A DNA stretch of 64,000 bases from Gilvimarinus sp. DA14. GTDB taxonomy: Bacteria > Pseudomonadota > Gammaproteobacteria > Pseudomonadales > Cellvibrionaceae. This document shows positions 1 through 64,000 of this stretch, one piece after another. The position numbers and the translations under genes are program-made. The DNA lies in the NCBI RefSeq assembly GCF_024204685.1, contig NZ_CP100350.1, positions 496,001 through 560,000 of the forward strand, written 5' to 3'. The notes below the pieces were generated by a model that saw only the letters and a list, made by a program, of their open reading frames with translations, did not search any database and was not told the DNA's origin. The first letter of the stretch is position 1. Each line of letters begins with the position of its first letter.

Positions 1-112
1 GCAAATAGATTCCCGCTCCGGCGGTAATCAGTGTGGCGGCAATCAGGGCGCCCAAGAGACAGGCCAGAAGGCGCAGCTTGGGGGAGCTAAAAAGTCGTGC
101 TGATTTGGGCAT
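1..112 (-). CDS. Partial membrane protein, N-terminus only
   Basis: The first 37 codons of a minus-strand gene run off the window edge. Translation begins MPKSARLFSSPKLRLLAC: a short basic segment followed by a hydrophobic, Ala/Leu/Ile-rich stretch (about residues 14-37). That fits an N-terminal membrane anchor or an uncleaved signal. A Fur-box-like palindrome lies about 50 bases upstream (158-176), and the neighbouring flavodoxin and fumarase genes are also likely iron-controlled, so a role in iron physiology is inferred. Too little is visible to name the family. Confidence 0.5.
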   Translation of the reverse strand, partial: MPKSARLFSSPKLRLLACLLGALIAATLITAGAGIYL

Positions 113-157
113 GGGTTGACCTCTATTTGAGGTCGTATCTTAACCTTGAATGCAGAC

Positions 158-176
158 GATAACAATTTTCGTTAGC
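158..176. promoter_or_regulatory. Candidate Fur box
   Basis: The 19-mer GATAACAATTTTCGTTAGC matches the palindromic Fur consensus (GATAATGATAATCATTATC) at about 13 of 19 positions. It lies just upstream of the partial minus-strand membrane gene. It is weaker than the boxes at 2146 and 5097, so the call is tentative. Confidence 0.4.
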
Positions 177-189
177 GTGCAGTGGGTAG

Positions 190-672
190 TTAATGCAGGG
201 GGTGTTGTTGGCGCTCATCCAGAGCGAGCATTGTTTGCACCCATTCATCGACAGCGGCCATCGGCGTAAAGGCGACGTCCAGCAGTGGTGTGAGAAGCTT
301 TTGCGTGTGACGCAATGAGTAGTGAGGTTCGAGTTGGCGTTTAACCAGCTCGACTAATTCAGGGGTATGAATAGGGTAGTCGGACTTGCGACAGGCGTAA
401 ATGAGTTCGAGCGACAGCTTTAGATAGCGGTCAATATCGCTGTGAGCGACTGTCTCTTGCTGCAGCAGAATTTCGGCGCTTTCAAACGCTGCGCCCAAGT
501 AGGGAATGGCTTTACGGTACTGCGCCGTGTGCAGCGCCTGGCGGCCTTCACTGTGCAAGCGCTTTACCAGCGCTCGGCAGCGTGCCGGATTCTGCTGCGC
601 CAGAGTTTTATGCCGAGCGCAGAGAAAAGGTTTTTTGTGGCTATGCGGCGTTGGCACTGGCGTATTCTGCAA
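190..672 (-). CDS. Small helical (TPR-like) protein, paralogue of the 3072-3521 product
   Basis: About 160 aa, soluble, no signal peptide, mostly amphipathic helices. It is clearly homologous to the protein at 3072-3521: both share an RYLK/RYLR...LEL.YA.RK segment, a VKQ/VKR.L.P segment, and a C-terminal LLDVAFTP / LIDVAFSP...VD.W block. No ATG is available near the start; the longest reading uses TTG at 672 and overlaps the flavodoxin stop by about 32 bases, while GTG at 657 is an alternative. The overlap implies co-transcription and translational coupling with the flavodoxin. In Pseudomonas aeruginosa an uncharacterised orfX lies in the Fur-controlled fumC operon; this may be the same kind of protein, but I could not compare the sequences. 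Function unknown, probably linked to iron starvation. Confidence 0.7.
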   Translation of the reverse strand: MQNTPVPTPHSHKKPFLCARHKTLAQQNPARCRALVKRLHSEGRQALHTAQYRKAIPYLGAAFESAEILLQQETVAHSDIDRYLKLSLELIYACRKSDYPIHTPELVELVKRQLEPHYSLRHTQKLLTPLLDVAFTPMAAVDEWVQTMLALDERQQHPLH

Positions 673-1189
673 CTATTTGATTTACCCAGGTTTCTACACG
701 CTCGTCGGTCAATTCAAATTGTTGATCTTCGTCGATGCCCAGGCCGACAAAGTGAGTGCGATCTTGGGTAAGAGCCAAAGACTCGTCAAAGTCATAACCC
801 TTGGTGGGCCAGTGACCAATCACCTGGGCGCCAGCCTTGAGCACTCGCTCGTTGAGCCAACCCACGGCGTCCAAAAAGTAAAAACCGTACCCGCGCTGAT
901 CGCCTAAGCCGTATAGAGCAACGGTTTTACCCGCCAGTTTGGTGGCCAGAATCTGCTCTTCAAACTCTTCCCAATCTTCCTGAATGCCGCCGAAATCCCA
1001 GGTGGGAATCCCCATAATAATGAAGTCGAAGCCTTCAATCTCCTCAGGTGAGGTGTCAGTTACGTTGATCATCTCAACGATAACGCCGTGAGCGGCCAGG
1101 GCAGTGGTTATTTTTTCACCGATCTCTTCGGTGTTGCCGGTATCAGTACCAAAAATCAAACCGACATTGGCTTCGGTAATATCAGCCAT
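641..1189 (-). CDS. fldA: Flavodoxin (long-chain)
   Basis: A 182-aa FMN-binding electron carrier. The phosphate-binding loop IFGTDTGNTEEI is at residues 12-23, IPTWDFGG around 61-68 corresponds to the FMN 50s loop, and YGLGDQRGYGFYF around 92-104 to the 90s loop. The insertion splitting the last strand marks the long-chain class (FldA/NifF type). The start is ATG at 1189 with a GGAGC Shine-Dalgarno. Flavodoxin replaces ferredoxin under iron limitation, which agrees with the Fur-box-like sequence upstream (about 1290-1308). It forms a likely operon with the helical protein at 190-672, which overlaps its 3' end. Gene assignment is secure; the exact redox partners are not visible. Confidence 0.93.
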   Translation of the reverse strand: MADITEANVGLIFGTDTGNTEEIGEKITTALAAHGVIVEMINVTDTSPEEIEGFDFIIMGIPTWDFGGIQEDWEEFEEQILATKLAGKTVALYGLGDQRGYGFYFLDAVGWLNERVLKAGAQVIGHWPTKGYDFDESLALTQDRTHFVGLGIDEDQQFELTDERVETWVNQIVAEYASANAA

Positions 1190-1289
1190 ATTGAGCTCCG
1201 TTATTACTGTGGACCATTTACCGTGGACCAGTTGCTGTAAACCTTGCTGCCTAAGAGGGGCTAGCGGGTAAGGCGTGTAGAATAATAAA

Positions 1290-1308
1290 AATGAAAATAA
1301 TTATCAAT
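1290..1308. promoter_or_regulatory. Candidate Fur box upstream of flavodoxin
   Basis: The AT-rich sequence AATGAAAATAATTATCAAT contains repeated NAT(A/T)AT-like hexamers and lies about 100 bases upstream of the flavodoxin start. The surrounding non-coding stretch (1190-1507) is AT-rich. I see no convincing gene in it: a 63-codon minus-strand frame there lacks an RBS and has low-complexity composition. Confidence 0.45.
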
Positions 1309-1507
1309 GAGATGTGGGGGCTGGTGGTTAGATAGATTTCGCTTTTAATAGTTATCTTAAGCTTCTGAATATAAATAGCTTTTACGTGATTTCTCGTTGC
1401 GTGGGGGGAGTTAAACTTTTGTAAATTATAATTGGGTTTCAAGTTTTATAATCTCCACAGCCCGGCATCCGCTGCGGAGATCGTTGGCAGTGTGCTTTTT
1501 GCCGGGC

Positions 1508-2095
1508 TTAATGGCCCAGCTTAAAGGTCCATACGCCGGTTACCGGCACAACCGATTCAATACTGTTCAGGCCGGCTATGGTTTGCAACTGCTGTATACC
1601 TTCGAGTAAGGCAAAGTCTTTGGCATTTACCAAAACCGGGGCGCGGGTGGCGACCAACAGAGTTTCATCGTCCAGCTTGGTAACGGTTAGGTGTGCGGGC
1701 AGGGCTTTGGTTTGGCCGTGCAGGTTTATCTCGAGCTCTACATCGAGGTTTTGTGGCTTATTGAGTGACAACTCTTGCAGATAGTCGGCGCCAAGCTCCG
1801 CGCTTAAGGTCGCCTGGGGGAATTGCTCGGTAGTGAACAGAATGTCGCGCAGGCGTTGGTCGCGCAACTCAATCAAGGTATTGACGCTGGCAAGGTCAAT
1901 GCTCACTTCAATTTTGCCTTCGTCAGTCACGCTGGCCGAAAAATTTTCGAATTGGTTGGTCTCGGCAATTACATCGTTTTTAACGGTGACAAAATGCAGG
2001 CTGGATTGCTCTGGAGCCAGCGACCAGTGCGCCAGGGCAGGCAGGCTGGTAAGAGATAAAAAAGCGAGAGTGGATATAGTTTTTACGGCGCGCAT
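1508..2095 (-). CDS. YceI-family periplasmic protein
   Basis: 195 aa with a cleavable signal peptide (MRAVKTISTLAFLSLTSLPALA, cut near residue 22). The mature part fits the YceI lipocalin-like beta-barrel: it opens with WSLAPEQSSLHFVTVKN, has the SIDLASVNT..ELRD.RLRD.LF segment about residues 65-88, and ends VTGVWTFKLG. YceI proteins bind long-chain isoprenoids or amphiphiles in the periplasm and are often induced by stress. A strong Fur-box match lies about 50 bases upstream (2146-2164), so iron regulation is likely. It sits between the flavodoxin and cysH-like transcription units, all on the minus strand. The ligand cannot be inferred. Confidence 0.85.
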   Translation of the reverse strand: MRAVKTISTLAFLSLTSLPALAHWSLAPEQSSLHFVTVKNDVIAETNQFENFSASVTDEGKIEVSIDLASVNTLIELRDQRLRDILFTTEQFPQATLSAELGADYLQELSLNKPQNLDVELEINLHGQTKALPAHLTVTKLDDETLLVATRAPVLVNAKDFALLEGIQQLQTIAGLNSIESVVPVTGVWTFKLGH

Positions 2096-2145
2096 AGCTA
2101 GGCCTCGTTGCTGTGGGGCTTGTTATAAAGGGGGGTTATCGTAAT

Positions 2146-2164
2146 TCTAATGATAATTCTTATC
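2146..2164. promoter_or_regulatory. Fur box upstream of the yceI-like gene
   Basis: The 19-mer TCTAATGATAATTCTTATC matches the Fur consensus at about 15 of 19 positions, including the AATGATAAT core and TTATC arm. It lies between the yceI start (2095) and the cysH-like stop (2251), positioned to repress yceI. Confidence 0.7.
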
Positions 2165-2250
2165 AAGCAGGCGCCGAGGCGAGTGCTTGATAAGTTGTGT
2201 AATTGATGAAGGGGGCTGTTTTACGTAAACGCCTGCTATTAATGGGCGGG

Positions 2251-2886
2251 TTAGCCGAGCTGCAAGCCGCATTCGCGATTATCTAACACCTTGGTGGGAT
2301 CAAAATAATCCACGACTATGGGTAGATCATGCTCGCGCATATAGTTTTCTACTTTTTCTTTGCCCCAGTGAAAAAAAGGAGCAACTTTTAAACACTGGTG
2401 CTGATTATCCAGACTAAGGATATCCAAGTTGGCGCGATGTTCGGTTTGATCTTTGCGAATGCCGGTAATCCATATGTCCGGCTTATACTGGGCAAAGGCG
2501 CGGGCGAAAGGCTCAAGCTTTACTTCCTGGGTAAACTGTTTGTGGGCCACCTCGTCATCCAAATCGGGAAAGCCACCCAGTACCGCTTGCCGGCGAGCGC
2601 TGGTAATTTTAGGGGTAAAATAATCCACGTTAAGTTGAAAACGCTGGGTGAGTTCCTCGGCAATTTGATAAGTGGTTTTGGTGTTGTAGCCGTGATCTAC
2701 GCAAATTATGGGCGTGTTTTTCCCGTGCTGGCTAACCAACTGCAGAACAGCCGCTTCGTGGGGACCGAAGTTGGTGGTGCACACAGTTTTTAGTTTTTGC
2801 TCACAAGCCCAGGCAATAATGTCTCCCGGGCTGGAATCTCGCAGTTGGGTGTTCAGGGTCGCAATCTTTTGCAGTGAAAAAGGCAT
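2251..2886 (-). CDS. CysH-like adenylyl-sulfate reductase-fold protein (divergent)
   Basis: 211 aa with the PAPS/APS reductase (adenine nucleotide alpha-hydrolase) fold. Recognisable elements are the nucleotide loop TTNFGPHEAAV about residues 37-47, DHGYNTKTTY about 65-74 (DTGYLFPETY in E. coli CysH), GIRKDQTEHRANL about 141-153, and a C-terminal RECGLQ carrying the catalytic-type cysteine. It departs from assimilatory CysH in three ways: it is about 30 residues shorter, the GYLSVGDTHTT-type segment before the cysteine is missing, and ECGLHEG has become ECGLQLG. No Fe-S cysteine pairs are present. It is the last gene of the fumC operon, one base after the 60-aa ORF. Sulfonucleotide reduction is possible, but the context suggests a specialised role in iron starvation. 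Confidence 0.75.
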   Translation of the reverse strand: MPFSLQKIATLNTQLRDSSPGDIIAWACEQKLKTVCTTNFGPHEAAVLQLVSQHGKNTPIICVDHGYNTKTTYQIAEELTQRFQLNVDYFTPKITSARRQAVLGGFPDLDDEVAHKQFTQEVKLEPFARAFAQYKPDIWITGIRKDQTEHRANLDILSLDNQHQCLKVAPFFHWGKEKVENYMREHDLPIVVDYFDPTKVLDNRECGLQLG

Positions 2887-2887
2887 A

Positions 2888-3070
2888 TCAAATTTTCCCG
2901 GTAATTTGCCGCAGCGCCAGTTGCGTACCTAAATGCGCGGCTCGGTGTTTTAATTTAAAAACCTGTTGCTCTTTGTGTTTGTTGTGTTGGTGGAATACAT
3001 CCACCTGCAAATCTGTCACGCGCTGCAGCAGCGTTTCCATTTTACGTTGCATCGACTGTTTTGTTGCCAT
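2888..3070 (-). CDS. Small basic helical protein, 60 aa
   Basis: The 60-aa frame starts with ATG at 3070, immediately after the upstream stop (3072-3074), and ends one base before the cysH-like start. This tight packing is the main evidence that it is real. The sequence (MATKQSMQRKMETLLQRVTD...) is Lys/Gln/His-rich and predicted to be helical, perhaps a coiled coil, with no membrane segment or metal-binding cysteine. No family is recognised. A longer frame reaching 3136 would overlap the preceding gene and is unlikely. Confidence 0.6.
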   Translation of the reverse strand: MATKQSMQRKMETLLQRVTDLQVDVFHQHNKHKEQQVFKLKHRAAHLGTQLALRQITGKI

Positions 3071-3071
3071 T

Positions 3072-3521
3072 TTAGTGGGGGGCACTCTGGCCAGATGTTT
3101 CGTAGCTAAACAACATATTAATCCAGTCGTCGACATCGTTTATGGGGGAGAAAGCTACGTCAATTAACGGCGCTATAACCACCTCGGCGGGTAGTGGTGC
3201 AAACAATGGTTGCAAGCGCTGTTTTACGGTTTCAATTAACTCGCTTAGATCTGTGTGCGGCTTGTATTTACGCATGGCGTAAGTCAGCTCCAGCGCGGCA
3301 CGCAGGTAGCGCTCGATCGCGAACTTTTGGGTTATCGGATCTTGCAGCATGGTGTCGGCCACTTCCAGTGCGGTGGCATAGTCTTTAACCGCCAGCCCCC
3401 ACTGCTGCGCCTGCAAGTGTTTGCGCGCTTTGGTTTGCAGGCGACAGCCGAGCATGCCGGCATCCATAGGTTGTTGCCAGTATGCCTGTGAGGCAGCGGG
3501 CGCTGTAGTGGTTTTTTCCAT
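3072..3521 (-). CDS. Small helical (TPR-like) protein in the fumC operon
   Basis: 149 aa, soluble. A helical hairpin around residues 25-55 (LQTKARKHLQAQQWGLAVKDY...) resembles a tetratricopeptide unit, followed by IERYLRAALELTYAMRK and a C-terminal LIDVAFSPINDVDDWINML. It is a paralogue of the protein at 190-672. It starts with ATG at 3521, 10 bases after the fumC stop, with a GGTGACTC spacer on the mRNA strand. The arrangement fumC-orfX recalls the Fur-regulated fagA-fumC-orfX-sodA operon of P. aeruginosa, where orfX is also uncharacterised; identity with that protein is inferred. No catalytic motif is visible, so an adaptor or protein-protein interaction role is the most that can be suggested. 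Confidence 0.72.
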   Translation of the reverse strand: MEKTTTAPAASQAYWQQPMDAGMLGCRLQTKARKHLQAQQWGLAVKDYATALEVADTMLQDPITQKFAIERYLRAALELTYAMRKYKPHTDLSELIETVKQRLQPLFAPLPAEVVIAPLIDVAFSPINDVDDWINMLFSYETSGQSAPH

Positions 3522-3531
3522 AGTGAGTCAC

Positions 3532-4902
3532 CTACTGGGTCAGTTTTCTCGGGTCGAGCAATTGTTTTAATTCATCTTCACTGATATCCGTCATTTCGGC
3601 GGCGACATCAATGACCGGGCGGCCGCTGGCGTAGGCGGCTTTGGCAATTTCCGCGGCTTTTAAATAGCCGACAATCGGGTTGAGTGCAGTAACCAAAATA
3701 GGATTGCGGGCGACAGACGCTTGCAGGCTCTGTTCATTCACCTTAAAGGTTTTGATGGCTTTGTCGGCCAATAACCGGCTGGCGTTGCTGATTAGAGTGA
3801 TACTCTGAATCAGATTGTGTGCCACCAGTGGCAGGCTGACGTTCAGCTCAAAATTGCCAGATTGGCCGCCCAGGGTGATGGCGGTGTCATTACCGATAAC
3901 CTGATAGCCCGCCATCACGGCGGCCTCGGGAATTACCGGATTAACTTTGCCGGGCATAATGGACGACCCAGGTTGCAGGGCTTCCAGTTCAATTTCACTT
4001 AACCCCGCTAAAGGGCCGGAGTTCATCCAGCGTAAATCGTTTGCAATTTTAATCAGGCTGACTGCGCTCGCCTTTAGTTGGCCCGATAGGGCAACGGCGG
4101 TGTCCTGGCTGCTGATATGAGTAAAAAAATCGGCGGCGGGAGTAAAGGTTAGGCCGGTTAAGGCATTGAGCTTGTTGCAAAAGGTGGCGGCAAATTGCTC
4201 GTGCGCATTGACACCGGTACCGACAGCGGTGCCGCCTTGAGCCAGACTTTGCAGCTGCGCTTGCAGGGCTTTGATATTGCCTATGTGTTGCTCAATTAAC
4301 CCGGCCCAGGCGTTGATTGGCTGGCTTAGGCGCACTGGCATAGCGTCCATTAAGTGGGTGCGGCCGGTTTTGACGTATTGGTCAACACTTTGGGCTTTGT
4401 CGCGACAGCTTTGCGCCAGATGCTCCATCGCGGGAAGAAGATTCTGCGCCACCAGCAGTGAGGCGCTAACGTGTATCGCGGTGGGGATGACATCGTTACT
4501 GCTTTGGCCGCAGTTAACATGGTCGTTGGGGCTGACGCTCTGGCCGCAACTTTTACTGGCCAGGGTGGCGAGCACCTCGTTGGCATTCATATTAGTGCTG
4601 GTACCCGAGCCAGTTTGAAATACATCCACCGGAAAGTGGTGGCACAGCGCCGGGTCTTTTTGCAGCTTGTCGGCGGCGTTGACAATAGCCTCGGCGATTT
4701 CAGCGTCCAGAGTATCCAGCTCGGCATTCGCCTTGGCTGCCGACGCTTTGATAAGCAGCAGGGCGCGAATAAACGCCTCTGGCATGCTCTGGCCACTCAC
4801 CGGGAAATTATTGACCGCGCGCTGGGTTTGGGCGCCATAAAGGGCGTCCAAGGGCACATCCAACTCGCCCATACTGTCTTTTTCAATGCGAGTATGACTC
4901 AT
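3532..4902 (-). CDS. fumC: Class II fumarate hydratase
   Basis: 456 aa, iron-independent fumarase converting fumarate and L-malate in the TCA cycle. The fumarase/aspartase signature GSSIMPGKVNP is present (about residues 315-325), with TGSGTSTNMNANEV about 98-111 and GRTHLMDAMPV about 180-190. I chose ATG at 4902, not the upstream frame start at 4977, because GGAGGAAACC directly precedes it and the extra 25 residues do not resemble fumarase. It heads the operon fumC - helical protein - 60-aa ORF - cysH-like. A Fur-box-like sequence at 5003-5021 lies about 100 bases upstream. Switching from Fe-S fumarase to FumC is a known iron-sparing response. Confidence 0.96.
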   Translation of the reverse strand: MSHTRIEKDSMGELDVPLDALYGAQTQRAVNNFPVSGQSMPEAFIRALLLIKASAAKANAELDTLDAEIAEAIVNAADKLQKDPALCHHFPVDVFQTGSGTSTNMNANEVLATLASKSCGQSVSPNDHVNCGQSSNDVIPTAIHVSASLLVAQNLLPAMEHLAQSCRDKAQSVDQYVKTGRTHLMDAMPVRLSQPINAWAGLIEQHIGNIKALQAQLQSLAQGGTAVGTGVNAHEQFAATFCNKLNALTGLTFTPAADFFTHISSQDTAVALSGQLKASAVSLIKIANDLRWMNSGPLAGLSEIELEALQPGSSIMPGKVNPVIPEAAVMAGYQVIGNDTAITLGGQSGNFELNVSLPLVAHNLIQSITLISNASRLLADKAIKTFKVNEQSLQASVARNPILVTALNPIVGYLKAAEIAKAAYASGRPVIDVAAEMTDISEDELKQLLDPRKLTQ

Positions 4903-5002
4903 GGTTTCCTCCGGCATTTCTGGGTTGACTGCCATTGCTCGTGCGTTATGAGACCAAGCTGTACTGCTGTGATTCAACAGTAGCGCATGAACTCATGCTT
5001 AC

Positions 5003-5021
5003 ACAAATGATAACGGTTATC
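5003..5021. promoter_or_regulatory. Fur box, fumC side of the divergent promoter
   Basis: ACAAATGATAACGGTTATC matches the Fur consensus at about 13 of 19 positions and contains the exact dyad GATAAC-GGTTATC. It lies between the divergent fumC (minus) and PepSY (plus) genes, closer to fumC. Confidence 0.65.
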
Positions 5022-5096
5022 AATACTATTTGTTCGGTTGTTTCTGTTGTTCCGACTTTACAGTGTAAAAAGATTGCGGTGACTGCCATCTGTCAA

Positions 5097-5115
5097 TAAA
5101 ATGAGAATCATTATC
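5097..5115. promoter_or_regulatory. Fur box, PepSY operon side of the divergent promoter
   Basis: TAAAATGAGAATCATTATC matches the Fur consensus at about 16 of 19 positions, the best match in the window. It sits 17 bases upstream of the first possible start of the five-gene operon 5132-9641 and probably overlaps its promoter. Confidence 0.8.
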
Positions 5116-5131
5116 GAGATCGTAGGGCTCT

Positions 5132-5773
5132 TTGATAGGGCATCTGGCGGCGTATCAAGTGATTGGTTTGGGGGTTAATTTGCGTTTTGGAAGCCTGCGG
5201 CAGTGGCATTGGGTAAGCTCAGCCATTTGTCTGGTGGGGATGTTGTTGTTTGCTGTTACCGGCATTACGCTCAATCACGCCCATCAAATACCCGCGCAGA
5301 AATCGACCCTTAGTCTAGACGCCAGCCTGGATGGCGCTGTATTGCAACACCTGCAACTGCCAGAAGGCGAGAGCGGCCCCTTGCCCCGAGAACTGCGTTT
5401 AGAGATTCGGCGCGCTATGGGTATTTATATCAATAGCTCTGTGGAGGCAGAGTGGTACGAAGACGAAATTTACGTGCCGCTGCCCAGGCCAGGTGGCGAT
5501 GCCTGGATGAGCATCGATTTGACCAGCGGCGAAGCCATATATGAAAAAACCACCCGTGGTGTCATCGCTTATCTCAATGATCTGCACAAAGGTCGCAATA
5601 CCGGCACTGCCTGGAGCTGGTTTATCGATGTATTTGCTGTAGCTTGTGTTTTGTTTTCAATCACTGGCCTGTGGTTGCTCATTCGCCTGCAGAAAACCCG
5701 CCCCGGTACCTGGCCCGCAGTGGTCTTTGGGGTGTTGGCACCGCTGATTATTATTATTTTGTTTGTTCATTAA
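5132..5773 (+). CDS. PepSY-associated membrane protein
   Basis: About 213 aa with an N-terminal membrane helix (LRQWHWVSSAICLVGMLLFAVTG), a periplasmic PepSY-like domain of about 110 residues (including RRAMGIY and a D-x-x-SGEAIYEK strand), then a second helix after NDLHKGRNTGTAWSW (FIDVFAVACVLFSITGLWLL) and a third at the C-terminus. The LH.G segment just before the second helix is typical of PepSY_TM proteins, which co-occur with siderophore receptors and are implicated in periplasmic ferri-siderophore reduction. The longest frame starts with TTG at 5132; GTG at 5159 is an alternative closer to the first helix. It is the first gene of a Fur-controlled operon with DUF2271, DUF4198, diflavin reductase and esterase genes. 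Confidence 0.85.
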   Translation: MIGHLAAYQVIGLGVNLRFGSLRQWHWVSSAICLVGMLLFAVTGITLNHAHQIPAQKSTLSLDASLDGAVLQHLQLPEGESGPLPRELRLEIRRAMGIYINSSVEAEWYEDEIYVPLPRPGGDAWMSIDLTSGEAIYEKTTRGVIAYLNDLHKGRNTGTAWSWFIDVFAVACVLFSITGLWLLIRLQKTRPGTWPAVVFGVLAPLIIIILFVH

Positions 5774-5797
5774 ATGACAAAAGGACGCAGTAAACCC

Positions 5798-6304
5798 ATG
5801 ACCTTAGCAAAACGATTTTTTCCCCTCGCGCTTGCCGGTGCGTGCGCACCGTTGGTGGCTGCCGAATTGACTGTGGATGTGGAAATTCCAGAAATGGACG
5901 TAGCGGAATATCACCGTCCCTATGTCGCTATTTGGATACAAGATAAAAACAGTAAGGCGGTAACCAATGGCGCTGTCTGGTATCAGATTGATGACAACGG
6001 CGAAGGCGAAAAGTGGCTTAAAGATATGCGCTTGTGGTGGCGTCGCAGCGGCCGCTCGTTAGAGATGCCGATTGATGGTGTTACCGGGCCGACACGTAAG
6101 CCCGGCGCTTACCAGGTAGATTTAAGTCACTTGGCGGATGATTTGGAGGCCGGTGAGTATCAGCTTTATGTCGAGGCATCTCGCGAAGTGGGCGGGCGCG
6201 AATTATTAAACGTTGATTTTGCGTGGCCGGTTAAAAAAGCACAAACCTTAACCGCGCAAGGCGAAACTGAACTGGGCAAACTTACCGTTACTTTTAACCC
6301 CTAA
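5798..6304 (+). CDS. DUF2271 periplasmic protein
   Basis: 168 aa from ATG 5798; a longer reading from ATG 5774 adds eight polar residues. I favour 5798 because it gives a clean signal peptide (MTLAKRFFPLALAGACAPLVAA) and has AAGGA upstream. The mature protein matches DUF2271: RPYVAIWIQDKNSKAV about residues 38-53, then LWWRRSGR and a D-G-V-T-G-x-T-R-x-P-G-A-Y segment, ending in a beta-strand region. DUF2271 proteins recur beside PepSY and DUF4198 genes in iron-regulated loci, but their biochemical role is unknown. A periplasmic partner for the membrane reductase is inferred from context. Confidence 0.85.
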   Translation: MTLAKRFFPLALAGACAPLVAAELTVDVEIPEMDVAEYHRPYVAIWIQDKNSKAVTNGAVWYQIDDNGEGEKWLKDMRLWWRRSGRSLEMPIDGVTGPTRKPGAYQVDLSHLADDLEAGEYQLYVEASREVGGRELLNVDFAWPVKKAQTLTAQGETELGKLTVTFNP

Positions 6305-6323
6305 TAAACCACAGGAGTTGGTT

Positions 6324-7145
6324 ATGAAATTTAAAAAATCACTGGCTATTTTAATGGCCTTGGCGCTGCCCATGGCCGCTGAGGCGCACCGTTTTTGGGT
6401 GTTGCCCGCCGCGACCGTATTGTCTGGCGACGACCCTTGGGTCACTGTAGACGCTGCAGTATCCAACGATATCTTTTATTTTAATCACTTTCCTTTAAAA
6501 GCGCATTTCTTGACAGTGGTTAAGCCCGATGGCTCCAGCGGTGAAATGCTAAACGTGAGTGAAGGTAAGCACCGCACCACTTTCGATTTAAATTTAACCG
6601 AGCAGGGCACCTACAAAGTGCTGATGGATTCTAGCGGCTTGCGCGCCAGCTGGGAAACCGAAGACGGCGAGCGTAAATTTTGGCCCGGCCGCGGTGAAAA
6701 GCCCGCACCAGGTGACTTTGAAAAGAAAGTGCCCAAGCAGGCCAAAAATCTGAAAGTGGGTCACTCTTCAACCAAGCTGGAAGCCTTTATTACTGCAGGT
6801 CAGCCCACCGACACGGTACTGGCATTAAACAATCAAGGCCTGGAAATGAAAGCGTCGGTGCACCCGAATGACTTGTTTACCGGCGAGCCGGTAGAGCTGC
6901 AGTTCTTTATGGATGGTGACGCAGTTGAAGGGGTAACGGTTGTGATTATTCCCGATGGCATGCGCTATCGCGACTCACAAGAAGCCATGAAGTTGACCAC
7001 TGATAGCAACGGTAAAGTCAGCGTGGATTGGCCCAAAGCCGGCCGTTACTGGTTAGAGGCCGAGTACGAAGACGATCAAGCCAAGGCGCCAGCGACCACT
7101 CGCAGTGGTAAGTACATTGCCACCTTAGAAGTGTTGCCGCTGTAA
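6324..7145 (+). CDS. DUF4198 periplasmic protein
   Basis: 273 aa starting at ATG 6324, preceded by ACAGGAG. A signal peptide (MKFKKSLAILMALALPMAAEA) is followed directly by HRFWVLPAATVLSG, the typical DUF4198 opening with a histidine at the mature N-terminus. The second half has an Ig-like beta-sandwich look (HPNDLFTGEPVELQFFMDG; ...GRYWLEAEYED). DUF4198 proteins resemble NikM-like or CopC-like metal-binding periplasmic domains, where an N-terminal His can bind metal; that is family knowledge, not shown here. Its place in a Fur-box operon suggests periplasmic iron handling. Confidence 0.87.
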   Translation: MKFKKSLAILMALALPMAAEAHRFWVLPAATVLSGDDPWVTVDAAVSNDIFYFNHFPLKAHFLTVVKPDGSSGEMLNVSEGKHRTTFDLNLTEQGTYKVLMDSSGLRASWETEDGERKFWPGRGEKPAPGDFEKKVPKQAKNLKVGHSSTKLEAFITAGQPTDTVLALNNQGLEMKASVHPNDLFTGEPVELQFFMDGDAVEGVTVVIIPDGMRYRDSQEAMKLTTDSNGKVSVDWPKAGRYWLEAEYEDDQAKAPATTRSGKYIATLEVLPL

Positions 7146-7148
7146 TCA

Positions 7149-8663
7149 ATGGGCGAGTTAGAACGTATAGCGCTGGCAGCAATGCTGGCGCTTTTGTTTT
7201 TATTGTTCACCTGGTTTTGCTATCACCGCCATGGCTGGCGCCCGCGGCGCAAAGCGGTAAGCGGCAATCTGGTGATTGCCTACGCCAGTCAAAGTGGCCG
7301 CTCTCACGCACTGGCCGAGCAGTGCTGGCGAGGGTTTGAGGGCAGGGCGAGCCTGATAAATGTCAATCAATTAAGCCCACAAACCCTTTCGCAAACTCGG
7401 CAGCTGCTAATATTCGCCAGCACCTACGGTGAGGGTGAAGCGCCCGATAATGGCGCTCTTTTTGAAAAGAATCTTGCCAAGCAATCAAACGCTGAGTGGA
7501 ATTTCGCTAGTACCGAGTATGCCGTTATAGCCCTGGGTGATTCTTACTACACAGATTTTTGCGCATATGGTTACCGAGTGCATAGCGTTCTAGAGCGGCT
7601 TGAAGCTCGGCCTTTAGCGCAATGTATAACACTCGATGCCAGTAAGCCCGAACAGGAGCAAGCCGCACTATTGCAGGTGCAGCGCCTAGTACATTCTATG
7701 GGTGGTAATTTTATCGCCGATAGTGCCGAGCATAATCTTATTCCCGAACGGCACACAGTGTCTCTACTAAAGCGCAAGCGGCTTAATCCGAAAAGCCCCG
7801 GTGCGCCGCTTTACCATTTGCAGTTAACAAGTGCACCGGACTTGAGTTATAGCGCAGGAGATATCGCCGAGGTGTTTCCCCGACATAATCAACGAACCTG
7901 TCAGCAGCAGTTGGCACAGCTTGGACTGAGCGAAACGGCCGTTATCTCGGTGCAGGAAAAAACCTACAATGCCATCGAGTGGCTGGCAACTCGCCAGTGG
8001 CCCTTGCCGGATAAACCGGCTGATATAGCACCAGAGAAATGGTTGGCGGAATTACCCGAGGTGGCGCCGCGTCAGTACACCATTGCCAATGCTTTCGATT
8101 GTGCAAATCTGCAGTTGGTGGTGCGCCAACAAGTTAATCAGCAGGGCGAGCTGGGCTTGGCTTCTGGTTGGTTAACCGAGCATATGCAGCTCGATGAAAA
8201 ACTGGAAATATCGGTTCTCGACAATCAAGAGTTTCACACTCCGCCGCCTGCGCAGCCGTTAATTTTAATTGGCAATGGTTCTGGTATTGCCGGGCTACGC
8301 GCGCACTGGCAACAGCGTGCCCGCACCGGTGGCGAGCCCGTTTGGTTACTGTACGGGGAGCGAGATCCGCACAGCGATAAACCTTTCGCCGATGAATGTG
8401 CCGAGCTAAAAGCGCAGGGCGTATTGCAACAGATCGATTTAGTCTATTCCCGCAACGGCGAGCACTCGCAGTATGTGCAAGATCGCTTACTACAGCGCGG
8501 CGAGTTATTGCAGCAGTGGCTGCAAAATGACGCTTGCATTTATGTGTGCGGCAGCCGGGTGGGCATGGGGCAGGGCGTTCACAGCGCACTGCAAAGCCTT
8601 TTAGGTGAAGAGCGTTTACAGCAATTGCAGGCCGATGGTCGCTACCGGCGTGATGTGTATTAA
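7149..8663 (+). CDS. Membrane-anchored diflavin reductase (CysJ/CPR-like)
   Basis: 504 aa. One N-terminal membrane helix (about residues 7-25) is followed by a basic stop-transfer segment, so the catalytic part should be cytoplasmic. The flavodoxin domain starts LVIAYASQSGRSHALAEQ at residue 41, with the FMN loop STYGEGEAPDNG about 92-103 and ALGDSYYTDFC about 127-137. A ferredoxin-NADP reductase-like half follows: RQYTIANA binds FAD, GNGSGIAGLRAH is the pyridine nucleotide loop, YVCGSRVGMGQGV is about residue 463, and the terminus is YRRDVY. These match sulfite reductase alpha / cytochrome P450 reductase architecture. It probably passes NADPH electrons through FAD and FMN to membrane or periplasmic partners encoded in the operon. 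It follows the DUF4198 gene by 3 bases. Confidence 0.9.
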   Translation: MGELERIALAAMLALLFLLFTWFCYHRHGWRPRRKAVSGNLVIAYASQSGRSHALAEQCWRGFEGRASLINVNQLSPQTLSQTRQLLIFASTYGEGEAPDNGALFEKNLAKQSNAEWNFASTEYAVIALGDSYYTDFCAYGYRVHSVLERLEARPLAQCITLDASKPEQEQAALLQVQRLVHSMGGNFIADSAEHNLIPERHTVSLLKRKRLNPKSPGAPLYHLQLTSAPDLSYSAGDIAEVFPRHNQRTCQQQLAQLGLSETAVISVQEKTYNAIEWLATRQWPLPDKPADIAPEKWLAELPEVAPRQYTIANAFDCANLQLVVRQQVNQQGELGLASGWLTEHMQLDEKLEISVLDNQEFHTPPPAQPLILIGNGSGIAGLRAHWQQRARTGGEPVWLLYGERDPHSDKPFADECAELKAQGVLQQIDLVYSRNGEHSQYVQDRLLQRGELLQQWLQNDACIYVCGSRVGMGQGVHSALQSLLGEERLQQLQADGRYRRDVY

Positions 8664-8672
8664 GAAGGTTTT

Positions 8673-9641
8673 ATGGCATTGAAAAATAAACGGCGGCGAT
8701 GCGTGTGTGCAGCGCTCGCATCAGGAGTGCTTGTAATGCTTGGCTTCACCTCGAGCCAGATTAGCGCGCAGCCCAGCCAGAGGATTGAGAAAAACAGCGT
8801 CTTTGTCACCGGATCCCGGCACTATCACACCCACCAATTTACTTTGCCCGGGCCCGCCGGTCACGCGCCCTATCAAGTGAGTATTGCCTGGCCGCAAGGC
8901 GATATTCCCGCCGATGGTTTTGCCGCGGTATACGCGCTGGACGGTACGGCCGTAACGGGGCAGTTGACCGAGCCATTGTTGGCACAGTTACGTGCGGCCG
9001 GTGGTCCGGCCATTATTGCGCTGGGGCACGACGTCAATAAACGCTTTGCGTCGCTCGAGCGTACCTATGATTACACCCCGCCCAACGCACAGGGTGAGCC
9101 GCTCGACGATCCGATGGGGCGCGCGGGTGGCCGTGCACCCGAGTATTACCGTTTACTGGTAGAGAACATCATTCCCCGAGTGGAGAACATCGCTCCGTTA
9201 AATCCGCAGCAGCGAACCTTGTGGGGGCATTCCTACGGCGGTTTGTTCGCACTTTGGAGCGCATTTTTTGGCGATGAAAGTTTTAACCGCATCGTCGCGG
9301 TGAGCCCCGCGCTTTGGTGGAATAATGGTGAGTTTTTACATCAGCTAAATACACAGCTAAATCTGGGCGAGAAACCTGAGCTGCGCTTGGATATTCACTC
9401 GGGCAGCGCCGAGCGCAAGGGGGGCGACACACCCATAAAGCGCCATGATAATCCCGCCATCAACAATATGATTCGCATGCGCAATCAGCTGCCCGCCGAG
9501 GCACTAAAAAGTTTTTGCCGTGATCTGCGTCGCGCAGGTGTTCGCGGTGACGATGCTGTGTTTGATGGCTTAAGCCACGGCGCCACTTTTTCACGCTCGT
9601 TTGAGTTGACCGTTAAAAATGATCCGGTAAACAACCCATAA
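8673..9641 (+). CDS. Exported alpha/beta esterase, IroE/Fes-like
   Basis: 322 aa with an N-terminal export signal (basic MALKNKRRR then a hydrophobic stretch ending near ISA-Q). It belongs to the putative esterase (Fes/IroE/EstD) branch of alpha/beta hydrolases: the nucleophile elbow GHSYGG is about residues 189-194, followed by VAVSPALWW, and a C-terminal LSHGATF supplies a likely catalytic His. Members hydrolyse ester siderophores such as enterobactin or salmochelin. As the last gene of a Fur-box operon with a reductase, it probably releases iron from an imported ester siderophore in the periplasm; the substrate is inferred. Some relatives act on other esters. Confidence 0.82.
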   Translation: MALKNKRRRCVCAALASGVLVMLGFTSSQISAQPSQRIEKNSVFVTGSRHYHTHQFTLPGPAGHAPYQVSIAWPQGDIPADGFAAVYALDGTAVTGQLTEPLLAQLRAAGGPAIIALGHDVNKRFASLERTYDYTPPNAQGEPLDDPMGRAGGRAPEYYRLLVENIIPRVENIAPLNPQQRTLWGHSYGGLFALWSAFFGDESFNRIVAVSPALWWNNGEFLHQLNTQLNLGEKPELRLDIHSGSAERKGGDTPIKRHDNPAINNMIRMRNQLPAEALKSFCRDLRRAGVRGDDAVFDGLSHGATFSRSFELTVKNDPVNNP

Positions 9642-9673
9642 AAAAACCGGGGCGTTTTACGCCCCGGTTTTTT
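9641..9673. terminator. Bidirectional intrinsic terminator
   Basis: A perfect 12-bp stem AAAACCGGGGCG / CGCCCCGGTTTT with loop TTTTA, flanked by A-runs and T-runs, serves both the esterase operon (plus) and the RND operon (minus) converging here. Confidence 0.93.
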
Positions 9674-9690
9674 GCTTTTGAATTTTGTGC

Positions 9691-12600
9691 TTAACTCGCT
9701 CGCTTTTGTTTTAGCTCTAACACACTGATTAACAGCGCGGGTAATACCGTCAGGCTGATCAGGGTTGAAACCGCGATACCGCAGAGCACAATAATTCCCA
9801 CACCGCGATACAGTTCGGCGCCCTCGCCAGGCAAAAGTACCAGCGGCGCCAGGCCGCATAAAGTGGTAACGGTGGACATCACAATCGGTTTGAGCCGGGT
9901 TGCCAGCGCGTCCATTACCGCTTGATAAACCGATGTGCTAGCCTCGCTTAAATTGCGGCGGGTTTGGTCCACAATCAAAATGGGGTTGTTGACTACGGTG
10001 CCCAGCAAAATCAAAAAGCCCAGCATGGTAATCATATCGAAGGGTTGATGAAATCCGCCCAGCCCCATCGCTTGCACCGCACTGCCTACACCGTTTATCG
10101 CTACCAAACCCAATAAGCCACCGGCCATGCCCAAGGGCACGGTCGCCATAATAAACAGCGGATAACCCCAGTGTTTAAAAATGGCCACCAGCAGCAGGTA
10201 GGACAGTACCAGCGCCACCAAAAAGTTACCCGAAAGCGCATTGCGGGTTTGTTCCAGCTGGTCGGCCGCGCCGCCGATGCGGATATCGACCCCGGGCAAT
10301 AAATCCCCCTGGTCGCGCAACTTGGGTAGCAATTGCTCGCGCACCATCTGTTCGGCGCGCTCCAGTGCTACCTCGCGCGGGGGAATAATATAAACGGTGA
10401 CTGTGCGACGGCCGTTAACCCGGCGCAAGCTTTCGCTGTCTGACTTTTCCACCAGATCCGCAAGGGCCGACAAAGGCAGCAAGCCTGCGCTGGTGGATAC
10501 AGGAGCCTGGCTGAGTTGTTCCAGGCTCTGGCGGTTGCCGGCATCGGAGAATAAAAAGACATCGACTTTGTCATCGTCAATAATCAGCTCGTCCACATAA
10601 GCGCCGTCACTGAGCGCGGCAATCACATAACCCAGTTCATCGGCGTCCATACCCACTTCGGCCAATCGCTGCCAGCGCGGTTGCAATTCGACCAGCGGCT
10701 GATCCAGCGTCAAGGATGACGGGTTGGAATCCACCTGCGGGTTGTCAAACACATCGCTGGCTAAACGGTAAATAGCATCGGCGGCGCGATACAAGGCGGT
10801 TTGCTCGGTGCCGCTAATGTCCAGTGCCACCGCGCGGGTGCCGCCGTCATTACTGGTAATAATCGAGCCACGCGATGAGAAGGCGCGCATGCCCGGATAG
10901 GCGCGGAATTTTTCGGTGATGGTCTCCATCATGACGGCGATATGATCCGGGTTCACCGGCTCGCTCAAAAACCAAATGCGTCCCACCTGGACCGACAGCA
11001 TGTAGTACTTGAGCGGCGGCATGGCTGTTTCGCCCGCTTCGAACGCGCTGGGGTCACTTTGCAAATGCTGATCGAAATAGGGGCGCAGCTCTTCGGCAAT
11101 TTTTTCCATGTGCGACATGTTGTAGCCGGGCGGGGCGATCATCATGGAAAAAGCTTTGGGCTCTTCGCCCTCGGGCAGGTATTCGGCCTCGGGCATCAGC
11201 AGCCAGCTGCCGCCTAAAAACAGCAAAATCGCGCCGATTAAAATGATGCCGCGCGCCTTGGTTTTTTGCAGCAGGGCGGGAATAAATTTGGGGAGTGTTA
11301 AGGTCACGGCCTCGGCTTTGCTGCGGCACACTAAATTTGCACTGGCGGCCGGCACCACCCAAATCGCTACCAGCATGGAGGCGATAATCGCCGCGGAAAT
11401 AGCGATGGCAATATCCGAATACAGTTGTCCGGCTTCTTGCTCAATAAACAAAATAGGGGCGAAGACCAGTACCGTGGTAAGGGTAGAGGCGAGCACCGCA
11501 GGCCAGACTTCGGTTACGCCGGTAATGGCCGCGTCCAGGGCGTTGAGGCCCCGGCGCCGCGCCTGGTTTATGTTCTCTAGCACCACAATGGTGTTATCCA
11601 CTGTCATGCCAATGGCAAAGGCCACCCCCGCTAGGGAGATCACATTAACGGTGCGGCCAAACATTAACAGCCCTAGAAAAGCGGCGATGGTACAAATCGG
11701 AATACCCATAACGCCCACCAGGGTGGAGCGGGGGCTTTTAAAAAACCAAAACATCACCAAAGTGGCCAGTACCGCGCCGAGGAACAGGTTGGTCCAAACG
11801 TTTTTAACCGAGCCTTCAACATAGCGCACATCGTCGCTCATTAGCGACATAGTCAAGCCGTTGGCAGCCAGTTGGTCGCGGTTGATGCGCTCGACCACGG
11901 CCATCATCTCTTCTTTAATGGCCATGACATTGGCGCCGCTTTCGCGTTTCACCGATACGGTTAACGAGCGCTCGCCATTGCTGTAGGTCATGGCGCGAAG
12001 CTCAAAGTGATCCAGTGAAATATCGGCCACATGCTTAAGTAAAATACTGGTTTGCCCGCGCTGCGTAATGACTAGATTCTCCAGCGCCTGGGCGGATTCA
12101 AACCGGCCCACCATACGCATTAGGTAGCGGCGTTTGCCGCTGTCAATGTCGCCCGCCGAGCTGTCGCGGTTGCGCGCGCGAATGGCGTTGCGCACATCGG
12201 TTAAGCTGACGCCGCGACTGGCGAGTTTTTGTGGGTCCACCAGAATTTGCACCTGACGTAACGCACCGCCGTTAACATCCACTTGTGATACACCCGTCAC
12301 CCGTTCCATCTGCGGGCGAATGTTGTCTTCGGCGTAATCGCGCAGCAGGTCAACGTCCAGGTTGCGCGGGTTGCCGGGCAGGGGCTTTAAGGTGAAGTAC
12401 ATAAACGCGTTGCTGGAAAACGCGCTGCTGTAAAGTACCGGCTGATCGACATTCTCGGGGTAACTGGGCACCTGCGACAGGGCATTGCTGACGTTAATCA
12501 GCGCCTCGGTAATGTCCACGCCGAAGGGAAATTCCAGGGCAATCTCGGCCTGGCCGGTTTCGGCAAAGCTGGACATGCGCTTCATGTCGGGGATTGAGCG

Positions 12601-12807
12601 CAGGTAACGCTCCTGCTCAATCAGAATTTCTTTTTCCACATCCTGCGGTGTGGCGCCCGCCCAGCGGGTGACCACACTGATGGTGCGCACTTCCAAATCG
12701 GGAATCATCTGCACCGGAATTTTCAGCGCGGCCACTGTGCCCAGTACACACAGGATCAGTACACCCACTGCCACCAAAATGGCGTGTTTAACGGCTCCTG
12801 CCAGCAT
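9691..12807 (-). CDS. RND efflux permease, HAE-type
   Basis: 1038 aa inner-membrane proton-driven transporter (AcrB/MexB superfamily). It has 12 predicted helices and two large periplasmic loops. The TM4 motif GMTVDNTIVVLENINQ carries the proton-relay aspartate typical of drug (HAE) pumps, unlike the heavy-metal D-F-G-x-x-V-D-G pattern in the other pump at 41649. The porter opening PDLEVRTISVVTRWAGATPQDVEKEI is typical of the family; length is normal. Its ATG overlaps the adaptor gene stop (TAATG), so the two are translationally coupled. No outer-membrane factor is adjacent, so a TolC encoded elsewhere is presumably used. Substrate unknown. Confidence 0.93.
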   Translation of the reverse strand: MLAGAVKHAILVAVGVLILCVLGTVAALKIPVQMIPDLEVRTISVVTRWAGATPQDVEKEILIEQERYLRSIPDMKRMSSFAETGQAEIALEFPFGVDITEALINVSNALSQVPSYPENVDQPVLYSSAFSSNAFMYFTLKPLPGNPRNLDVDLLRDYAEDNIRPQMERVTGVSQVDVNGGALRQVQILVDPQKLASRGVSLTDVRNAIRARNRDSSAGDIDSGKRRYLMRMVGRFESAQALENLVITQRGQTSILLKHVADISLDHFELRAMTYSNGERSLTVSVKRESGANVMAIKEEMMAVVERINRDQLAANGLTMSLMSDDVRYVEGSVKNVWTNLFLGAVLATLVMFWFFKSPRSTLVGVMGIPICTIAAFLGLLMFGRTVNVISLAGVAFAIGMTVDNTIVVLENINQARRRGLNALDAAITGVTEVWPAVLASTLTTVLVFAPILFIEQEAGQLYSDIAIAISAAIIASMLVAIWVVPAASANLVCRSKAEAVTLTLPKFIPALLQKTKARGIILIGAILLFLGGSWLLMPEAEYLPEGEEPKAFSMMIAPPGYNMSHMEKIAEELRPYFDQHLQSDPSAFEAGETAMPPLKYYMLSVQVGRIWFLSEPVNPDHIAVMMETITEKFRAYPGMRAFSSRGSIITSNDGGTRAVALDISGTEQTALYRAADAIYRLASDVFDNPQVDSNPSSLTLDQPLVELQPRWQRLAEVGMDADELGYVIAALSDGAYVDELIIDDDKVDVFLFSDAGNRQSLEQLSQAPVSTSAGLLPLSALADLVEKSDSESLRRVNGRRTVTVYIIPPREVALERAEQMVREQLLPKLRDQGDLLPGVDIRIGGAADQLEQTRNALSGNFLVALVLSYLLLVAIFKHWGYPLFIMATVPLGMAGGLLGLVAINGVGSAVQAMGLGGFHQPFDMITMLGFLILLGTVVNNPILIVDQTRRNLSEASTSVYQAVMDALATRLKPIVMSTVTTLCGLAPLVLLPGEGAELYRGVGIIVLCGIAVSTLISLTVLPALLISVLELKQKRAS

Positions 12808-13865
12808 TAGCGCACCTCACCCGTATTGCCGACCACTTCAACGGTTTGGCCGTCTTGTAGCAGCTCGTTGCCCTCGGTAACTACCGATTGGCCAACCTCA
12901 AGGCCCGAGAGTATTTCAATATGGCCGTTGACTCGTTGGCCAATTTCAACACTTTGGCGCTTGGCTCGATTTTGCTCCACCACGAATACGCTGTAGCGGC
13001 GGTCGGGCTGGCGCAATAGCGCGTCACTCGGAATCATGACCACGCTGGCCTCGCTGTGATTAAGAGGGATGCTGACTCGCGCTGACAGCCCCGCTTGCAG
13101 TTCGTCGGTTTGGGGCAGGGCAAGGCGGAGTAAAAAGCTGCGGTTCAGGCTGTCGATGACGGGGATTTTGGCCAGTATTTGCGCGTCGTAGGTGGTATCA
13201 CTGTGGGCATCAAAGCGCACCTTCACCTTGGCATTATCTTGCAGACGGTTTACGTATTCTTGCGGCACGGCAATGTCCAGCCACAGAGTTTGATTACTGA
13301 CCAGCTCAAAGGCGGGATCCCCCCGGTTTAGCCACTCGCCCAAGTCTATGTTGCGCTGGGCAATGACACCGCTAAAGGGGGCGTATAGCTGATGCCGGGC
13401 CACCAGCTCTTGCTGGTAATCGAGTTCGGCCTGGGCGCGAGCGCGATTAGCTTTTGCCTCGGCTACCAGAGATTCTCGCTGCGCCAGCTCGGTCTGCGCG
13501 ACAAACTGCTTATCGCTGAGCGCACGGGCTTCATCCAGGCGGCGCTGGGCTTCTTTTAACACCACATCTTGCTGGGTGAGGGCGGCTTGCAAGCTGGCAA
13601 CTTGGGCTTGAGCGAGGGCGGCATCCAGCTCGAGCAACAGGTCGCCTTTTTTTACGGTATCACCTGCCTCGGCGTGCAGGGCAGTGACTATACCTTCATT
13701 CAGGCTGGACAGCTCGGCGTGTTCGGCGGCGCGCGTGGTGCCGGTTAGCGCCAGTGTGCGCTGCACCGAGTCGGCCGTAATAGGAGATACCACCACCCGC
13801 GCGGCATCCTGTGCAAACACGCTGACGGCCCACAACAATGCCGCCACAGAAATAATGTACTTCAT
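12807..13865 (-). CDS. RND periplasmic adaptor (membrane fusion protein)
   Basis: 352 aa with a signal peptide (MKYIISVAALLWAVSVFA). Halves of the lipoyl/barrel-sandwich domain (EGIVTALHAEAGDTVKKGDLLLELD and LYAPFSGVIAQRNIDLGEWL) flank a helical hairpin of about 75 residues rich in Ala/Gln/Glu, followed by beta-barrel and membrane-proximal domains (ALLRQPDRRYSVFVVEQNRAK; VTEGNELLQDGQTVEVVG). It has no lipobox cysteine, unlike AcrA. It links the downstream permease to an outer-membrane channel. First gene of a two-gene operon; the promoter should lie in 13866-14000. Confidence 0.92.
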   Translation of the reverse strand: MKYIISVAALLWAVSVFAQDAARVVVSPITADSVQRTLALTGTTRAAEHAELSSLNEGIVTALHAEAGDTVKKGDLLLELDAALAQAQVASLQAALTQQDVVLKEAQRRLDEARALSDKQFVAQTELAQRESLVAEAKANRARAQAELDYQQELVARHQLYAPFSGVIAQRNIDLGEWLNRGDPAFELVSNQTLWLDIAVPQEYVNRLQDNAKVKVRFDAHSDTTYDAQILAKIPVIDSLNRSFLLRLALPQTDELQAGLSARVSIPLNHSEASVVMIPSDALLRQPDRRYSVFVVEQNRAKRQSVEIGQRVNGHIEILSGLEVGQSVVTEGNELLQDGQTVEVVGNTGEVR

Positions 13866-14254
13866 CCCAGTTACCTTTTTATTCGCTGTCTCGATTAACG
13901 GCTTTTTCCAGAGGGTGGATCACACACGTTTGTGCGCTCTAAAACCGCATCTCACATTACCATAAATAAGAACTACTTCTATTTGAAATGATGTTTTTTT
14001 ACATAGTCACGGAACTTGTTATGCAAGTAAGCGAGGGGCGATTATGTCAGGGGAATGACAAGGTTTAATTTTTGGACAGCGAGTTGGGATAATCGCCGCG
14101 ACTAATGACACTTTTGAAAGTTGGGAGACTTAAACTCTGGGTGCAGCAGCGATAGTAGCTTTTATTTTAATAAAAAGGACTTCGTGGAATGGCGCGTCGC
14201 AAAGATACACCAGCAGCCAATAAATACCGCTGGCATATCTGATTTAAAACTACG
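13866..14254. other. Intergenic region between RND operon and purK
   Basis: Non-coding, AT-rich around 13960-14000. It presumably holds the minus-strand promoter of the RND operon and the 3' end of the purEK transcript. Only a 17-residue plus-strand frame (14189-14242) stands out. No repeat or strong hairpin was noticed. Confidence 0.5.
14189..14242 (+). CDS. Possible 17-aa micro-ORF
   Basis: ATG at 14189 follows AAAAAGGACTTCGTGGA, a fair Shine-Dalgarno, and encodes MARRKDTPAANKYRWHI before a TGA. It is very basic, has no known match, and converges on the purK 3' end. It may be a gene remnant or chance. Confidence 0.15.
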   Translation: MARRKDTPAANKYRWHI

Positions 14255-15376
14255 CTAGTTTCGGTAAACTTTTTCTTTAAGTGTTTTTAAGCGCGTTTTT
14301 ACGGCATTGGGGTTTGTATCCGTAAGCACTAAGTGACCCAGTTTGCGTCCAGGCCGTACTGATTTGTTGTACCAGTCCAGCGCAACCTTATCTTCCATTT
14401 GCGTGTTTTGATCCAGTTCAACACCCAGCAAATTTAACATGCCTGCACTACCCATTAGCTCGGTTGAGCCTAGCGGCCAGCCCGCTATCGCACGCATATG
14501 GTTCTGAAACTGACTGGCCACACTGCAGTGCATGGTCCAGTGGCCGCTGTTGTGAACACGCGGCGCCAGTTCGTTTACCCACAGTTGGTCCTGAGTAACA
14601 AAACATTCCATCGCCATTACACCCACGTAATCAAGCTTTTCCAAAAGTCGTTGGATGCTGGCTTGGCCTTGCTCTGTAAGGGCGCTGGATAAATCCGGGG
14701 CAGGGGAGACCGAGTGCAACAAGATGCCATTGTCGTGCACATTTTCGGTGGCCGGGTAAAAGCGCACTTCGCCGTTTGTGGCACGCATAGCAATAAAAGA
14801 AACCTCGCGGTCGAACTTCATAAACGGCTCAGCCACATAGGGCACGGCGCCGTCAGACTGGGGCTCAAAATGCGCGTCCTTAATAAATTGCTCTACATCT
14901 TCGTCGTTGAACAAACGCCACTGGGCTTTGCCGTCATAGCCTTGCTCGGTGTGTTTTAACACCATCGGAAAACCTAACTCAGCTACCGCTGTTTGCAGAT
15001 CTTCTGCCGCGCCCACGCTTACAAACGGAGTGTGCGATACCTCGCAATCAATCAGCAGTTGTTTTTCGCGGCGGCGGTTTTGACAATGGTAAATCGCGGT
15101 CGGATTCGGGTGTACACTGCAATGTTTGGCCAATTTTTTTAACGGGTCTAAGGAACACTGTTCGCGCTCGACCGTCACCACATCTGGCTCGCCTGCGGCC
15201 TTAAATAAGGCATCGGCGGTGGGGTAATCTTCCACCGCGATTATGTTTCCCAACCCGGTTACCGGTGCTGTATCTTCATTGTTTTCCGATAAAAAGCTGA
15301 AGCTCATGCCCATGGGGATACCCGCCAGGGCCATCATCCTTGCCAGCTGGCCACAGCCAAGAATGGCAACATGCAT
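14255..15376 (-). CDS. purK: N5-carboxyaminoimidazole ribonucleotide synthase
   Basis: 373 aa ATP-grasp enzyme converting AIR, bicarbonate and ATP to N5-CAIR in purine biosynthesis. The N-terminus [19 protein letters not shown] is the typical PurK nucleotide-fold start; VVTVEREQ is about residue 71 and PMVLKHTEQGYDGKAQW about 138-154 supplies the ATP-binding lysine and loop; VNELAPRVHNSGHWT about 264-278 is the conserved PurK active-site motif. The ATG overlaps the purE stop by one base, giving the normal purE-purK operon. Length is near the usual 355-380. Confidence 0.96.
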   Translation of the reverse strand: MHVAILGCGQLARMMALAGIPMGMSFSFLSENNEDTAPVTGLGNIIAVEDYPTADALFKAAGEPDVVTVEREQCSLDPLKKLAKHCSVHPNPTAIYHCQNRRREKQLLIDCEVSHTPFVSVGAAEDLQTAVAELGFPMVLKHTEQGYDGKAQWRLFNDEDVEQFIKDAHFEPQSDGAVPYVAEPFMKFDREVSFIAMRATNGEVRFYPATENVHDNGILLHSVSPAPDLSSALTEQGQASIQRLLEKLDYVGVMAMECFVTQDQLWVNELAPRVHNSGHWTMHCSVASQFQNHMRAIAGWPLGSTELMGSAGMLNLLGVELDQNTQMEDKVALDWYNKSVRPGRKLGHLVLTDTNPNAVKTRLKTLKEKVYRN

Positions 15377-15858
15377 TATTCAACCTCCACAGGAACAGAG
15401 TCAGTCTGACGGGTGCGCCACTCGATAAAGCGTTTGCTTAATTCCGCGTCGCTAAGGGCAAGAATTTGCGCCGCCATAACACCGGCGTTAGCCGCGCCAG
15501 CCTCACCAATAGCCTGTGTGGCAACCGCAACGCCCTTGGGCATCTGCACAATAGAAAGCAGGCTGTCCAAGCCTTTTAACTGACGACTGGAAACCGGCAC
15601 AGCCACCACAGGAATATGCGTCATCGCGGCGGTCATTCCCGGCAGGTGTGCTGCACCTCCCGCACCAGCAATAATCACCTGAATTCCGCGCCCGGGCGCT
15701 TCTTCTGCAAATTCACATAAGCGCTGTGGCGTACGGTGCGCTGAAACCACGCGGGTTTCATAAGCAACACCCAGCTCATCTAATACGTCGGCGGCCAAAC
15801 GCATAGTCGGCCAGTCGGAACGGGAACCCATAATGATGCTGACAACGGGATCTTGCAT
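15376..15858 (-). CDS. purE: N5-carboxyaminoimidazole ribonucleotide mutase
   Basis: 160 aa, class I PurE, converting N5-CAIR to [14 protein letters not shown] near residues 9-18, SAHRTP about 44-49, and [12 protein letters not shown] about 72-83 are the conserved CAIR-binding motifs. I use ATG at 15858 ([12 protein letters not shown]), preceded by GAGGTT, rather than the 32-residue longer frame, because PurE proteins start just before the IIMGS strand. It is the first gene of the purEK operon. Confidence 0.96.
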
Positions 15859-16124
15859 AAATAACCTCGAAATGGCGAGAGTCTGTAACGATAAGAAAAC
15901 CGCGCATTTTACCGGATTATGTCCAGATAATCCTAATTTTTGGTCTGTAGGCACCGAAAGGGACTGCCTGAGCGTGGTACGGCGGTGTTTACTGCCCGCA
16001 GGTGCGTATTCGGGGGTGTGATACAGAAGTAAAGCTAACCAATACTATATTTAACATAATATACATTATGCGCATATATGGTTTTACCCAGGTCGGGAAG
16101 CAGGCGCTGTATTACTATTGCTAC

Positions 16125-17342
16125 TTATTCAAACAAAGACAGATCTATGGCCTCAGCCATAGCTCGATAACCGGCTTCACTTAGGTGCAGACCATCGCCG
16201 CTGTCGTAATCGGGCTTAAGACGGCCCGGGCGTTTGGGGTCGCTAACCGCGGCGTGAAAATCGATAACGCCATCCAGTTGTTCAGTGGTTCGGATCCAGC
16301 GGTTGATGGTTTCGAGTGCTTTAAGGCTGCCGGGGCTTTCGTAACCGGAGCCTTTGATTGGGGTAAGCGTCGCACCGTACACTTTAATACCAGCGGCGTG
16401 AGCTTGTTTAATCATGCTCTGGTAGCCTTTGATGATGGCTGCTGCGGTCTCTGGGTTGCCGCTAGCGCCGATATCGTTAATGCCTTCCAGAATAATAAGC
16501 CATTTAACACCTTGTTGATTGAGTACATCGCGCGCAAAACGATCCAATCCCGCGGGCCCTAGGCAAAGTCGAGTAACACAGTTGCCGCCGATACCTTGAT
16601 TTAATACCCCGATATGCTGAGTCTCGGGATGGTTTTGCAGGCGGTTGGCGAGTTCGTCGGGCCAGCGATTTTGTTTGTTGGTGCCAGAGCCGCGACCGTC
16701 GGTAATGGAGTCGCCCATAATCGCGATGGCCGCACTATGCTCAGGCGCCCTCACCTCCAGGCCGCTTACAATATACCAATGATCGGTAGTAACGGACTCC
16801 GGCATTGTCGTTTGGCTGATTTGGTTGCCGGGCAGAATATAAGAAGTGGTGCGTGACCCCGGGTGTCCGGTAATGCCCTCTGGTACCTGGCCAAATGCAA
16901 TGGTCACTGCCAGCTGGGAAAGCGGCTTAACCTCTGAACTAACAGCATCGCTGTACACGGCGGAGCCAGGCTCAATGGTAATGCTGCTGTTGCCATTAAA
17001 GGTCAGCATTGTTGTGGATTCTGAGTCGATAGCGCTACCGCCTTTGCTGCGCGCCAGAGCAACTTGCTTAAGAGTCACCGGTGCTTCGCTAAACTCGTTA
17101 GAGAACCGCATGCGCAATTCAGAGCCGCCTAGCGATACCCGAAAGATCTGGCGCAAGGTGTTTTGTGTAAGCCCGGGCGCTGGAGGGTTGTTGCGCGGTT
17201 CGGTGAGCTGGGGCGCCGTAGACCAGCTGCCCACCCAGGCTAATGACGCCCTGGACGATTCACTCTTTTGTGCCGTTGAACAGGCAATGCTTAAGCAACA
17301 AGTCAATACGATGAGCAATAGCGGGACTAGACGGCGGGTCAT
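16125..17342 (-). CDS. SGNH/GDSL-family esterase lipoprotein
   Basis: 405 aa. The signal peptide ends in a lipobox, LSIAC, at about residue 21, so it is probably membrane-tethered. The catalytic GDSL-type block is AIMGDSITDGRGSG (about residues 207-220, nucleophile Ser), followed by GIGGNCVTR (block II Gly), EGINDIG (block III Asn) and a C-terminal DGLHLSEAGYRAMA (Asp-x-x-His). The first 190 residues form an N-terminal beta-domain (WVGSWSTAPQLTEP..., RQIFRVSLGGSELRMRFSNEF) typical of exported SGNH esterases acting on acylated polysaccharides or plant esters. It is the last gene of the TBDR-halogenase operon, 21 bases after the second halogenase. A deacylase role on the imported substrate is inferred. 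Confidence 0.87.
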   Translation of the reverse strand: MTRRLVPLLLIVLTCCLSIACSTAQKSESSRASLAWVGSWSTAPQLTEPRNNPPAPGLTQNTLRQIFRVSLGGSELRMRFSNEFSEAPVTLKQVALARSKGGSAIDSESTTMLTFNGNSSITIEPGSAVYSDAVSSEVKPLSQLAVTIAFGQVPEGITGHPGSRTTSYILPGNQISQTTMPESVTTDHWYIVSGLEVRAPEHSAAIAIMGDSITDGRGSGTNKQNRWPDELANRLQNHPETQHIGVLNQGIGGNCVTRLCLGPAGLDRFARDVLNQQGVKWLIILEGINDIGASGNPETAAAIIKGYQSMIKQAHAAGIKVYGATLTPIKGSGYESPGSLKALETINRWIRTTEQLDGVIDFHAAVSDPKRPGRLKPDYDSGDGLHLSEAGYRAMAEAIDLSLFE

Positions 17343-17363
17343 AAATTAGGTTCCTGGTGGCAT

Positions 17364-18920
17364 TTACGGCGCCGCGCAATAGCGACGTATAAAGTCATCA
17401 TGGCTGGGAAGTGCTGCGGCGGTTTTTTGTACGCCGTCTTTAAGAAGACGCATATTTTCTATCAACGCAGCTTCTGGCACACGATCGACCGGGGCTTCGT
17501 AGTTATGCGGGTATACGCCCTGCCCCAGCATTACTGCTAACCAGCTGTGGGGGGTAAAAAGATCCTCGGGCGAGGCAATAACGCGACCACTGCCGCGAAA
17601 TATATCCAGCTTTTCGGCCAGGGTATCGGGGATTTCCATAGTGCGCACGTAACGCCAGAATTCGGTATCGTCGCGCTCGGTGGCATTGTAATGCAACACA
17701 ATAAAGTCACGTAGACGCTCGTAATCTGCGGTCATTGCGCGGTTGTAGTGAGCCATTTCGGCTTTATTAAAACCCCGTCCGGGCCAAAGATTGATAAGGC
17801 GTTGTATACCCATTTGCGCGAGGTGAATGCTGGTAGATTCCAGCGGCTCGATAAACCCTCCCGCAAGCCCAATGGCAACACAATTTTTGCGCCAAAAATC
17901 GCGGCGGTGTCCAGTACGAAACTTTAGGGGTAAGGGGTCGGCAAGCGTTTTACCCGGTAGGTTATCTAATAGCTTACTCAGTGCTTTGTCGTCGCTCTCA
18001 AATGCACTGGCGTATACGTGGCCATTGCCGGTTCTATTTTGCAGAGGGATTGTCCAGCGCCAGCCTGCGCTATCTGCCTTTGATCGGGTAAAAGGATCTG
18101 TGTCTCCGGTATTCGTGCAGGGTATGGCAAAAGCGCGGTCGCAAGGCAGATAGTGAGCCCAATCTATAAAATCGCTTTGCATTGCCCCTTCTATAAGCAG
18201 AGACTTAAAACCACTACAGTCTATAAAAAAATCACCGCAAAGTTGTTCTCCGCTTTTTAAAGTGACCGATTGGATATAGCCGTTATTGCTGTTCTGGGTA
18301 ACCTCTTCGATGCGCCCTTCTACTCGTGTTACGCCTCTTTTCTCGGCGTAGCGCCGCAACATTTTTCCGTAAAGGCTGGAGTCAAAGTGATAGGCATAGC
18401 GCATGGTCGAAAAAATAGCGTTTTCCCCACCCTGGGGTGGAGAAAAACGCCCAAGGAGAGCTGCGCTAGCGCAGAGGTTATACTGATTAATGTCATCTGC
18501 AGCCGAGGTTATGTTGGTATTATTTTGCTTTGAGGTAATGTGTCTTAGGCGAAGCCAGAGTTGATGGAAGGCAAACTCAGGCGTGTCGCGACCGTAAAAA
18601 CCAAAAGGATGAAAGTAGCGATCACCCTTTTTGTACCAGTCGATAAAATCTATCCCCAGTTTAAAGGTTCCCTGGCACTCGCGGAGAATATCCGGCTCCT
18701 TTAACCCCAGAAAATCGTTAAACTCAATTAACGTAGGAATAGTGGCTTCACCCACGCCAACCACTCCTATTTCTTCCGACTCGACTAACGTTATGTCTGT
18801 GTCAGGTGGAGAAATCCGCGCAATAGCCGCTGCACACATCCAACCGGAAGTTCCACCTCCGACAATGACGACTTTGTTAACCGACTCTCTGCTTTGCTCA
18901 TGACTGCCTTGGTTAATCAT
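17364..18920 (-). CDS. Flavin-dependent halogenase, tryptophan-halogenase family (copy A)
   Basis: 518 aa. The FAD-binding GGGTSGW motif (about residues 21-27), GVGEATIPTL, and TFKLGIDFIDWYKKG, carrying the lysine equivalent to the catalytic Lys79 of PrnA/RebH, are present. GWRWTIPLQNR corresponds to the W-x-W-x-I-P signature, and GGFIEPLESTSIHL to the active-site Glu/Ser segment. All expected residues for chlorination or bromination are retained. Its ATG overlaps the preceding halogenase stop (ATGA). Relatives of this type beside TBDRs (for example Brevundimonas BrvH and Xanthomonas enzymes) brominate free indole in vitro, but their physiological substrate is unknown. A partner flavin reductase is not in the operon. 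Confidence 0.88.
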   Translation of the reverse strand: MINQGSHEQSRESVNKVVIVGGGTSGWMCAAAIARISPPDTDITLVESEEIGVVGVGEATIPTLIEFNDFLGLKEPDILRECQGTFKLGIDFIDWYKKGDRYFHPFGFYGRDTPEFAFHQLWLRLRHITSKQNNTNITSAADDINQYNLCASAALLGRFSPPQGGENAIFSTMRYAYHFDSSLYGKMLRRYAEKRGVTRVEGRIEEVTQNSNNGYIQSVTLKSGEQLCGDFFIDCSGFKSLLIEGAMQSDFIDWAHYLPCDRAFAIPCTNTGDTDPFTRSKADSAGWRWTIPLQNRTGNGHVYASAFESDDKALSKLLDNLPGKTLADPLPLKFRTGHRRDFWRKNCVAIGLAGGFIEPLESTSIHLAQMGIQRLINLWPGRGFNKAEMAHYNRAMTADYERLRDFIVLHYNATERDDTEFWRYVRTMEIPDTLAEKLDIFRGSGRVIASPEDLFTPHSWLAVMLGQGVYPHNYEAPVDRVPEAALIENMRLLKDGVQKTAAALPSHDDFIRRYCAAP

Positions 18921-20473
18921 TGCCGCATCCCTGTACTGGGGCGAAACCCATTGGCAACCACTTCGCGAATTAGGTCGCGATGTGTGGGCACCGCGCTGGT
19001 GGCGTTATAGCTTTGCTGGCGAATGCTTTCAAATTCCCTTTTGGCATCCTGGTAAAATCGCAACGCCCCAGATCGACCGGAAATATCCGTTTTAAAGTCC
19101 ATGCCGTACAAAATATATTGCCAGCTGTTCTCATCAAAAATATCGTGACTGGCATCGATATCCAAAAATGACGGTGGCCTGTGACGCCACTGCTCAAGCT
19201 TACCTTTCAGGTAGTCGGAAGCCGTTGCAGGGTCGCGATTGTCGCGCCAAAAGGCGGTGTCATCGCGCCGGCTTAAATAATAATGCAATTTAATAAAGTC
19301 GATAACGTGCTCAAAGCGTTTAGTCATGGCGTCGTTAAACTGCTTGGCCGATCTTTCGGTATCACCGGACCAGGGGAATAAATTACAAAGCATTAGCGCG
19401 GCCACTTCGGCGAAGCTAATGCCGGTGGCTTCTAAGGGTTCGATAAAGCCCACCGAGAGACCGATGCCGACACAGTTTTTGTGCCACTGAATTTTGCGAA
19501 ACCCGGCCTCAAAGGACAGTTGGCGGCAAGGTAAGTCGTTGGCCTGTGATCCGATATGGCGACGCAAGGTGTCGGCCGCCTCGTCGTCGCTGCAATGGCG
19601 CGATGAGTACACATAGCCCAGTCCACGCCGATCATGTAGACCAATATCCCAGGTCCAGCCCGCGTCTTTCGCGGTGGCGTAAGTGCACGAGGGAATGGGT
19701 GCGTCGGGCTGGGTGTAAGGCACTTGCATAGCGACTGCTCGGTCGCAAAATAGTTGATCTTTATACGAAGTAAACTCTGACCCCAAGGTTTCGCCAATCA
19801 AGCGCGCGCGAAAACCCGTGCAATCGATATACAAGTCGGCACTGAGTTCGCCGTGAGAGCGCCCCTGCACCGATGCGATAGCGCCTTGATCATCTAATTT
19901 AACCGCGTCGATGGTGTCGATCAGTCGCTTTACGCCCATTTCCATAGCGCGGCGACGCACCAGTTGTGCCAGCTTTCCGGCGTCGAAATGATACGCGTAA
20001 TTTAACGGCGCTTTGTAATTGGGGTGAGTGATAAGTTTGGGGGCAAGGCTCGCGTTAACCGCTCGCTCTTGCACGGTACAGGCTTCGGCCCAGGAGGTGT
20101 CCCCTGCGACTCCGAGCAGCCAGTAGGGTAATAAGTCCATATCGGTGTGCTGTGAACACACCTGAAATGGATGAAAATAGGTGTCATCCGGGTTGTCGGC
20201 CGGGTTGTGTTTCCAGTTATTAAAACGAATGCCTTGTTTGAAGGTCGCCTCTGCCTCGCGGATTAAATCGCTTTCGTCCAGGCCAATACGTTCCATGGTT
20301 TTGCGAATAATGGGAAAGGTACCCTCGCCTACGCCGAGGATACCGATCTCATCGGATTCAACTAAAGTGATGGAAACTCCGCCTGGGGTGTCGGCCGCCA
20401 GCATGCGCGCCATATAGGCCGCTGTGATCCAGCCTGCGGTTCCCCCCCCGACGATCAGGACACTCTTGCTCAT
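18917..20473 (-). CDS. Flavin-dependent halogenase, tryptophan-halogenase family (copy B)
   Basis: 518 aa, a diverged paralogue of the adjacent copy A. It has the FAD motif GGGTAGW (about residues 8-14), GVGEGTFPIIRKTM (E-G-T replacing E-A-T), TFKQGIRFNNW with the catalytic-type Lys, and GWTWDIGLHDRRG, in which the canonical W-x-W-x-I-P has Gly in place of Pro. GFIEPLEATGISF keeps the Glu but has Ala where PrnA-type enzymes have Ser. These changes suggest different substrate specificity or altered activity. It is 50 bases downstream of the TBDR gene and overlaps copy A by 4 bases. Paired divergent halogenases in TBDR operons may act on the same imported compound, or one may have an oxidoreductase role. 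Confidence 0.85.
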   Translation of the reverse strand: MSKSVLIVGGGTAGWITAAYMARMLAADTPGGVSITLVESDEIGILGVGEGTFPIIRKTMERIGLDESDLIREAEATFKQGIRFNNWKHNPADNPDDTYFHPFQVCSQHTDMDLLPYWLLGVAGDTSWAEACTVQERAVNASLAPKLITHPNYKAPLNYAYHFDAGKLAQLVRRRAMEMGVKRLIDTIDAVKLDDQGAIASVQGRSHGELSADLYIDCTGFRARLIGETLGSEFTSYKDQLFCDRAVAMQVPYTQPDAPIPSCTYATAKDAGWTWDIGLHDRRGLGYVYSSRHCSDDEAADTLRRHIGSQANDLPCRQLSFEAGFRKIQWHKNCVGIGLSVGFIEPLEATGISFAEVAALMLCNLFPWSGDTERSAKQFNDAMTKRFEHVIDFIKLHYYLSRRDDTAFWRDNRDPATASDYLKGKLEQWRHRPPSFLDIDASHDIFDENSWQYILYGMDFKTDISGRSGALRFYQDAKREFESIRQQSYNATSAVPTHRDLIREVVANGFRPSTGMRQ

Positions 20474-20523
20474 CTTGCTACCTCTTATTGTTTCTTATGC
20501 TCAAGAGCGTCCCTATTTCTCAG

Positions 20524-23500
20524 TTAAAAGTCAAACCCTAGGTGGAGGCTGATGCGACGGTCCGTGACAAACACGGCGCGGTCAACATATCGCCCATCCA
20601 AAATTTCCATCTCGGTACGCTGGTCCTCGTTGGTTAGATTCTGAATATTCAGCTTAACGTTCATCGCATCGGTTAATTGATAAGAGAAGCTCGCGTCCAG
20701 TCGACCTGAGGCCGCAGCGTAAACCGGCAAACCGAATTGGATTTCCTCCCCTGTCATGGTGTCGGTGTAGACGTTGGTGGTACCCGAGTCGTTGGTGGTG
20801 GTCAGATAACGGTCACGCCAGTTCCAAGCCAAGCGTGCGCTGAAATCTTCATAGTCATACAGCAGCGTGGTCGAGTAAGCCCACTCCGACAGGCCGATCA
20901 CTGGCACGCTCAACTCATCGCCGTTGATGTCAAGGGCAAAGGCGTCGGGCGAATCATTGTCGATGTAGGTCATGTTGGCGCTGACACCAAAACCACTGAG
21001 CCATCCCGGTAAGCTGTCGAAGTACGTCCGACCACCCAACTCGAAGCCTTGAATAATGGTATCTTCGTCGGCGTTAAAGTTTGTGCGGCTGGATACGGGA
21101 CCATCCAGAAACTCGGTGCCACTACCATCCAGAAATGTGGATTGCGGATAGTCGTCAGGCACAAAGAACTCGCTCGCACCCACCGAGAAATTGTTAAAGG
21201 TAATATAGTTGTCGATGGTTTTGTGGAACAACGACAAGTGCATAGTGGTGCCGCGATTGGGATACCACTCCACCGAAATATCGTGGTTTAACGAAATTTC
21301 TGGTTCCAGCGTTGGATTACCCGTGGTGTTTGTATAACCGCTAAAAATCGCGGGAATAGAAACATCATCGTCCGGGTAAATGGCTGCCAGCTCATCGTTA
21401 ATCGGATTTTCTGTAGTTTGCACTGAAGCGGTACCCTGGGCGCGAATATCGGGGTAGCGCGGCGGGGTTAAAGTGCGAGTGAGCGCGTAGCGGAAAATCC
21501 AACCCTCTACTGGCTCAAACTTAATATTGAACGATGGCAGGAAGTAGTCGTTTTCGTAACTACCAAGGCGCTGTTTCTCGTAACCCACGCTCTGCATGGT
21601 AAGCGGGGGCTGCCCTTCATTTTCTTCTTGCCAGGCCATTACGTTTTCCAGGCCACCCATGGCTTCTACCGAGGCTTCAGCATCTGCAAGGCTTGCATAG
21701 TAATCGGCGCCGCCGTTATAAGTGAAGTTGCCTTCACTTTCTATATCATAGTTAACCCAACGCAAGCCAATATTGCCGCTAAAGTTCAACCAGGGTGAGC
21801 TACTGTCATTGGCAAAACCGACCATTGCGTAGGCGGATTGGGTTTTGTGGTTGGTATCGTAGAACGATGGCAGCTGGTCAAAGTTGCGATTGCGCAGCGT
21901 GTCTTCGGTGCTGTACAGATAGGTCGTGGCTTCCGGGTCGGCACACTGGTAATGCAAGTCTGGACCGCACGCCAGGTAGGTGTCGTAAACCCGGTCAAAT
22001 TGCTCAGATGAGTTTACTTGACGGGTGGGCACCCAAACACTGCCCAAAGCCTGCTCGTCGCCTTTAAAGAAGTTAGAGAACTCCTCCAGGTAGAAATCAC
22101 CTTCGGGCGCTGTGCTTACGTAGGGGCGCGGTACGCCATTCCAGTTGCGGCCTGTTGCTGACCACCAGGTGCCGACGAAGTTATCAGACTCTTCGCGATC
22201 GGCGACACGACCACCCACAGCGAGCTTTTTGAAAAAGCCATCACCAATTTCGAAGTTGGCGTCTAGCTGGAACGCGTGAGCTTCGGCATCGTTTGACGTG
22301 TCAAGCCAGTTAATGCGTGACAGGCCGATATCGGCGGGATCGGTGGATAGCGGAGTTTCAAATTCTGCCCAGGGACGGTCGCCGGACATGTCCATGTTGG
22401 TGCGCATAATTTGCGGAATAGCCGCACTACCCAGGCTGTATTTGCCCGAGCTTGATTCTGCCTCAACGTACTGGTAGCTACCACTGATATCCCAGGTTTC
22501 CTGCTCAAACTTAAACCCGGTGCTGTGATCGGCTGTGCTGCTAAAACCTGGGGTGTAGCTGGAGTTCATACCCACGGCGATACCCGAATCCAGACCGGTA
22601 TTGGAAATTCCGCCGCGTACAAACACGCCATCGTCAAATTCGGCGCCATCAAATACGCCTACAGGAGTGGCAGGTTCCAAGGCCAGAATTTGGCTGTCGC
22701 GATTACTTTCGCGCTCAGAGATAAACGTGGTGTGGAAAAATTCTAAGTTCTCGTTAGGTGCCCATTGCAGTGCGCCATAATAGCCTTTGCGTACCCGTTC
22801 GAATTGATCTTCGGTTTGACGCATACCACCGGGCACATAAACACGCTCGCCATTGTATTCAGTGGCATAGTATGGAGGGATAATAATATTGCTATCGTGA
22901 GACGCAATTTTTGAATAGGCGGCATCCAGTAAAATACCAAACTCACCAAAGTCGGTGTCGAAACGGTTGGTGATCATGCCCGATGCCGCGGGTGTGACTT
23001 CTTCGGCGAAGTCACCGTAATCGGCAGACAGAGCGACATTTGCACTGAAGCCTTCAAAGTCAAACGGCATGTGAGTTTCAAGGTTAACCGTGCCAGATAC
23101 GCCGCCTTCGATTAAATCAGCGCGACTGGCTTTATAAACGGTTACCGATTTCAACAGCTCGGGACCGACATCGGCCCAGCTAAGACCCGAGCCACCATTG
23201 GCAGAGAAGACTTCGCGGCCATTGATCAAGGTCTTAGTCTTGTTTAAACCGCGGACTTGAACCCCTGAGCCTTCAAACGCGAAACCGTCGGGAGAGCCTT
23301 CACTGCCGGCGCGAATACGGTTCATGGTCACACCGGGTGCACGCTCTAGAATTTCCAGTAGTGAGGTGTTCGGCACTTTGCCGGCTTCATCCAACACGAT
23401 GGAATCGCCGATGGTGTCCGAGTCTCGTTTAAGGTCAATGGCGTTTTCCAGGGCTCGACGCTGGCCGGTAACCATAATTTCTTCAATCGCAACTCCCTCT

Positions 23501-23637
23501 TCGGCCTCAGGCGCTGGGGCGTCTTGAGCTAGAGCGGGGTACGAGCAGGCCATAACTGCGGCTGCCAGAACAGACCGGCGGAAACCCGGTGCGGTGCGAT
23601 AAGCACTAGTACGGGAATAACATGAGTTTTTATTCAT
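20524..23637 (-). CDS. TonB-dependent receptor, halogenase-operon type
   Basis: 1037 aa outer-membrane receptor. A long signal peptide ends near ALAQDA; a TonB-box-like IEEIMVTGQRR is about residues 51-61; the plug domain follows with a helical LLEILERAPGVTMNRIR segment and VQVRGLNKTKTLINGRE; the C-terminus is aromatic (ISLHLGFDF). No N-terminal STN signalling domain is present. Size and style match the large TBDRs of Cellvibrio, Caulobacter and Xanthomonas that import glycans or other large molecules. It heads an operon with two halogenases and an SGNH esterase. Its leader has an unusual RBS arrangement (see 23648-23674). Substrate unknown. Confidence 0.92.
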   Translation of the reverse strand: MNKNSCYSRTSAYRTAPGFRRSVLAAAVMACSYPALAQDAPAPEAEEGVAIEEIMVTGQRRALENAIDLKRDSDTIGDSIVLDEAGKVPNTSLLEILERAPGVTMNRIRAGSEGSPDGFAFEGSGVQVRGLNKTKTLINGREVFSANGGSGLSWADVGPELLKSVTVYKASRADLIEGGVSGTVNLETHMPFDFEGFSANVALSADYGDFAEEVTPAASGMITNRFDTDFGEFGILLDAAYSKIASHDSNIIIPPYYATEYNGERVYVPGGMRQTEDQFERVRKGYYGALQWAPNENLEFFHTTFISERESNRDSQILALEPATPVGVFDGAEFDDGVFVRGGISNTGLDSGIAVGMNSSYTPGFSSTADHSTGFKFEQETWDISGSYQYVEAESSSGKYSLGSAAIPQIMRTNMDMSGDRPWAEFETPLSTDPADIGLSRINWLDTSNDAEAHAFQLDANFEIGDGFFKKLAVGGRVADREESDNFVGTWWSATGRNWNGVPRPYVSTAPEGDFYLEEFSNFFKGDEQALGSVWVPTRQVNSSEQFDRVYDTYLACGPDLHYQCADPEATTYLYSTEDTLRNRNFDQLPSFYDTNHKTQSAYAMVGFANDSSSPWLNFSGNIGLRWVNYDIESEGNFTYNGGADYYASLADAEASVEAMGGLENVMAWQEENEGQPPLTMQSVGYEKQRLGSYENDYFLPSFNIKFEPVEGWIFRYALTRTLTPPRYPDIRAQGTASVQTTENPINDELAAIYPDDDVSIPAIFSGYTNTTGNPTLEPEISLNHDISVEWYPNRGTTMHLSLFHKTIDNYITFNNFSVGASEFFVPDDYPQSTFLDGSGTEFLDGPVSSRTNFNADEDTIIQGFELGGRTYFDSLPGWLSGFGVSANMTYIDNDSPDAFALDINGDELSVPVIGLSEWAYSTTLLYDYEDFSARLAWNWRDRYLTTTNDSGTTNVYTDTMTGEEIQFGLPVYAAASGRLDASFSYQLTDAMNVKLNIQNLTNEDQRTEMEILDGRYVDRAVFVTDRRISLHLGFDF

Positions 23638-23647
23638 TATTATCTCA

Positions 23648-23674
23648 AACTGCCACTTGTCGGCAGTTCCTCCT
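23648..23674 (-). promoter_or_regulatory. Stem-loop between a strong RBS and the TBDR start codon
   Basis: On the minus-strand mRNA, AGGAGG (23674-23669) is followed by a 7-bp stem AACTGCC / GGCAGTT with loop GACAAGT (23668-23648), then 10 bases to the ATG at 23637. Unfolded, RBS and start are 31 bases apart, too far for good initiation; folded, the spacing becomes about 10. The structure could act as a translational switch. Confidence 0.5.
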
Positions 23675-23815
23675 TTTGTCGGTTTAGCCGCTGGCGCGGT
23701 GCGACACGCCCGATTGGGGCAGCAATGCGGCTTGGTTATTAGGGTAAACCGGAAGGTTCCGGCGACTTAGTACTGCCACCCCATGATAGTCACACGGACT
23801 ATTAGCGGGTGTCAA

Positions 23816-23827
23816 TATACTTGTATA
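23816..23827. promoter_or_regulatory. Palindromic candidate operator upstream of the halogenase operon
   Basis: TATACTTGTATA is a hyphenated palindrome, overlapping a second one (GTATAC). It lies about 180 bases upstream of the TBDR start in a 345-base non-coding stretch (23638-23982). Such dyads are typical of GntR- or LacI-type regulators, but no regulator gene is adjacent. The rest of the stretch shows no gene. Confidence 0.35.
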
Positions 23828-23982
23828 CTAGTAACCATAATAAATTGAGATTATATGGCCTGCTGCTTAAAAGTTTGGGTTGGGTCGTGCGACGCGACGC
23901 CATTGTTCTTCGTGAGATTAGAGGGTTACCGGTGAAAATATGGGGCAGGCAGCTGCGTAAGTAGCAGTATGAATTAGGGCTC

Positions 23983-24600
23983 TCAGCGACTAGGGAAGTC
24001 CTGGGGGCAATTGATATCCCGGCAGCTGCCTGGGTCGTCAACTGGGATATTGACTAAGCTTTGGCGGTTTTGTTGCACAAAACCAAGCCCTGCCCGTTCG
24101 CCACTCAGCGCGGATAAGTCCTCCCAAAAGTGACGGCCAAACACCACAGGATGGCCCGGCGTGGCTTTGTAAATCGGCCGGACAATACGATTTTCCTCTG
24201 CCGCCGCACATACCATGTTTAGGGTTTGTAACCCGATGAACGGCATATCCCCCAAAAATACCGCGGCACTGGTCACTTCTGGCGGACAACGATCAACCAG
24301 CGCACAAAAGCCCTCTGCCATGGATTGCGCCTGGCCCAGATGGGCCTTTTGTGCACGAATTACTTGGGTGTCGGGAGGTACGCCCAGTCGCTCGGTATAG
24401 TCTTCGGCGCGAATCACTACCTGCACCTCGGCGAAGTGACGCTGCAGCAGAGTGATGGTATGGCACAGCAAGGTTTTGCCGTCGAATGTTTCGGCGCGCT
24501 TGTCTTGGCTTCCGAAACGCCTGGAGTAGCCTGCGGCCAGTATCAACGCCACTATATTCGAATGTTGGCCGGGAGATTTTGAGCTAGGTTTGCTTGTCAT
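23983..24600 (-). CDS. MocA/MobA-like molybdopterin nucleotidyltransferase
   Basis: 205 aa from ATG 24600; the frame extends to 24645 but would then overlap xdhC. Motifs of the NTP-transferase fold are ALILAAGYSRRFGSQDKR near the N-terminus (nucleotide loop), GQAQSMAEG, and FLGDMPF, whose Asp binds metal. The protein fits the CTP:molybdenum cofactor cytidylyltransferase MocA subgroup, which makes the dinucleotide cofactor of bacterial molybdenum hydroxylases. That matches its place as last gene of an operon encoding such an enzyme plus XdhC. Assignment as MocA rather than MobA is inferred from context. Confidence 0.85.
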   Translation of the reverse strand: MTSKPSSKSPGQHSNIVALILAAGYSRRFGSQDKRAETFDGKTLLCHTITLLQRHFAEVQVVIRAEDYTERLGVPPDTQVIRAQKAHLGQAQSMAEGFCALVDRCPPEVTSAAVFLGDMPFIGLQTLNMVCAAAEENRIVRPIYKATPGHPVVFGRHFWEDLSALSGERAGLGFVQQNRQSLVNIPVDDPGSCRDINCPQDFPSR

Positions 24601-24611
24601 GGGTGCGACAC

Positions 24612-25595
24612 TTATAGCGCGTCTCGTTTTTTGTGGCGCCGGCATCTGACAATATCGGCCATCACCGCCAGGGCAATTTCCGCGGGCGTTTTACTGCCCA
24701 GGGCTAAACCAATGGGCATATGAATGCGCGCTACTTGCGCCTCGTTCAGACCGCCACTGCGCATCAATCTGGCTGCGCGGTTTTGTGATGTGATTTTGGA
24801 GCCCATCACTCCAATATAAAAGGCATCGGTATTCACCGCTTCCATCATGGCTAAATCATCGATACGGGGATCATGGGTGAGAGCCACAATAGCGGTAGCG
24901 GCGTGTGACATTTGCGCGCGCGCGATCGTGATGGACGGCAACTCTGCGCGAAGGGATACGCCATGCTGCGGCATAGCCTGCAATGCCTCGGGGCTGGGGT
25001 CGCAAATGATCACCTCGTAATCCAGCGCCCGAGCAAATTCGGCGCAGTAAGCCGATACCGGCGACGCCCCGGCAATAATCAACCGGGCTGCCGGACCGAC
25101 GCGAACAAGTAGGTTATCACCCTGCTCCTCAACTCTGGGGCCAAGCCCGCTATCCTCCTCAAGGTTGGCCTGTTGTTTGGCCAAGCAAATTTCGCGCACC
25201 AAACAGGTCTGCCCCTGAAGCGCCCCCACCAAATGTTGCATTAGGCGGTTGTTGTCGTCGCCAGGGGTTAGCTTTTCGATTAAAACCTCAAGCAATCCAC
25301 CGCAGGGCAGGCTTACCCCCGGCACGGTATTTTCATCGGGATCTGTACCCCCGTAGCGAAGCTTTTCAAATGCCTGGGTAAACGCTCCCGCTTTCAGTTG
25401 GTCGAGAAAGTTTTCCTCAACGCAACCGCCAGAGAGCGAGCCGCAGTGGGCGCCATCGGCTTTGGCAACCATCATGGAGCCCGGCTCGCGCGGCGAGGAG
25501 CCAAAGGTGGCGATAACCGTCGTCAGCCAGATCGTTTCGCCCTGGGCCAGCCACTGCTGAGCTTGCTCTAAAACTTGTCGGTCGAGCGCGAGCAT
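24612..25595 (-). CDS. XdhC/CoxI family molybdenum-enzyme maturation factor
   Basis: 327 aa from ATG 25595 (MLALDRQVLEQ); the longer frame to 25682 lies inside the upstream gene. The N-terminal domain has IATFGSSPREPGSMMV and SLSGGCVEENFL, the conserved XdhC motifs with the Cys thought to help deliver the sulfurated cofactor. The C-terminal Rossmann-like domain has ARLIIAGASPVSAYCAEFARAL and ALTHDPRIDD. XdhC proteins bind Moco, protect its sulfido ligand and insert it into xanthine-dehydrogenase-type enzymes. It lies 5 bases after the molybdopterin subunit gene. Confidence 0.92.
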   Translation of the reverse strand: MLALDRQVLEQAQQWLAQGETIWLTTVIATFGSSPREPGSMMVAKADGAHCGSLSGGCVEENFLDQLKAGAFTQAFEKLRYGGTDPDENTVPGVSLPCGGLLEVLIEKLTPGDDNNRLMQHLVGALQGQTCLVREICLAKQQANLEEDSGLGPRVEEQGDNLLVRVGPAARLIIAGASPVSAYCAEFARALDYEVIICDPSPEALQAMPQHGVSLRAELPSITIARAQMSHAATAIVALTHDPRIDDLAMMEAVNTDAFYIGVMGSKITSQNRAARLMRSGGLNEAQVARIHMPIGLALGSKTPAEIALAVMADIVRCRRHKKRDAL

Positions 25596-25600
25596 CGAAA

Positions 25601-27949
25601 CTAACCGGCGTTTGTGGCGAGCTGTTGCTTGATCGGCAAGGTGCGAATACGCGTGCCGGTTGCGGCAAAAATTGCGTTGCAAATCGCCGGTGCCACTGGT
25701 GGCAGGCCTGGCTCCCCTACTCCGCCAATAGGAACATCAAGCGAGTTATTGACATTGTGGGTGTGAATTTCTGTGGGAACATCGGTCAACCTGGGGATTA
25801 AATAGTCGTGAAAGTTCGACTGCGCGATGGCACCCTCTTGCGCGGTTATTTCAGTCATCAGTGCAATGCCGACTCCCATGGCGAAGGCGCCCTCAAGTTG
25901 CGAGCGAACGCGGTCGGGGTTTACTTGCGGCCCACAGTCAAAAGCAATGTCGGCCCGGTGCACAATCACTTTGCCTTTGTTGTCGACTTCCACATCCACC
26001 ACCATGGCGCAATAGGAGACAAAACTGTGATGCACGGCCAAACCCAGACCACGGTTAGGGGGCATCTCTTTACCCCAGCCAGCCTCCTGAGTCGCTCGCT
26101 CAATTACCTGCCGGTAGCGGCCCACATCAATGGGGTATTCATCGGGGTTTTCACCATAGTTCCAGGTGGCCCCCAGAGTGCGCGGATCAATTTTTCGCGC
26201 GGGCCCTAACAACTGCAGCAAAAAGTCGCGGTGATCTTTACCGGCGGCCGTGGCCAGCTCGTGGACAAAACTTTGAATCGCAAAAGCGTGGGGAATGTTA
26301 TAGACCGAGCGAAACCAGCCGATGCGAATATGCCCCATAGCTTCGCCGGTTTCCTGCTGTATGGCGGGAATTTGAAACGGCATATTGCGAATACCCTGGC
26401 CCACTTCCATGGCCGATTGGTGGCCATCATCGGGGGCGAACAGCGACATAATGCTCGGCGACACCGAGCGGTGTAACCAGCCGGTGACGGTGCCATTTTT
26501 ATCCAGGCTGGCTTGCATATGTTCCAGTGCCACCGTGTGAAAGAAGCTGTGCTGAATATCGTCTTCGCGTGTCCACTGCACGCGCACTGGGCGTCCGTCT
26601 AATTGTTTGCTCAGATCAATCGCTTCAAAAACATAATCGGGCTTGGCCTTACGACCAAAACCACCGCCCAGTAGTGTGCAGTTAATCGTAACCTGCTCGG
26701 GTTTTAGGTTTAGGCGTTTGGCAACACCGTCGCGCGCGGCCTGGGGGTTTTGCACCGAGGTCCAAACTTCGGCGCTGTCTTTACCGATACGGGCAATGGC
26801 GGCGGGCGGCTCCATGGGCGCCTGGGTCATGTGAGGTGCATAGTATTCGGCGCTGACGGTTTTATCCGCCTCGGTCAGGGCGGCCTTTATATCACCCTGG
26901 CTGCGTACCGCTTTGCCCGGTTGGTTGGCGGTCTGTTGCAGCTGTTTTTTGTAGGCGACTGAGTTGTAGCTGCCATTAGCGCCTGCGGGGGTGTTATCCC
27001 ATTCGATGTTAAGTGCTTTGCGGCCCTGAATGGCCGCCCAGGTGTTGCTGGCAAGCACTGCAACACCGCCCAAAGGCTCGTAACCCGATGGCTGCGATGC
27101 GGTGCTAAGAGTAAGAATTTTTTCTACCCCGGGGATTTTTTTTGCCTCTCGATCATCGACCGATTTGATCTTGGCACCGTAGGCCGGAGGCCGGGCAATA
27201 ACGGCGTAGAGCATATTGTCAAAGAAGGTATCGGCGGCGTAGATGGCTTGGCCGTTAACAATGTCCTGTCCATCAATTGCCAGTGGTTGCTGATGATTTG
27301 TATTTTTAAAACTGCCCGGCTCGCGCATAATGTAGCGCCACTGTTCGGGTTTTTTAAGTTGCAGTGATTCGCGTGGTGGAACCGCAAGCTCAGCGGCGGC
27401 TTCGGCCAACTCGGCAAAGCTTAAGCGGCGAGCGCTGGGGGTATGTACCACCTCGTGAACGTCGGTGCGGCATTCACTCACATCCACCTGCCACTGTTTT
27501 GCCGCGGCTTGCTCAAGCATGGTTCGCGCGGCGGCGCCACAGCGGCGCAGCGGATCAAACCAGTGGCGCATGGAGCGTGAGCCGTCGGTATTTTGGTTGC
27601 CGTACTTTTCTTCGTGGGCAATTGCCTGGTGGACTGTTACGCGGTCCCAGTCTGCGCCCATTTCGTCGGCAATCACCATGACTACGCTAGTGCGAATGCC
27701 CTGCCCCATTTCGGCCCGATGATTGACGATGCTGACAGAACCGTCGGTGTTGATACTGATAAACACCGTGGGATCATCGACCCAGCCATGAGCCATTCCT
27801 TCGGCGCCGTACTGTTTTTCCTGTCCGTCTTCGGCCAAGCCCAAATTCCAGCGCGCCGCGAGTACCAGTGCGGCACCGGTGCCGACACCTTTGAGAAACC
27901 GGCGACGACTGACGTTTGCGATTTGTAAGTTGTGCGGATCGGTGCTCAT
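25601..27949 (-). CDS. Molybdopterin-binding subunit of a Tat-exported molybdenum hydroxylase (IorB-like)
   Basis: 782 aa. ATG at 27949 overlaps the stop of the 2Fe-2S gene (ATGA). A twin-arginine motif, [10 protein letters not shown], about residue 15, followed by a hydrophobic stretch, indicates folded export to the periplasm. It has the aldehyde oxidase/xanthine dehydrogenase large-subunit pattern: [20 protein letters not shown] near residue 80, [12 protein letters not shown] for cofactor binding, and a late [14 protein letters not shown] with the catalytic Glu. The duplicated-domain organisation and Tat signal match isoquinoline 1-oxidoreductase beta subunit / membrane aldehyde oxidase types. 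Substrate is probably an aldehyde or N-heterocycle; the exact one is unknown. It lacks an FAD subunit partner, as usual in this subgroup. Confidence 0.9.
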
Positions 27950-28443
27950 GCTTTTACCTCCGTAAACAGTGAGGTATCCACCGCCGCTGTGGAGGCGTCG
28001 GCGGCGCGGTGAATCGCCTTGCGGATGCGGGTATAGGTTCCACAGCGACAAAGGTTGCCGGCCATGGCGTCATCAATCTCTTGGTCGTTCGGGTTCGGTT
28101 TTTTCTTGAGCAAGGCAACCGCGCTCATGACCTGACCACTTTGGCAGTAACCGCACTGAGCGACGGCTTCATCCATCCAGGCGCGCTGGACTTTTTGCCC
28201 CACAGGGTCGTCAGCCATGGCTTCAATGGTGGTGACGTTTTTACCCACCGCGGCCGAAACGGGGGTTACGCAGGATCGTATCGCAGCGCCATCCAAATGC
28301 ACGGTGCAGGCGCCGCACACAGACATGCCGCACCCGAATCGAGTGCCGGTTTTCTTGACAATATCGCGCAAAACCCACAGCAGCGGCATGTCTGCCGGGA
28401 CGTCAAGCTCGGTGGCTTGACCATTTATTGTTAGGCTAATCAT
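27946..28443 (-). CDS. 2Fe-2S subunit of the molybdenum hydroxylase (IorA-like)
   Basis: 165 aa. A plant-ferredoxin-type cluster [15 protein letters not shown]...C lies in the first half, and a second four-helix cluster C-G-Y-C-Q-S-G-Q ... C-R-C-G is about residues 99-137, the standard pair in xanthine dehydrogenase-type small subunits. No own Tat signal, so it should be co-exported with the large subunit. ATG 28443 has GGAGAA upstream and starts the operon IorA - IorB - XdhC - MocA. Confidence 0.94.
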
Positions 28444-28502
28444 TGCGGTTCTCCGTCACATTTGCGGTTGAGTTACGGTTGCTCTTTTTACTGAAATTCG
28501 TT

Positions 28503-29441
28503 TTATGACACAGTCTTGGTCGCACTTTGACGCATATTTTGAACATCGCGTTTGGGCGATGCGCCGAATAAGCGACTGTATTCGCGACTGAACTGCGAAG
28601 GGCTTTCATAACCTACTGTGTAAGCCGCCTGGGCGGCCTCATAATTTTGATTGACCATCAATCGTTTGGCTTCATTTAAGCGCAGCCACTTTTGATACTG
28701 CAGCGGACTTTTGGCCGTGAGCTTGCGAAAGTAATGATGAAGACTTGAGCTACTCATTTGCACATGCGCCGCCAAGTCTTCTACTCGCAGTGGTTCATTA
28801 TAGTGGGCTTTAAGCCAGTCGATAGCCCGAGATATGCGCTGGCTTTGGCTTCCTGCAGTAATGATTTGTAAAAGCCTGGGGGCGATATCGCTTTGCAGCA
28901 AGCGAAAATGAATCTCTCTTTCGATAAGAGGGGCCATTACCTCAATGGCATTCGGCTCGTCGAGTAAGCATAACAAGCGATAGAACGGTTGCAAAAAACC
29001 AGAGCTCACAGAACCGATGACCGCACTTTCCTCCGGTTCACGCTCACGCGGTGGATGCAGCTGAATCTGCGCCATCAGCTCTGTCATTATGCTGACATTG
29101 AGTTTAAGCACCAAGCCCAAGCAGGGATGTTCGGGGCTTGCTTGCAGTATTTGTGAGCTCGCGGGGTGGTTGAGCGAAGTAATCAGGAAGTGGTCAGCGT
29201 TGTATGCGTAGACTTGATCGCCGACCAGCAACTGTTTTGCGCCACCGGCCACTAACACAATACTGGGCTCTACCAGGCAGGGGCACGGCTCCGTTGGGGT
29301 GTTTCGTCGAAAGAGCGACAACCCTTTAATGGCGGTGCTTATATCGACTTCGTGATCGCGAGTGCGGCGCTCGATGTCCGTTGCTAGATAACGCTGAAGT
29401 GAACTCAGAGTGGCGGTATTGCTGTGCGCCTCTATGGACAT
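28503..29441 (-). CDS. AraC-family transcriptional regulator
   Basis: 312 aa. The N-terminal part matches the AraC_N cupin-like domain (about residues 20-180: PCPCLVEPSIVLVAGGAKQLLVGD), and the C-terminal two-helix-turn-helix domain runs from about 205 to 300 (RVEDLAAHVQMSSSSLHHYFRKLT; YEAAQAAYTVGYESPSQFSREYSRLFG). ATG 29441 has a GGAGAAG RBS. It lies between the molybdenum hydroxylase operon (same strand) and the divergent MFS/hydrolase genes. AraC_N regulators of this type often sit beside oxidoreductases and small hydrolases and sense small aldehydes or related compounds. It probably controls one or both neighbours. Confidence 0.9.
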   Translation of the reverse strand: MSIEAHSNTATLSSLQRYLATDIERRTRDHEVDISTAIKGLSLFRRNTPTEPCPCLVEPSIVLVAGGAKQLLVGDQVYAYNADHFLITSLNHPASSQILQASPEHPCLGLVLKLNVSIMTELMAQIQLHPPREREPEESAVIGSVSSGFLQPFYRLLCLLDEPNAIEVMAPLIEREIHFRLLQSDIAPRLLQIITAGSQSQRISRAIDWLKAHYNEPLRVEDLAAHVQMSSSSLHHYFRKLTAKSPLQYQKWLRLNEAKRLMVNQNYEAAQAAYTVGYESPSQFSREYSRLFGASPKRDVQNMRQSATKTVS

Positions 29442-29638
29442 AATCTTCTCCTAATTGCGGTGTTTTAAACCATAGGGTGTCGCCTATCCGCTGTCGAGCA
29501 GTTTTCCCTGTATTTGCAGGATTAGGCAATAAAACCGGGGGATCTTTCTACCTTAAGCCAAGCCCGCCCAGCCAATATGGCAAGCCTGCGAGTTAGCAGC
29601 AACGCTCCTTCGCTAACAGTGGAGTAGAGGCTGATGGA

Positions 29639-30823
29639 ATGAGTTTAAAAGTACAACCGAAACAGGTGCACCCCTGGGCAGGCGTATGTTCCATGTCCCT
29701 TTGTGTGGCACTGCTGATTGCCGCAGAGTTTATGCCGGTGAGCTTGCTTAGCCCCATGGCTACAAGCTTGCAAGTCAGTGAAGGGCGTGTGGGTCAGGCC
29801 GTCGCAATCAGCGGGCTGTTCGCTGTTTTCAGTAGTCTGTTTGTCACAACTTTAGCTGGGCGCTGGAATAGAAAATCCGTTTTACTGGGTATGACAACGC
29901 TGCTGTTCGTTTCATTAGTATTGATGACTGTAGCGGTCAGCGTTGAGGCTTTGATGCTTTCGCGCATTCTGCTGGGCATCTGTATCGGTGGATTTTGGTC
30001 TTTGGCTACATCTGTAGTCATGCGCTTGGTCGCCGCCCATGAGGTCTCGCGCGCCCTGGCAATAATGTATTCCGGCCAGGCTTTTGCCGCGGCGTTTGCT
30101 GCGCCTATGGGAAGTTTTCTCGGCGCGTTTGTCGGGTGGCGCGGAGTATTTGCCCTGCTCGTACCTGTCGTGGTGATTAATTTTATTTGGCAATGGCGAG
30201 TGCTTCCCTCTTTGCCCAATGCTCATGCTCTGTCGGTCGCTGCGCTGTTATCACTTTTTAAGCGTCGTTACTTTGTGAGGGGGATTGCTGCGGTCATTTT
30301 TACCTTTGCCGGTGCATTCGCCATGTTCACCTACTTGCGCCCCTTTTTAGAAACCGTAACCAAAGTTGATGTTAATGCCTTATCGGCTCTTTTCTTAGTC
30401 CTGGGGCTAGCCGGTTTTGTAGGTACTTGGGTGAGCGGAAAGCTCGCTCATCGGCACGCCATCGGGCTGATTCGATTTCTACCCTTGGGGATGGCCCTGA
30501 TTACCTTGGGCCTCATTTTTTTGGGGACAAGTATTGGGCCCACTGCTGTATTGCTGGCCATCTGGGGCGCGTTAAATACCACCTTGTCGGTAGCCTGGAT
30601 GGCGTGGCTATCACAAAACCTTGACGACGTTCCCGAGGCTGCTGGCAGCTTGATGGTCGCCGCCATTCAGGCGGCGATATTAACCGGCTCGGCACTCGGC
30701 GGTTGGGTGTTGGACGTTCGGGGAATCCAGGCGACATTCCTTACCGCTGTGCTGCTTTGTGTCGCGGCATTGTTAATCATTGGCCCAGGGCGCGGCTTAG
30801 CCAAGCGTGCTTCAACATTGTGA
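29639..30823 (+). CDS. MFS exporter, DHA1 type (AraJ/SotB/NepI-like)
   Basis: 394 aa with 12 predicted membrane helices. The helix 1-2 region ends AAEFMPVSLLSPMATSLQVS, as in sugar or nucleoside efflux permeases (AraJ, SotB, NepI). The loop 2-3 motif is AGRWNRKSVLLGM, and the helix 5 region has the antiporter-like GQAFAAAFAAPMGSFLG. It is divergent from the AraC gene and 6 bases ahead of an alpha/beta hydrolase gene, suggesting one transcript. Proton-coupled efflux of a small polar metabolite is likely; specificity is not readable. Confidence 0.88.
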   Translation: MSLKVQPKQVHPWAGVCSMSLCVALLIAAEFMPVSLLSPMATSLQVSEGRVGQAVAISGLFAVFSSLFVTTLAGRWNRKSVLLGMTTLLFVSLVLMTVAVSVEALMLSRILLGICIGGFWSLATSVVMRLVAAHEVSRALAIMYSGQAFAAAFAAPMGSFLGAFVGWRGVFALLVPVVVINFIWQWRVLPSLPNAHALSVAALLSLFKRRYFVRGIAAVIFTFAGAFAMFTYLRPFLETVTKVDVNALSALFLVLGLAGFVGTWVSGKLAHRHAIGLIRFLPLGMALITLGLIFLGTSIGPTAVLLAIWGALNTTLSVAWMAWLSQNLDDVPEAAGSLMVAAIQAAILTGSALGGWVLDVRGIQATFLTAVLLCVAALLIIGPGRGLAKRASTL

Positions 30824-30829
30824 GGTTTT

Positions 30830-31855
30830 ATGCAAAAAGTTTTTGGATTTTTGTTTTTTATTTTAATGTCTATTCACTCAAAGGGGGCCGATATGTCACA
30901 AGGAGCAGATAACTTTTACCAGAGCGATAAAGTTACCATCGAGAAAGTAAGCTTTAACAACCAGTACCAGATGCGTGTTGTCGGCAATCTATTTATGCCA
31001 AAATCGGCTGACCGCAGTAAGCCGCATCCAGCGATTATTGTGGGGCACCCGATGGGCGCGGTAAAAGAGCAAAGCGCTAATCTTTATGCCACCAAAATGG
31101 CAGAACTGGGCTTTATAACTCTCTCGTTGGATTTACCTTTTTGGGGCGAGAGTGAAGGTCATCCGCGCAACGCTGTATCGCCTGATATGTATTCAGAGGC
31201 GTTCAGCGCGGCGGTGGACTTTCTCGGCACGCGCGATTATACCGATCGTGATCGTATAGGTGTCATCGGGATTTGTGGCAGCGGCAGCTTTGCGATTAGT
31301 GCCGCAAAAATTGACCCGCGCCTAAAAGCCATAGCTACCGTGAGTATGTACAACATGGGCGCGGCTAACCGTCATGCGCTGAATAAATCTCTAACGCTCG
31401 AGCAACGTAAAGACATCATCGCCAAGGCGGCGGAGCAGCGCTATGTTGAATTTGATGGTGGTAAAACCGAATACACGAGCGGCACTGTCCATGAATTGAC
31501 GCATGAGACTCATCCGATTCAACGTGAGTTTTTTGATTTTTATCGCACGCCTCGGGGTGAATTTACACCGGCCAGTAGCTCTCGCGACTTAACGACGCAT
31601 CCGACGTTTTCCAGTAATACCAAGTTTATGAACTTCTACCCTTTTAACGATATTGAGACGATTTCACCCCGTCCTATGTTATTTATCAGCGGTGATAAGG
31701 CGCACTCTAAGGAGTTCAGTGAAGACGCGTACCGTTTGGCGGGCGAGCCCAAAGAGCTCTACTGGGTTGAAGGGGCCGGTCACGTGGATTTGTACGATCG
31801 CACGCAATTAATTCCTTGGGAGAAGCTCGAACAATTCTTCTCTAGAAATCTCTAG
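30830..31855 (+). CDS. Alpha/beta hydrolase, YcjY/dienelactone hydrolase-like
   Basis: 341 aa. A short hydrophobic N-terminus (residues 5-20) may be a signal peptide; a second start at MSQGADNFYQ (residue 22) would give a cytoplasmic protein like most relatives. Conserved parts are VGNLFMPKS, the oxyanion-region IIVGHPMGAVKEQ, the nucleophile-elbow region IGICGSGSFAISAA (G-x-C-G-S-G) and C-terminal VEGAGHVDLYD with the catalytic-type His. Whether Cys or Ser is the nucleophile is uncertain. Co-transcribed with the MFS gene and near an AraC regulator, a frequent combination with unknown substrate. Confidence 0.85.
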   Translation: MQKVFGFLFFILMSIHSKGADMSQGADNFYQSDKVTIEKVSFNNQYQMRVVGNLFMPKSADRSKPHPAIIVGHPMGAVKEQSANLYATKMAELGFITLSLDLPFWGESEGHPRNAVSPDMYSEAFSAAVDFLGTRDYTDRDRIGVIGICGSGSFAISAAKIDPRLKAIATVSMYNMGAANRHALNKSLTLEQRKDIIAKAAEQRYVEFDGGKTEYTSGTVHELTHETHPIQREFFDFYRTPRGEFTPASSSRDLTTHPTFSSNTKFMNFYPFNDIETISPRPMLFISGDKAHSKEFSEDAYRLAGEPKELYWVEGAGHVDLYDRTQLIPWEKLEQFFSRNL

Positions 31856-31876
31856 GTTGGCAATCAAACTCTGGAC

Positions 31877-31911
31877 CTTTAGAGCCTCAGAAACGGCTGA
31901 GGCTCCAAAGG
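31877..31911. terminator. Long hairpin after the hydrolase gene
   Basis: CCTTT-A-GAGCCTCAG pairs with CTGAGGCTC-C-AAAGG (about 14 pairs, one mismatch, loop AAACGG). It begins 21 bases after the hydrolase stop. No T-tract follows, so termination would not be of the simple intrinsic type; it may protect mRNA ends. Confidence 0.5.
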
Positions 31912-31951
31912 TGGGCGGGGCTGGTCGTCGCTTTAACGTAATGCTAATATC

Positions 31952-31973
31952 TGGTTTTTATATATAAAAACCA
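31952..31973. promoter_or_regulatory. 22-bp perfect palindrome upstream of GH43
   Basis: Each half reads TGGTTTTTATA, joined directly to its reverse complement, and the element ends 19 bases before the GH43 ATG. Too AT-rich and lacking a loop to be a good terminator, it fits a protein-binding operator overlapping the promoter. A 12-base half-site match (GTTTTTATATAT) occurs at 38848-38859, upstream of the GH2 gene. Confidence 0.5.
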
Positions 31974-31992
31974 ATTTAGAGAGTCCGCTAGC

Positions 31993-33600
31993 ATGAATCC
32001 AACCAGACGCACGCTTTTTAAGGCCGCTCTTGCCGGCGCTGCCACCCCCGCTTTAGCCGCCGGCGCATCAGCCAAGCCTTGCCCTCCGCCACTGCCTCAG
32101 CACAACCACGGAGTAGAGGGCCAGCGAGTTGCCGACTTAGGCAACGGCATGTTCTTAAACCCTATCGTCTCCGGTGACCACCCCGACCCGACTATTTTGA
32201 AAGACGGCGATGATTACTATATGACCTTTTCGTCGTTTAACGCTTACCCGGGCATTGTGATTTGGCACTCCAAGGATTTACTCAACTGGACGCCGGTAAC
32301 CGCCGCCTTAACCCAAAATATCGGCACCGTGTGGGCGCTGGATTTGTGTAAACACGGCGATCGCTACTATGTGTATATTCCCGCCCTGCCCCCGGGCAAA
32401 GGCTGGGGTACTTACGTGATTTGGGCCGACGATATTGCCGGGCCCTGGAGCGATCCGGTGGATATGAAGTTGGACAACTGCATTGACCCGGGCCACGCCG
32501 TGGGCGAGGACGGCAAGCGTTATTTGTTTGTCAACGGTATTCGTAAAGTGCGCTTAACCGACGATGGGCTGGCCACCGACGGCGAGCTGGAACCGGCCTA
32601 CTCTCCCTGGCGTTATCCCGAGCACTGGATTACCGAAAATTTTGCCCCCGAGGGGCCCAAGTTGCTCTATCGAAACGGCTACCACTATTTGGTCACTGCG
32701 GTAGGCGGTACGGCGGGCCCCGTAACCGGGCATATGGTAATCGCTGCCCGCTCCCGCTCTATTCACGGCCCCTGGGAGCACTGCCCCCACAACCCGTTGG
32801 TGCGCACCCTGTCAGAGGATGAACCCTGGTGGTCGCGCGGCCATGCCACCCTGGTTGAGGGCCCGGGCGAGCAATGGTGGATGGTCTATCACGGCTACGA
32901 AAACGGCTACCGCACCTTGGGGCGACAAACCCTAATGGAGCCGATTGAATGGACCGATGACGGCTGGTTTAAAGCCCTGGGCGGGGATTTGTCTCAGCCG
33001 TTGCCGGCGCCGCAAAAGCCCGCGAATTATAACTCCGGCACTTTTGCCCTGTCGGATGACTTTAGCGAGAACAAACTAGGTATTCAGTGGAGTTTTGACA
33101 GCCCTAAGGTGGCCGCCGAACAGCGAGCCCGCTACGGCGATAAGCGTTTGCTGTTAACAGCCGACGGCAATGGCCCGGCGGATACGTCTCCGTTAACGTG
33201 TTTTCCCGCCGACCATGCCTACCAGGTAGAAGTGAATCTGGATATCGAAGACGACGCGGAAGCCGGTATCTTGCTGTTTTACAATCACAAAGCTTATGTG
33301 GGCTTAGGCTTTACTAAAGACGTGGTGAAAAACTATCAATACGCCGAAGAGCACCCCTGGGCGGCGGTTCAAATCCCTTCGCGCTCGGTGCGGGTGCGGC
33401 TGATTAATGACAAGCACGTGGTGACTTATCAGTACTCTCACGATGGCGGCAAAAGCTGGCGCACTCATCCTACACGCATGGAAGTATCGGGTATTCATCA
33501 CAATGTGTTTGGTGGCTTTTTAAGTTTACGTGTCGCCCTGTATTGCAGCGGCGAAGGTCAGGTCGCGCTCTCTGATTTTACCTACCGAGCCCTGAGTTAA
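31993..33600 (+). CDS. Tat-exported glycoside hydrolase family 43
   Basis: 535 aa. The N-terminal twin-arginine signal NPTRRTLFKAALAGAATPA is followed by a five-bladed propeller domain. Residues typical of GH43 are DHPDPTIL (catalytic base Asp, about residue 60), NCIDPGHAV (pKa-modulating Asp) and PEGPKLLYRNGYHYL (acid Glu). The C-terminal about 190 residues (FALSDDFSENKLGIQWSFDS...) form the concanavalin-like sandwich domain often fused to GH43 xylosidases/arabinosidases. Likely an exo-acting beta-xylosidase or arabinofuranosidase on hemicellulose side chains. A perfect palindrome lies just upstream. Tat export is unusual for this family but the motif is clear. Confidence 0.9.
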   Translation: MNPTRRTLFKAALAGAATPALAAGASAKPCPPPLPQHNHGVEGQRVADLGNGMFLNPIVSGDHPDPTILKDGDDYYMTFSSFNAYPGIVIWHSKDLLNWTPVTAALTQNIGTVWALDLCKHGDRYYVYIPALPPGKGWGTYVIWADDIAGPWSDPVDMKLDNCIDPGHAVGEDGKRYLFVNGIRKVRLTDDGLATDGELEPAYSPWRYPEHWITENFAPEGPKLLYRNGYHYLVTAVGGTAGPVTGHMVIAARSRSIHGPWEHCPHNPLVRTLSEDEPWWSRGHATLVEGPGEQWWMVYHGYENGYRTLGRQTLMEPIEWTDDGWFKALGGDLSQPLPAPQKPANYNSGTFALSDDFSENKLGIQWSFDSPKVAAEQRARYGDKRLLLTADGNGPADTSPLTCFPADHAYQVEVNLDIEDDAEAGILLFYNHKAYVGLGFTKDVVKNYQYAEEHPWAAVQIPSRSVRVRLINDKHVVTYQYSHDGGKSWRTHPTRMEVSGIHHNVFGGFLSLRVALYCSGEGQVALSDFTYRALS

Positions 33601-33681
33601 TCTGAGCAGCCGACGCTTGTTAATGGCCGGTTAGTTAGCAAGTGGGTGCCGCCCTGGAGCGGCGCCGGTTGCCATTGGTGC

Positions 33682-34029
33682 TCAAATACTTAGACTCGCC
33701 CTCTCCCAATCCAGCGTCAAAAACCTATCGATATCGCCATCGCATTTGCCCAGGTGAATAAGCCCACGGGCGTATCCGGTGTCTTGGTAAAAAAGCGCGA
33801 GGTTTCCCCAGGGAGCGTAGTACGCCAAGTCGCCGGCTTTGGCATCGCAGCCATCGGGGGCAAGCCGCGTGTCTAGGGGTGTGGGTAGGTAGGCGATTTT
33901 TTCGCTTGCGGCAAAATCTTCCCAGCTTAGCGCTAGAGGTAGCTGCGCCATTAGTGCTTGGGTGTATGGCCGCTCAAGCAGCTGTATGGGCAGCGACTGT
34001 GCGCCAATGGTAAGCACTATGGTAGACAT
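33682..34029 (-). CDS. Cyclophilin-like fold protein
   Basis: 115 aa, no signal. The sequence (ALMAQLPLALSWEDFAASEKIAYL..., DLAYYAPWGNLALFYQD, LIHLGKCDGDIDRFL) matches the small cyclophilin-like family common in bacteria. Relatives keep the barrel fold but have no shown peptidyl-prolyl isomerase activity. It ends a probable three-gene minus-strand unit: SDR - cupin - cyclophilin-like, a grouping often seen beside redox enzymes. Function not established. Confidence 0.85.
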   Translation of the reverse strand: MSTIVLTIGAQSLPIQLLERPYTQALMAQLPLALSWEDFAASEKIAYLPTPLDTRLAPDGCDAKAGDLAYYAPWGNLALFYQDTGYARGLIHLGKCDGDIDRFLTLDWERASLSI

Positions 34030-34090
34030 CTCAGGCTCCGAGAATTCTTGAAAACGGCCAGTAGCTGCCCGGCAGCCACTGGCTTTGAGG

Positions 34091-34567
34091 CTATTGCTGA
34101 TATTGCTTATCGGTCACCGCTTCCTGCCAATTGACCACTTCGCCGTCAGCGAAAAATTGAATGGCCATATGCGTCATGCCCACCGAATCACTGGCGCCGT
34201 GCCAGTGCTTTACCCCGGGCGGTGTCCAGACGACATCGCCGGGTTTAATGGTTTCTACCTCTCCACTTTCCTGTTGCACCCAGCCAACGCCGCTGGTGAC
34301 GATCAGATACTGGCCGCCGGGGTGGGTGTGCCAGTTTGAGCGCGCGCCGGGTTCAAAGGTGACATAAACAGCGGCGCCCTTGTCTTGGTCCGAACCGTCA
34401 AACAGCGGATCAATGCGCGCCGAACCGGTAAATACCTTGGCTGGGCCCTCTACCGAGGCCTGTTCGCCGTTACGGGTGATGGTCATGGACGGGGTGGATT
34501 CATCGGCCCATGCGGTTGCTGTGGTGGCCAGTACGCTGGCAACCAGCGCCGAGGTAAATGTTTTCAT
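34091..34567 (-). CDS. Exported cupin-domain protein
   Basis: 158 aa with a signal peptide (MKTFTSALVASVLATTATAWA). One cupin domain: the first motif, GARSNWHTHPGGQYLIVTSG, holds two metal-binding His, and the second, PGDVVWTPPGVKHWHGAS, the third His. The start at 34567 has a strong AAGGAGGACA RBS. The sequence resembles cupins annotated as (R)-mandelonitrile lyase-like or quercetin dioxygenase-like, but the reaction cannot be inferred. It lies between SDR and cyclophilin-like genes. Confidence 0.87.
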   Translation of the reverse strand: MKTFTSALVASVLATTATAWADESTPSMTITRNGEQASVEGPAKVFTGSARIDPLFDGSDQDKGAAVYVTFEPGARSNWHTHPGGQYLIVTSGVGWVQQESGEVETIKPGDVVWTPPGVKHWHGASDSVGMTHMAIQFFADGEVVNWQEAVTDKQYQQ

Positions 34568-34632
34568 GGTCTGTCCTCCTTGTTCACATTAGCGATTAAA
34601 ACGGTTACCGCCGCCGTTAGCGGCGGTGGGTA

Positions 34633-35379
34633 TTACACTTCTTGCGCGGTGGGACGAAATAAAATCTCGTTAATGTCGACATCTGCTGGCTGCTCCAGCG
34701 CAAAAGCGACCGCCCGGGCAAAGGAGTCGGCGGGAATGGCGACCTGCTCATAAAACGCCTTCATGCCTTCAGCAACTTCCGGGTCGGTGATGGAGTTGTT
34801 TAACTCGGTGGCTACCGCGCCGGGCGATAAGATTGTGCTGCGGATATTGTAGGGCGTCATCTCCATCCGCAGGCCTTCGGATATAGCGCGCACCGCGTGT
34901 TTAGTGGCGCAGTAAACGGTGCCCGGCGGCAATACTTTGTGCCCGGCTACCGAGGATACATTGATAATATGGCCGGATTTACGCTCTTGCATGTGCGGTA
35001 AGGCGGCGGCAATGCCGTAGAGCACGCCTTTAATGTTGACATCAATCTGCTGATCCCACTCACTCACCTGCAATTTTTCCAGCAGTGCCTGAGGCATAAT
35101 GCCAGCGTTGTTTAGCAGTACATCCACTTTGCCAAAGGTGTTCAAAGCCGTTTTGATCAGCGCTTCGACTTGATCGCGCTGGGTAACATCGGTCTGCACC
35201 GCGACGGCGTCGGCACCGGTTTTACTCAATTCATCTGCCAGGGTTTGAATGCGGTCCATGCGGCGGGCGCCCAGTACGAGTTTGGCGCCGCGCTCAGCCA
35301 AGTGGCGAGCAGTCGCCTCGCCCAGGCCACTGCTGGCTCCGGTAATAACAACAACTTTTCCTTCAATATTCTGACTCAT
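34633..35379 (-). CDS. Short-chain dehydrogenase/reductase (classical SDR, YdfG-like)
   Basis: 248 aa NAD(P)-dependent oxidoreductase. The cofactor loop is [12 protein letters not shown] (T-G-x-x-x-G-x-G, about residues 13-24), ARRMDR following beta2 suggests NADP preference, NNAG is about residue 90, and the active site has S-S...Y-C-A-T-K (Tyr about 155, Lys about 159). Closest general type is the serine/3-hydroxy acid dehydrogenase YdfG group. First gene of the SDR-cupin-cyclophilin-like unit; GAGGTTTTT RBS before ATG 35379. Substrate unknown. Confidence 0.9.
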
Positions 35380-35510
35380 AAAAACCTCTAACGGATAGCG
35401 TGATCGACAGGTTTAGTATGGGGGCTGTGATGGATACTTTATAGGCACGATTCTGGAGGGTTCTTGCCTATTCCTCTGGTGATAAAGAAGTTTGAGCAAG
35501 TGTAGAGAGG

Positions 35511-35539
35511 AAAAGCCGGCACGGTGGGGACCGTGCCGG
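35511..35539 (-). terminator. Intrinsic terminator of the GH2 gene
   Basis: On the minus strand a perfect 10-bp stem CCGGCACGGT / ACCGTGCCGG with loop CCCC is followed by CTTTTCC. It starts 8 bases after the GH2 stop codon. Confidence 0.88.
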
Positions 35540-35546
35540 TAAGCGT

Positions 35547-39014
<3,468 letters not shown>

Positions 39015-39350
39015 GTGGCGCTGCGTTTAAAACAACTTAGTTTCGTCATGGTAATACTTATGCTGCTGCAATCATTGATTGCGGCGGCTGAGCTGACGGC
39101 CAGCGTCGATACCAGTGACCCTCACCACGCCACGAATGAAAGTGGCTTGATGCACGACGCGGATGTCGAACCAGGAAACGAAGACAGCTGTGACCATTGT
39201 TGTCAGTGTCACAGTCACTGCTCTCATTTAACCCTTACCACGCAGCAGTTCTCTTTAGCTGAATACGGCGCTGACCGCGTGCCCTCTTCTTTATTTATCG
39301 GCGCTCTTACTCGTATCCCCTCCTCCATAGATCGGCCTCCCATCGTTTAA
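39015..39350 (+). CDS. Small exported Cys/His-rich protein upstream of czcCBA
   Basis: 111 aa with GTG start at 39015 (AGGA upstream). A signal peptide (MALRLKQLSFVMVILMLLQSLIAAAE) precedes an acidic, His-containing stretch and a dense metal-binding-looking cluster, CDHCCQCHSHCSH, about residues 59-71. The remainder is short and featureless. Small proteins of this kind precede CzcCBA-type operons in several gammaproteobacteria. A periplasmic metal buffer or sensor is a reasonable inference, but no named family was recognised. Confidence 0.7.
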   Translation: MALRLKQLSFVMVILMLLQSLIAAAELTASVDTSDPHHATNESGLMHDADVEPGNEDSCDHCCQCHSHCSHLTLTTQQFSLAEYGADRVPSSLFIGALTRIPSSIDRPPIV

Positions 39351-39415
39351 CCCTCACATTGCTTTTTTAACCTTGCGCCTTGTGGCGCCTGATACGCAAT
39401 AAAAAGGGTTTATGA

Positions 39416-40702
39416 ATGAAATCATTGAGCCTTATCGCGGCGAACCGTTGTATCGGTTCGTTGTGGTATGTCATTAGTATTGTATTGCTTGTGCCCGCCG
39501 CGCAGGCAGTAACGCTGGCCGAGGTAAGTGAAAAAGCCTTGTCCGCCAATCCGGATTTACAAGTTTTTCAGTACCGCTCTCAGCGGGCCAAAGCACAGGC
39601 TGAAACTGCCGCTTTGAAGCCGGCCTACGAGCTTGCGCTTGAGGCCGAAAATTTTGCCGGTAGCGGCGAGTTTGCAGATTTTGATAACGCCGAGTACACC
39701 GTCAGTTTGAGTTCGGTGGTTGAGTTGGGTGGTAAGCGCAACGCGCGTTTGCATGCCGCCGATAGCCGCATGGCGCAATTGCAGTACCAGCGCGAAGCAG
39801 AATCTTTATCGCTTTTGGGGCGAGTAAACCGTACGTTTATCAAACTGCTTGCATTGCAAGAGCAACAGCGAGTGAATCAGCGCGCTACTGAACTGGCCGA
39901 ATCATCCTTGCAGATGGTTAGCTTGCGGGTCAGTCGTGGTGCCGCACCGTCCGCCGAGAAGCTTCGCGCGCAGGCCTTGCTGGCTGAAGCACGTTTACAG
40001 CTAGACGCCACCAGTGCTGCGATAGAACGCCAGCGTTTTGAACTGGCAAATTTCTGGGGCGGCACACCACAAGAGGTTGGCGAGGCGGATGGCCGCTTGT
40101 TCCAATTCCCCCGGCCAGCAACTTTCGCCGAACTGTGGCAGCAACTTGAGTCTGCCCCGGTCAATCAGCAGCTGGCCGCCACTGTCCGCTGGCGCGAGGC
40201 AGAGCTGGCATTAGCCGAAGCCGACGCCAGCAGCGACTTAAGCTGGCGTTTGGGCTTAAAACAACTGCAAACCAATAACGATACCGCGTTAGTCGCGGGT
40301 GTTGCCGTGCCGTTATTTTCTCAGGGCCGGGCGAGCGGATCGATCAACACGGCAAAAGCCGCGCGAGAAATAGCGGCCAGTGAGCAGCGCGCTTCACTGC
40401 TGCAATTGCGCCAGCGTTTGCACACCGCCTGGAGTTTGCAGCGTGAATATTCCCAGCGGGCGCTGCGCATTCGCGAGCACATCATCCCCGCCTTGCAACA
40501 AGCCGCAGAGCAAACCAAGCAGGCTTATCAGCGCGGCCGGTATAGCTATGTGGACTGGGTGAGCGCCCAGCGAGAACTTTACCAAGCCGAAATAAACGCG
40601 ATTGATGCCGCCGCTGAGGCGCTTGCCAACCAGACTCTTATCGAACAGTTAACCGCTCGCCCTTATGGGGCCGAGGCGGTAGAAAAATCATTGCAGGAAT
40701 AA
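39416..40702 (+). CDS. czcC: Outer-membrane efflux protein, CzcC-like (TolC family)
   Basis: 428 aa. A signal sequence (cut after PAAQA, about residue 28) is followed by the two long helical-hairpin repeats of the OEP family: VTLAEVSEKALSANPDL with A/Q/E-rich helices, and a second half ending AYQRGRYSYVDWVSAQRELYQAEI. It would form the outer-membrane channel of the tripartite metal pump encoded by the next two genes. The 3-base gap to the adaptor gene supports an operon. Naming as CzcC rests on the partner CzcA-like permease. Confidence 0.9.
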   Translation: MKSLSLIAANRCIGSLWYVISIVLLVPAAQAVTLAEVSEKALSANPDLQVFQYRSQRAKAQAETAALKPAYELALEAENFAGSGEFADFDNAEYTVSLSSVVELGGKRNARLHAADSRMAQLQYQREAESLSLLGRVNRTFIKLLALQEQQRVNQRATELAESSLQMVSLRVSRGAAPSAEKLRAQALLAEARLQLDATSAAIERQRFELANFWGGTPQEVGEADGRLFQFPRPATFAELWQQLESAPVNQQLAATVRWREAELALAEADASSDLSWRLGLKQLQTNNDTALVAGVAVPLFSQGRASGSINTAKAAREIAASEQRASLLQLRQRLHTAWSLQREYSQRALRIREHIIPALQQAAEQTKQAYQRGRYSYVDWVSAQRELYQAEINAIDAAAEALANQTLIEQLTARPYGAEAVEKSLQE

Positions 40703-40705
40703 ATT

Positions 40706-44762
<4,057 letters not shown>

Positions 44763-44774
44763 CCATAAAACTGA

Positions 44775-44809
44775 CTGTCACCACCCGGAATTCTGCCGGT
44801 GGGTGACAG
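44775..44809. terminator. Hairpin after czcA
   Basis: CTGTCACCACCCGG pairs with CCGGTGGGTGACAG across a 7-base loop, with two mispairs in a 14-bp stem, 12 bases after the czcA stop. No T-run follows, so it is only a possible terminator. Confidence 0.5.
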
Positions 44810-44910
44810 GTTTCGGGACGGTCTATCTGGTCGATTTAAAAATTTCGGATAGCGAAACCCAACGTTATATTTACGAAGTGAAAACTAGCCGTAAACGAAA
44901 TTTTAGTATT

Positions 44911-45864
44911 CTAAGGTTCTGACACTGATATTTCAGATGGCAGCCTACCAAAAAGATTTTTTTTAACATCAAACTCTAGCGATCGTTCGTTTGCGACAGG
45001 GTTGTACGAATACGTAAACACCACCATTGCTTGCCCATCAGAAAGGCTAGGAGTGTTCGTGCCGTGAAGGTATGCAGCAAACTCGCCGTATATTTTTCCG
45101 TAGTTTGCGCTAATTAAGTCTCCATCCTTATCCACTTCAGAATTCACCCTAAACGCGTAACCCAACTGAAAACGATGATAATCTCCTTCTAAGCCATGAT
45201 CATAGCTATAACCCACTTCTTTTTGCCAGCGCCTTTCGTGCTTTTCTAATATATTGTGATAACCATTTTCAGGGGCAAGATAAGGGAATTTAAACTTCGA
45301 TTCCTTTACGGATACACCTGAATCATATTGAACGATTCCATCGTTCTTCGAAAAAGATAGAGTGAGTGTTTTATCGTAATTGAAAACATCTTGCTTTTCC
45401 CCAGCCACCATCAGTCGCACATGGGGGGTTAAGCCCTCGCCATGGGGCGCCACCAAATCCCCTTTTGTGAAATCAAAACCATAAAGTACGCCAGACTGGG
45501 GAAGAATAATTTTGGCTTTTTTTGCGTACATGGGAACTGGATTGACTACTTTTCGAAGCTTTAAATCAACAGTTAGTGATCCGCGTTTTGTAATGGTTCG
45601 ACGAGAGTAATAATAGCCTTTCTTTTCTGCGTGTATATTTACACCATACCCACCAACACCAGAAGCAGATGATTTCCCTTCTAAATCTGTAACTTCTTCA
45701 GAAAGTGTTGCTCCCCTTGATTTTTGAAAGGCGAATTGAACTCTAGCACCACTGACTGGTTGTTCTGATTGAGAGTCAACAACGGTTAGGTTAATAAAAA
45801 CCAAGCTCGATGCAACCGAGCAAGATGAAATTAACAAAGAAAAGATAACAAATAACTTGCACAT
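44911..45864 (-). CDS. Orphan exported protein, probable lipoprotein
   Basis: 317 aa from ATG 45864 (MCKLFVIFSLLISSC); the frame extends 14 codons further upstream. A hydrophobic signal with ISSC fits a lipobox. Residues about 22-100 look like a carboxypeptidase-regulatory or Ig-like repeat (FINLTVVDSQSEQPVSGARV...LEGKSSASGVGGYGVNIHAEKKGYYY). The rest is beta-rich with many aromatic residues and no recognised motif. Base composition is clearly more AT-rich than its neighbours and codon use looks different, and it lies beside a transposase relic, so acquisition by transfer is likely. Function unknown. Confidence 0.65.
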   Translation of the reverse strand: MCKLFVIFSLLISSCSVASSLVFINLTVVDSQSEQPVSGARVQFAFQKSRGATLSEEVTDLEGKSSASGVGGYGVNIHAEKKGYYYSRRTITKRGSLTVDLKLRKVVNPVPMYAKKAKIILPQSGVLYGFDFTKGDLVAPHGEGLTPHVRLMVAGEKQDVFNYDKTLTLSFSKNDGIVQYDSGVSVKESKFKFPYLAPENGYHNILEKHERRWQKEVGYSYDHGLEGDYHRFQLGYAFRVNSEVDKDGDLISANYGKIYGEFAAYLHGTNTPSLSDGQAMVVFTYSYNPVANERSLEFDVKKNLFGRLPSEISVSEP

Positions 45865-45994
45865 ATCTAACCCAACATAATCGCTAAATTGCCAACATTT
45901 GGCCACACAACTAAACTTATTGAGGCAACTCTGAGCATCAGGGCCAGGCCTTACATATCACATTCTTACGCCATTGATCAAAGCCTCGTACTGC

Positions 45995-46240
45995 TCAATT
46001 TACTGTGGCATAGCTCACGCTAAACGCAAGATCAACCTCTGACAGCGTATAGTGGCCGCTGCGGTACGCCGGTGACATACCCTGCTTTCGGTCTTCGTAG
46101 CTATTGACGTAATGCCCTAATGGTTTCGGTGGGCGGAGCTTCTGTGGCTTTAAAATATCAAGTAAAAATTGATTCGAATTCATCTAGGCTTGCGTGTCTT
46201 CGATAAACTCGTCTGACCCAAGGTGCACCTGATTCTTAAA
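45995..46240 (-). pseudogene. Decayed C-terminal part of a REP-associated tyrosine transposase
   Basis: Minus-strand translation gives FKNQVHLGSDEFIEDTQA, an in-frame TAG, then MNSNQFLLDILKPQK...RPPKPLGHYV, RSGHYTLSEVDLAFSVSYATVN and a stop. This is the recognisable tail of IS200-like/REP-associated (RAYT, Y1_Tnp) transposases: the L-G-S-x-x-F motif, an R-P-P-K-P-L segment and a terminal helix-turn-helix (Y-T-x-x-E-V...Y-A-T-V). The catalytic HUH domain is absent and an internal stop is present, so it is a remnant. The remaining sequence 46241-46400 holds nothing I can identify. Confidence 0.72.
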
Positions 46241-46400
46241 GCCCCCCTAGAGAGAGGGTTGATTTTTCTCCTCCTAAACGGAACGTTTAATTTCCTCTAT
46301 CTTGTTAATACTGACGATTTTACTTGTTCTGTATAAGTCTCAGCTTCCACTTAAACACAGAATTCTGGTCCTCAGGGGTCTGGGGCTCAGAGTTTATACT

Positions 46401-49400
46401 TTAGCGAGAGGTGAGAAACTCCTGAATATTGACCTGGTCGATTTGTGACTCGGGTAAAAAACGGCGCGCGTAGTCCATATAGACGCCGCTAGTTAAAAAT
46501 AACTCGAAGGTGTCGCGGTCTACATGCCCTTCTTCGACCATTTTGTGCAGAATCGTCAGTGAGACGCTAAGCGGTTTGGCTTTTTTATAGGGGCGGTCTG
46601 AGGCGGTTAGGGCTTCAAAGATATCGGCAACAATCAGGACTTTATCGGGAATGGTGAGGTCTTTCTCCGACAGGCCGCGGGGGTAGCCTTTGCCGTTCAT
46701 GGCCTCGTGGTGAGTGGAGGCGTAGCGTGGCACTCTTTGCAGCTCTGGTGGAAACGGCAGGCGGTCGAGCATTCGAATCGTGCTGATAATATGCTCGTTG
46801 ATTTTAAAGCGGTCTTCTTCGCTGAGTGTTCCGCGAGAGACAGCCAGGTTATGAATTTCACCCAGGTTGTAGAGGTTTTTCGGCACTTTCATGTTAATGC
46901 CGAAGCGTTCAGGGTACTCGGTTGTGCGCACGCGGGGGATAATATGTTCGGGTTTGTCGGCTAGCAAGGTCTCTTGCGCCGGTAAGCTCTGCCCTACTTC
47001 GCTGCCAATGGCACCCAGGCGCTGCTCCTCAACCGGTGATAAACCCTGGCGGTTATCAAAGTATCGCAGCCAGGGGGTGGAGCCGATTTTCTTGAGGCGC
47101 TCTATGTCGGAATCGTGCATAAACTCTCCACCCACATTGCACTGGGCAATAAACCGGAAGTCGTCTTGCAGCTGTTGCTGTTGGCGCTGTAGTGCTTGCT
47201 TTAGTTCAGGCTCTTTTTCGGGGTCGCATTTGCTCGCGCGCTCATAGTTAAGTTCGGCATCGCGCCAGAGCACTTCGAAGCGCATGCGCACTTCGTGAAT
47301 GCGGTTATAAATGGTTTCCAGCTTACTGCCCTTGTCGACAATATGCTCGGGCATGGTGATTTTGCCGCAATCGTGCAGCCAGGCCGCTATTTTAAATTCG
47401 CGGTGCTCCTCTTCACTGTTAAAACGAAAATCTTTAAACGCGGGGTGATTCGAGCGGTGCGCGGCATCGGCCAGCATCAGCCCCAGCTCGGGGACGCGGG
47501 CGCAGTGCCCGCCGGTGTAGGGAGATTTTTCATCAATTGCCTCGGCAATTAACTGAATAAAGGAGTCCATTAAAGAGCGCTGTTGCGCCTCGTGCTGCTG
47601 GATGGACTCGGCCATATCCACCATGGAGTTGGAAAGCTCGTGTAATTCGTTAATACGTGAGGGGCAGTAGCTTACCTGGTCGTATTGGCGCAGCTTGACC
47701 TTCTCACTCTTGTCAAAAAGCTGGCGAATCGGACGCACCACCGGAATGGAGCTAAACCAGCAAACCGGTAATAACAGCAGTAGAAACAGCAAGGTGACGA
47801 GTAGGGATATTTTTATGCGGTTCAAGCTGCCTTGAAGAATTTCTTGCGCGGGCACTACTGCAGCAAAATAATCTGTGTTGTCTGCTTGGGGCATAAGTTT
47901 ATCGACAAACATAAAATGCTTTTCACCGTTTACTCGTATCGGTAGCATTTTGCCGATCTTCTCGGGCTGCTGCAGTGTATCGAGCAGGGCTTTGTAGGGC
48001 ACGATGGATAAATTTCGATCGTTTTCGCTATCGCGAAACCAGCGCCGCTCAAGCTCGGCAATGTGGGCGGCAGATACATGATCACGCGCGCGATTAATCA
48101 GTGGTACCAGAGGCTCCAGCCGCGGAGCCACAATTAAGTGCAAGCTGTCGGCTATGCTCGTGCCTGATTCAGGCAAAATACTGCCAAACTGGATACTGTC
48201 AATAAAGTGCTCGCGCGTGCTGTGGCGCAGTATGGCATCGGCGTCTATGGTGGCATGGACACGCTTTTCGCTAACGGCGGTTAACGCCTCTTTGGTGGAG
48301 TCGACCCCGACTAATTTTATCTCGGGGTATTGCTGTGCAAGTAAGCTATATAAAGACCAGCCTTGAGGGAGGGCCACGGTTTTACCGTACAGCTGGGCCA
48401 TTGAGTTGACCGCTGGCGTATCCACATGAGAGGCGACGCTGTAAGGAGTGTGTAGCAAGGCCCGGGTGATATGGCCTCGCTGGCGATTTTCTTCAGTATC
48501 CTGCACAGGTTGCAGTAGGTCGATCTCACCGGTTTCAAACTTTTCTAGCAGCTCGGGCCAGGTATATCCATTAATAAACTGTATGGGCAACTCCAAGCTG
48601 GCCGCCATTAGCTCAATTAACTCTACGGCATAGCCTTTGGGCTCGCCGGCAACGGCGAAATCAATTGGCGGCCAATCGGTTTCGTTGGAAACCTGCAGTG
48701 CCCCTAAAGATTGTATATAGGCTTTTTCGCTATCGCTTAAAGGAACAGGCTCTATAGCTAGCTGTGGCTCACGCAACTGCGCTAATTGATTCGAAGCGAT
48801 CACCGTACCCTGGCGATCATAGACAAAAACCTCACTCTCGCGGCCGAGGGGATTTTCCCGTAAATAGGTAGAAAACGACTGCAAGGTCACGTCAATACCC
48901 AGTACCGCATCACTGTCAGGTATTTTGATAGAGAAGGTTTTGCCCGGGTCTTGAGTGAACTGAAAAATGTAGGGAGCCGAGCGCTGCGCCTGATTTGTGG
49001 CATCGGTAAACCACATGCGCTGGCGCACATCGTAGCTGCTGGGCTCGGTGCGCTGGTGACGCTGGCGAAAGTCGTGATCGACGAACGTCAGTTGCCTGAT
49101 ACGCTGGCCGCCCTCTTGGTAAACCCGGTTAATCACCCAGCGGTCTTCAGCCTCGGCTTGTAACTGCTCGCGCACCCGAGGGCTGTTATTGAGGTTGATG
49201 ACCTCGTAAAAGTCGCCATTGGCAAAGCCCACATAAATGCTGAAAAATATGTTGTTGCTTAGCATTACCTCGGCGAATAGATCGCGCATACTGAGGTCCT
49301 GCGCGTCTGGCTCAAGCAGTGACGGATAGCGCGATAGCAGCCGGGTGAGCTGTATGCCGCGTTTTTCCTCTTCCTCGATAAACTGGCTGGTGCTAAGAGC

Positions 49401-49568
49401 GGCGAGCTGGTACTTATCAACCGCGGCTTCTATGGCCATATTGCGGGTGAAATAATACTGCAGCAAGATGACCAAACCTGCTGTGAGCAACAGTGTTAGG
49501 GCCACTGTAGACACCACCAAGGTGCGCATGGATATACGAAATGGCTTTGGGGCTAGCGTTTGATTCAC
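46401..49568 (-). CDS. Large sensor with solute-binding domain and HD-GYP output
   Basis: 1055 aa from GTG 49568, chosen because AAGGACATCCGCC precedes it; the frame extends 55 codons upstream without an RBS. N-terminal membrane helix (about 15-37), then a Cache-like periplasmic region, then an SBP_bac_3-type amino-acid/solute-binding module (about 285-515, with LQVSNETDWPPIDF and GEIDLLQPV), a second helix (LLVTLLFLLLLLPVCWF), a HAMP-like linker and a cytoplasmic HD-GYP domain: HDCGK about 735, HHEAMNGKGYPRGL about 953, ADIFEALTASDRPYKKA. An insertion of about 140 residues, Gln/Glu-rich, separates the HD dyad from the rest. HD-GYP domains hydrolyse cyclic di-GMP, so an extracellular solute probably sets c-di-GMP levels. 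It is divergent from the cellulase gene. Confidence 0.85.
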   Translation of the reverse strand: MNQTLAPKPFRISMRTLVVSTVALTLLLTAGLVILLQYYFTRNMAIEAAVDKYQLAALSTSQFIEEEEKRGIQLTRLLSRYPSLLEPDAQDLSMRDLFAEVMLSNNIFFSIYVGFANGDFYEVINLNNSPRVREQLQAEAEDRWVINRVYQEGGQRIRQLTFVDHDFRQRHQRTEPSSYDVRQRMWFTDATNQAQRSAPYIFQFTQDPGKTFSIKIPDSDAVLGIDVTLQSFSTYLRENPLGRESEVFVYDRQGTVIASNQLAQLREPQLAIEPVPLSDSEKAYIQSLGALQVSNETDWPPIDFAVAGEPKGYAVELIELMAASLELPIQFINGYTWPELLEKFETGEIDLLQPVQDTEENRQRGHITRALLHTPYSVASHVDTPAVNSMAQLYGKTVALPQGWSLYSLLAQQYPEIKLVGVDSTKEALTAVSEKRVHATIDADAILRHSTREHFIDSIQFGSILPESGTSIADSLHLIVAPRLEPLVPLINRARDHVSAAHIAELERRWFRDSENDRNLSIVPYKALLDTLQQPEKIGKMLPIRVNGEKHFMFVDKLMPQADNTDYFAAVVPAQEILQGSLNRIKISLLVTLLFLLLLLPVCWFSSIPVVRPIRQLFDKSEKVKLRQYDQVSYCPSRINELHELSNSMVDMAESIQQHEAQQRSLMDSFIQLIAEAIDEKSPYTGGHCARVPELGLMLADAAHRSNHPAFKDFRFNSEEEHREFKIAAWLHDCGKITMPEHIVDKGSKLETIYNRIHEVRMRFEVLWRDAELNYERASKCDPEKEPELKQALQRQQQQLQDDFRFIAQCNVGGEFMHDSDIERLKKIGSTPWLRYFDNRQGLSPVEEQRLGAIGSEVGQSLPAQETLLADKPEHIIPRVRTTEYPERFGINMKVPKNLYNLGEIHNLAVSRGTLSEEDRFKINEHIISTIRMLDRLPFPPELQRVPRYASTHHEAMNGKGYPRGLSEKDLTIPDKVLIVADIFEALTASDRPYKKAKPLSVSLTILHKMVEEGHVDRDTFELFLTSGVYMDYARRFLPESQIDQVNIQEFLTSR

Positions 49569-50369
49569 GGCGGATGTCCTTGTTGGCCGTTGGTTAGAGC
49601 AACTATATACCTTGTAGATATAGATGCCAAATAGCATGGGTTTATATGTGCAGATTAACCGCTCGGCGGCCTTTGAGCTTGGCGGAATTCCACCGGCTTT
49701 GTTTAGAGGGTGATGGCTTAACAGCTTGAGCAATCATTTCTGCCAGATGAACTGTTTAGAGTGGATCCTTAAGGCATACCTTTATTGAGCTAAGAAAGCT
49801 GGCACTTACCACGACATAGGCTCCGATATTTGCTTTTTCTGCACCAGCTTCTAGGGCATTTACCTATGGACCCAAAGCGCATTATTTTATTAAAAAATTA
49901 GATTCGTCCTGTAAGTTTTTACAGATAAATATTTGTGATCGTTAAAGTGATTATTATCAGTTTCGGTAACGTCGAAGGGCGCGTTACTTAGAGAATGAAT
50001 TTAAATATCTATCTCACGTAAGGTGACAGAGATAAAAGTATTTTTCTTTGCAGCAGAGAATTGTTGCATTTTGTTATTAATCATAAGTCCGTTCATTTCT
50101 TTAAGTGTTTAGCCCTTTTTCTGCTGTTATTTTTTGTGATGACATTCTCGATAATGATTGCGAAAAAATCCCGCCGTCAAAGCTTAGGTCGATATACTCA
50201 ATCTGCCGCTTATGGTTATTATCTCTTCTGAGAAAATTACAATAATTGCAAACGCCTCAGCTCAGAAACACCTCGGAGGATGCCATGCGTGCAGTGTTTA
50301 ACCCTCAAGTAAATAGATTCTTGAGTTCTGGTGAAAGTCACAAATAATCGCAATAAGGAGACACGCCAA
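49569..50369. other. Long intergenic region between the HD-GYP sensor and cellulase genes
   Basis: About 800 bases, AT-rich at 49880-50150. The left part must carry the minus-strand promoter of the sensor gene. The right part is the leader of the cellulase and contains a short upstream ORF with a good RBS (50285-50347). No other gene-like frame was seen. Confidence 0.45.
50285..50347 (+). CDS. Possible 20-aa leader ORF upstream of the cellulase
   Basis: ATG 50285 is preceded by CTCGGAGGATGCC, a better Shine-Dalgarno than many real genes here. It encodes MRAVFNPQVNRFLSSGESHK and stops 22 bases before the cellulase ATG. It could couple or attenuate cellulase translation. No homologue is known to me. 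Confidence 0.35.
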   Translation: MRAVFNPQVNRFLSSGESHK

Positions 50370-51890
50370 ATGATGTTTTCAACAATGAAAAAGCTCAGCA
50401 CAGTGGCGGTGTTGGGCGCGAGCCTGAGTTATATGCCCTTATCTAATGCCCAGTCGGCCGATTGTAGCTATACAGTCGTTAATGATTGGGGCGCCGGTGC
50501 AATCGCAAATATTGAAATTACCAATACCGGCCCAACGCCCATTAACGGCTGGCACGTAAACTGGGAGTATCAATCAAACACCGTTAGCAATTTGTGGAAT
50601 GCTAACCTGAGTGGTTCTAACCCCTACTCCGCTTCCAATATGAGTTGGAACAGCGGTATTCAGCCTGGTCAAACCGTAAGTTTTGGTATGCAGGTCAATG
50701 CCCCTAACGGGGTCGAGACGGTTGAGGTTACCGGCGATATCTGCGGCACCGCAAGCTCATCTTCTAGCAGCAGCTCTTCGTCAAGTTCCAGCAGCTCCTC
50801 TTCCAGTTCCAGCAGTTCGTCGTCAAGCTCCAGTAGCTCGTCGTCCGGCGGTGAAGGATTAACCGCGGTAGAGTTGACCGGTGAGATGGGCGTGGGCTGG
50901 AACCTGGGTAATACCCTGGATGCCATTGGCGGTGAGACTGCCTGGGGTAACCCAGAAACGACTCAAGCGCTGATTAATTCAGTGGCGGATGCAGGCTTTA
51001 AAACCATTCGCGTGCCAGTGGCCTGGAGCAAGTTCTCGGACCCCGAGAATTTTGTGATCGAGCAAAGCTGGATGAACCGCGTAGAAGAGGTGGTTAACTA
51101 CGCCTTGAACGCGGATATGTATGTGATTATGAACATTCACTGGGACGAAGGTTGGATGCAACCCACCTATGCCGAGCAGGAGTACGTGAATAATCGCCTG
51201 GCTATCATGTGGGAGCAAATTGCCACACACTTTGAGGCCTACGATGATCGCCTGCTGTTTGCCGGTACCAATGAAGTCATGGTTGAAGGCGACTATGGCA
51301 CGCCGACCGAAGAGTATTACACCGTGCAAAACAGCTTTAACCAGACGTTTGTGGATACGGTGCGGGCTACCGGTGGCAATAACGCCGATCGCTATATCGT
51401 GGTACAGGGTTTTAACACCAATATTGATCACACGGTCAACTTTGCCGAGATTCCCAACGACCCTGCTAGCGACCGTTTGTTGATGGAGGTGCACTACTAT
51501 GACCCCTACAACTTTACCCTTAACCAAAGCAGTAATATTACCCAGTGGGGCTCAATTGCCACTGACCCAAGCGTGACCGAGACCTGGGCCAACGAATCTT
51601 ATGTGGATTATCAGTTCAGCCGCATGCAGACAAATTTCGTTAATCAGGGTATTGGCGTAATTTTGGGTGAGTACGGGGTAATCTCCCGCCAGAACGTGTC
51701 GGATCACGAGATTTACCGGAACTACTGGAACGAGTACATCACTCAATCGGCGGTTGACCACCAGTTGGTGCCTGTGTATTGGGATAACGGCTACGCCGGA
51801 AACGGCGGCTTTGCGTTGTTTGACCGCTACAGCGGCGCCGAGATTGAGCCAGAGTTGATCGACGCCATTACCAGCGCGGTCGCTGAATAA
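50370..51890 (+). CDS. Secreted GH5 endoglucanase with CBM2
   Basis: 506 aa from ATG 50370 (AAGGAG RBS). Signal peptide to about residue 28 (ending PLSNAQS). An N-terminal CBM2 cellulose-binding module (about 30-125) has Cys at both ends and surface-type Trp (NDWGAG, NGWHVNWEY, NLWNANLSG). A serine-only linker of about 33 residues (135-170) follows, then the GH5 catalytic barrel: GVGWNLGNTLDA, RVPVAWSKF, IHWDEGWM, acid/base FAGTNEV and nucleophile LGEYG. The usual N-E-P around the acid/base Glu is N-E-V here. It cleaves internal beta-1,4-glucan bonds. CBM2-polySer-GH architecture is a hallmark of Cellvibrionaceae. Confidence 0.94.
   Translation: MMFSTMKKLSTVAVLGASLSYMPLSNAQSADCSYTVVNDWGAGAIANIEITNTGPTPINGWHVNWEYQSNTVSNLWNANLSGSNPYSASNMSWNSGIQPGQTVSFGMQVNAPNGVETVEVTGDICGTASSSSSSSSSSSSSSSSSSSSSSSSSSSSSSSGGEGLTAVELTGEMGVGWNLGNTLDAIGGETAWGNPETTQALINSVADAGFKTIRVPVAWSKFSDPENFVIEQSWMNRVEEVVNYALNADMYVIMNIHWDEGWMQPTYAEQEYVNNRLAIMWEQIATHFEAYDDRLLFAGTNEVMVEGDYGTPTEEYYTVQNSFNQTFVDTVRATGGNNADRYIVVQGFNTNIDHTVNFAEIPNDPASDRLLMEVHYYDPYNFTLNQSSNITQWGSIATDPSVTETWANESYVDYQFSRMQTNFVNQGIGVILGEYGVISRQNVSDHEIYRNYWNEYITQSAVDHQLVPVYWDNGYAGNGGFALFDRYSGAEIEPELIDAITSAVAE
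50749..50847 (+). repeat. Poly-serine linker coding tract
   Basis: About 33 consecutive serine codons (AGC, TCT, TCA, TCG, TCC, AGT mixed) join the CBM2 and GH5 domains. Codon mixing keeps the DNA from being a simple tandem repeat, which limits slippage. Confidence 0.9.
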
Positions 51891-51905
51891 CCCTCCCCCC
51901 CTTCT

Positions 51906-51940
51906 GCGAGCCATCGTCCGATGGCTCGCTTTCTCCTTTA
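51906..51940 (+). terminator. Intrinsic terminator of the cellulase gene
   Basis: GCGAGCCAT / ATGGCTCGC forms a perfect 9-bp stem with loop CGTCCG, followed by TTTCTCCTTT. It begins 15 bases after the stop codon. Confidence 0.87.
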
Positions 51941-52003
51941 TATCTATTCCTGACGCAAACGTTAGGGCTCGCATTCGATATTTTTGAAAAATTGATTGCA
52001 GTT

Positions 52004-52022
52004 GACAATAGTTATCATTAAG
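52004..52022. promoter_or_regulatory. Fur box upstream of the siderophore receptor operon
   Basis: GACAATAGTTATCATTAAG; the opposite strand reads CTTAATGATAACTATTGTC, matching the Fur consensus at about 14 of 19 positions. It ends 36 bases before the receptor ATG. Confidence 0.72.
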
Positions 52023-52058
52023 ATTGTCACCAAATTCCATATATCCTTGGGGGATCTT

Positions 52059-54230
52059 ATGACCACACCTATTATGGCGCGCCGCGCCTATGGCCCTAGC
52101 TTTGCCCTACTGACACTGAGTGTCGCCATCAGCGCCGCAACTCACGCGCAAACACTGACTGATGAGGAAAAGGCAAAAGCCGATGCGGCCATCGAAGAGA
52201 TGATCGTAACCAGCAGATTCACCACCAACGATCGCCTGGATACAGCGACTGGCCTTGGTTTGACCCTATACGAAACGCCGCAATCAGTGAGCGTAATGAC
52301 CAGCCAACGTATTTTTGACCAAGATTTACGCACCCTGACCGATGTGGTTAACAACGCCCCAGGCGTATCGGCACGTGGTTTGGACAGCTCTCGACAGAGT
52401 TTCTCTGCGCGCGGTTTCTCTATCGACAACTACCAAATTGATGGCATCCCCATGACCTGGAGTTCGGGTGGCGATGCTGGCGAAACTCAATCAAATACCG
52501 CCCTTTACGAGCGCATTGAAGTTGTGCGTGGCGCCACCGGCTTACTAACGGGCGCGGGTAACCCATCTGCCTCTGTCAATTTGGTACGTAAACACGCCGA
52601 CAGCAAGGTACTGACTGGTTCAGTGAATGCTTCCGTGGGCCGCTGGGATACCTACACGGCCACCGCTGATGTGGGTACCGCGCTTAACCGCTCGGGCAGT
52701 GTTCGTGGTCGTGTGGTCGCTAACTACGAAGAGGGAGACTCATTTCGCGATTTAGCCGGCGATGAAACCAGCGTGTTCTACGGCGTTGTCGATGCCGATG
52801 TGACCGACAACTTGCTGGTGCGTGTGGGCGCGAGCTATCAAGACAATGAACCAACGGCCTCAACCTGGGGTGGGCTGCCGGTGTGGTTTAGTGATGGCGG
52901 TCGTACCGACTGGGAGCGCTCTAAAACCATTGGTGCGGACTGGACCTCTTGGGCCTCTACCGTGCAGAACCAATTCGCCGATTTAATTTATAACTTTAAC
53001 GACGATTGGCGTTTAAAGCTGAACGTTAATCGCAATGTGAATGAAGCCGATCTACTGCTGATTTACATGTCGGGCACGGTCGATCGCGACACAGGTATGG
53101 GATTGAACCCCTCCCCCTACAACGCCGAAACCGAACGCGACCAAATCAGCTATAGCGCACAGCTAAGTGGCAATTACTCGCTCTTCGGCAATGAGCACGA
53201 GCTGACCTTAGGTGCGATCAGCAGTGATCAGGACTTTATCTCTCAAACTCGCGCGCGCAGCGACGTAGCACCAATTGGCAACTTTTATGAATGGGATGGC
53301 AGCTACCCTCAACCTACCTGGGGTGAGCAGTCTGTTGCCTCAGAGGTAAACACTAAGCAAGATGGTTTTTACGGCGCCACTCGCCTATCACTGACCGATG
53401 AGTTTAAAGTGATTTTAGGTGGCCGTATTTCGAATTGGGAGCAAACCGGCCAAAACTACGGCACGCCAGTTGATTTGGGTGATGACAATGTTTTTACGCC
53501 ATACGCTGGTATGGTGTATGAGCTGACCGAACAGCACTCGCTGTACGCCAGTTACACCGAGATTTTTCAGCCGCAAAGTGAGCGCGATCGCAATGGCGAC
53601 TACCTGGACCCAATTGAAGGCATCAACTACGAAGTCGGTGTAAAAAGTCGTTTCTTCAACGACGCCCTGCACACAACAGTTACCCTGTTTAATGTCGTGC
53701 AGGAAAACCTGGCGCAGCCGGATGTGGGACAAACCGTTCCCGGCACTGAACCGCCTGTTCAGGCATCCTATGGCGCAGACGGCGCTGAATCCACGGGTAT
53801 AGAACTGGAAATGGTAGGTGAGATAGCCGACGGCTGGGATGTAAGCTTAAGCTATACCGCGTTTGAGGCGGAAGATGCCGATGGCGAGCCCGTTAACACC
53901 AATCAGCCTGACCAGTTGATTAAGCTGTACACCACTTATCAGTTTGGTGGTGCGCTGGACAAGCTTACGGTTGCCGGCGGTGTTAACTGGCAAGGTGAAA
54001 ACTACACCGATACCACAAACCCGGTTACCGGCCAAGATGAGCGTTTGGAGCAAGATGCTTACGCACTGGTGAGCTTAATGACTCGCTACGACATTACTTC
54101 ACAGCTTTCTGTGCAGCTGAACGTGGATAACCTACTGGATGAAACCTACTACAGCCAGATTGGTTTCTACAACCAGCTTGAGTATGGCGAGCCGCGCAAC
54201 GTCACGGCCTCGCTGAGCTACCAGTTCTAA
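52059..54230 (+). CDS. TonB-dependent siderophore receptor (FhuE/FpvA-like)
   Basis: 723 aa from ATG 52059 (GGGGGATCTT RBS); the 21-residue upstream extension has no RBS and lies over the Fur box. Signal peptide ends near ATHAQ. TonB box-like IEEMIVTSRF about residue 46; plug motif YETPQSVSVMTSQRI; SARGFSIDNYQIDGIP; YERIEVVRGATGLLTGAGNPSASVNLVRK. These features belong to the TonB-siderophor subfamily importing ferric hydroxamate or catecholate siderophores. No STN domain. C-terminus ends in aromatic YQF. First gene of a Fur-controlled unit with DUF3649, PepSY and DUF3325 membrane proteins. Confidence 0.94.
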   Translation: MTTPIMARRAYGPSFALLTLSVAISAATHAQTLTDEEKAKADAAIEEMIVTSRFTTNDRLDTATGLGLTLYETPQSVSVMTSQRIFDQDLRTLTDVVNNAPGVSARGLDSSRQSFSARGFSIDNYQIDGIPMTWSSGGDAGETQSNTALYERIEVVRGATGLLTGAGNPSASVNLVRKHADSKVLTGSVNASVGRWDTYTATADVGTALNRSGSVRGRVVANYEEGDSFRDLAGDETSVFYGVVDADVTDNLLVRVGASYQDNEPTASTWGGLPVWFSDGGRTDWERSKTIGADWTSWASTVQNQFADLIYNFNDDWRLKLNVNRNVNEADLLLIYMSGTVDRDTGMGLNPSPYNAETERDQISYSAQLSGNYSLFGNEHELTLGAISSDQDFISQTRARSDVAPIGNFYEWDGSYPQPTWGEQSVASEVNTKQDGFYGATRLSLTDEFKVILGGRISNWEQTGQNYGTPVDLGDDNVFTPYAGMVYELTEQHSLYASYTEIFQPQSERDRNGDYLDPIEGINYEVGVKSRFFNDALHTTVTLFNVVQENLAQPDVGQTVPGTEPPVQASYGADGAESTGIELEMVGEIADGWDVSLSYTAFEAEDADGEPVNTNQPDQLIKLYTTYQFGGALDKLTVAGGVNWQGENYTDTTNPVTGQDERLEQDAYALVSLMTRYDITSQLSVQLNVDNLLDETYYSQIGFYNQLEYGEPRNVTASLSYQF

Positions 54231-54323
54231 GCGAACGTCGAGCAACCGGGCCACGGAGGGCCTGCGTTTTTACGTTTCAGCCCGGGGCAATACGCACCAG
54301 GCTGCTTTTTTGCTTGTTTTTTT

Positions 54324-54602
54324 ATGTCCCACTCAGGTTGGCGTTTAGCCTCTCACATTATTGCGGCACTTTTTGGAGGCTATCTGTTAGCCTTATCCGC
54401 CAGTGTATTACTCGCCGCTGTGCTTCCCGCCTCACGCAGTGACGCCACACTCGTGGCTCACCTTATTAGCTTTGCGGTTTATGTCGCCGCTATTGTATGG
54501 GCTTTTGCCGCGCCGCATCACCTGCGTGCTTGGCTCAATATGCTGATACCTGTCCTGCCCTTATTGGCAGCGGGTTTGTGGTTGTCGGGGTTTACCCTGT
54601 GA
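54324..54602 (+). CDS. DUF3649 small membrane protein
   Basis: 92 aa with three predicted membrane helices and little else (MSHSGWRLASHIIAALFGG...). It matches the DUF3649 iron-uptake-associated family found between siderophore receptors and PepSY proteins. Its TGA overlaps the next gene's GTG (GTGA), indicating translational coupling. Probable subunit or partner of the PepSY reductase; mechanism unknown. Confidence 0.83.
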   Translation: MSHSGWRLASHIIAALFGGYLLALSASVLLAAVLPASRSDATLVAHLISFAVYVAAIVWAFAAPHHLRAWLNMLIPVLPLLAAGLWLSGFTL

Positions 54603-56179
54603 ATAATTCTTCAGCGAAATCCAGTGGTTTTCGCCCCGCCATGACCTGGGTACATACCTGGGCCGGTTTAACCCTTGGCTGGATACTTTACTTAATATTT
54701 GTGACCGGCACCGCCGGTTATTTTGATACCGAGCTGGACCGCTGGATGCAGCCCGAGTTGCCGCCGATACAGCACGTAAATGCCTCGCACACAGCACAGG
54801 CCATTGTCGCGCGTATGCAAGAGCAAGCGCCGGGGGCGGAGCGCTGGTTTATCAGTTTGCCCACCGATCGCAACATACCCTACCCCAACGTATTTTGGCA
54901 GGGCGCCTCTACCGATATGGGGGCCAGTGCCGCCAGCGGTCGTGTACTGCTGGATGCGCAAACCGCCGAACCACTCGAACCCCGCGCCACCGGCGGTGGG
55001 CAGACCTTGTATCAAATGCATTGGCGGCTTCATTATTTATCGCGCCAGTACAGCGACAAAATCATCGGTATTGCCACGCTGTTTATGATGGTGGGTTTAA
55101 TTACCGGCATTATTATTCACAAGAATATTTTCGTTGATTTTTTTACTTTACGTTTAGGTAAAGGGCGTCGATCCTGGCTCGACGCGCACAATTTTTTAAG
55201 TGTGTTTGCGCTGCCCTTTCACTTAATGATTACGTATTCGGGGCTGTTGTTTTTAGGCTTTTCGCTTATGCCCTTTATTGTCTCATCGCAATACCCAGAG
55301 GACGGTCGCAGACAGTTTTACGCTGAAGTTTTCGATCCGCCGGGTTTGATTGAGCCCGCAGGGCAACAAGCGCCCCTGATAAATATTGCCCCATTAATGG
55401 CGCAGCTTGAGCAGCATTGGGGCGCAGGCCGCGTGCAGACCTTGGATATTCATCACCCGGGCGATAAAAATGCGCGCATTGTCGCTTACCAAAGTATTTC
55501 CGATACCGTTAGCACCAGCGCTGAGCGACGGGTATATGATGGCGTAAGTGGCGAGCTTCTGCATATTCAGCCCGCCGATTCATCAAAGGCCAAGCAAGTG
55601 CGAGATGTTTTTTTGGGGCTGCACGAGGGGTTGTTTGCTCAACCACTGCTGCGTTGGCTGTATTTTTTATCGGGGCTTATGGGCACCGGCATGGTCGCGA
55701 CTGGCTTAATTCTGTGGTCAGTAAAAAGGCGGCAAAAAGCCGAGCGTAAAAACGCCGCTGCGGTTAAAGGTTTACGCTTAGTCGAAGTGCTAAACGCCGG
55801 CACGATTGTCGGTTTGCCCGTTGCTATTGCCTGCTATTTTGCCGCCAATCGATTGCTTCCAGTCACTATGGCCAGTCGCGCCGCGTGGGAGGTTCATACG
55901 TTATTTATGGTTTGGCTGGTGCTTTTGTTGTGGGTGGCGGTAAGGCCCAGGGCACGGGTATGGCAAGAGTTATTAATGCTGGCGAGCGCCTCTTATTTGT
56001 TATTGCCGCTTCTGAATGCGATCACGACCGAGCGCGGTTTAATTCGCAGTGTGGCTCAAGGCGACTGGGTTTTTGCGGGCGTTGATTTGGCATTTGCCAT
56101 ACTGGGGGGCTGTTTTGGTTGGTGCGCCTGGCGGGTGCATCGGTTAAAAGCGACTAGCCGGTCGGGAGCAACACCATGA
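54599..56179 (+). CDS. PepSY-TM iron-uptake reductase-like membrane protein
   Basis: 526 aa from GTG 54599, overlapping the DUF3649 stop; the longer frame from 54497 lies inside that gene. Typical PepSY_TM protein: opening FRPAMTWVHTWAGLTLGWILYLIFVTGT with the first helix and a conserved His; a periplasmic domain to about residue 140; LYQMHWRLHYLSRQYSDKIIG then a second helix; a second periplasmic block; LGLHEGLFAQPLLRWLYFLSGLMG with further helices. Conserved His within helices could ligate haem. Members such as FoxB/FsrB-like proteins are linked to ferri-siderophore reduction in the periplasm. Last gene of the unit overlaps by ATGA. Confidence 0.88.
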   Translation: MNNSSAKSSGFRPAMTWVHTWAGLTLGWILYLIFVTGTAGYFDTELDRWMQPELPPIQHVNASHTAQAIVARMQEQAPGAERWFISLPTDRNIPYPNVFWQGASTDMGASAASGRVLLDAQTAEPLEPRATGGGQTLYQMHWRLHYLSRQYSDKIIGIATLFMMVGLITGIIIHKNIFVDFFTLRLGKGRRSWLDAHNFLSVFALPFHLMITYSGLLFLGFSLMPFIVSSQYPEDGRRQFYAEVFDPPGLIEPAGQQAPLINIAPLMAQLEQHWGAGRVQTLDIHHPGDKNARIVAYQSISDTVSTSAERRVYDGVSGELLHIQPADSSKAKQVRDVFLGLHEGLFAQPLLRWLYFLSGLMGTGMVATGLILWSVKRRQKAERKNAAAVKGLRLVEVLNAGTIVGLPVAIACYFAANRLLPVTMASRAAWEVHTLFMVWLVLLLWVAVRPRARVWQELLMLASASYLLLPLLNAITTERGLIRSVAQGDWVFAGVDLAFAILGGCFGWCAWRVHRLKATSRSGATP

Positions 56180-56538
56180 ACGGGATTTTATCGTTTAGCC
56201 TTCTATTGCTTTGCGCGGCAGCGTTTACCGGCTTTGCGTTGGCGAGCGCCAAAGTGCGCTGGCAATTGCAAAAAACCGGCAGCTCATTTGCTATCACGCC
56301 TGTCAGGTTGCGCGCCTTATCCTGGTTGTTAATAATTATTGCCTGTGTCTTTGCGCTAAACTTGCGAAGCTTGGGTATTGGCTTGGCCCAGTTAGCGGGC
56401 TGCGCTTCGGCGGCGGCAATCGTCGCCTTGCTGGCCGCCAATTTTCGACCGAGATTGCTGCCGCCTCTGGCGTTGGGTTTCGCCCTATTGGCATCACTCA
56501 TGTCTACAGCGAGTGTGTTGGTCTCGCTGTGGGCATAA
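56176..56538 (+). CDS. DUF3325 small membrane protein
   Basis: 120 aa, four predicted helices, no soluble domain. It matches DUF3325, the usual last gene of receptor-DUF3649-PepSY-DUF3325 iron units. ATG overlaps the PepSY stop by four bases. It converges on the GH43 gene, 9 bases away. No catalytic motif is visible. Confidence 0.83.
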   Translation: MNGILSFSLLLLCAAAFTGFALASAKVRWQLQKTGSSFAITPVRLRALSWLLIIIACVFALNLRSLGIGLAQLAGCASAAAIVALLAANFRPRLLPPLALGFALLASLMSTASVLVSLWA

Positions 56539-56547
56539 GATATAGGC

Positions 56548-57537
56548 TTAGGGAGCCAGTGATTGTTCCGAGTGAGACGCCGTGTTTTTATCCAAAGCCA
56601 GTAGAGGCGCCAGGGCTGTTTCAGACACTTGAAGCACCGTACCGTGGCGGCTGCCCTCGGGCATTTTAATCTGGTCGCTCACATCTTCCCAATGAATAAA
56701 GTCCTGGGTTTTCATCGCGCCAAAGGCTTTGCTGGTGTACTCGTCGTAATAGACCAACCAGCTATCGGGCAGGCGCAGTATTGTTGGGCCCTCTACCCAT
56801 AAGTCTGTGGGAGTAAAGGGTTCAAGCGGTGTCTGCCAAGGGCCGTATAAGCTGTTGCTGCGAGTGACTTGTAAGTACTTGGCCGGCGGGTGGCGGGTTT
56901 CGTCTTTTAACACCATCACATACTCATCACCGTCTTTTACGATGGTTGAGTCAATCACGTTAAAGTCCGGCTGGTAAAACAGCTGGGTCTCGCTGTAGTG
57001 TTTAAAGTCTTTGGTGGCGGTGTAATAAATGCGGTGGTTAAGTCCATCGTCGCCCGTATCTTCGGTAGCGGGAAAGCGGCCGGGTATGGTGCTGGCCCAG
57101 TAAATCAAATACTGCTCGCGTTCATCATCCCATATGATTTCCGGTGCCCAGCTATTGCGGGCAGTGGGTTCGTGGGCCATGACGGCAATAAACTCGGGTT
57201 CGCTCCAATCAATCAGGTTATCCGAATGAGCGATGCCAATGCCCTTATCCCACCAGCCGGTGGTCCACACCATATGGTAGCGACCATCAGGGCCCTGAAT
57301 AATACAGGGGTCGCGCATCAGGCCCTGTCCTACGGTGGATTGCAAAACTGGTTGGTCGCCATTCAGCGCTTGCCAATGGTAGCCGTCGCGGCTGTATGCC
57401 AGATGTAAGCCGCTCTCGCCATTACCGCGAAAGGAGCTGAAAATATAGCCGGTTTTTGACTCTGGTTTACTGACGCAGGCGTTAAGTATTAGTGTTAAGG
57501 CAGCTATTGGGAGTGAGCGAGCGAGAATTTTGAGCAT
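56548..57537 (-). CDS. GH43-type glycoside hydrolase lipoprotein
   Basis: 329 aa, single-domain. Signal peptide with lipobox ILNAC at about residue 21, so it is anchored to a membrane. Five-bladed propeller features: LMRDPCIIQGPDGRYHMVWTT (base Asp), NVIDSTIVKDGDEYVMVLKD (pKa-modulating Asp) and WVEGPTILRLPDSWLVYY (acid Glu). It fits an alpha-L-arabinofuranosidase or a GH43-like exo-enzyme from rhamnogalacturonan or ulvan loci. AGAGGTAA RBS before ATG 57537. Divergent from the GH105 gene across 137 bases, so probably co-regulated with it. Confidence 0.87.
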   Translation of the reverse strand: MLKILARSLPIAALTLILNACVSKPESKTGYIFSSFRGNGESGLHLAYSRDGYHWQALNGDQPVLQSTVGQGLMRDPCIIQGPDGRYHMVWTTGWWDKGIGIAHSDNLIDWSEPEFIAVMAHEPTARNSWAPEIIWDDEREQYLIYWASTIPGRFPATEDTGDDGLNHRIYYTATKDFKHYSETQLFYQPDFNVIDSTIVKDGDEYVMVLKDETRHPPAKYLQVTRSNSLYGPWQTPLEPFTPTDLWVEGPTILRLPDSWLVYYDEYTSKAFGAMKTQDFIHWEDVSDQIKMPEGSRHGTVLQVSETALAPLLALDKNTASHSEQSLAP

Positions 57538-57674
57538 GCTTTACCTCTGTTGTCGCAGCGAAATGCGTTATTATGTTTTTGGCCTATTGATAATATAATA
57601 CCAATATAATGATTGCCGTTCAGCCACGACATGGCCTCGATAATAATTAATTCGTCAATAATAAGGTTTGCACA
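57538..57674. promoter_or_regulatory. Divergent GH43/GH105 promoter region
   Basis: 137 AT-rich bases between two divergent carbohydrate genes. Direct-repeat-like AATATAAT copies (around 57592 and 57603) and TTATTATG are seen. A shared regulator is likely, but no clear dyad was recognised. Confidence 0.4.
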
Positions 57675-58871
57675 ATGCGACAAATACTATTCAGTGTTTT
57701 ATTTATAGGCTTAGTCGCCTGCTCGCCCACTGCGACAAAACAGACATCTCCCACGCCGACGGCCGATTCGGTAAAAGCACTGACCAAGAAAGTCGCCGAC
57801 TGGCAGATTGAAACCTTTTACCAACAAGGTGAATATCGCGCCCTGCCTAGGGTTCCGCCGGAGTGGATGAACAGCGAGCAGTACCATGACTTGGAGTGGC
57901 ATCACGGGGCTCTGTACGCGGGTATGAATCAGTGGCGTAAAGTCGCCGACAACCCCGAGAAATATACCAACTGGCTGATCGAGATTGGCGAGCGCAACGA
58001 TTGGGAGCTGCACCGTCGCCCCTACCATGCCGACGACCACACCGTGGGGCAGTTCTACCTGGCGCTGTATGAAGATTTTAACGATCCTAAGATGCTGGAG
58101 CCCACCCGGGAACAGTTTGATTGGATTTTAGAAAACCCCAAAACCGGTACTCTGGACTGGCTGGCAGAAGACACCCACGCCCACGACCGCTGGGGCTGGA
58201 GTGACGCACTGTTTATGGCGCCTCCGGTGTGGGCACGTCTGTCTAAAGTGACTGGCGACCCCAAGTATCTGGAGTTTATGGACCGGGAATATCACGCCAC
58301 CTACGATTTGCTGTGGAGTGAAAAAGATCACCTGTTCTGGCGCGACTCCAGCTTCTTTACCAAAAGCGAGAAAAACGGCGAAGATATTTTCTGGTCGCGC
58401 GGTAACGGTTGGGTATTTGGCGGTCTGGCATTAATGATTCCGGACCTGCCCGCTAACTGGGAAGGTCGTGACTTTTATATCGACTTATACAAAGAAATGG
58501 CGGCCCGCCTGTTAGAGATTCAGCGCGACGACGGCACCTGGTCTATGGGTTTGCTGGGCGGTATTGACGGTTACCCGATTATCGAAACCAGCGGCACCTC
58601 TTTCTTTACCTTTGGTCTGGCCTGGGGCATCAACCAGGGCATTCTCGATCACGAAACCTACCAACCAGCGGTTATGCGTGCCTGGCAGGCACTGTCCGGC
58701 GCCGTAACCGATGAAGGGCTGCTGGGGCATGTACAACCGGTAGGCGCCGCACCCGGCGACTCCTTCCCCGACTACACCGAGGTGTACGGTATTGGCGCCT
58801 TTCTGGCCGCAGGCAGCGAACTGTACAAGCTGCTGGCTGAAGAAGAAGGCGTAAAAAAAAAAGATAACTGA
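57675..58871 (+). CDS. GH105 unsaturated uronyl hydrolase lipoprotein
   Basis: 398 aa. Signal with lipobox LVACS at about residue 16. The alpha/alpha-six-barrel shows GH88/GH105 motifs: LEWHHGALYAGMN, RPYHADDHTVGQFY (Asp of the catalytic site), DRWGWSDALFMAPPVWARL (second Asp), ILFW-type FWSRGNGWVFGGLA and GTSFFTFGLAWGIN. YteR-like enzymes hydrolyse the unsaturated uronyl residue left by polysaccharide lyases on rhamnogalacturonan or ulvan. AAGG RBS. The C-terminus reads EEEGVKKKDN, and its Lys codons lie in an A10 tract that may permit a frameshift into the next gene. Confidence 0.93.
   Translation: MRQILFSVLFIGLVACSPTATKQTSPTPTADSVKALTKKVADWQIETFYQQGEYRALPRVPPEWMNSEQYHDLEWHHGALYAGMNQWRKVADNPEKYTNWLIEIGERNDWELHRRPYHADDHTVGQFYLALYEDFNDPKMLEPTREQFDWILENPKTGTLDWLAEDTHAHDRWGWSDALFMAPPVWARLSKVTGDPKYLEFMDREYHATYDLLWSEKDHLFWRDSSFFTKSEKNGEDIFWSRGNGWVFGGLALMIPDLPANWEGRDFYIDLYKEMAARLLEIQRDDGTWSMGLLGGIDGYPIIETSGTSFFTFGLAWGINQGILDHETYQPAVMRAWQALSGAVTDEGLLGHVQPVGAAPGDSFPDYTEVYGIGAFLAAGSELYKLLAEEEGVKKKDN
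58853..58862 (+). promoter_or_regulatory. A10 slippery tract at the GH105/BNR junction
   Basis: Ten consecutive A bases. In the BNR frame a TAA at 58852-58854 closes everything upstream, and the frame is open from 58855, inside the tract. Loss of one A, or a +1 slip, converts GH105 ...VKKKDN-stop into ...KKITDVRTFMYNSGWCW, continuing through the whole BNR protein. Confidence 0.7.
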
Positions 58872-58884
58872 TGTTCGCACCTTT

Positions 58885-60105
58885 ATGTACAACAGCGGGT
58901 GGTGCTGGTTTCAGGACCCCCGCGCCATCGTCCACAACGGCAAGTTGCTGGTGGGCGGTGTTGCCGGCAACGGTCGCGGTGACGCGGCCGTTGGCGTTTA
59001 CGATTTAGAGCGCGACGCTCTGCTGGGTCGCACCACCCTGCACGATCAATTTGATCATGACGACCACAACTCCCCCGTTTTCTACGCCCGCCCAGACGGC
59101 AGTGTGTTAAGCGTCTATGCGCGTCACAGCACTGAAAACATCCATTACTACCGCATATCCAACAGCGACGACTATTTAAGCTGGGGTGACGAAAAAACCA
59201 AAACCTACGACGACTCTGTCACCTATATGAACCTGTTTGCCCTTAACGATGGCAAGCTGTACAACTTCTATCGCGGCGTTGACTGGAACCCCACCATGGT
59301 TGTCTCCAGCGATCACGGCAAAACCTGGGGTGAAGAGACGCACTTTATTCAAAATGAAGTCGAAGGCCGTCACCGCCCTTACGCCCGCTACACCAGCAAT
59401 GGCACAGACACCATTGGTATCTCGTTTACCGATGCCCATCCGCGCGATTACGGCACCAGCATTTACTACGCCGAATTTCGCGATGGTAACTTCTACCAAG
59501 TAGACGGCACGTTTATCAAAAACCTGGCAAAAGATGGTCCCCTAAAACCCTCTGAGGCTGAAAAAATCTTTACCGGTGGTGGCGGCGGGTTTCGCAGCGT
59601 AGAGTTGAGCGCGCAAAACAGCGCCTGGACCAGCGCCGTAGAAATAGACAGCCAGGGTCACCCACACATCGCCTACTCTTTGTATCTGAGTAACGACGAC
59701 CAGCGCTATCGCATTGCGTCATGGAACGGCGAAAAGTGGATTGATCGCGAAGTAGCCCACGCCGGCAGTCGTTTGTACGAACGCGAAGCCAGCTATACCG
59801 GCTTAATCACTCTGGATCCAGCTGATCCTCAGCGCGTGGTTATCTCTACCGATGTCGACCCCACCAATGGTGAAGCTCTGGGTGGGAAACATCAGATTTT
59901 TACCGCGCAGGTAACATCGGCGGACGAAACTGCCTCCATCGATTGGCAGCGCTTGTCCTTTGATGACCACCGCCACAACATCCGCCCCATGGTGGTAAAC
60001 GACGGCGAGCACAAATTGGTGCTGTGGTCGCGAGGCCAGTACAACACCTACACGGATTATTATCTGGATACCGTGGGACTGGATTTAAAAGCAGCGATTC
60101 ACTGA
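58885..60105 (+). CDS. BNR_4-type beta-propeller protein, possible polysaccharide lyase or sialidase-fold enzyme
   Basis: 406 aa from the first ATG, but the frame is open back to 58855. The sequence starts inside a conserved BNR_4 opening (SGWCWFQDPRAIVHNGKLLVGG). Repeated Asp-box-like blades follow: HDDHNSPVFYARPDGSVLSVYARHS, SSDHGKTWGEE, RPYARYTSNGTDTIGISFTDAHP. His and Tyr residues in these blades resemble those in propeller-type ulvan lyases (PL24/PL25), but that is only suggestive. There is no signal peptide and no RBS before ATG 58885, odd for a polysaccharide enzyme. Either it is expressed by slippage as a fusion with the GH105 lipoprotein, or a one-base frameshift has split a single gene. 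Confidence 0.8.
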   Translation: MYNSGWCWFQDPRAIVHNGKLLVGGVAGNGRGDAAVGVYDLERDALLGRTTLHDQFDHDDHNSPVFYARPDGSVLSVYARHSTENIHYYRISNSDDYLSWGDEKTKTYDDSVTYMNLFALNDGKLYNFYRGVDWNPTMVVSSDHGKTWGEETHFIQNEVEGRHRPYARYTSNGTDTIGISFTDAHPRDYGTSIYYAEFRDGNFYQVDGTFIKNLAKDGPLKPSEAEKIFTGGGGGFRSVELSAQNSAWTSAVEIDSQGHPHIAYSLYLSNDDQRYRIASWNGEKWIDREVAHAGSRLYEREASYTGLITLDPADPQRVVISTDVDPTNGEALGGKHQIFTAQVTSADETASIDWQRLSFDDHRHNIRPMVVNDGEHKLVLWSRGQYNTYTDYYLDTVGLDLKAAIH

Positions 60106-60118
60106 CAGGCGTTTTGCG

Positions 60119-60141
60119 CTGCCCCCCGCGTCGGGGGGCAG
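60119..60141. terminator. GC-rich hairpin between convergent genes
   Basis: CTGCCCCCCG / CGGGGGGCAG forms a perfect 10-bp stem with loop CGT, 13 bases after the BNR stop and 14 bases beyond the cysteine hydrolase 3' end. No T-run is present on either side, so termination may be Rho-assisted. Confidence 0.6.
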
Positions 60142-60155
60142 TCGCACACCACTAT

Positions 60156-60851
60156 TTAAACTTGTTGCAACGCTTGCACTAAGGCTTGGCTGTCGCTGTA
60201 AGCGCCAAAAATACCGCCCTCGTGACTGATACTATTAAGAGTGTGCTCGTGCAGACTTTGTGTAGCGGCGCCACAGCAATCGCTTAACAATAAACAATCG
60301 AACCCCCGGTCGTTAGCGTCGCGCATGGTTGAGGACACACAAACATCGGTGGTGACTCCGAGCAAAATAAGGTTGCGAATATTCCTCACCCTAAGTATGT
60401 GCTCGAAGTCGGTGGCGTAGAAGGCGCTGTTACCCGGTTTGTCGACCACAATCTCCCCCGCTTGCGGCGCAAAGCCCGGGTAAAAGTCACACCCCGGCTC
60501 GCCGCGCACCAGCAAGCGCCCCAGAGGCCCCTGTTTACCCACGGGCGAATTCTGACGCTGCGCTTTACGGCGCTTATTGTCCTGTAAGTCCAGCAACTCC
60601 GGGCGATGACTTTCACGAGTATGAATGATTAAAAACGGTTGCTGCCGCGCCGCCTGTAAAAAATCCTGGGCTGGCTTAATTGCCTGGCGCAGATGATCGA
60701 TATTTTCACCGAGGCTGGCAAAGTAGCCCTCTTGGGCGAGAAAATCCCGCTGCATATCAATCACAACCACCGCCGTATTGCGCGCGCTCCACTGGCCCGC
60801 CAGGGGCCAGGGATAAGGGGTTGCCTGCTCGATGGATGCCCACTCGCTCAT
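60156..60851 (-). CDS. Isochorismatase-like cysteine amidohydrolase
   Basis: 231 aa from ATG 60851, overlapping the upstream stop (ATGA). Catalytic triad: Asp in VVIDMQRDFL, Lys in VVDKPGNSAFYATD, and Cys in GVTTDVCVSSTMRDANDRGFD. The NKRRK...SPVGKQGPLGRLLVRGEPG segment resembles biuret or ureidoacrylate amidohydrolases seen near urea-carboxylase genes. Coupling to a urea-type binding protein supports hydrolysis of an amide or ureide nitrogen source. Specific substrate uncertain. Confidence 0.85.
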   Translation of the reverse strand: MSEWASIEQATPYPWPLAGQWSARNTAVVVIDMQRDFLAQEGYFASLGENIDHLRQAIKPAQDFLQAARQQPFLIIHTRESHRPELLDLQDNKRRKAQRQNSPVGKQGPLGRLLVRGEPGCDFYPGFAPQAGEIVVDKPGNSAFYATDFEHILRVRNIRNLILLGVTTDVCVSSTMRDANDRGFDCLLLSDCCGAATQSLHEHTLNSISHEGGIFGAYSDSQALVQALQQV

Positions 60852-61903
60852 TGTTGTGCCTCTAGCATCCAATCGGTCGCAAAACGCAAATTGACGTTAG
60901 ACTCGCTACCCAGCACGTCGCCAGTGCCCGTTTCAATGCCGATAAAATTAGCATCCGGGGCGCCCTCACCCAGTAGGCCGTGCTCGAAAGCAAAGCCTGT
61001 GATGTTTTGCATGGTTTCGCTAAATTGCGCAGAGGTCACATAAGCGACACTCTCTTCGGCGCTGAAAAAGTCAATGGTGGCCAGTTGCGACTTTAAATCC
61101 TGGGGGCTGGTATTCAGCTGTTCAGCCATGTAAGCGACAAACGCTTCGTGCTCCGGGTGGGTCGGATCGAGCATGGCGATAGTTTCATACCAGGCGCCGG
61201 CAATGGCGTTACCCAGGTTGGGTTCACGTGCCAGCGTCTGGGTGTGCACAATTAATCCGTCGACGATTTCGCCGCGAATATCGGCCGAATCAAACACCAG
61301 CGTTGTGTCCTCAAACTGGTTGAGAATCTGGCTGAGCTGGGGTTTCCAGGTGGCCACGACTTGGGTGCTTTCGTCGGTGAAAATTGAGCCTATGTCGGCA
61401 TCCGAGGTGTTCACCACCGTCACATCCTGCTCGCTCAGCCCGACGCTGTCGAGCGCACGCGCCAGCATATAGTGTGAACCAGACAGCTCTACCAGGTTGA
61501 TACGCTTGCCTTTAATATCCGCCAATTGCGCGTCTTTACCGCGCATCACAATACCGTCACTGCCCACCGAGGTGCTCAGGGGCAGCACCACAGTTGTGTC
61601 TACGCCGGAACCGGCGGGAATGGTGAGCGCATCCAGGGTGATCGCCACCGAGCCGTCAAAGGTGCCGGCGGCAAACTGCGTTTGCGCTTCAATGTAGTCG
61701 TTCAGTTGCACCGCCTGGAGATCAAAGCCGTATTTATCGCCCCATTTGGCGAGAATACCGTGGTCCTCGGCATACCCCAGGGGCATAGTACCGGCGTAAA
61801 TGGTCCAGGCGATTTTGTACTGCTCTTCGGCCTGGGCTAAGGGCGCGCAGGCTGTCAGAGCTAAAGTGGCATAGCCAAGGGGGCGGACAAATGTTTTAAA
61901 CAT
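60848..61903 (-). CDS. ABC transporter substrate-binding protein, urea-carboxylase-region type
   Basis: 351 aa with a signal peptide ending APLAQA. The mature part (YKIAWTIYAGTMPLGYAEDHGILAKW; VQLNDYIEAQTQF; NLVELSGSHYMLARALDSVGLSE; TVVNTSDADI) strongly resembles the NMT1/SsuA-like periplasmic proteins encoded near urea carboxylase and labelled putative urea transport binding proteins. No permease or ATPase gene is in the window; the next minus-strand gene downstream is the cysteine hydrolase. Uptake of urea, a ureide or another amide is inferred. Confidence 0.83.
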   Translation of the reverse strand: MFKTFVRPLGYATLALTACAPLAQAEEQYKIAWTIYAGTMPLGYAEDHGILAKWGDKYGFDLQAVQLNDYIEAQTQFAAGTFDGSVAITLDALTIPAGSGVDTTVVLPLSTSVGSDGIVMRGKDAQLADIKGKRINLVELSGSHYMLARALDSVGLSEQDVTVVNTSDADIGSIFTDESTQVVATWKPQLSQILNQFEDTTLVFDSADIRGEIVDGLIVHTQTLAREPNLGNAIAGAWYETIAMLDPTHPEHEAFVAYMAEQLNTSPQDLKSQLATIDFFSAEESVAYVTSAQFSETMQNITGFAFEHGLLGEGAPDANFIGIETGTGDVLGSESNVNLRFATDWMLEAQQ

Positions 61904-61984
61904 AGCGATGATTCCGTCATTGAGTCAGTGTCAGACACACCCTACCCCGGCACCAAGCGCCAAAAAATGACAATAAATACCCGC

Positions 61985-62920
61985 TTACTTGTCAGTTTGT
62001 GCAAGTGTTGTCTGAGTCAGCAAATCCAGCGCTTCAGCGATAATGAAGCGGCTTTTCTCTTCAGTTTTGCGGTGTGCCAGGGTCATTACCGAGCCCCGCT
62101 TGATCTGTTTGGCAAGAATCGGCACCAGTCGCCCCGCGCTGACAAACTGGGCCGCGTACTGGGCGGGCATAAAGCCGACATAGCGCCCCGAGAGAATCAG
62201 AAAGGCAATGGCTTCAAGGTTGGCGGTGTAGCTGACATCACCCAAGAGGTCATAACCGAGACACGCAATGTCGGACTCGTTGAGGAAATTGCGGGCGGCA
62301 AAGTTCTGATGTTTGAGTTCATTCAGTAAACGCTCACCGCCCACCCCTTGTACCTGCAAGCGCGCGGCCGGGTTGTCCGGCGCGGCGTAAAGATAATCCA
62401 GCTCTTCGTATATGGGGCGATACTGCAGCGCATCGTGGTAGCGCTCGAAGATGCCCAAAGCAATGTCGATGCGTTTATCCAGCAGATATTTTTCTAGCTC
62501 GTAGGGAGTTTTCACATACAAATCGATGTGCAGAGCAGACGAAAAATGCTCGCCCAATTCGGTGATGGCGCGATCGAGGCGAAAACGAGTTTCGCCGATA
62601 ATATTGTCGATCACGCCGATGGCGAGGCGACCCGAGCCATGCCCACCTAAACTTTCAGTGCGGTGCTCAAAAGAGCGAAACGAGGCGAACAACTTAAGCG
62701 CTTCATCGGCCACCTGCTGCCCCTCCGGGGTAAGGCGAAACCCCTGTCGGCCGCGCTCGCAGAGTGTGAGGCCCAGGCGCGCCTCAAGTGCGCTAAGACT
62801 GCGACTGATGGCCGATGCGTCTTTATTGAGCAGCGTTTGTGCGTTGGAGATGCCATTGGCCTCTATCACCGCTAAAAATACTTCCAGCCCTTTGATGGCG
62901 CTGCTATCAATTTTGATCAT
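61985..62920 (-). CDS. LysR-family transcriptional regulator
   Basis: 311 aa from ATG 62920 (MIKIDSSAIKGLEVFLAVIE); the longer frame to 63037 lacks an RBS. N-terminal winged helix: ISNAQTLLNKDASAISRSLSALEARLGLTL, with RGRQGFRLTPEGQQVADEA following. The remainder is a periplasmic-binding-type effector domain. It is upstream of the binding-protein/hydrolase pair on the same strand, with 81 bases between, and likely regulates it. It may also affect the divergent TBDR. Confidence 0.9.
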   Translation of the reverse strand: MIKIDSSAIKGLEVFLAVIEANGISNAQTLLNKDASAISRSLSALEARLGLTLCERGRQGFRLTPEGQQVADEALKLFASFRSFEHRTESLGGHGSGRLAIGVIDNIIGETRFRLDRAITELGEHFSSALHIDLYVKTPYELEKYLLDKRIDIALGIFERYHDALQYRPIYEELDYLYAAPDNPAARLQVQGVGGERLLNELKHQNFAARNFLNESDIACLGYDLLGDVSYTANLEAIAFLILSGRYVGFMPAQYAAQFVSAGRLVPILAKQIKRGSVMTLAHRKTEEKSRFIIAEALDLLTQTTLAQTDK

Positions 62921-63171
62921 ACATTCGTGTCCGCTGTGTGCTGCTTTGCCTCTAAGAGCATACAGACAAGTCTCTTCGAGCGGAATTTTTTGGCTCACCA
63001 GCCAATCTGGTAGCGCTGCTCGCCACCCTATCCACATATAGCCGCAGGATTGTAGCGCCTAAATTCTTTGCCGCGCCGACCAGCTAGGCAAAAGCGCTGA
63101 ATCTGTATTGGCGCAAAAAGCATTGTTCTGTGCAAACTTTGAACACCTGGGTAAAGCTATGTAAACAAAAG

Positions 63172-63185
63172 TGTAACCGTTTACA
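63172..63185. promoter_or_regulatory. LacI-family-type operator
   Basis: TGTAACCGTTTACA fits the LacI/GalR-family dyad TGNAANCGNTTNCA exactly. A half-site-like TGTAAAC lies 13 bases before it, and a TATAAA -10-like box is at about 63210. It stands in the 436-base non-coding region (62921-63356) upstream of the final TBDR, so a sugar-responsive repressor is expected; none is encoded in the window. Confidence 0.6.
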
Positions 63186-63356
63186 TAAATCGTTAAGGTC
63201 CCGCCCTAGCTATAAAAGATCGGATAAATAGCACATAAAAATTTACCGCTTCTCGCGTCATCTGAACGGAGCCGTGCAGCATGAGGTTTTGCCCACCTAA
63301 TAACCTCAGAAGCGCGTGAAGCGATTCCATAATTGATAAAAAATGAGGATGCCCAT

Positions 63357-64000
63357 ATGCAAAATAAACAACAAAAGCGTTTACTATCATTAGCCGTAGC
63401 GGCCGTATCTGCAGGCCTAACAGCCCTACCCGCAAGCGCACAGAATACTACCGATGAGTCTTTAGGACAGCTGGAAGAAGTGGTTGTCATCGGTATTCGT
63501 GGATCGCAAGAGGCGGCCGTGGATATCAAACGAGACTCTTCAATTATTGTCGACTCGATTGTTGCTGAAGACATTGGCAAGCTTCCGGACGTGACCATTG
63601 CTGACTCGCTTCAGCGTGTAACCGGTGTGCAAATACAGCGTACCGCCGGGGAAGGCACCAGCCTTAATATTCGCGGTATGCCGCAGGTTTTGACCACCCT
63701 GAATGGCGAGCAGTTTTTGAGCCCCTGGTCCATTACCGATGTTGGAGCCAACTACTCCGATATTCCCGCCACCATGATCTCCGGTGTAGACGTGTACAAA
63801 TCGCAAAGCGCGGCCCTGTCTGTGGGCGGTATTTCTGGCGTTGTGGATTTAAAAACCCGTCGCCCGCGCAATCTTGACCAGGGTTGGACCGCTGCTGCCG
63901 GCGCCGAGATGTCGCAGGGCTCCATCACTGAAGAAGACAACTACAACTTCAATGCGTTTGTCGGCTACAACGGTGACCGTTTTGGTTTTACCCTGGGTGG
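63357..64000 (+). CDS. TonB-dependent receptor, N-terminal part (runs off window)
   Basis: 214 codons visible. ATG 63357 has GAGGA seven bases upstream. Signal peptide (cleaved after PASAQ), TonB-box region LEEVVVIGIRGSQEAAVDIKRD, then a plug: KLPDVTIADSLQRVTGVQIQRTAGEGTSLNIRGMPQVLTTLNGEQ and VDVYKSQSAALSVGGISGVVDLKTRRP. This is the large carbohydrate-type TBDR class of Cellvibrio/Saccharophagus/Caulobacter. The LacI-type operator upstream supports sugar regulation. The substrate might be linked to the GH105/GH43 genes, but other genes intervene. Confidence 0.93.
   Translation, partial: MQNKQQKRLLSLAVAAVSAGLTALPASAQNTTDESLGQLEEVVVIGIRGSQEAAVDIKRDSSIIVDSIVAEDIGKLPDVTIADSLQRVTGVQIQRTAGEGTSLNIRGMPQVLTTLNGEQFLSPWSITDVGANYSDIPATMISGVDVYKSQSAALSVGGISGVVDLKTRRPRNLDQGWTAAAGAEMSQGSITEEDNYNFNAFVGYNGDRFGFTLG

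Follow-up and report, generated by a model that had tools for sequence, protein, structure and literature searches.

A GH105-BNR propeller fusion gene of Gilvimarinus sp. DA14 broken at an A10 run in its linker, with possible rejoining of the halves by slippage

Several bacterial genes are known in which the reading frame breaks, or divides into two forms, at a run of adenines. In Thermus thermophilus dnaX, transcriptional slippage has been described at a run of nine As (PMC1088944); for Citrobacter rodentium tssM1, with a run of 11, messages carrying 10 to 15 As and both protein products have been reported (PMC4256274); and in insect endosymbionts, where conserved genes are broken at poly(A) tracts in the DNA, between 12 and 50% of the transcripts are reported to be restored (PMC5009743). 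According to the Thermus report, a large share of 108 bacterial genomes show counterselection against A/T runs, which becomes evident at a length of nine (PMC1088944).

Here we describe a gene of Gilvimarinus sp. DA14 (genome of 3,956,837 bases in one contig) that is broken at a run of 10 As. It lies in a stretch of 64,000 nucleotides that was analyzed as a whole and is called the window below. The gene order is a divergent GH43-like gene, the GH105 gene (57675-58871) and a BNR frame that ends at 60105, with the following features:

56548..57537, minus strand: GH43-like gene with a BT_3657-like N terminus, divergent from GH105
57675..58871, plus strand: GH105 (PF07470) lipoprotein frame, 398 aa, C-terminal ...EEEGVKKKDN followed by the stop
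57675..57722, plus strand: lipoprotein-type signal MRQILFSVLFIGLVAC, judged by eye
58852..58854, plus strand: TAA closing the BNR frame on its 5' side and overlapping the first two As of the run
58853..58862, plus strand: A10 run in the interdomain linker, exactly 10 A by direct reading
58863..58871, plus strand: GATAACTGA, directly 3' of the run, carrying TAA (58865-58867) and TGA (58869-58871)
58855..60105, plus strand: BNR_4 (PF15892) propeller frame, first ATG at 58885

The GH105 frame ends GTA AAA AAA AAA GAT AAC TGA, and the BNR frame lies one base off it. That the A10 run ends the one frame and that the other opens at the same run, as the original prediction had it, can be read directly from the letters. 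TAA and TGA shut both non-fusion frames right after the run, and GATAACTGA, which carries them, is identical in G. xylanilyticus and G. gilvus. The GH105 frame is intact, and its Pfam match (Glyco_hydro_88, the model covering GH105; 3.2e-73, 247.2 bits versus a cut-off of 26.6, above the curated score) reaches residue 386 of 398. The second frame matches BNR_4 (8.4e-29, 101.2 bits versus a cut-off of 27.3, also above the curated score). Against the NCBIfam profiles, GH105 gave a match far under the cut-off only, and the BNR half gave none. By eye, no signal is seen in the BNR half and no AGGAG-like site precedes 58885, which bears out what had been predicted. A promoter and terminator scan of the DA14 window returned no more than shuffled sequences give. 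Elsewhere in the window (50331-51890), an ORF named by eye as cellulase-like carries a long poly-serine linker.

Homologs of the BNR half were sought in a single scan across genome contigs (6 loci), in 144 genomes of DA14's family (11 matched), in 390 genomes of the order (2 matched, DA14 and one family member already found) and in a flavobacterial family represented by 397 genomes (9 matched), which together gave 23 distinct BNR loci. At 18 of these, GH105 directly precedes a close BNR homolog, and the junctions were read: DA14, G. xylanilyticus, G. gilvus, G. algae, four other family members and ten flavobacterial loci. Sixteen of the 18 are in-frame fusions through the junction; the exceptions are DA14 and G. 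gilvus. The predicted lipoprotein-GH105-BNR fusion gene, interrupted at the A run, is thus upheld by natural fusions, and the run itself is kept in G. xylanilyticus and G. gilvus. The former, whose BNR half is 95% identical to that of DA14, has nine As at the same place and is in frame, a natural example of the prediction that one A fewer yields a continuous frame. The linker varies in sequence and length in the fusion alignment, and the signal Cys is invariant across nine aligned fusions. To judge by these loci, GH105-BNR is one gene in the relatives, newly recognized here, and we regard the fusion architecture as close to certain. In a literature search covering titles and abstract openings, with most subscription papers outside it, we recognized no GH105-BNR or GH105-lyase fusion and no slippage-joined or phase-variable carbohydrate enzyme.

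The remaining five loci comprise one more distant in-frame fusion (L020, BNR half about 33 to 36% identical) and four free-standing BNR genes (L007, L017, L018, and L019), each with an N-terminal signal-like segment by eye. Separate BNR genes with signals of their own, which the original prediction had named as evidence against a functional fusion, do therefore exist at four loci, but they are confined to distant relatives. In one genome (G005), the free-standing gene L017, with a lipoprotein-type signal, stands beside the different, more distant fusion L020. In the draft assembly of another family member (G100, L016/L021), the junction is in frame and the BNR half has a frameshift near residue 290, away from any homopolymer.

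The surroundings of the gene differ between species. A homolog of the GH43-like gene also adjoins the fusion in G. xylanilyticus, and in G. gilvus (L004, 47-3321) two divergent genes, sulfatase-like by eye, stand ahead of the split gene in place of GH43. At the DNA level, window positions 56635-60087 (approximate bounds, covering GH43 and GH105-BNR) are 88% identical to G. xylanilyticus, against 65 to 80% for most neighboring blocks; other blocks nearby reach 92% and 89.6%. By this pattern, the GH43 and GH105-BNR module looks like one that has been exchanged between species.

All 18 loci have an ATG at the position of the apparent BNR start of DA14, and at 16 of them this ATG lies within a continuous fusion frame. 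For this reason we read the ATG at 58885 as an internal residue inherited from the fusions and rejected it as a true gene start, so that on this point the predicted BNR gene start does not stand. The same observation weighs on the idea of two separate genes, with the BNR half translated by reinitiation at 58885 after the GH105 stop at 58869-58871. The gap from stop to ATG (13 nt in DA14 and 17 nt in G. gilvus) would allow this, but no ribosome site is seen by eye, and the product would lack a signal and be cytosolic, whereas all four free-standing homologs carry a signal-like segment. We consider reinitiation very improbable.

The long run is a feature of Gilvimarinus. In the last 75 nt before the conserved Met, the longest A run is 10 in DA14, 9 in both G. 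xylanilyticus and G. gilvus, and 2 to 7 at the other 15 loci, and many of these 15 run-free linkers are richer in A+T. Runs of 9 to 10 As in the linker thus occur at 3 of 18 loci, all of them Gilvimarinus. At this one run each of the three related species has a frame state of its own: the halves are in frame in G. xylanilyticus, out by one base in DA14 and out in the other direction in G. gilvus. The two splits run in opposite directions (frame offsets of 1 and 2); in G. gilvus the run is A9, and the run plus the bases just before it is two bases shorter than in DA14. Two of the three run-bearing loci are out of frame, versus none of the 15 without the run (Fisher value by hand, 3/153 = 0.02, for loci that are not independent). 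Because only three related genomes are involved and the locus has apparently been exchanged, two splits in three make weak statistics and rough branch rates. Between DA14 and G. gilvus, nine As plus GATAACTGATGT form an exact match of 21 nt, the second longest over 2.4 kb with an identity of 74.8%. If counting starts eight codons ahead of the Met, stops shut both non-fusion frames within the first two codons at all three run-bearing loci and at none of the other 15; at two of these 15 they do so within four codons.

In the 64-kb window taken alone, an A10 is unremarkable (mean of 0.57 in 100 shuffles, 29 of which had at least one). In the whole 3.96-Mb DA14 genome it is the only A10 or T10, and because it also sits on a junction that is open in relatives, we take it to be more than chance. 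DA14 and G. xylanilyticus each have 5 places with nine or more As, and G. gilvus has 15. The surroundings of the 22 further A/T9 runs in these three genomes were scanned, with translation of eight of them, and no second split gene was seen: the runs are in frame where they lie inside convincing genes, several stand at terminator-like hairpins, and a few fall in short or unclear ORFs. A long A run does not by itself point to use, since both G. xylanilyticus and G. gilvus have further A/T9 runs within coding sequence that leave the frame intact. In G. xylanilyticus, a 298-aa ORF some 0.5 kb downstream of the fusion (L003, 6749-7645) contains a second coding A9, which is in frame.

Homopolymers are classic places for one-base errors, and a true run of some other length would make the DA14 gene a plain fusion; the genome has no second run of 10 or more against which the assembly could be calibrated. 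We compared 400 kb of DA14 with 400 kb of G. xylanilyticus, an Illumina draft (PMC9638140), using ORFs of at least 100 aa with spurious ones included. Of 619 DA14 ORFs, 375 had a match at 55% identity or more, and four of these were frameshift-like pairs: the GH105-BNR gene, an antisense ORF over the A10 and two small ORFs (110 and 147 aa). In the reverse comparison, none of 394 matched ORFs was frameshift-like. With so few frameshift-like places, the DA14 assembly appears sound in general, and we rejected a general problem of assembly quality. The G. gilvus split, read from another assembly, is independent of DA14's and would be left unexplained by an error there. We hold an assembly or base-calling error to be an improbable account of the DA14 split.

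Both halves are under purifying selection, as judged from codon comparisons. For the BNR half, dN/dS between DA14 and G. xylanilyticus is 0.081 and between DA14 and G. gilvus 0.068; the GH105 half gives 0.098 and 0.061, the G. gilvus values coming from synonymous sites near saturation. In the BNR half, DA14 and G. xylanilyticus have 5 and 8 unique amino-acid changes and 25 and 24 unique synonymous codons, respectively; the GH105 half has 8 such changes in each, with 20 and 38 synonymous codons. Between G. gilvus and G. algae, unique changes number 12 versus 16 in BNR and 15 versus 10 in GH105. No acceleration or relaxation of the BNR half is seen in either split lineage, and by a crude Poisson bound the time spent free of selection is at most about 5% of the DA14 branch and about 2 to 9%, depending on the baseline, of the G. 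gilvus branch. The BNR frames run without a second break for 406 aa in DA14 and 405 aa in G. gilvus. The absence of relaxation in the BNR half leaves two possibilities: both splits arose very recently, or the protein product still unites the two halves.

The first of these possibilities is a recent ordinary frameshift by replication slippage, after which only GH105 would be made and the BNR half would be a very young pseudogene, in DA14 and separately in G. gilvus. A runs this long are mutation hotspots, a split that leaves GH105 complete may cost little, and the slip that DA14 would need for rejoining goes in an unfavorable direction. A run of at least nine A/T at the frame junction, which counts toward programmed slippage, is present at 58853-58862. 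In the GeneTack rules, however, a programmed cluster needs five or more split genes and two genera or fewer mark pseudogene clusters (PMC3711429); here 2 of 18 loci are split, within one genus, which favors a pseudogene. The same rules expect no conserved pseudogene site (PMC3711429), whereas both splits fall at the same run. Nor does the BNR half of either species show the second break or relaxation that decay would bring, and to catch two of three species in a brief doomed state would be unlikely. We regard a recent frameshift as the weightiest of the alternatives, though an unlikely one.

Phase variation would also account for three frame states at one run in three related genomes. The run would grow and shrink reversibly at replication, and cells would differ in making the fused protein or GH105 only. 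Both halves have been kept intact, and the GH105-BNR lipoprotein is likely an outer-membrane protein exposed at the surface, which would suit such switching. A9 to A10 is short for a contingency run, however, and the scan of the 22 other A/T9 runs in the three genomes revealed no second split gene. With one genome per species, slow switching is indistinguishable from occasional mutation. We hold phase variation to be rather improbable.

What slippage would have to achieve differs between the species. Fusion requires one A fewer, two more or a +1 ribosomal shift in DA14 and one A more or a -1 shift in G. gilvus; G. xylanilyticus needs none. A -1 ribosomal shift at the DA14 run reads AGA TAA and stops without reaching the BNR frame, and -1 frameshifting was rejected for DA14 on that ground; in G. 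gilvus, such a shift would reach it. The fold of the 80 nt downstream is unexceptional (z of -0.98, with 37 of 200 shuffles as good), and inspection of the upstream sequence by eye showed no Shine-Dalgarno-like element that all three run-bearing loci share. In lacZ reporters with 7 to 11 As, insertions are reported to be at least twice as efficient as deletions, and the E. coli polymerase to slip less on A than on T runs (PMC6260861). Deletions at E. coli homopolymers are described as rare and insertions as mostly of single bases, and no Buchnera frame was restored by slippage in that study (PMC5574713). For sliding of the E. coli ribosome in vitro, the reported minimum is 11 As (PMC4363877). 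Since insertions outdo deletions and deletions are rare in E. coli, the change required in DA14 (-1 or +2 A) is the hard one, and we would expect a minor amount of fusion in DA14 and more in G. gilvus.

For the GH105 half, the best PDB match is 4ce7, an unsaturated 3S-rhamnoglycuronyl hydrolase (E of 3.1e-71), and by this resemblance it is predicted to hydrolyze unsaturated uronates. Sequence searches of the PDB with the BNR half gave no match by single query and an unrelated one at E of 0.63 by profile. A model of this half (pLDDT of 83.6) matched structures of the GH145/PL25/PL42 fold in Foldseek (E of 6.7e-16 to 2.4e-12). In VIA-align, the first ten entries had Z of 29 to 34 over 351 to 369 residues and the next stood at 25.7 and below; Z was 31.3 for BT3686, 32.5 for PL25 ulvan lyase, 31.3 for FoRham1 and about 25 for unrelated propellers. 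As modeled, then, the BNR half adopts the propeller fold shared by GH145, PL25 and PL42. BT3686 is described as a GH145 enzyme, and FoRham1 as an L-rhamnose-glucuronate lyase and BNR_4 protein (PMC8377490), the family of FoRham1 being 42 according to a title (PMC10951650). A lyase or rhamnosidase acting at Rha-GlcA would make a sensible predicted pair with a remover of unsaturated uronates, and the two-part enzyme probably digests algal or plant sugars. In a model of the G. xylanilyticus fusion (mean pLDDT of 74.1, pTM of 0.57), residues 393 to 396 (VKKK), encoded by the run, form a low-confidence coil between the domains.

The reading that we favor, with a probability of about 0.43, is that of a natural fusion gene with a slippery linker and a floating DNA frame, from which DA14 makes mainly GH105 alone and, by slippage, some full-length protein. 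The gene would be a single one for a lipoprotein with an N-terminal GH105 domain of unsaturated glucuronyl hydrolase type and a C-terminal BNR_4 propeller, joined by a short, nonconserved linker that in some Gilvimarinus carries 9 to 10 As (Lys-Lys-Lys). The DNA frame would float because the run changes length by replication slippage. In DA14, most ribosomes would end an intact GH105 at the TGA at 58869-58871, and the propeller would arise solely as part of full-length lipoprotein, through slippage at the run in a minority of messages (or ribosomes). The mixture of GH105-only and full-length protein would be tolerated or useful, and we infer a pairing in which a Rha-GlcA lyase or rhamnosidase acts first and the unsaturated uronate is then removed. 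A stronger version, in which a lasting slippery hinge uses polymerase slippage to keep a set mixture of both lipoproteins whatever the DNA frame, which itself drifts between species, strikes us as doubtful.

If the hinge is real, slippage would determine which domains a carbohydrate-degrading enzyme contains, and would do so in a bacterium whose base composition is balanced. Should the full-length protein be made, a one-base difference annotated as a pseudogene or as two genes would be a working two-domain enzyme, and G. xylanilyticus, DA14 and G. gilvus would form a natural series for the level of slippage that keeps a domain selected. Should it not be made, the locus would be a clean early case of one-base domain loss from a fused enzyme, in two species.

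Set against enzymes of known structure, the modeled BNR fold matches the BNR_4-type propellers BT3686 (GH145), PL25 and FoRham1; it differs from them in being only 15 to 18% identical in the alignments and in being fused here to GH105, with an activity that is predicted. As a frame break, the DA14 gene resembles Thermus dnaX in having its run late in the coding region (A9 in dnaX), a close stop in the other frames and two possible C-terminal forms, but the fused frame of dnaX is the DNA frame and its short form makes up about half, whereas in DA14 it is the DNA frame that is off (PMC1088944). With tssM1 (A11) it shares a break soon after the A run, a C-terminal domain kept downstream in another frame and two length variants; for tssM1, unlike DA14, altered messages and both proteins have been reported, while the DA14 A10 would need -1 or +2 (PMC4256274). 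Like the endosymbiont poly(A) genes, it is a conserved gene with its DNA frame broken at poly(A); those lie in AT-rich, reduced genomes, unlike the single A10 of DA14 at 53% GC in the 400-kb sample (PMC5009743). A slippery hinge is suggested here because the gene is intact in relatives or else interrupted at this very run in the opposite direction. Together, these comparisons suggest that the DA14 locus joins the known genes with frame breaks at A runs, in an unusual setting.
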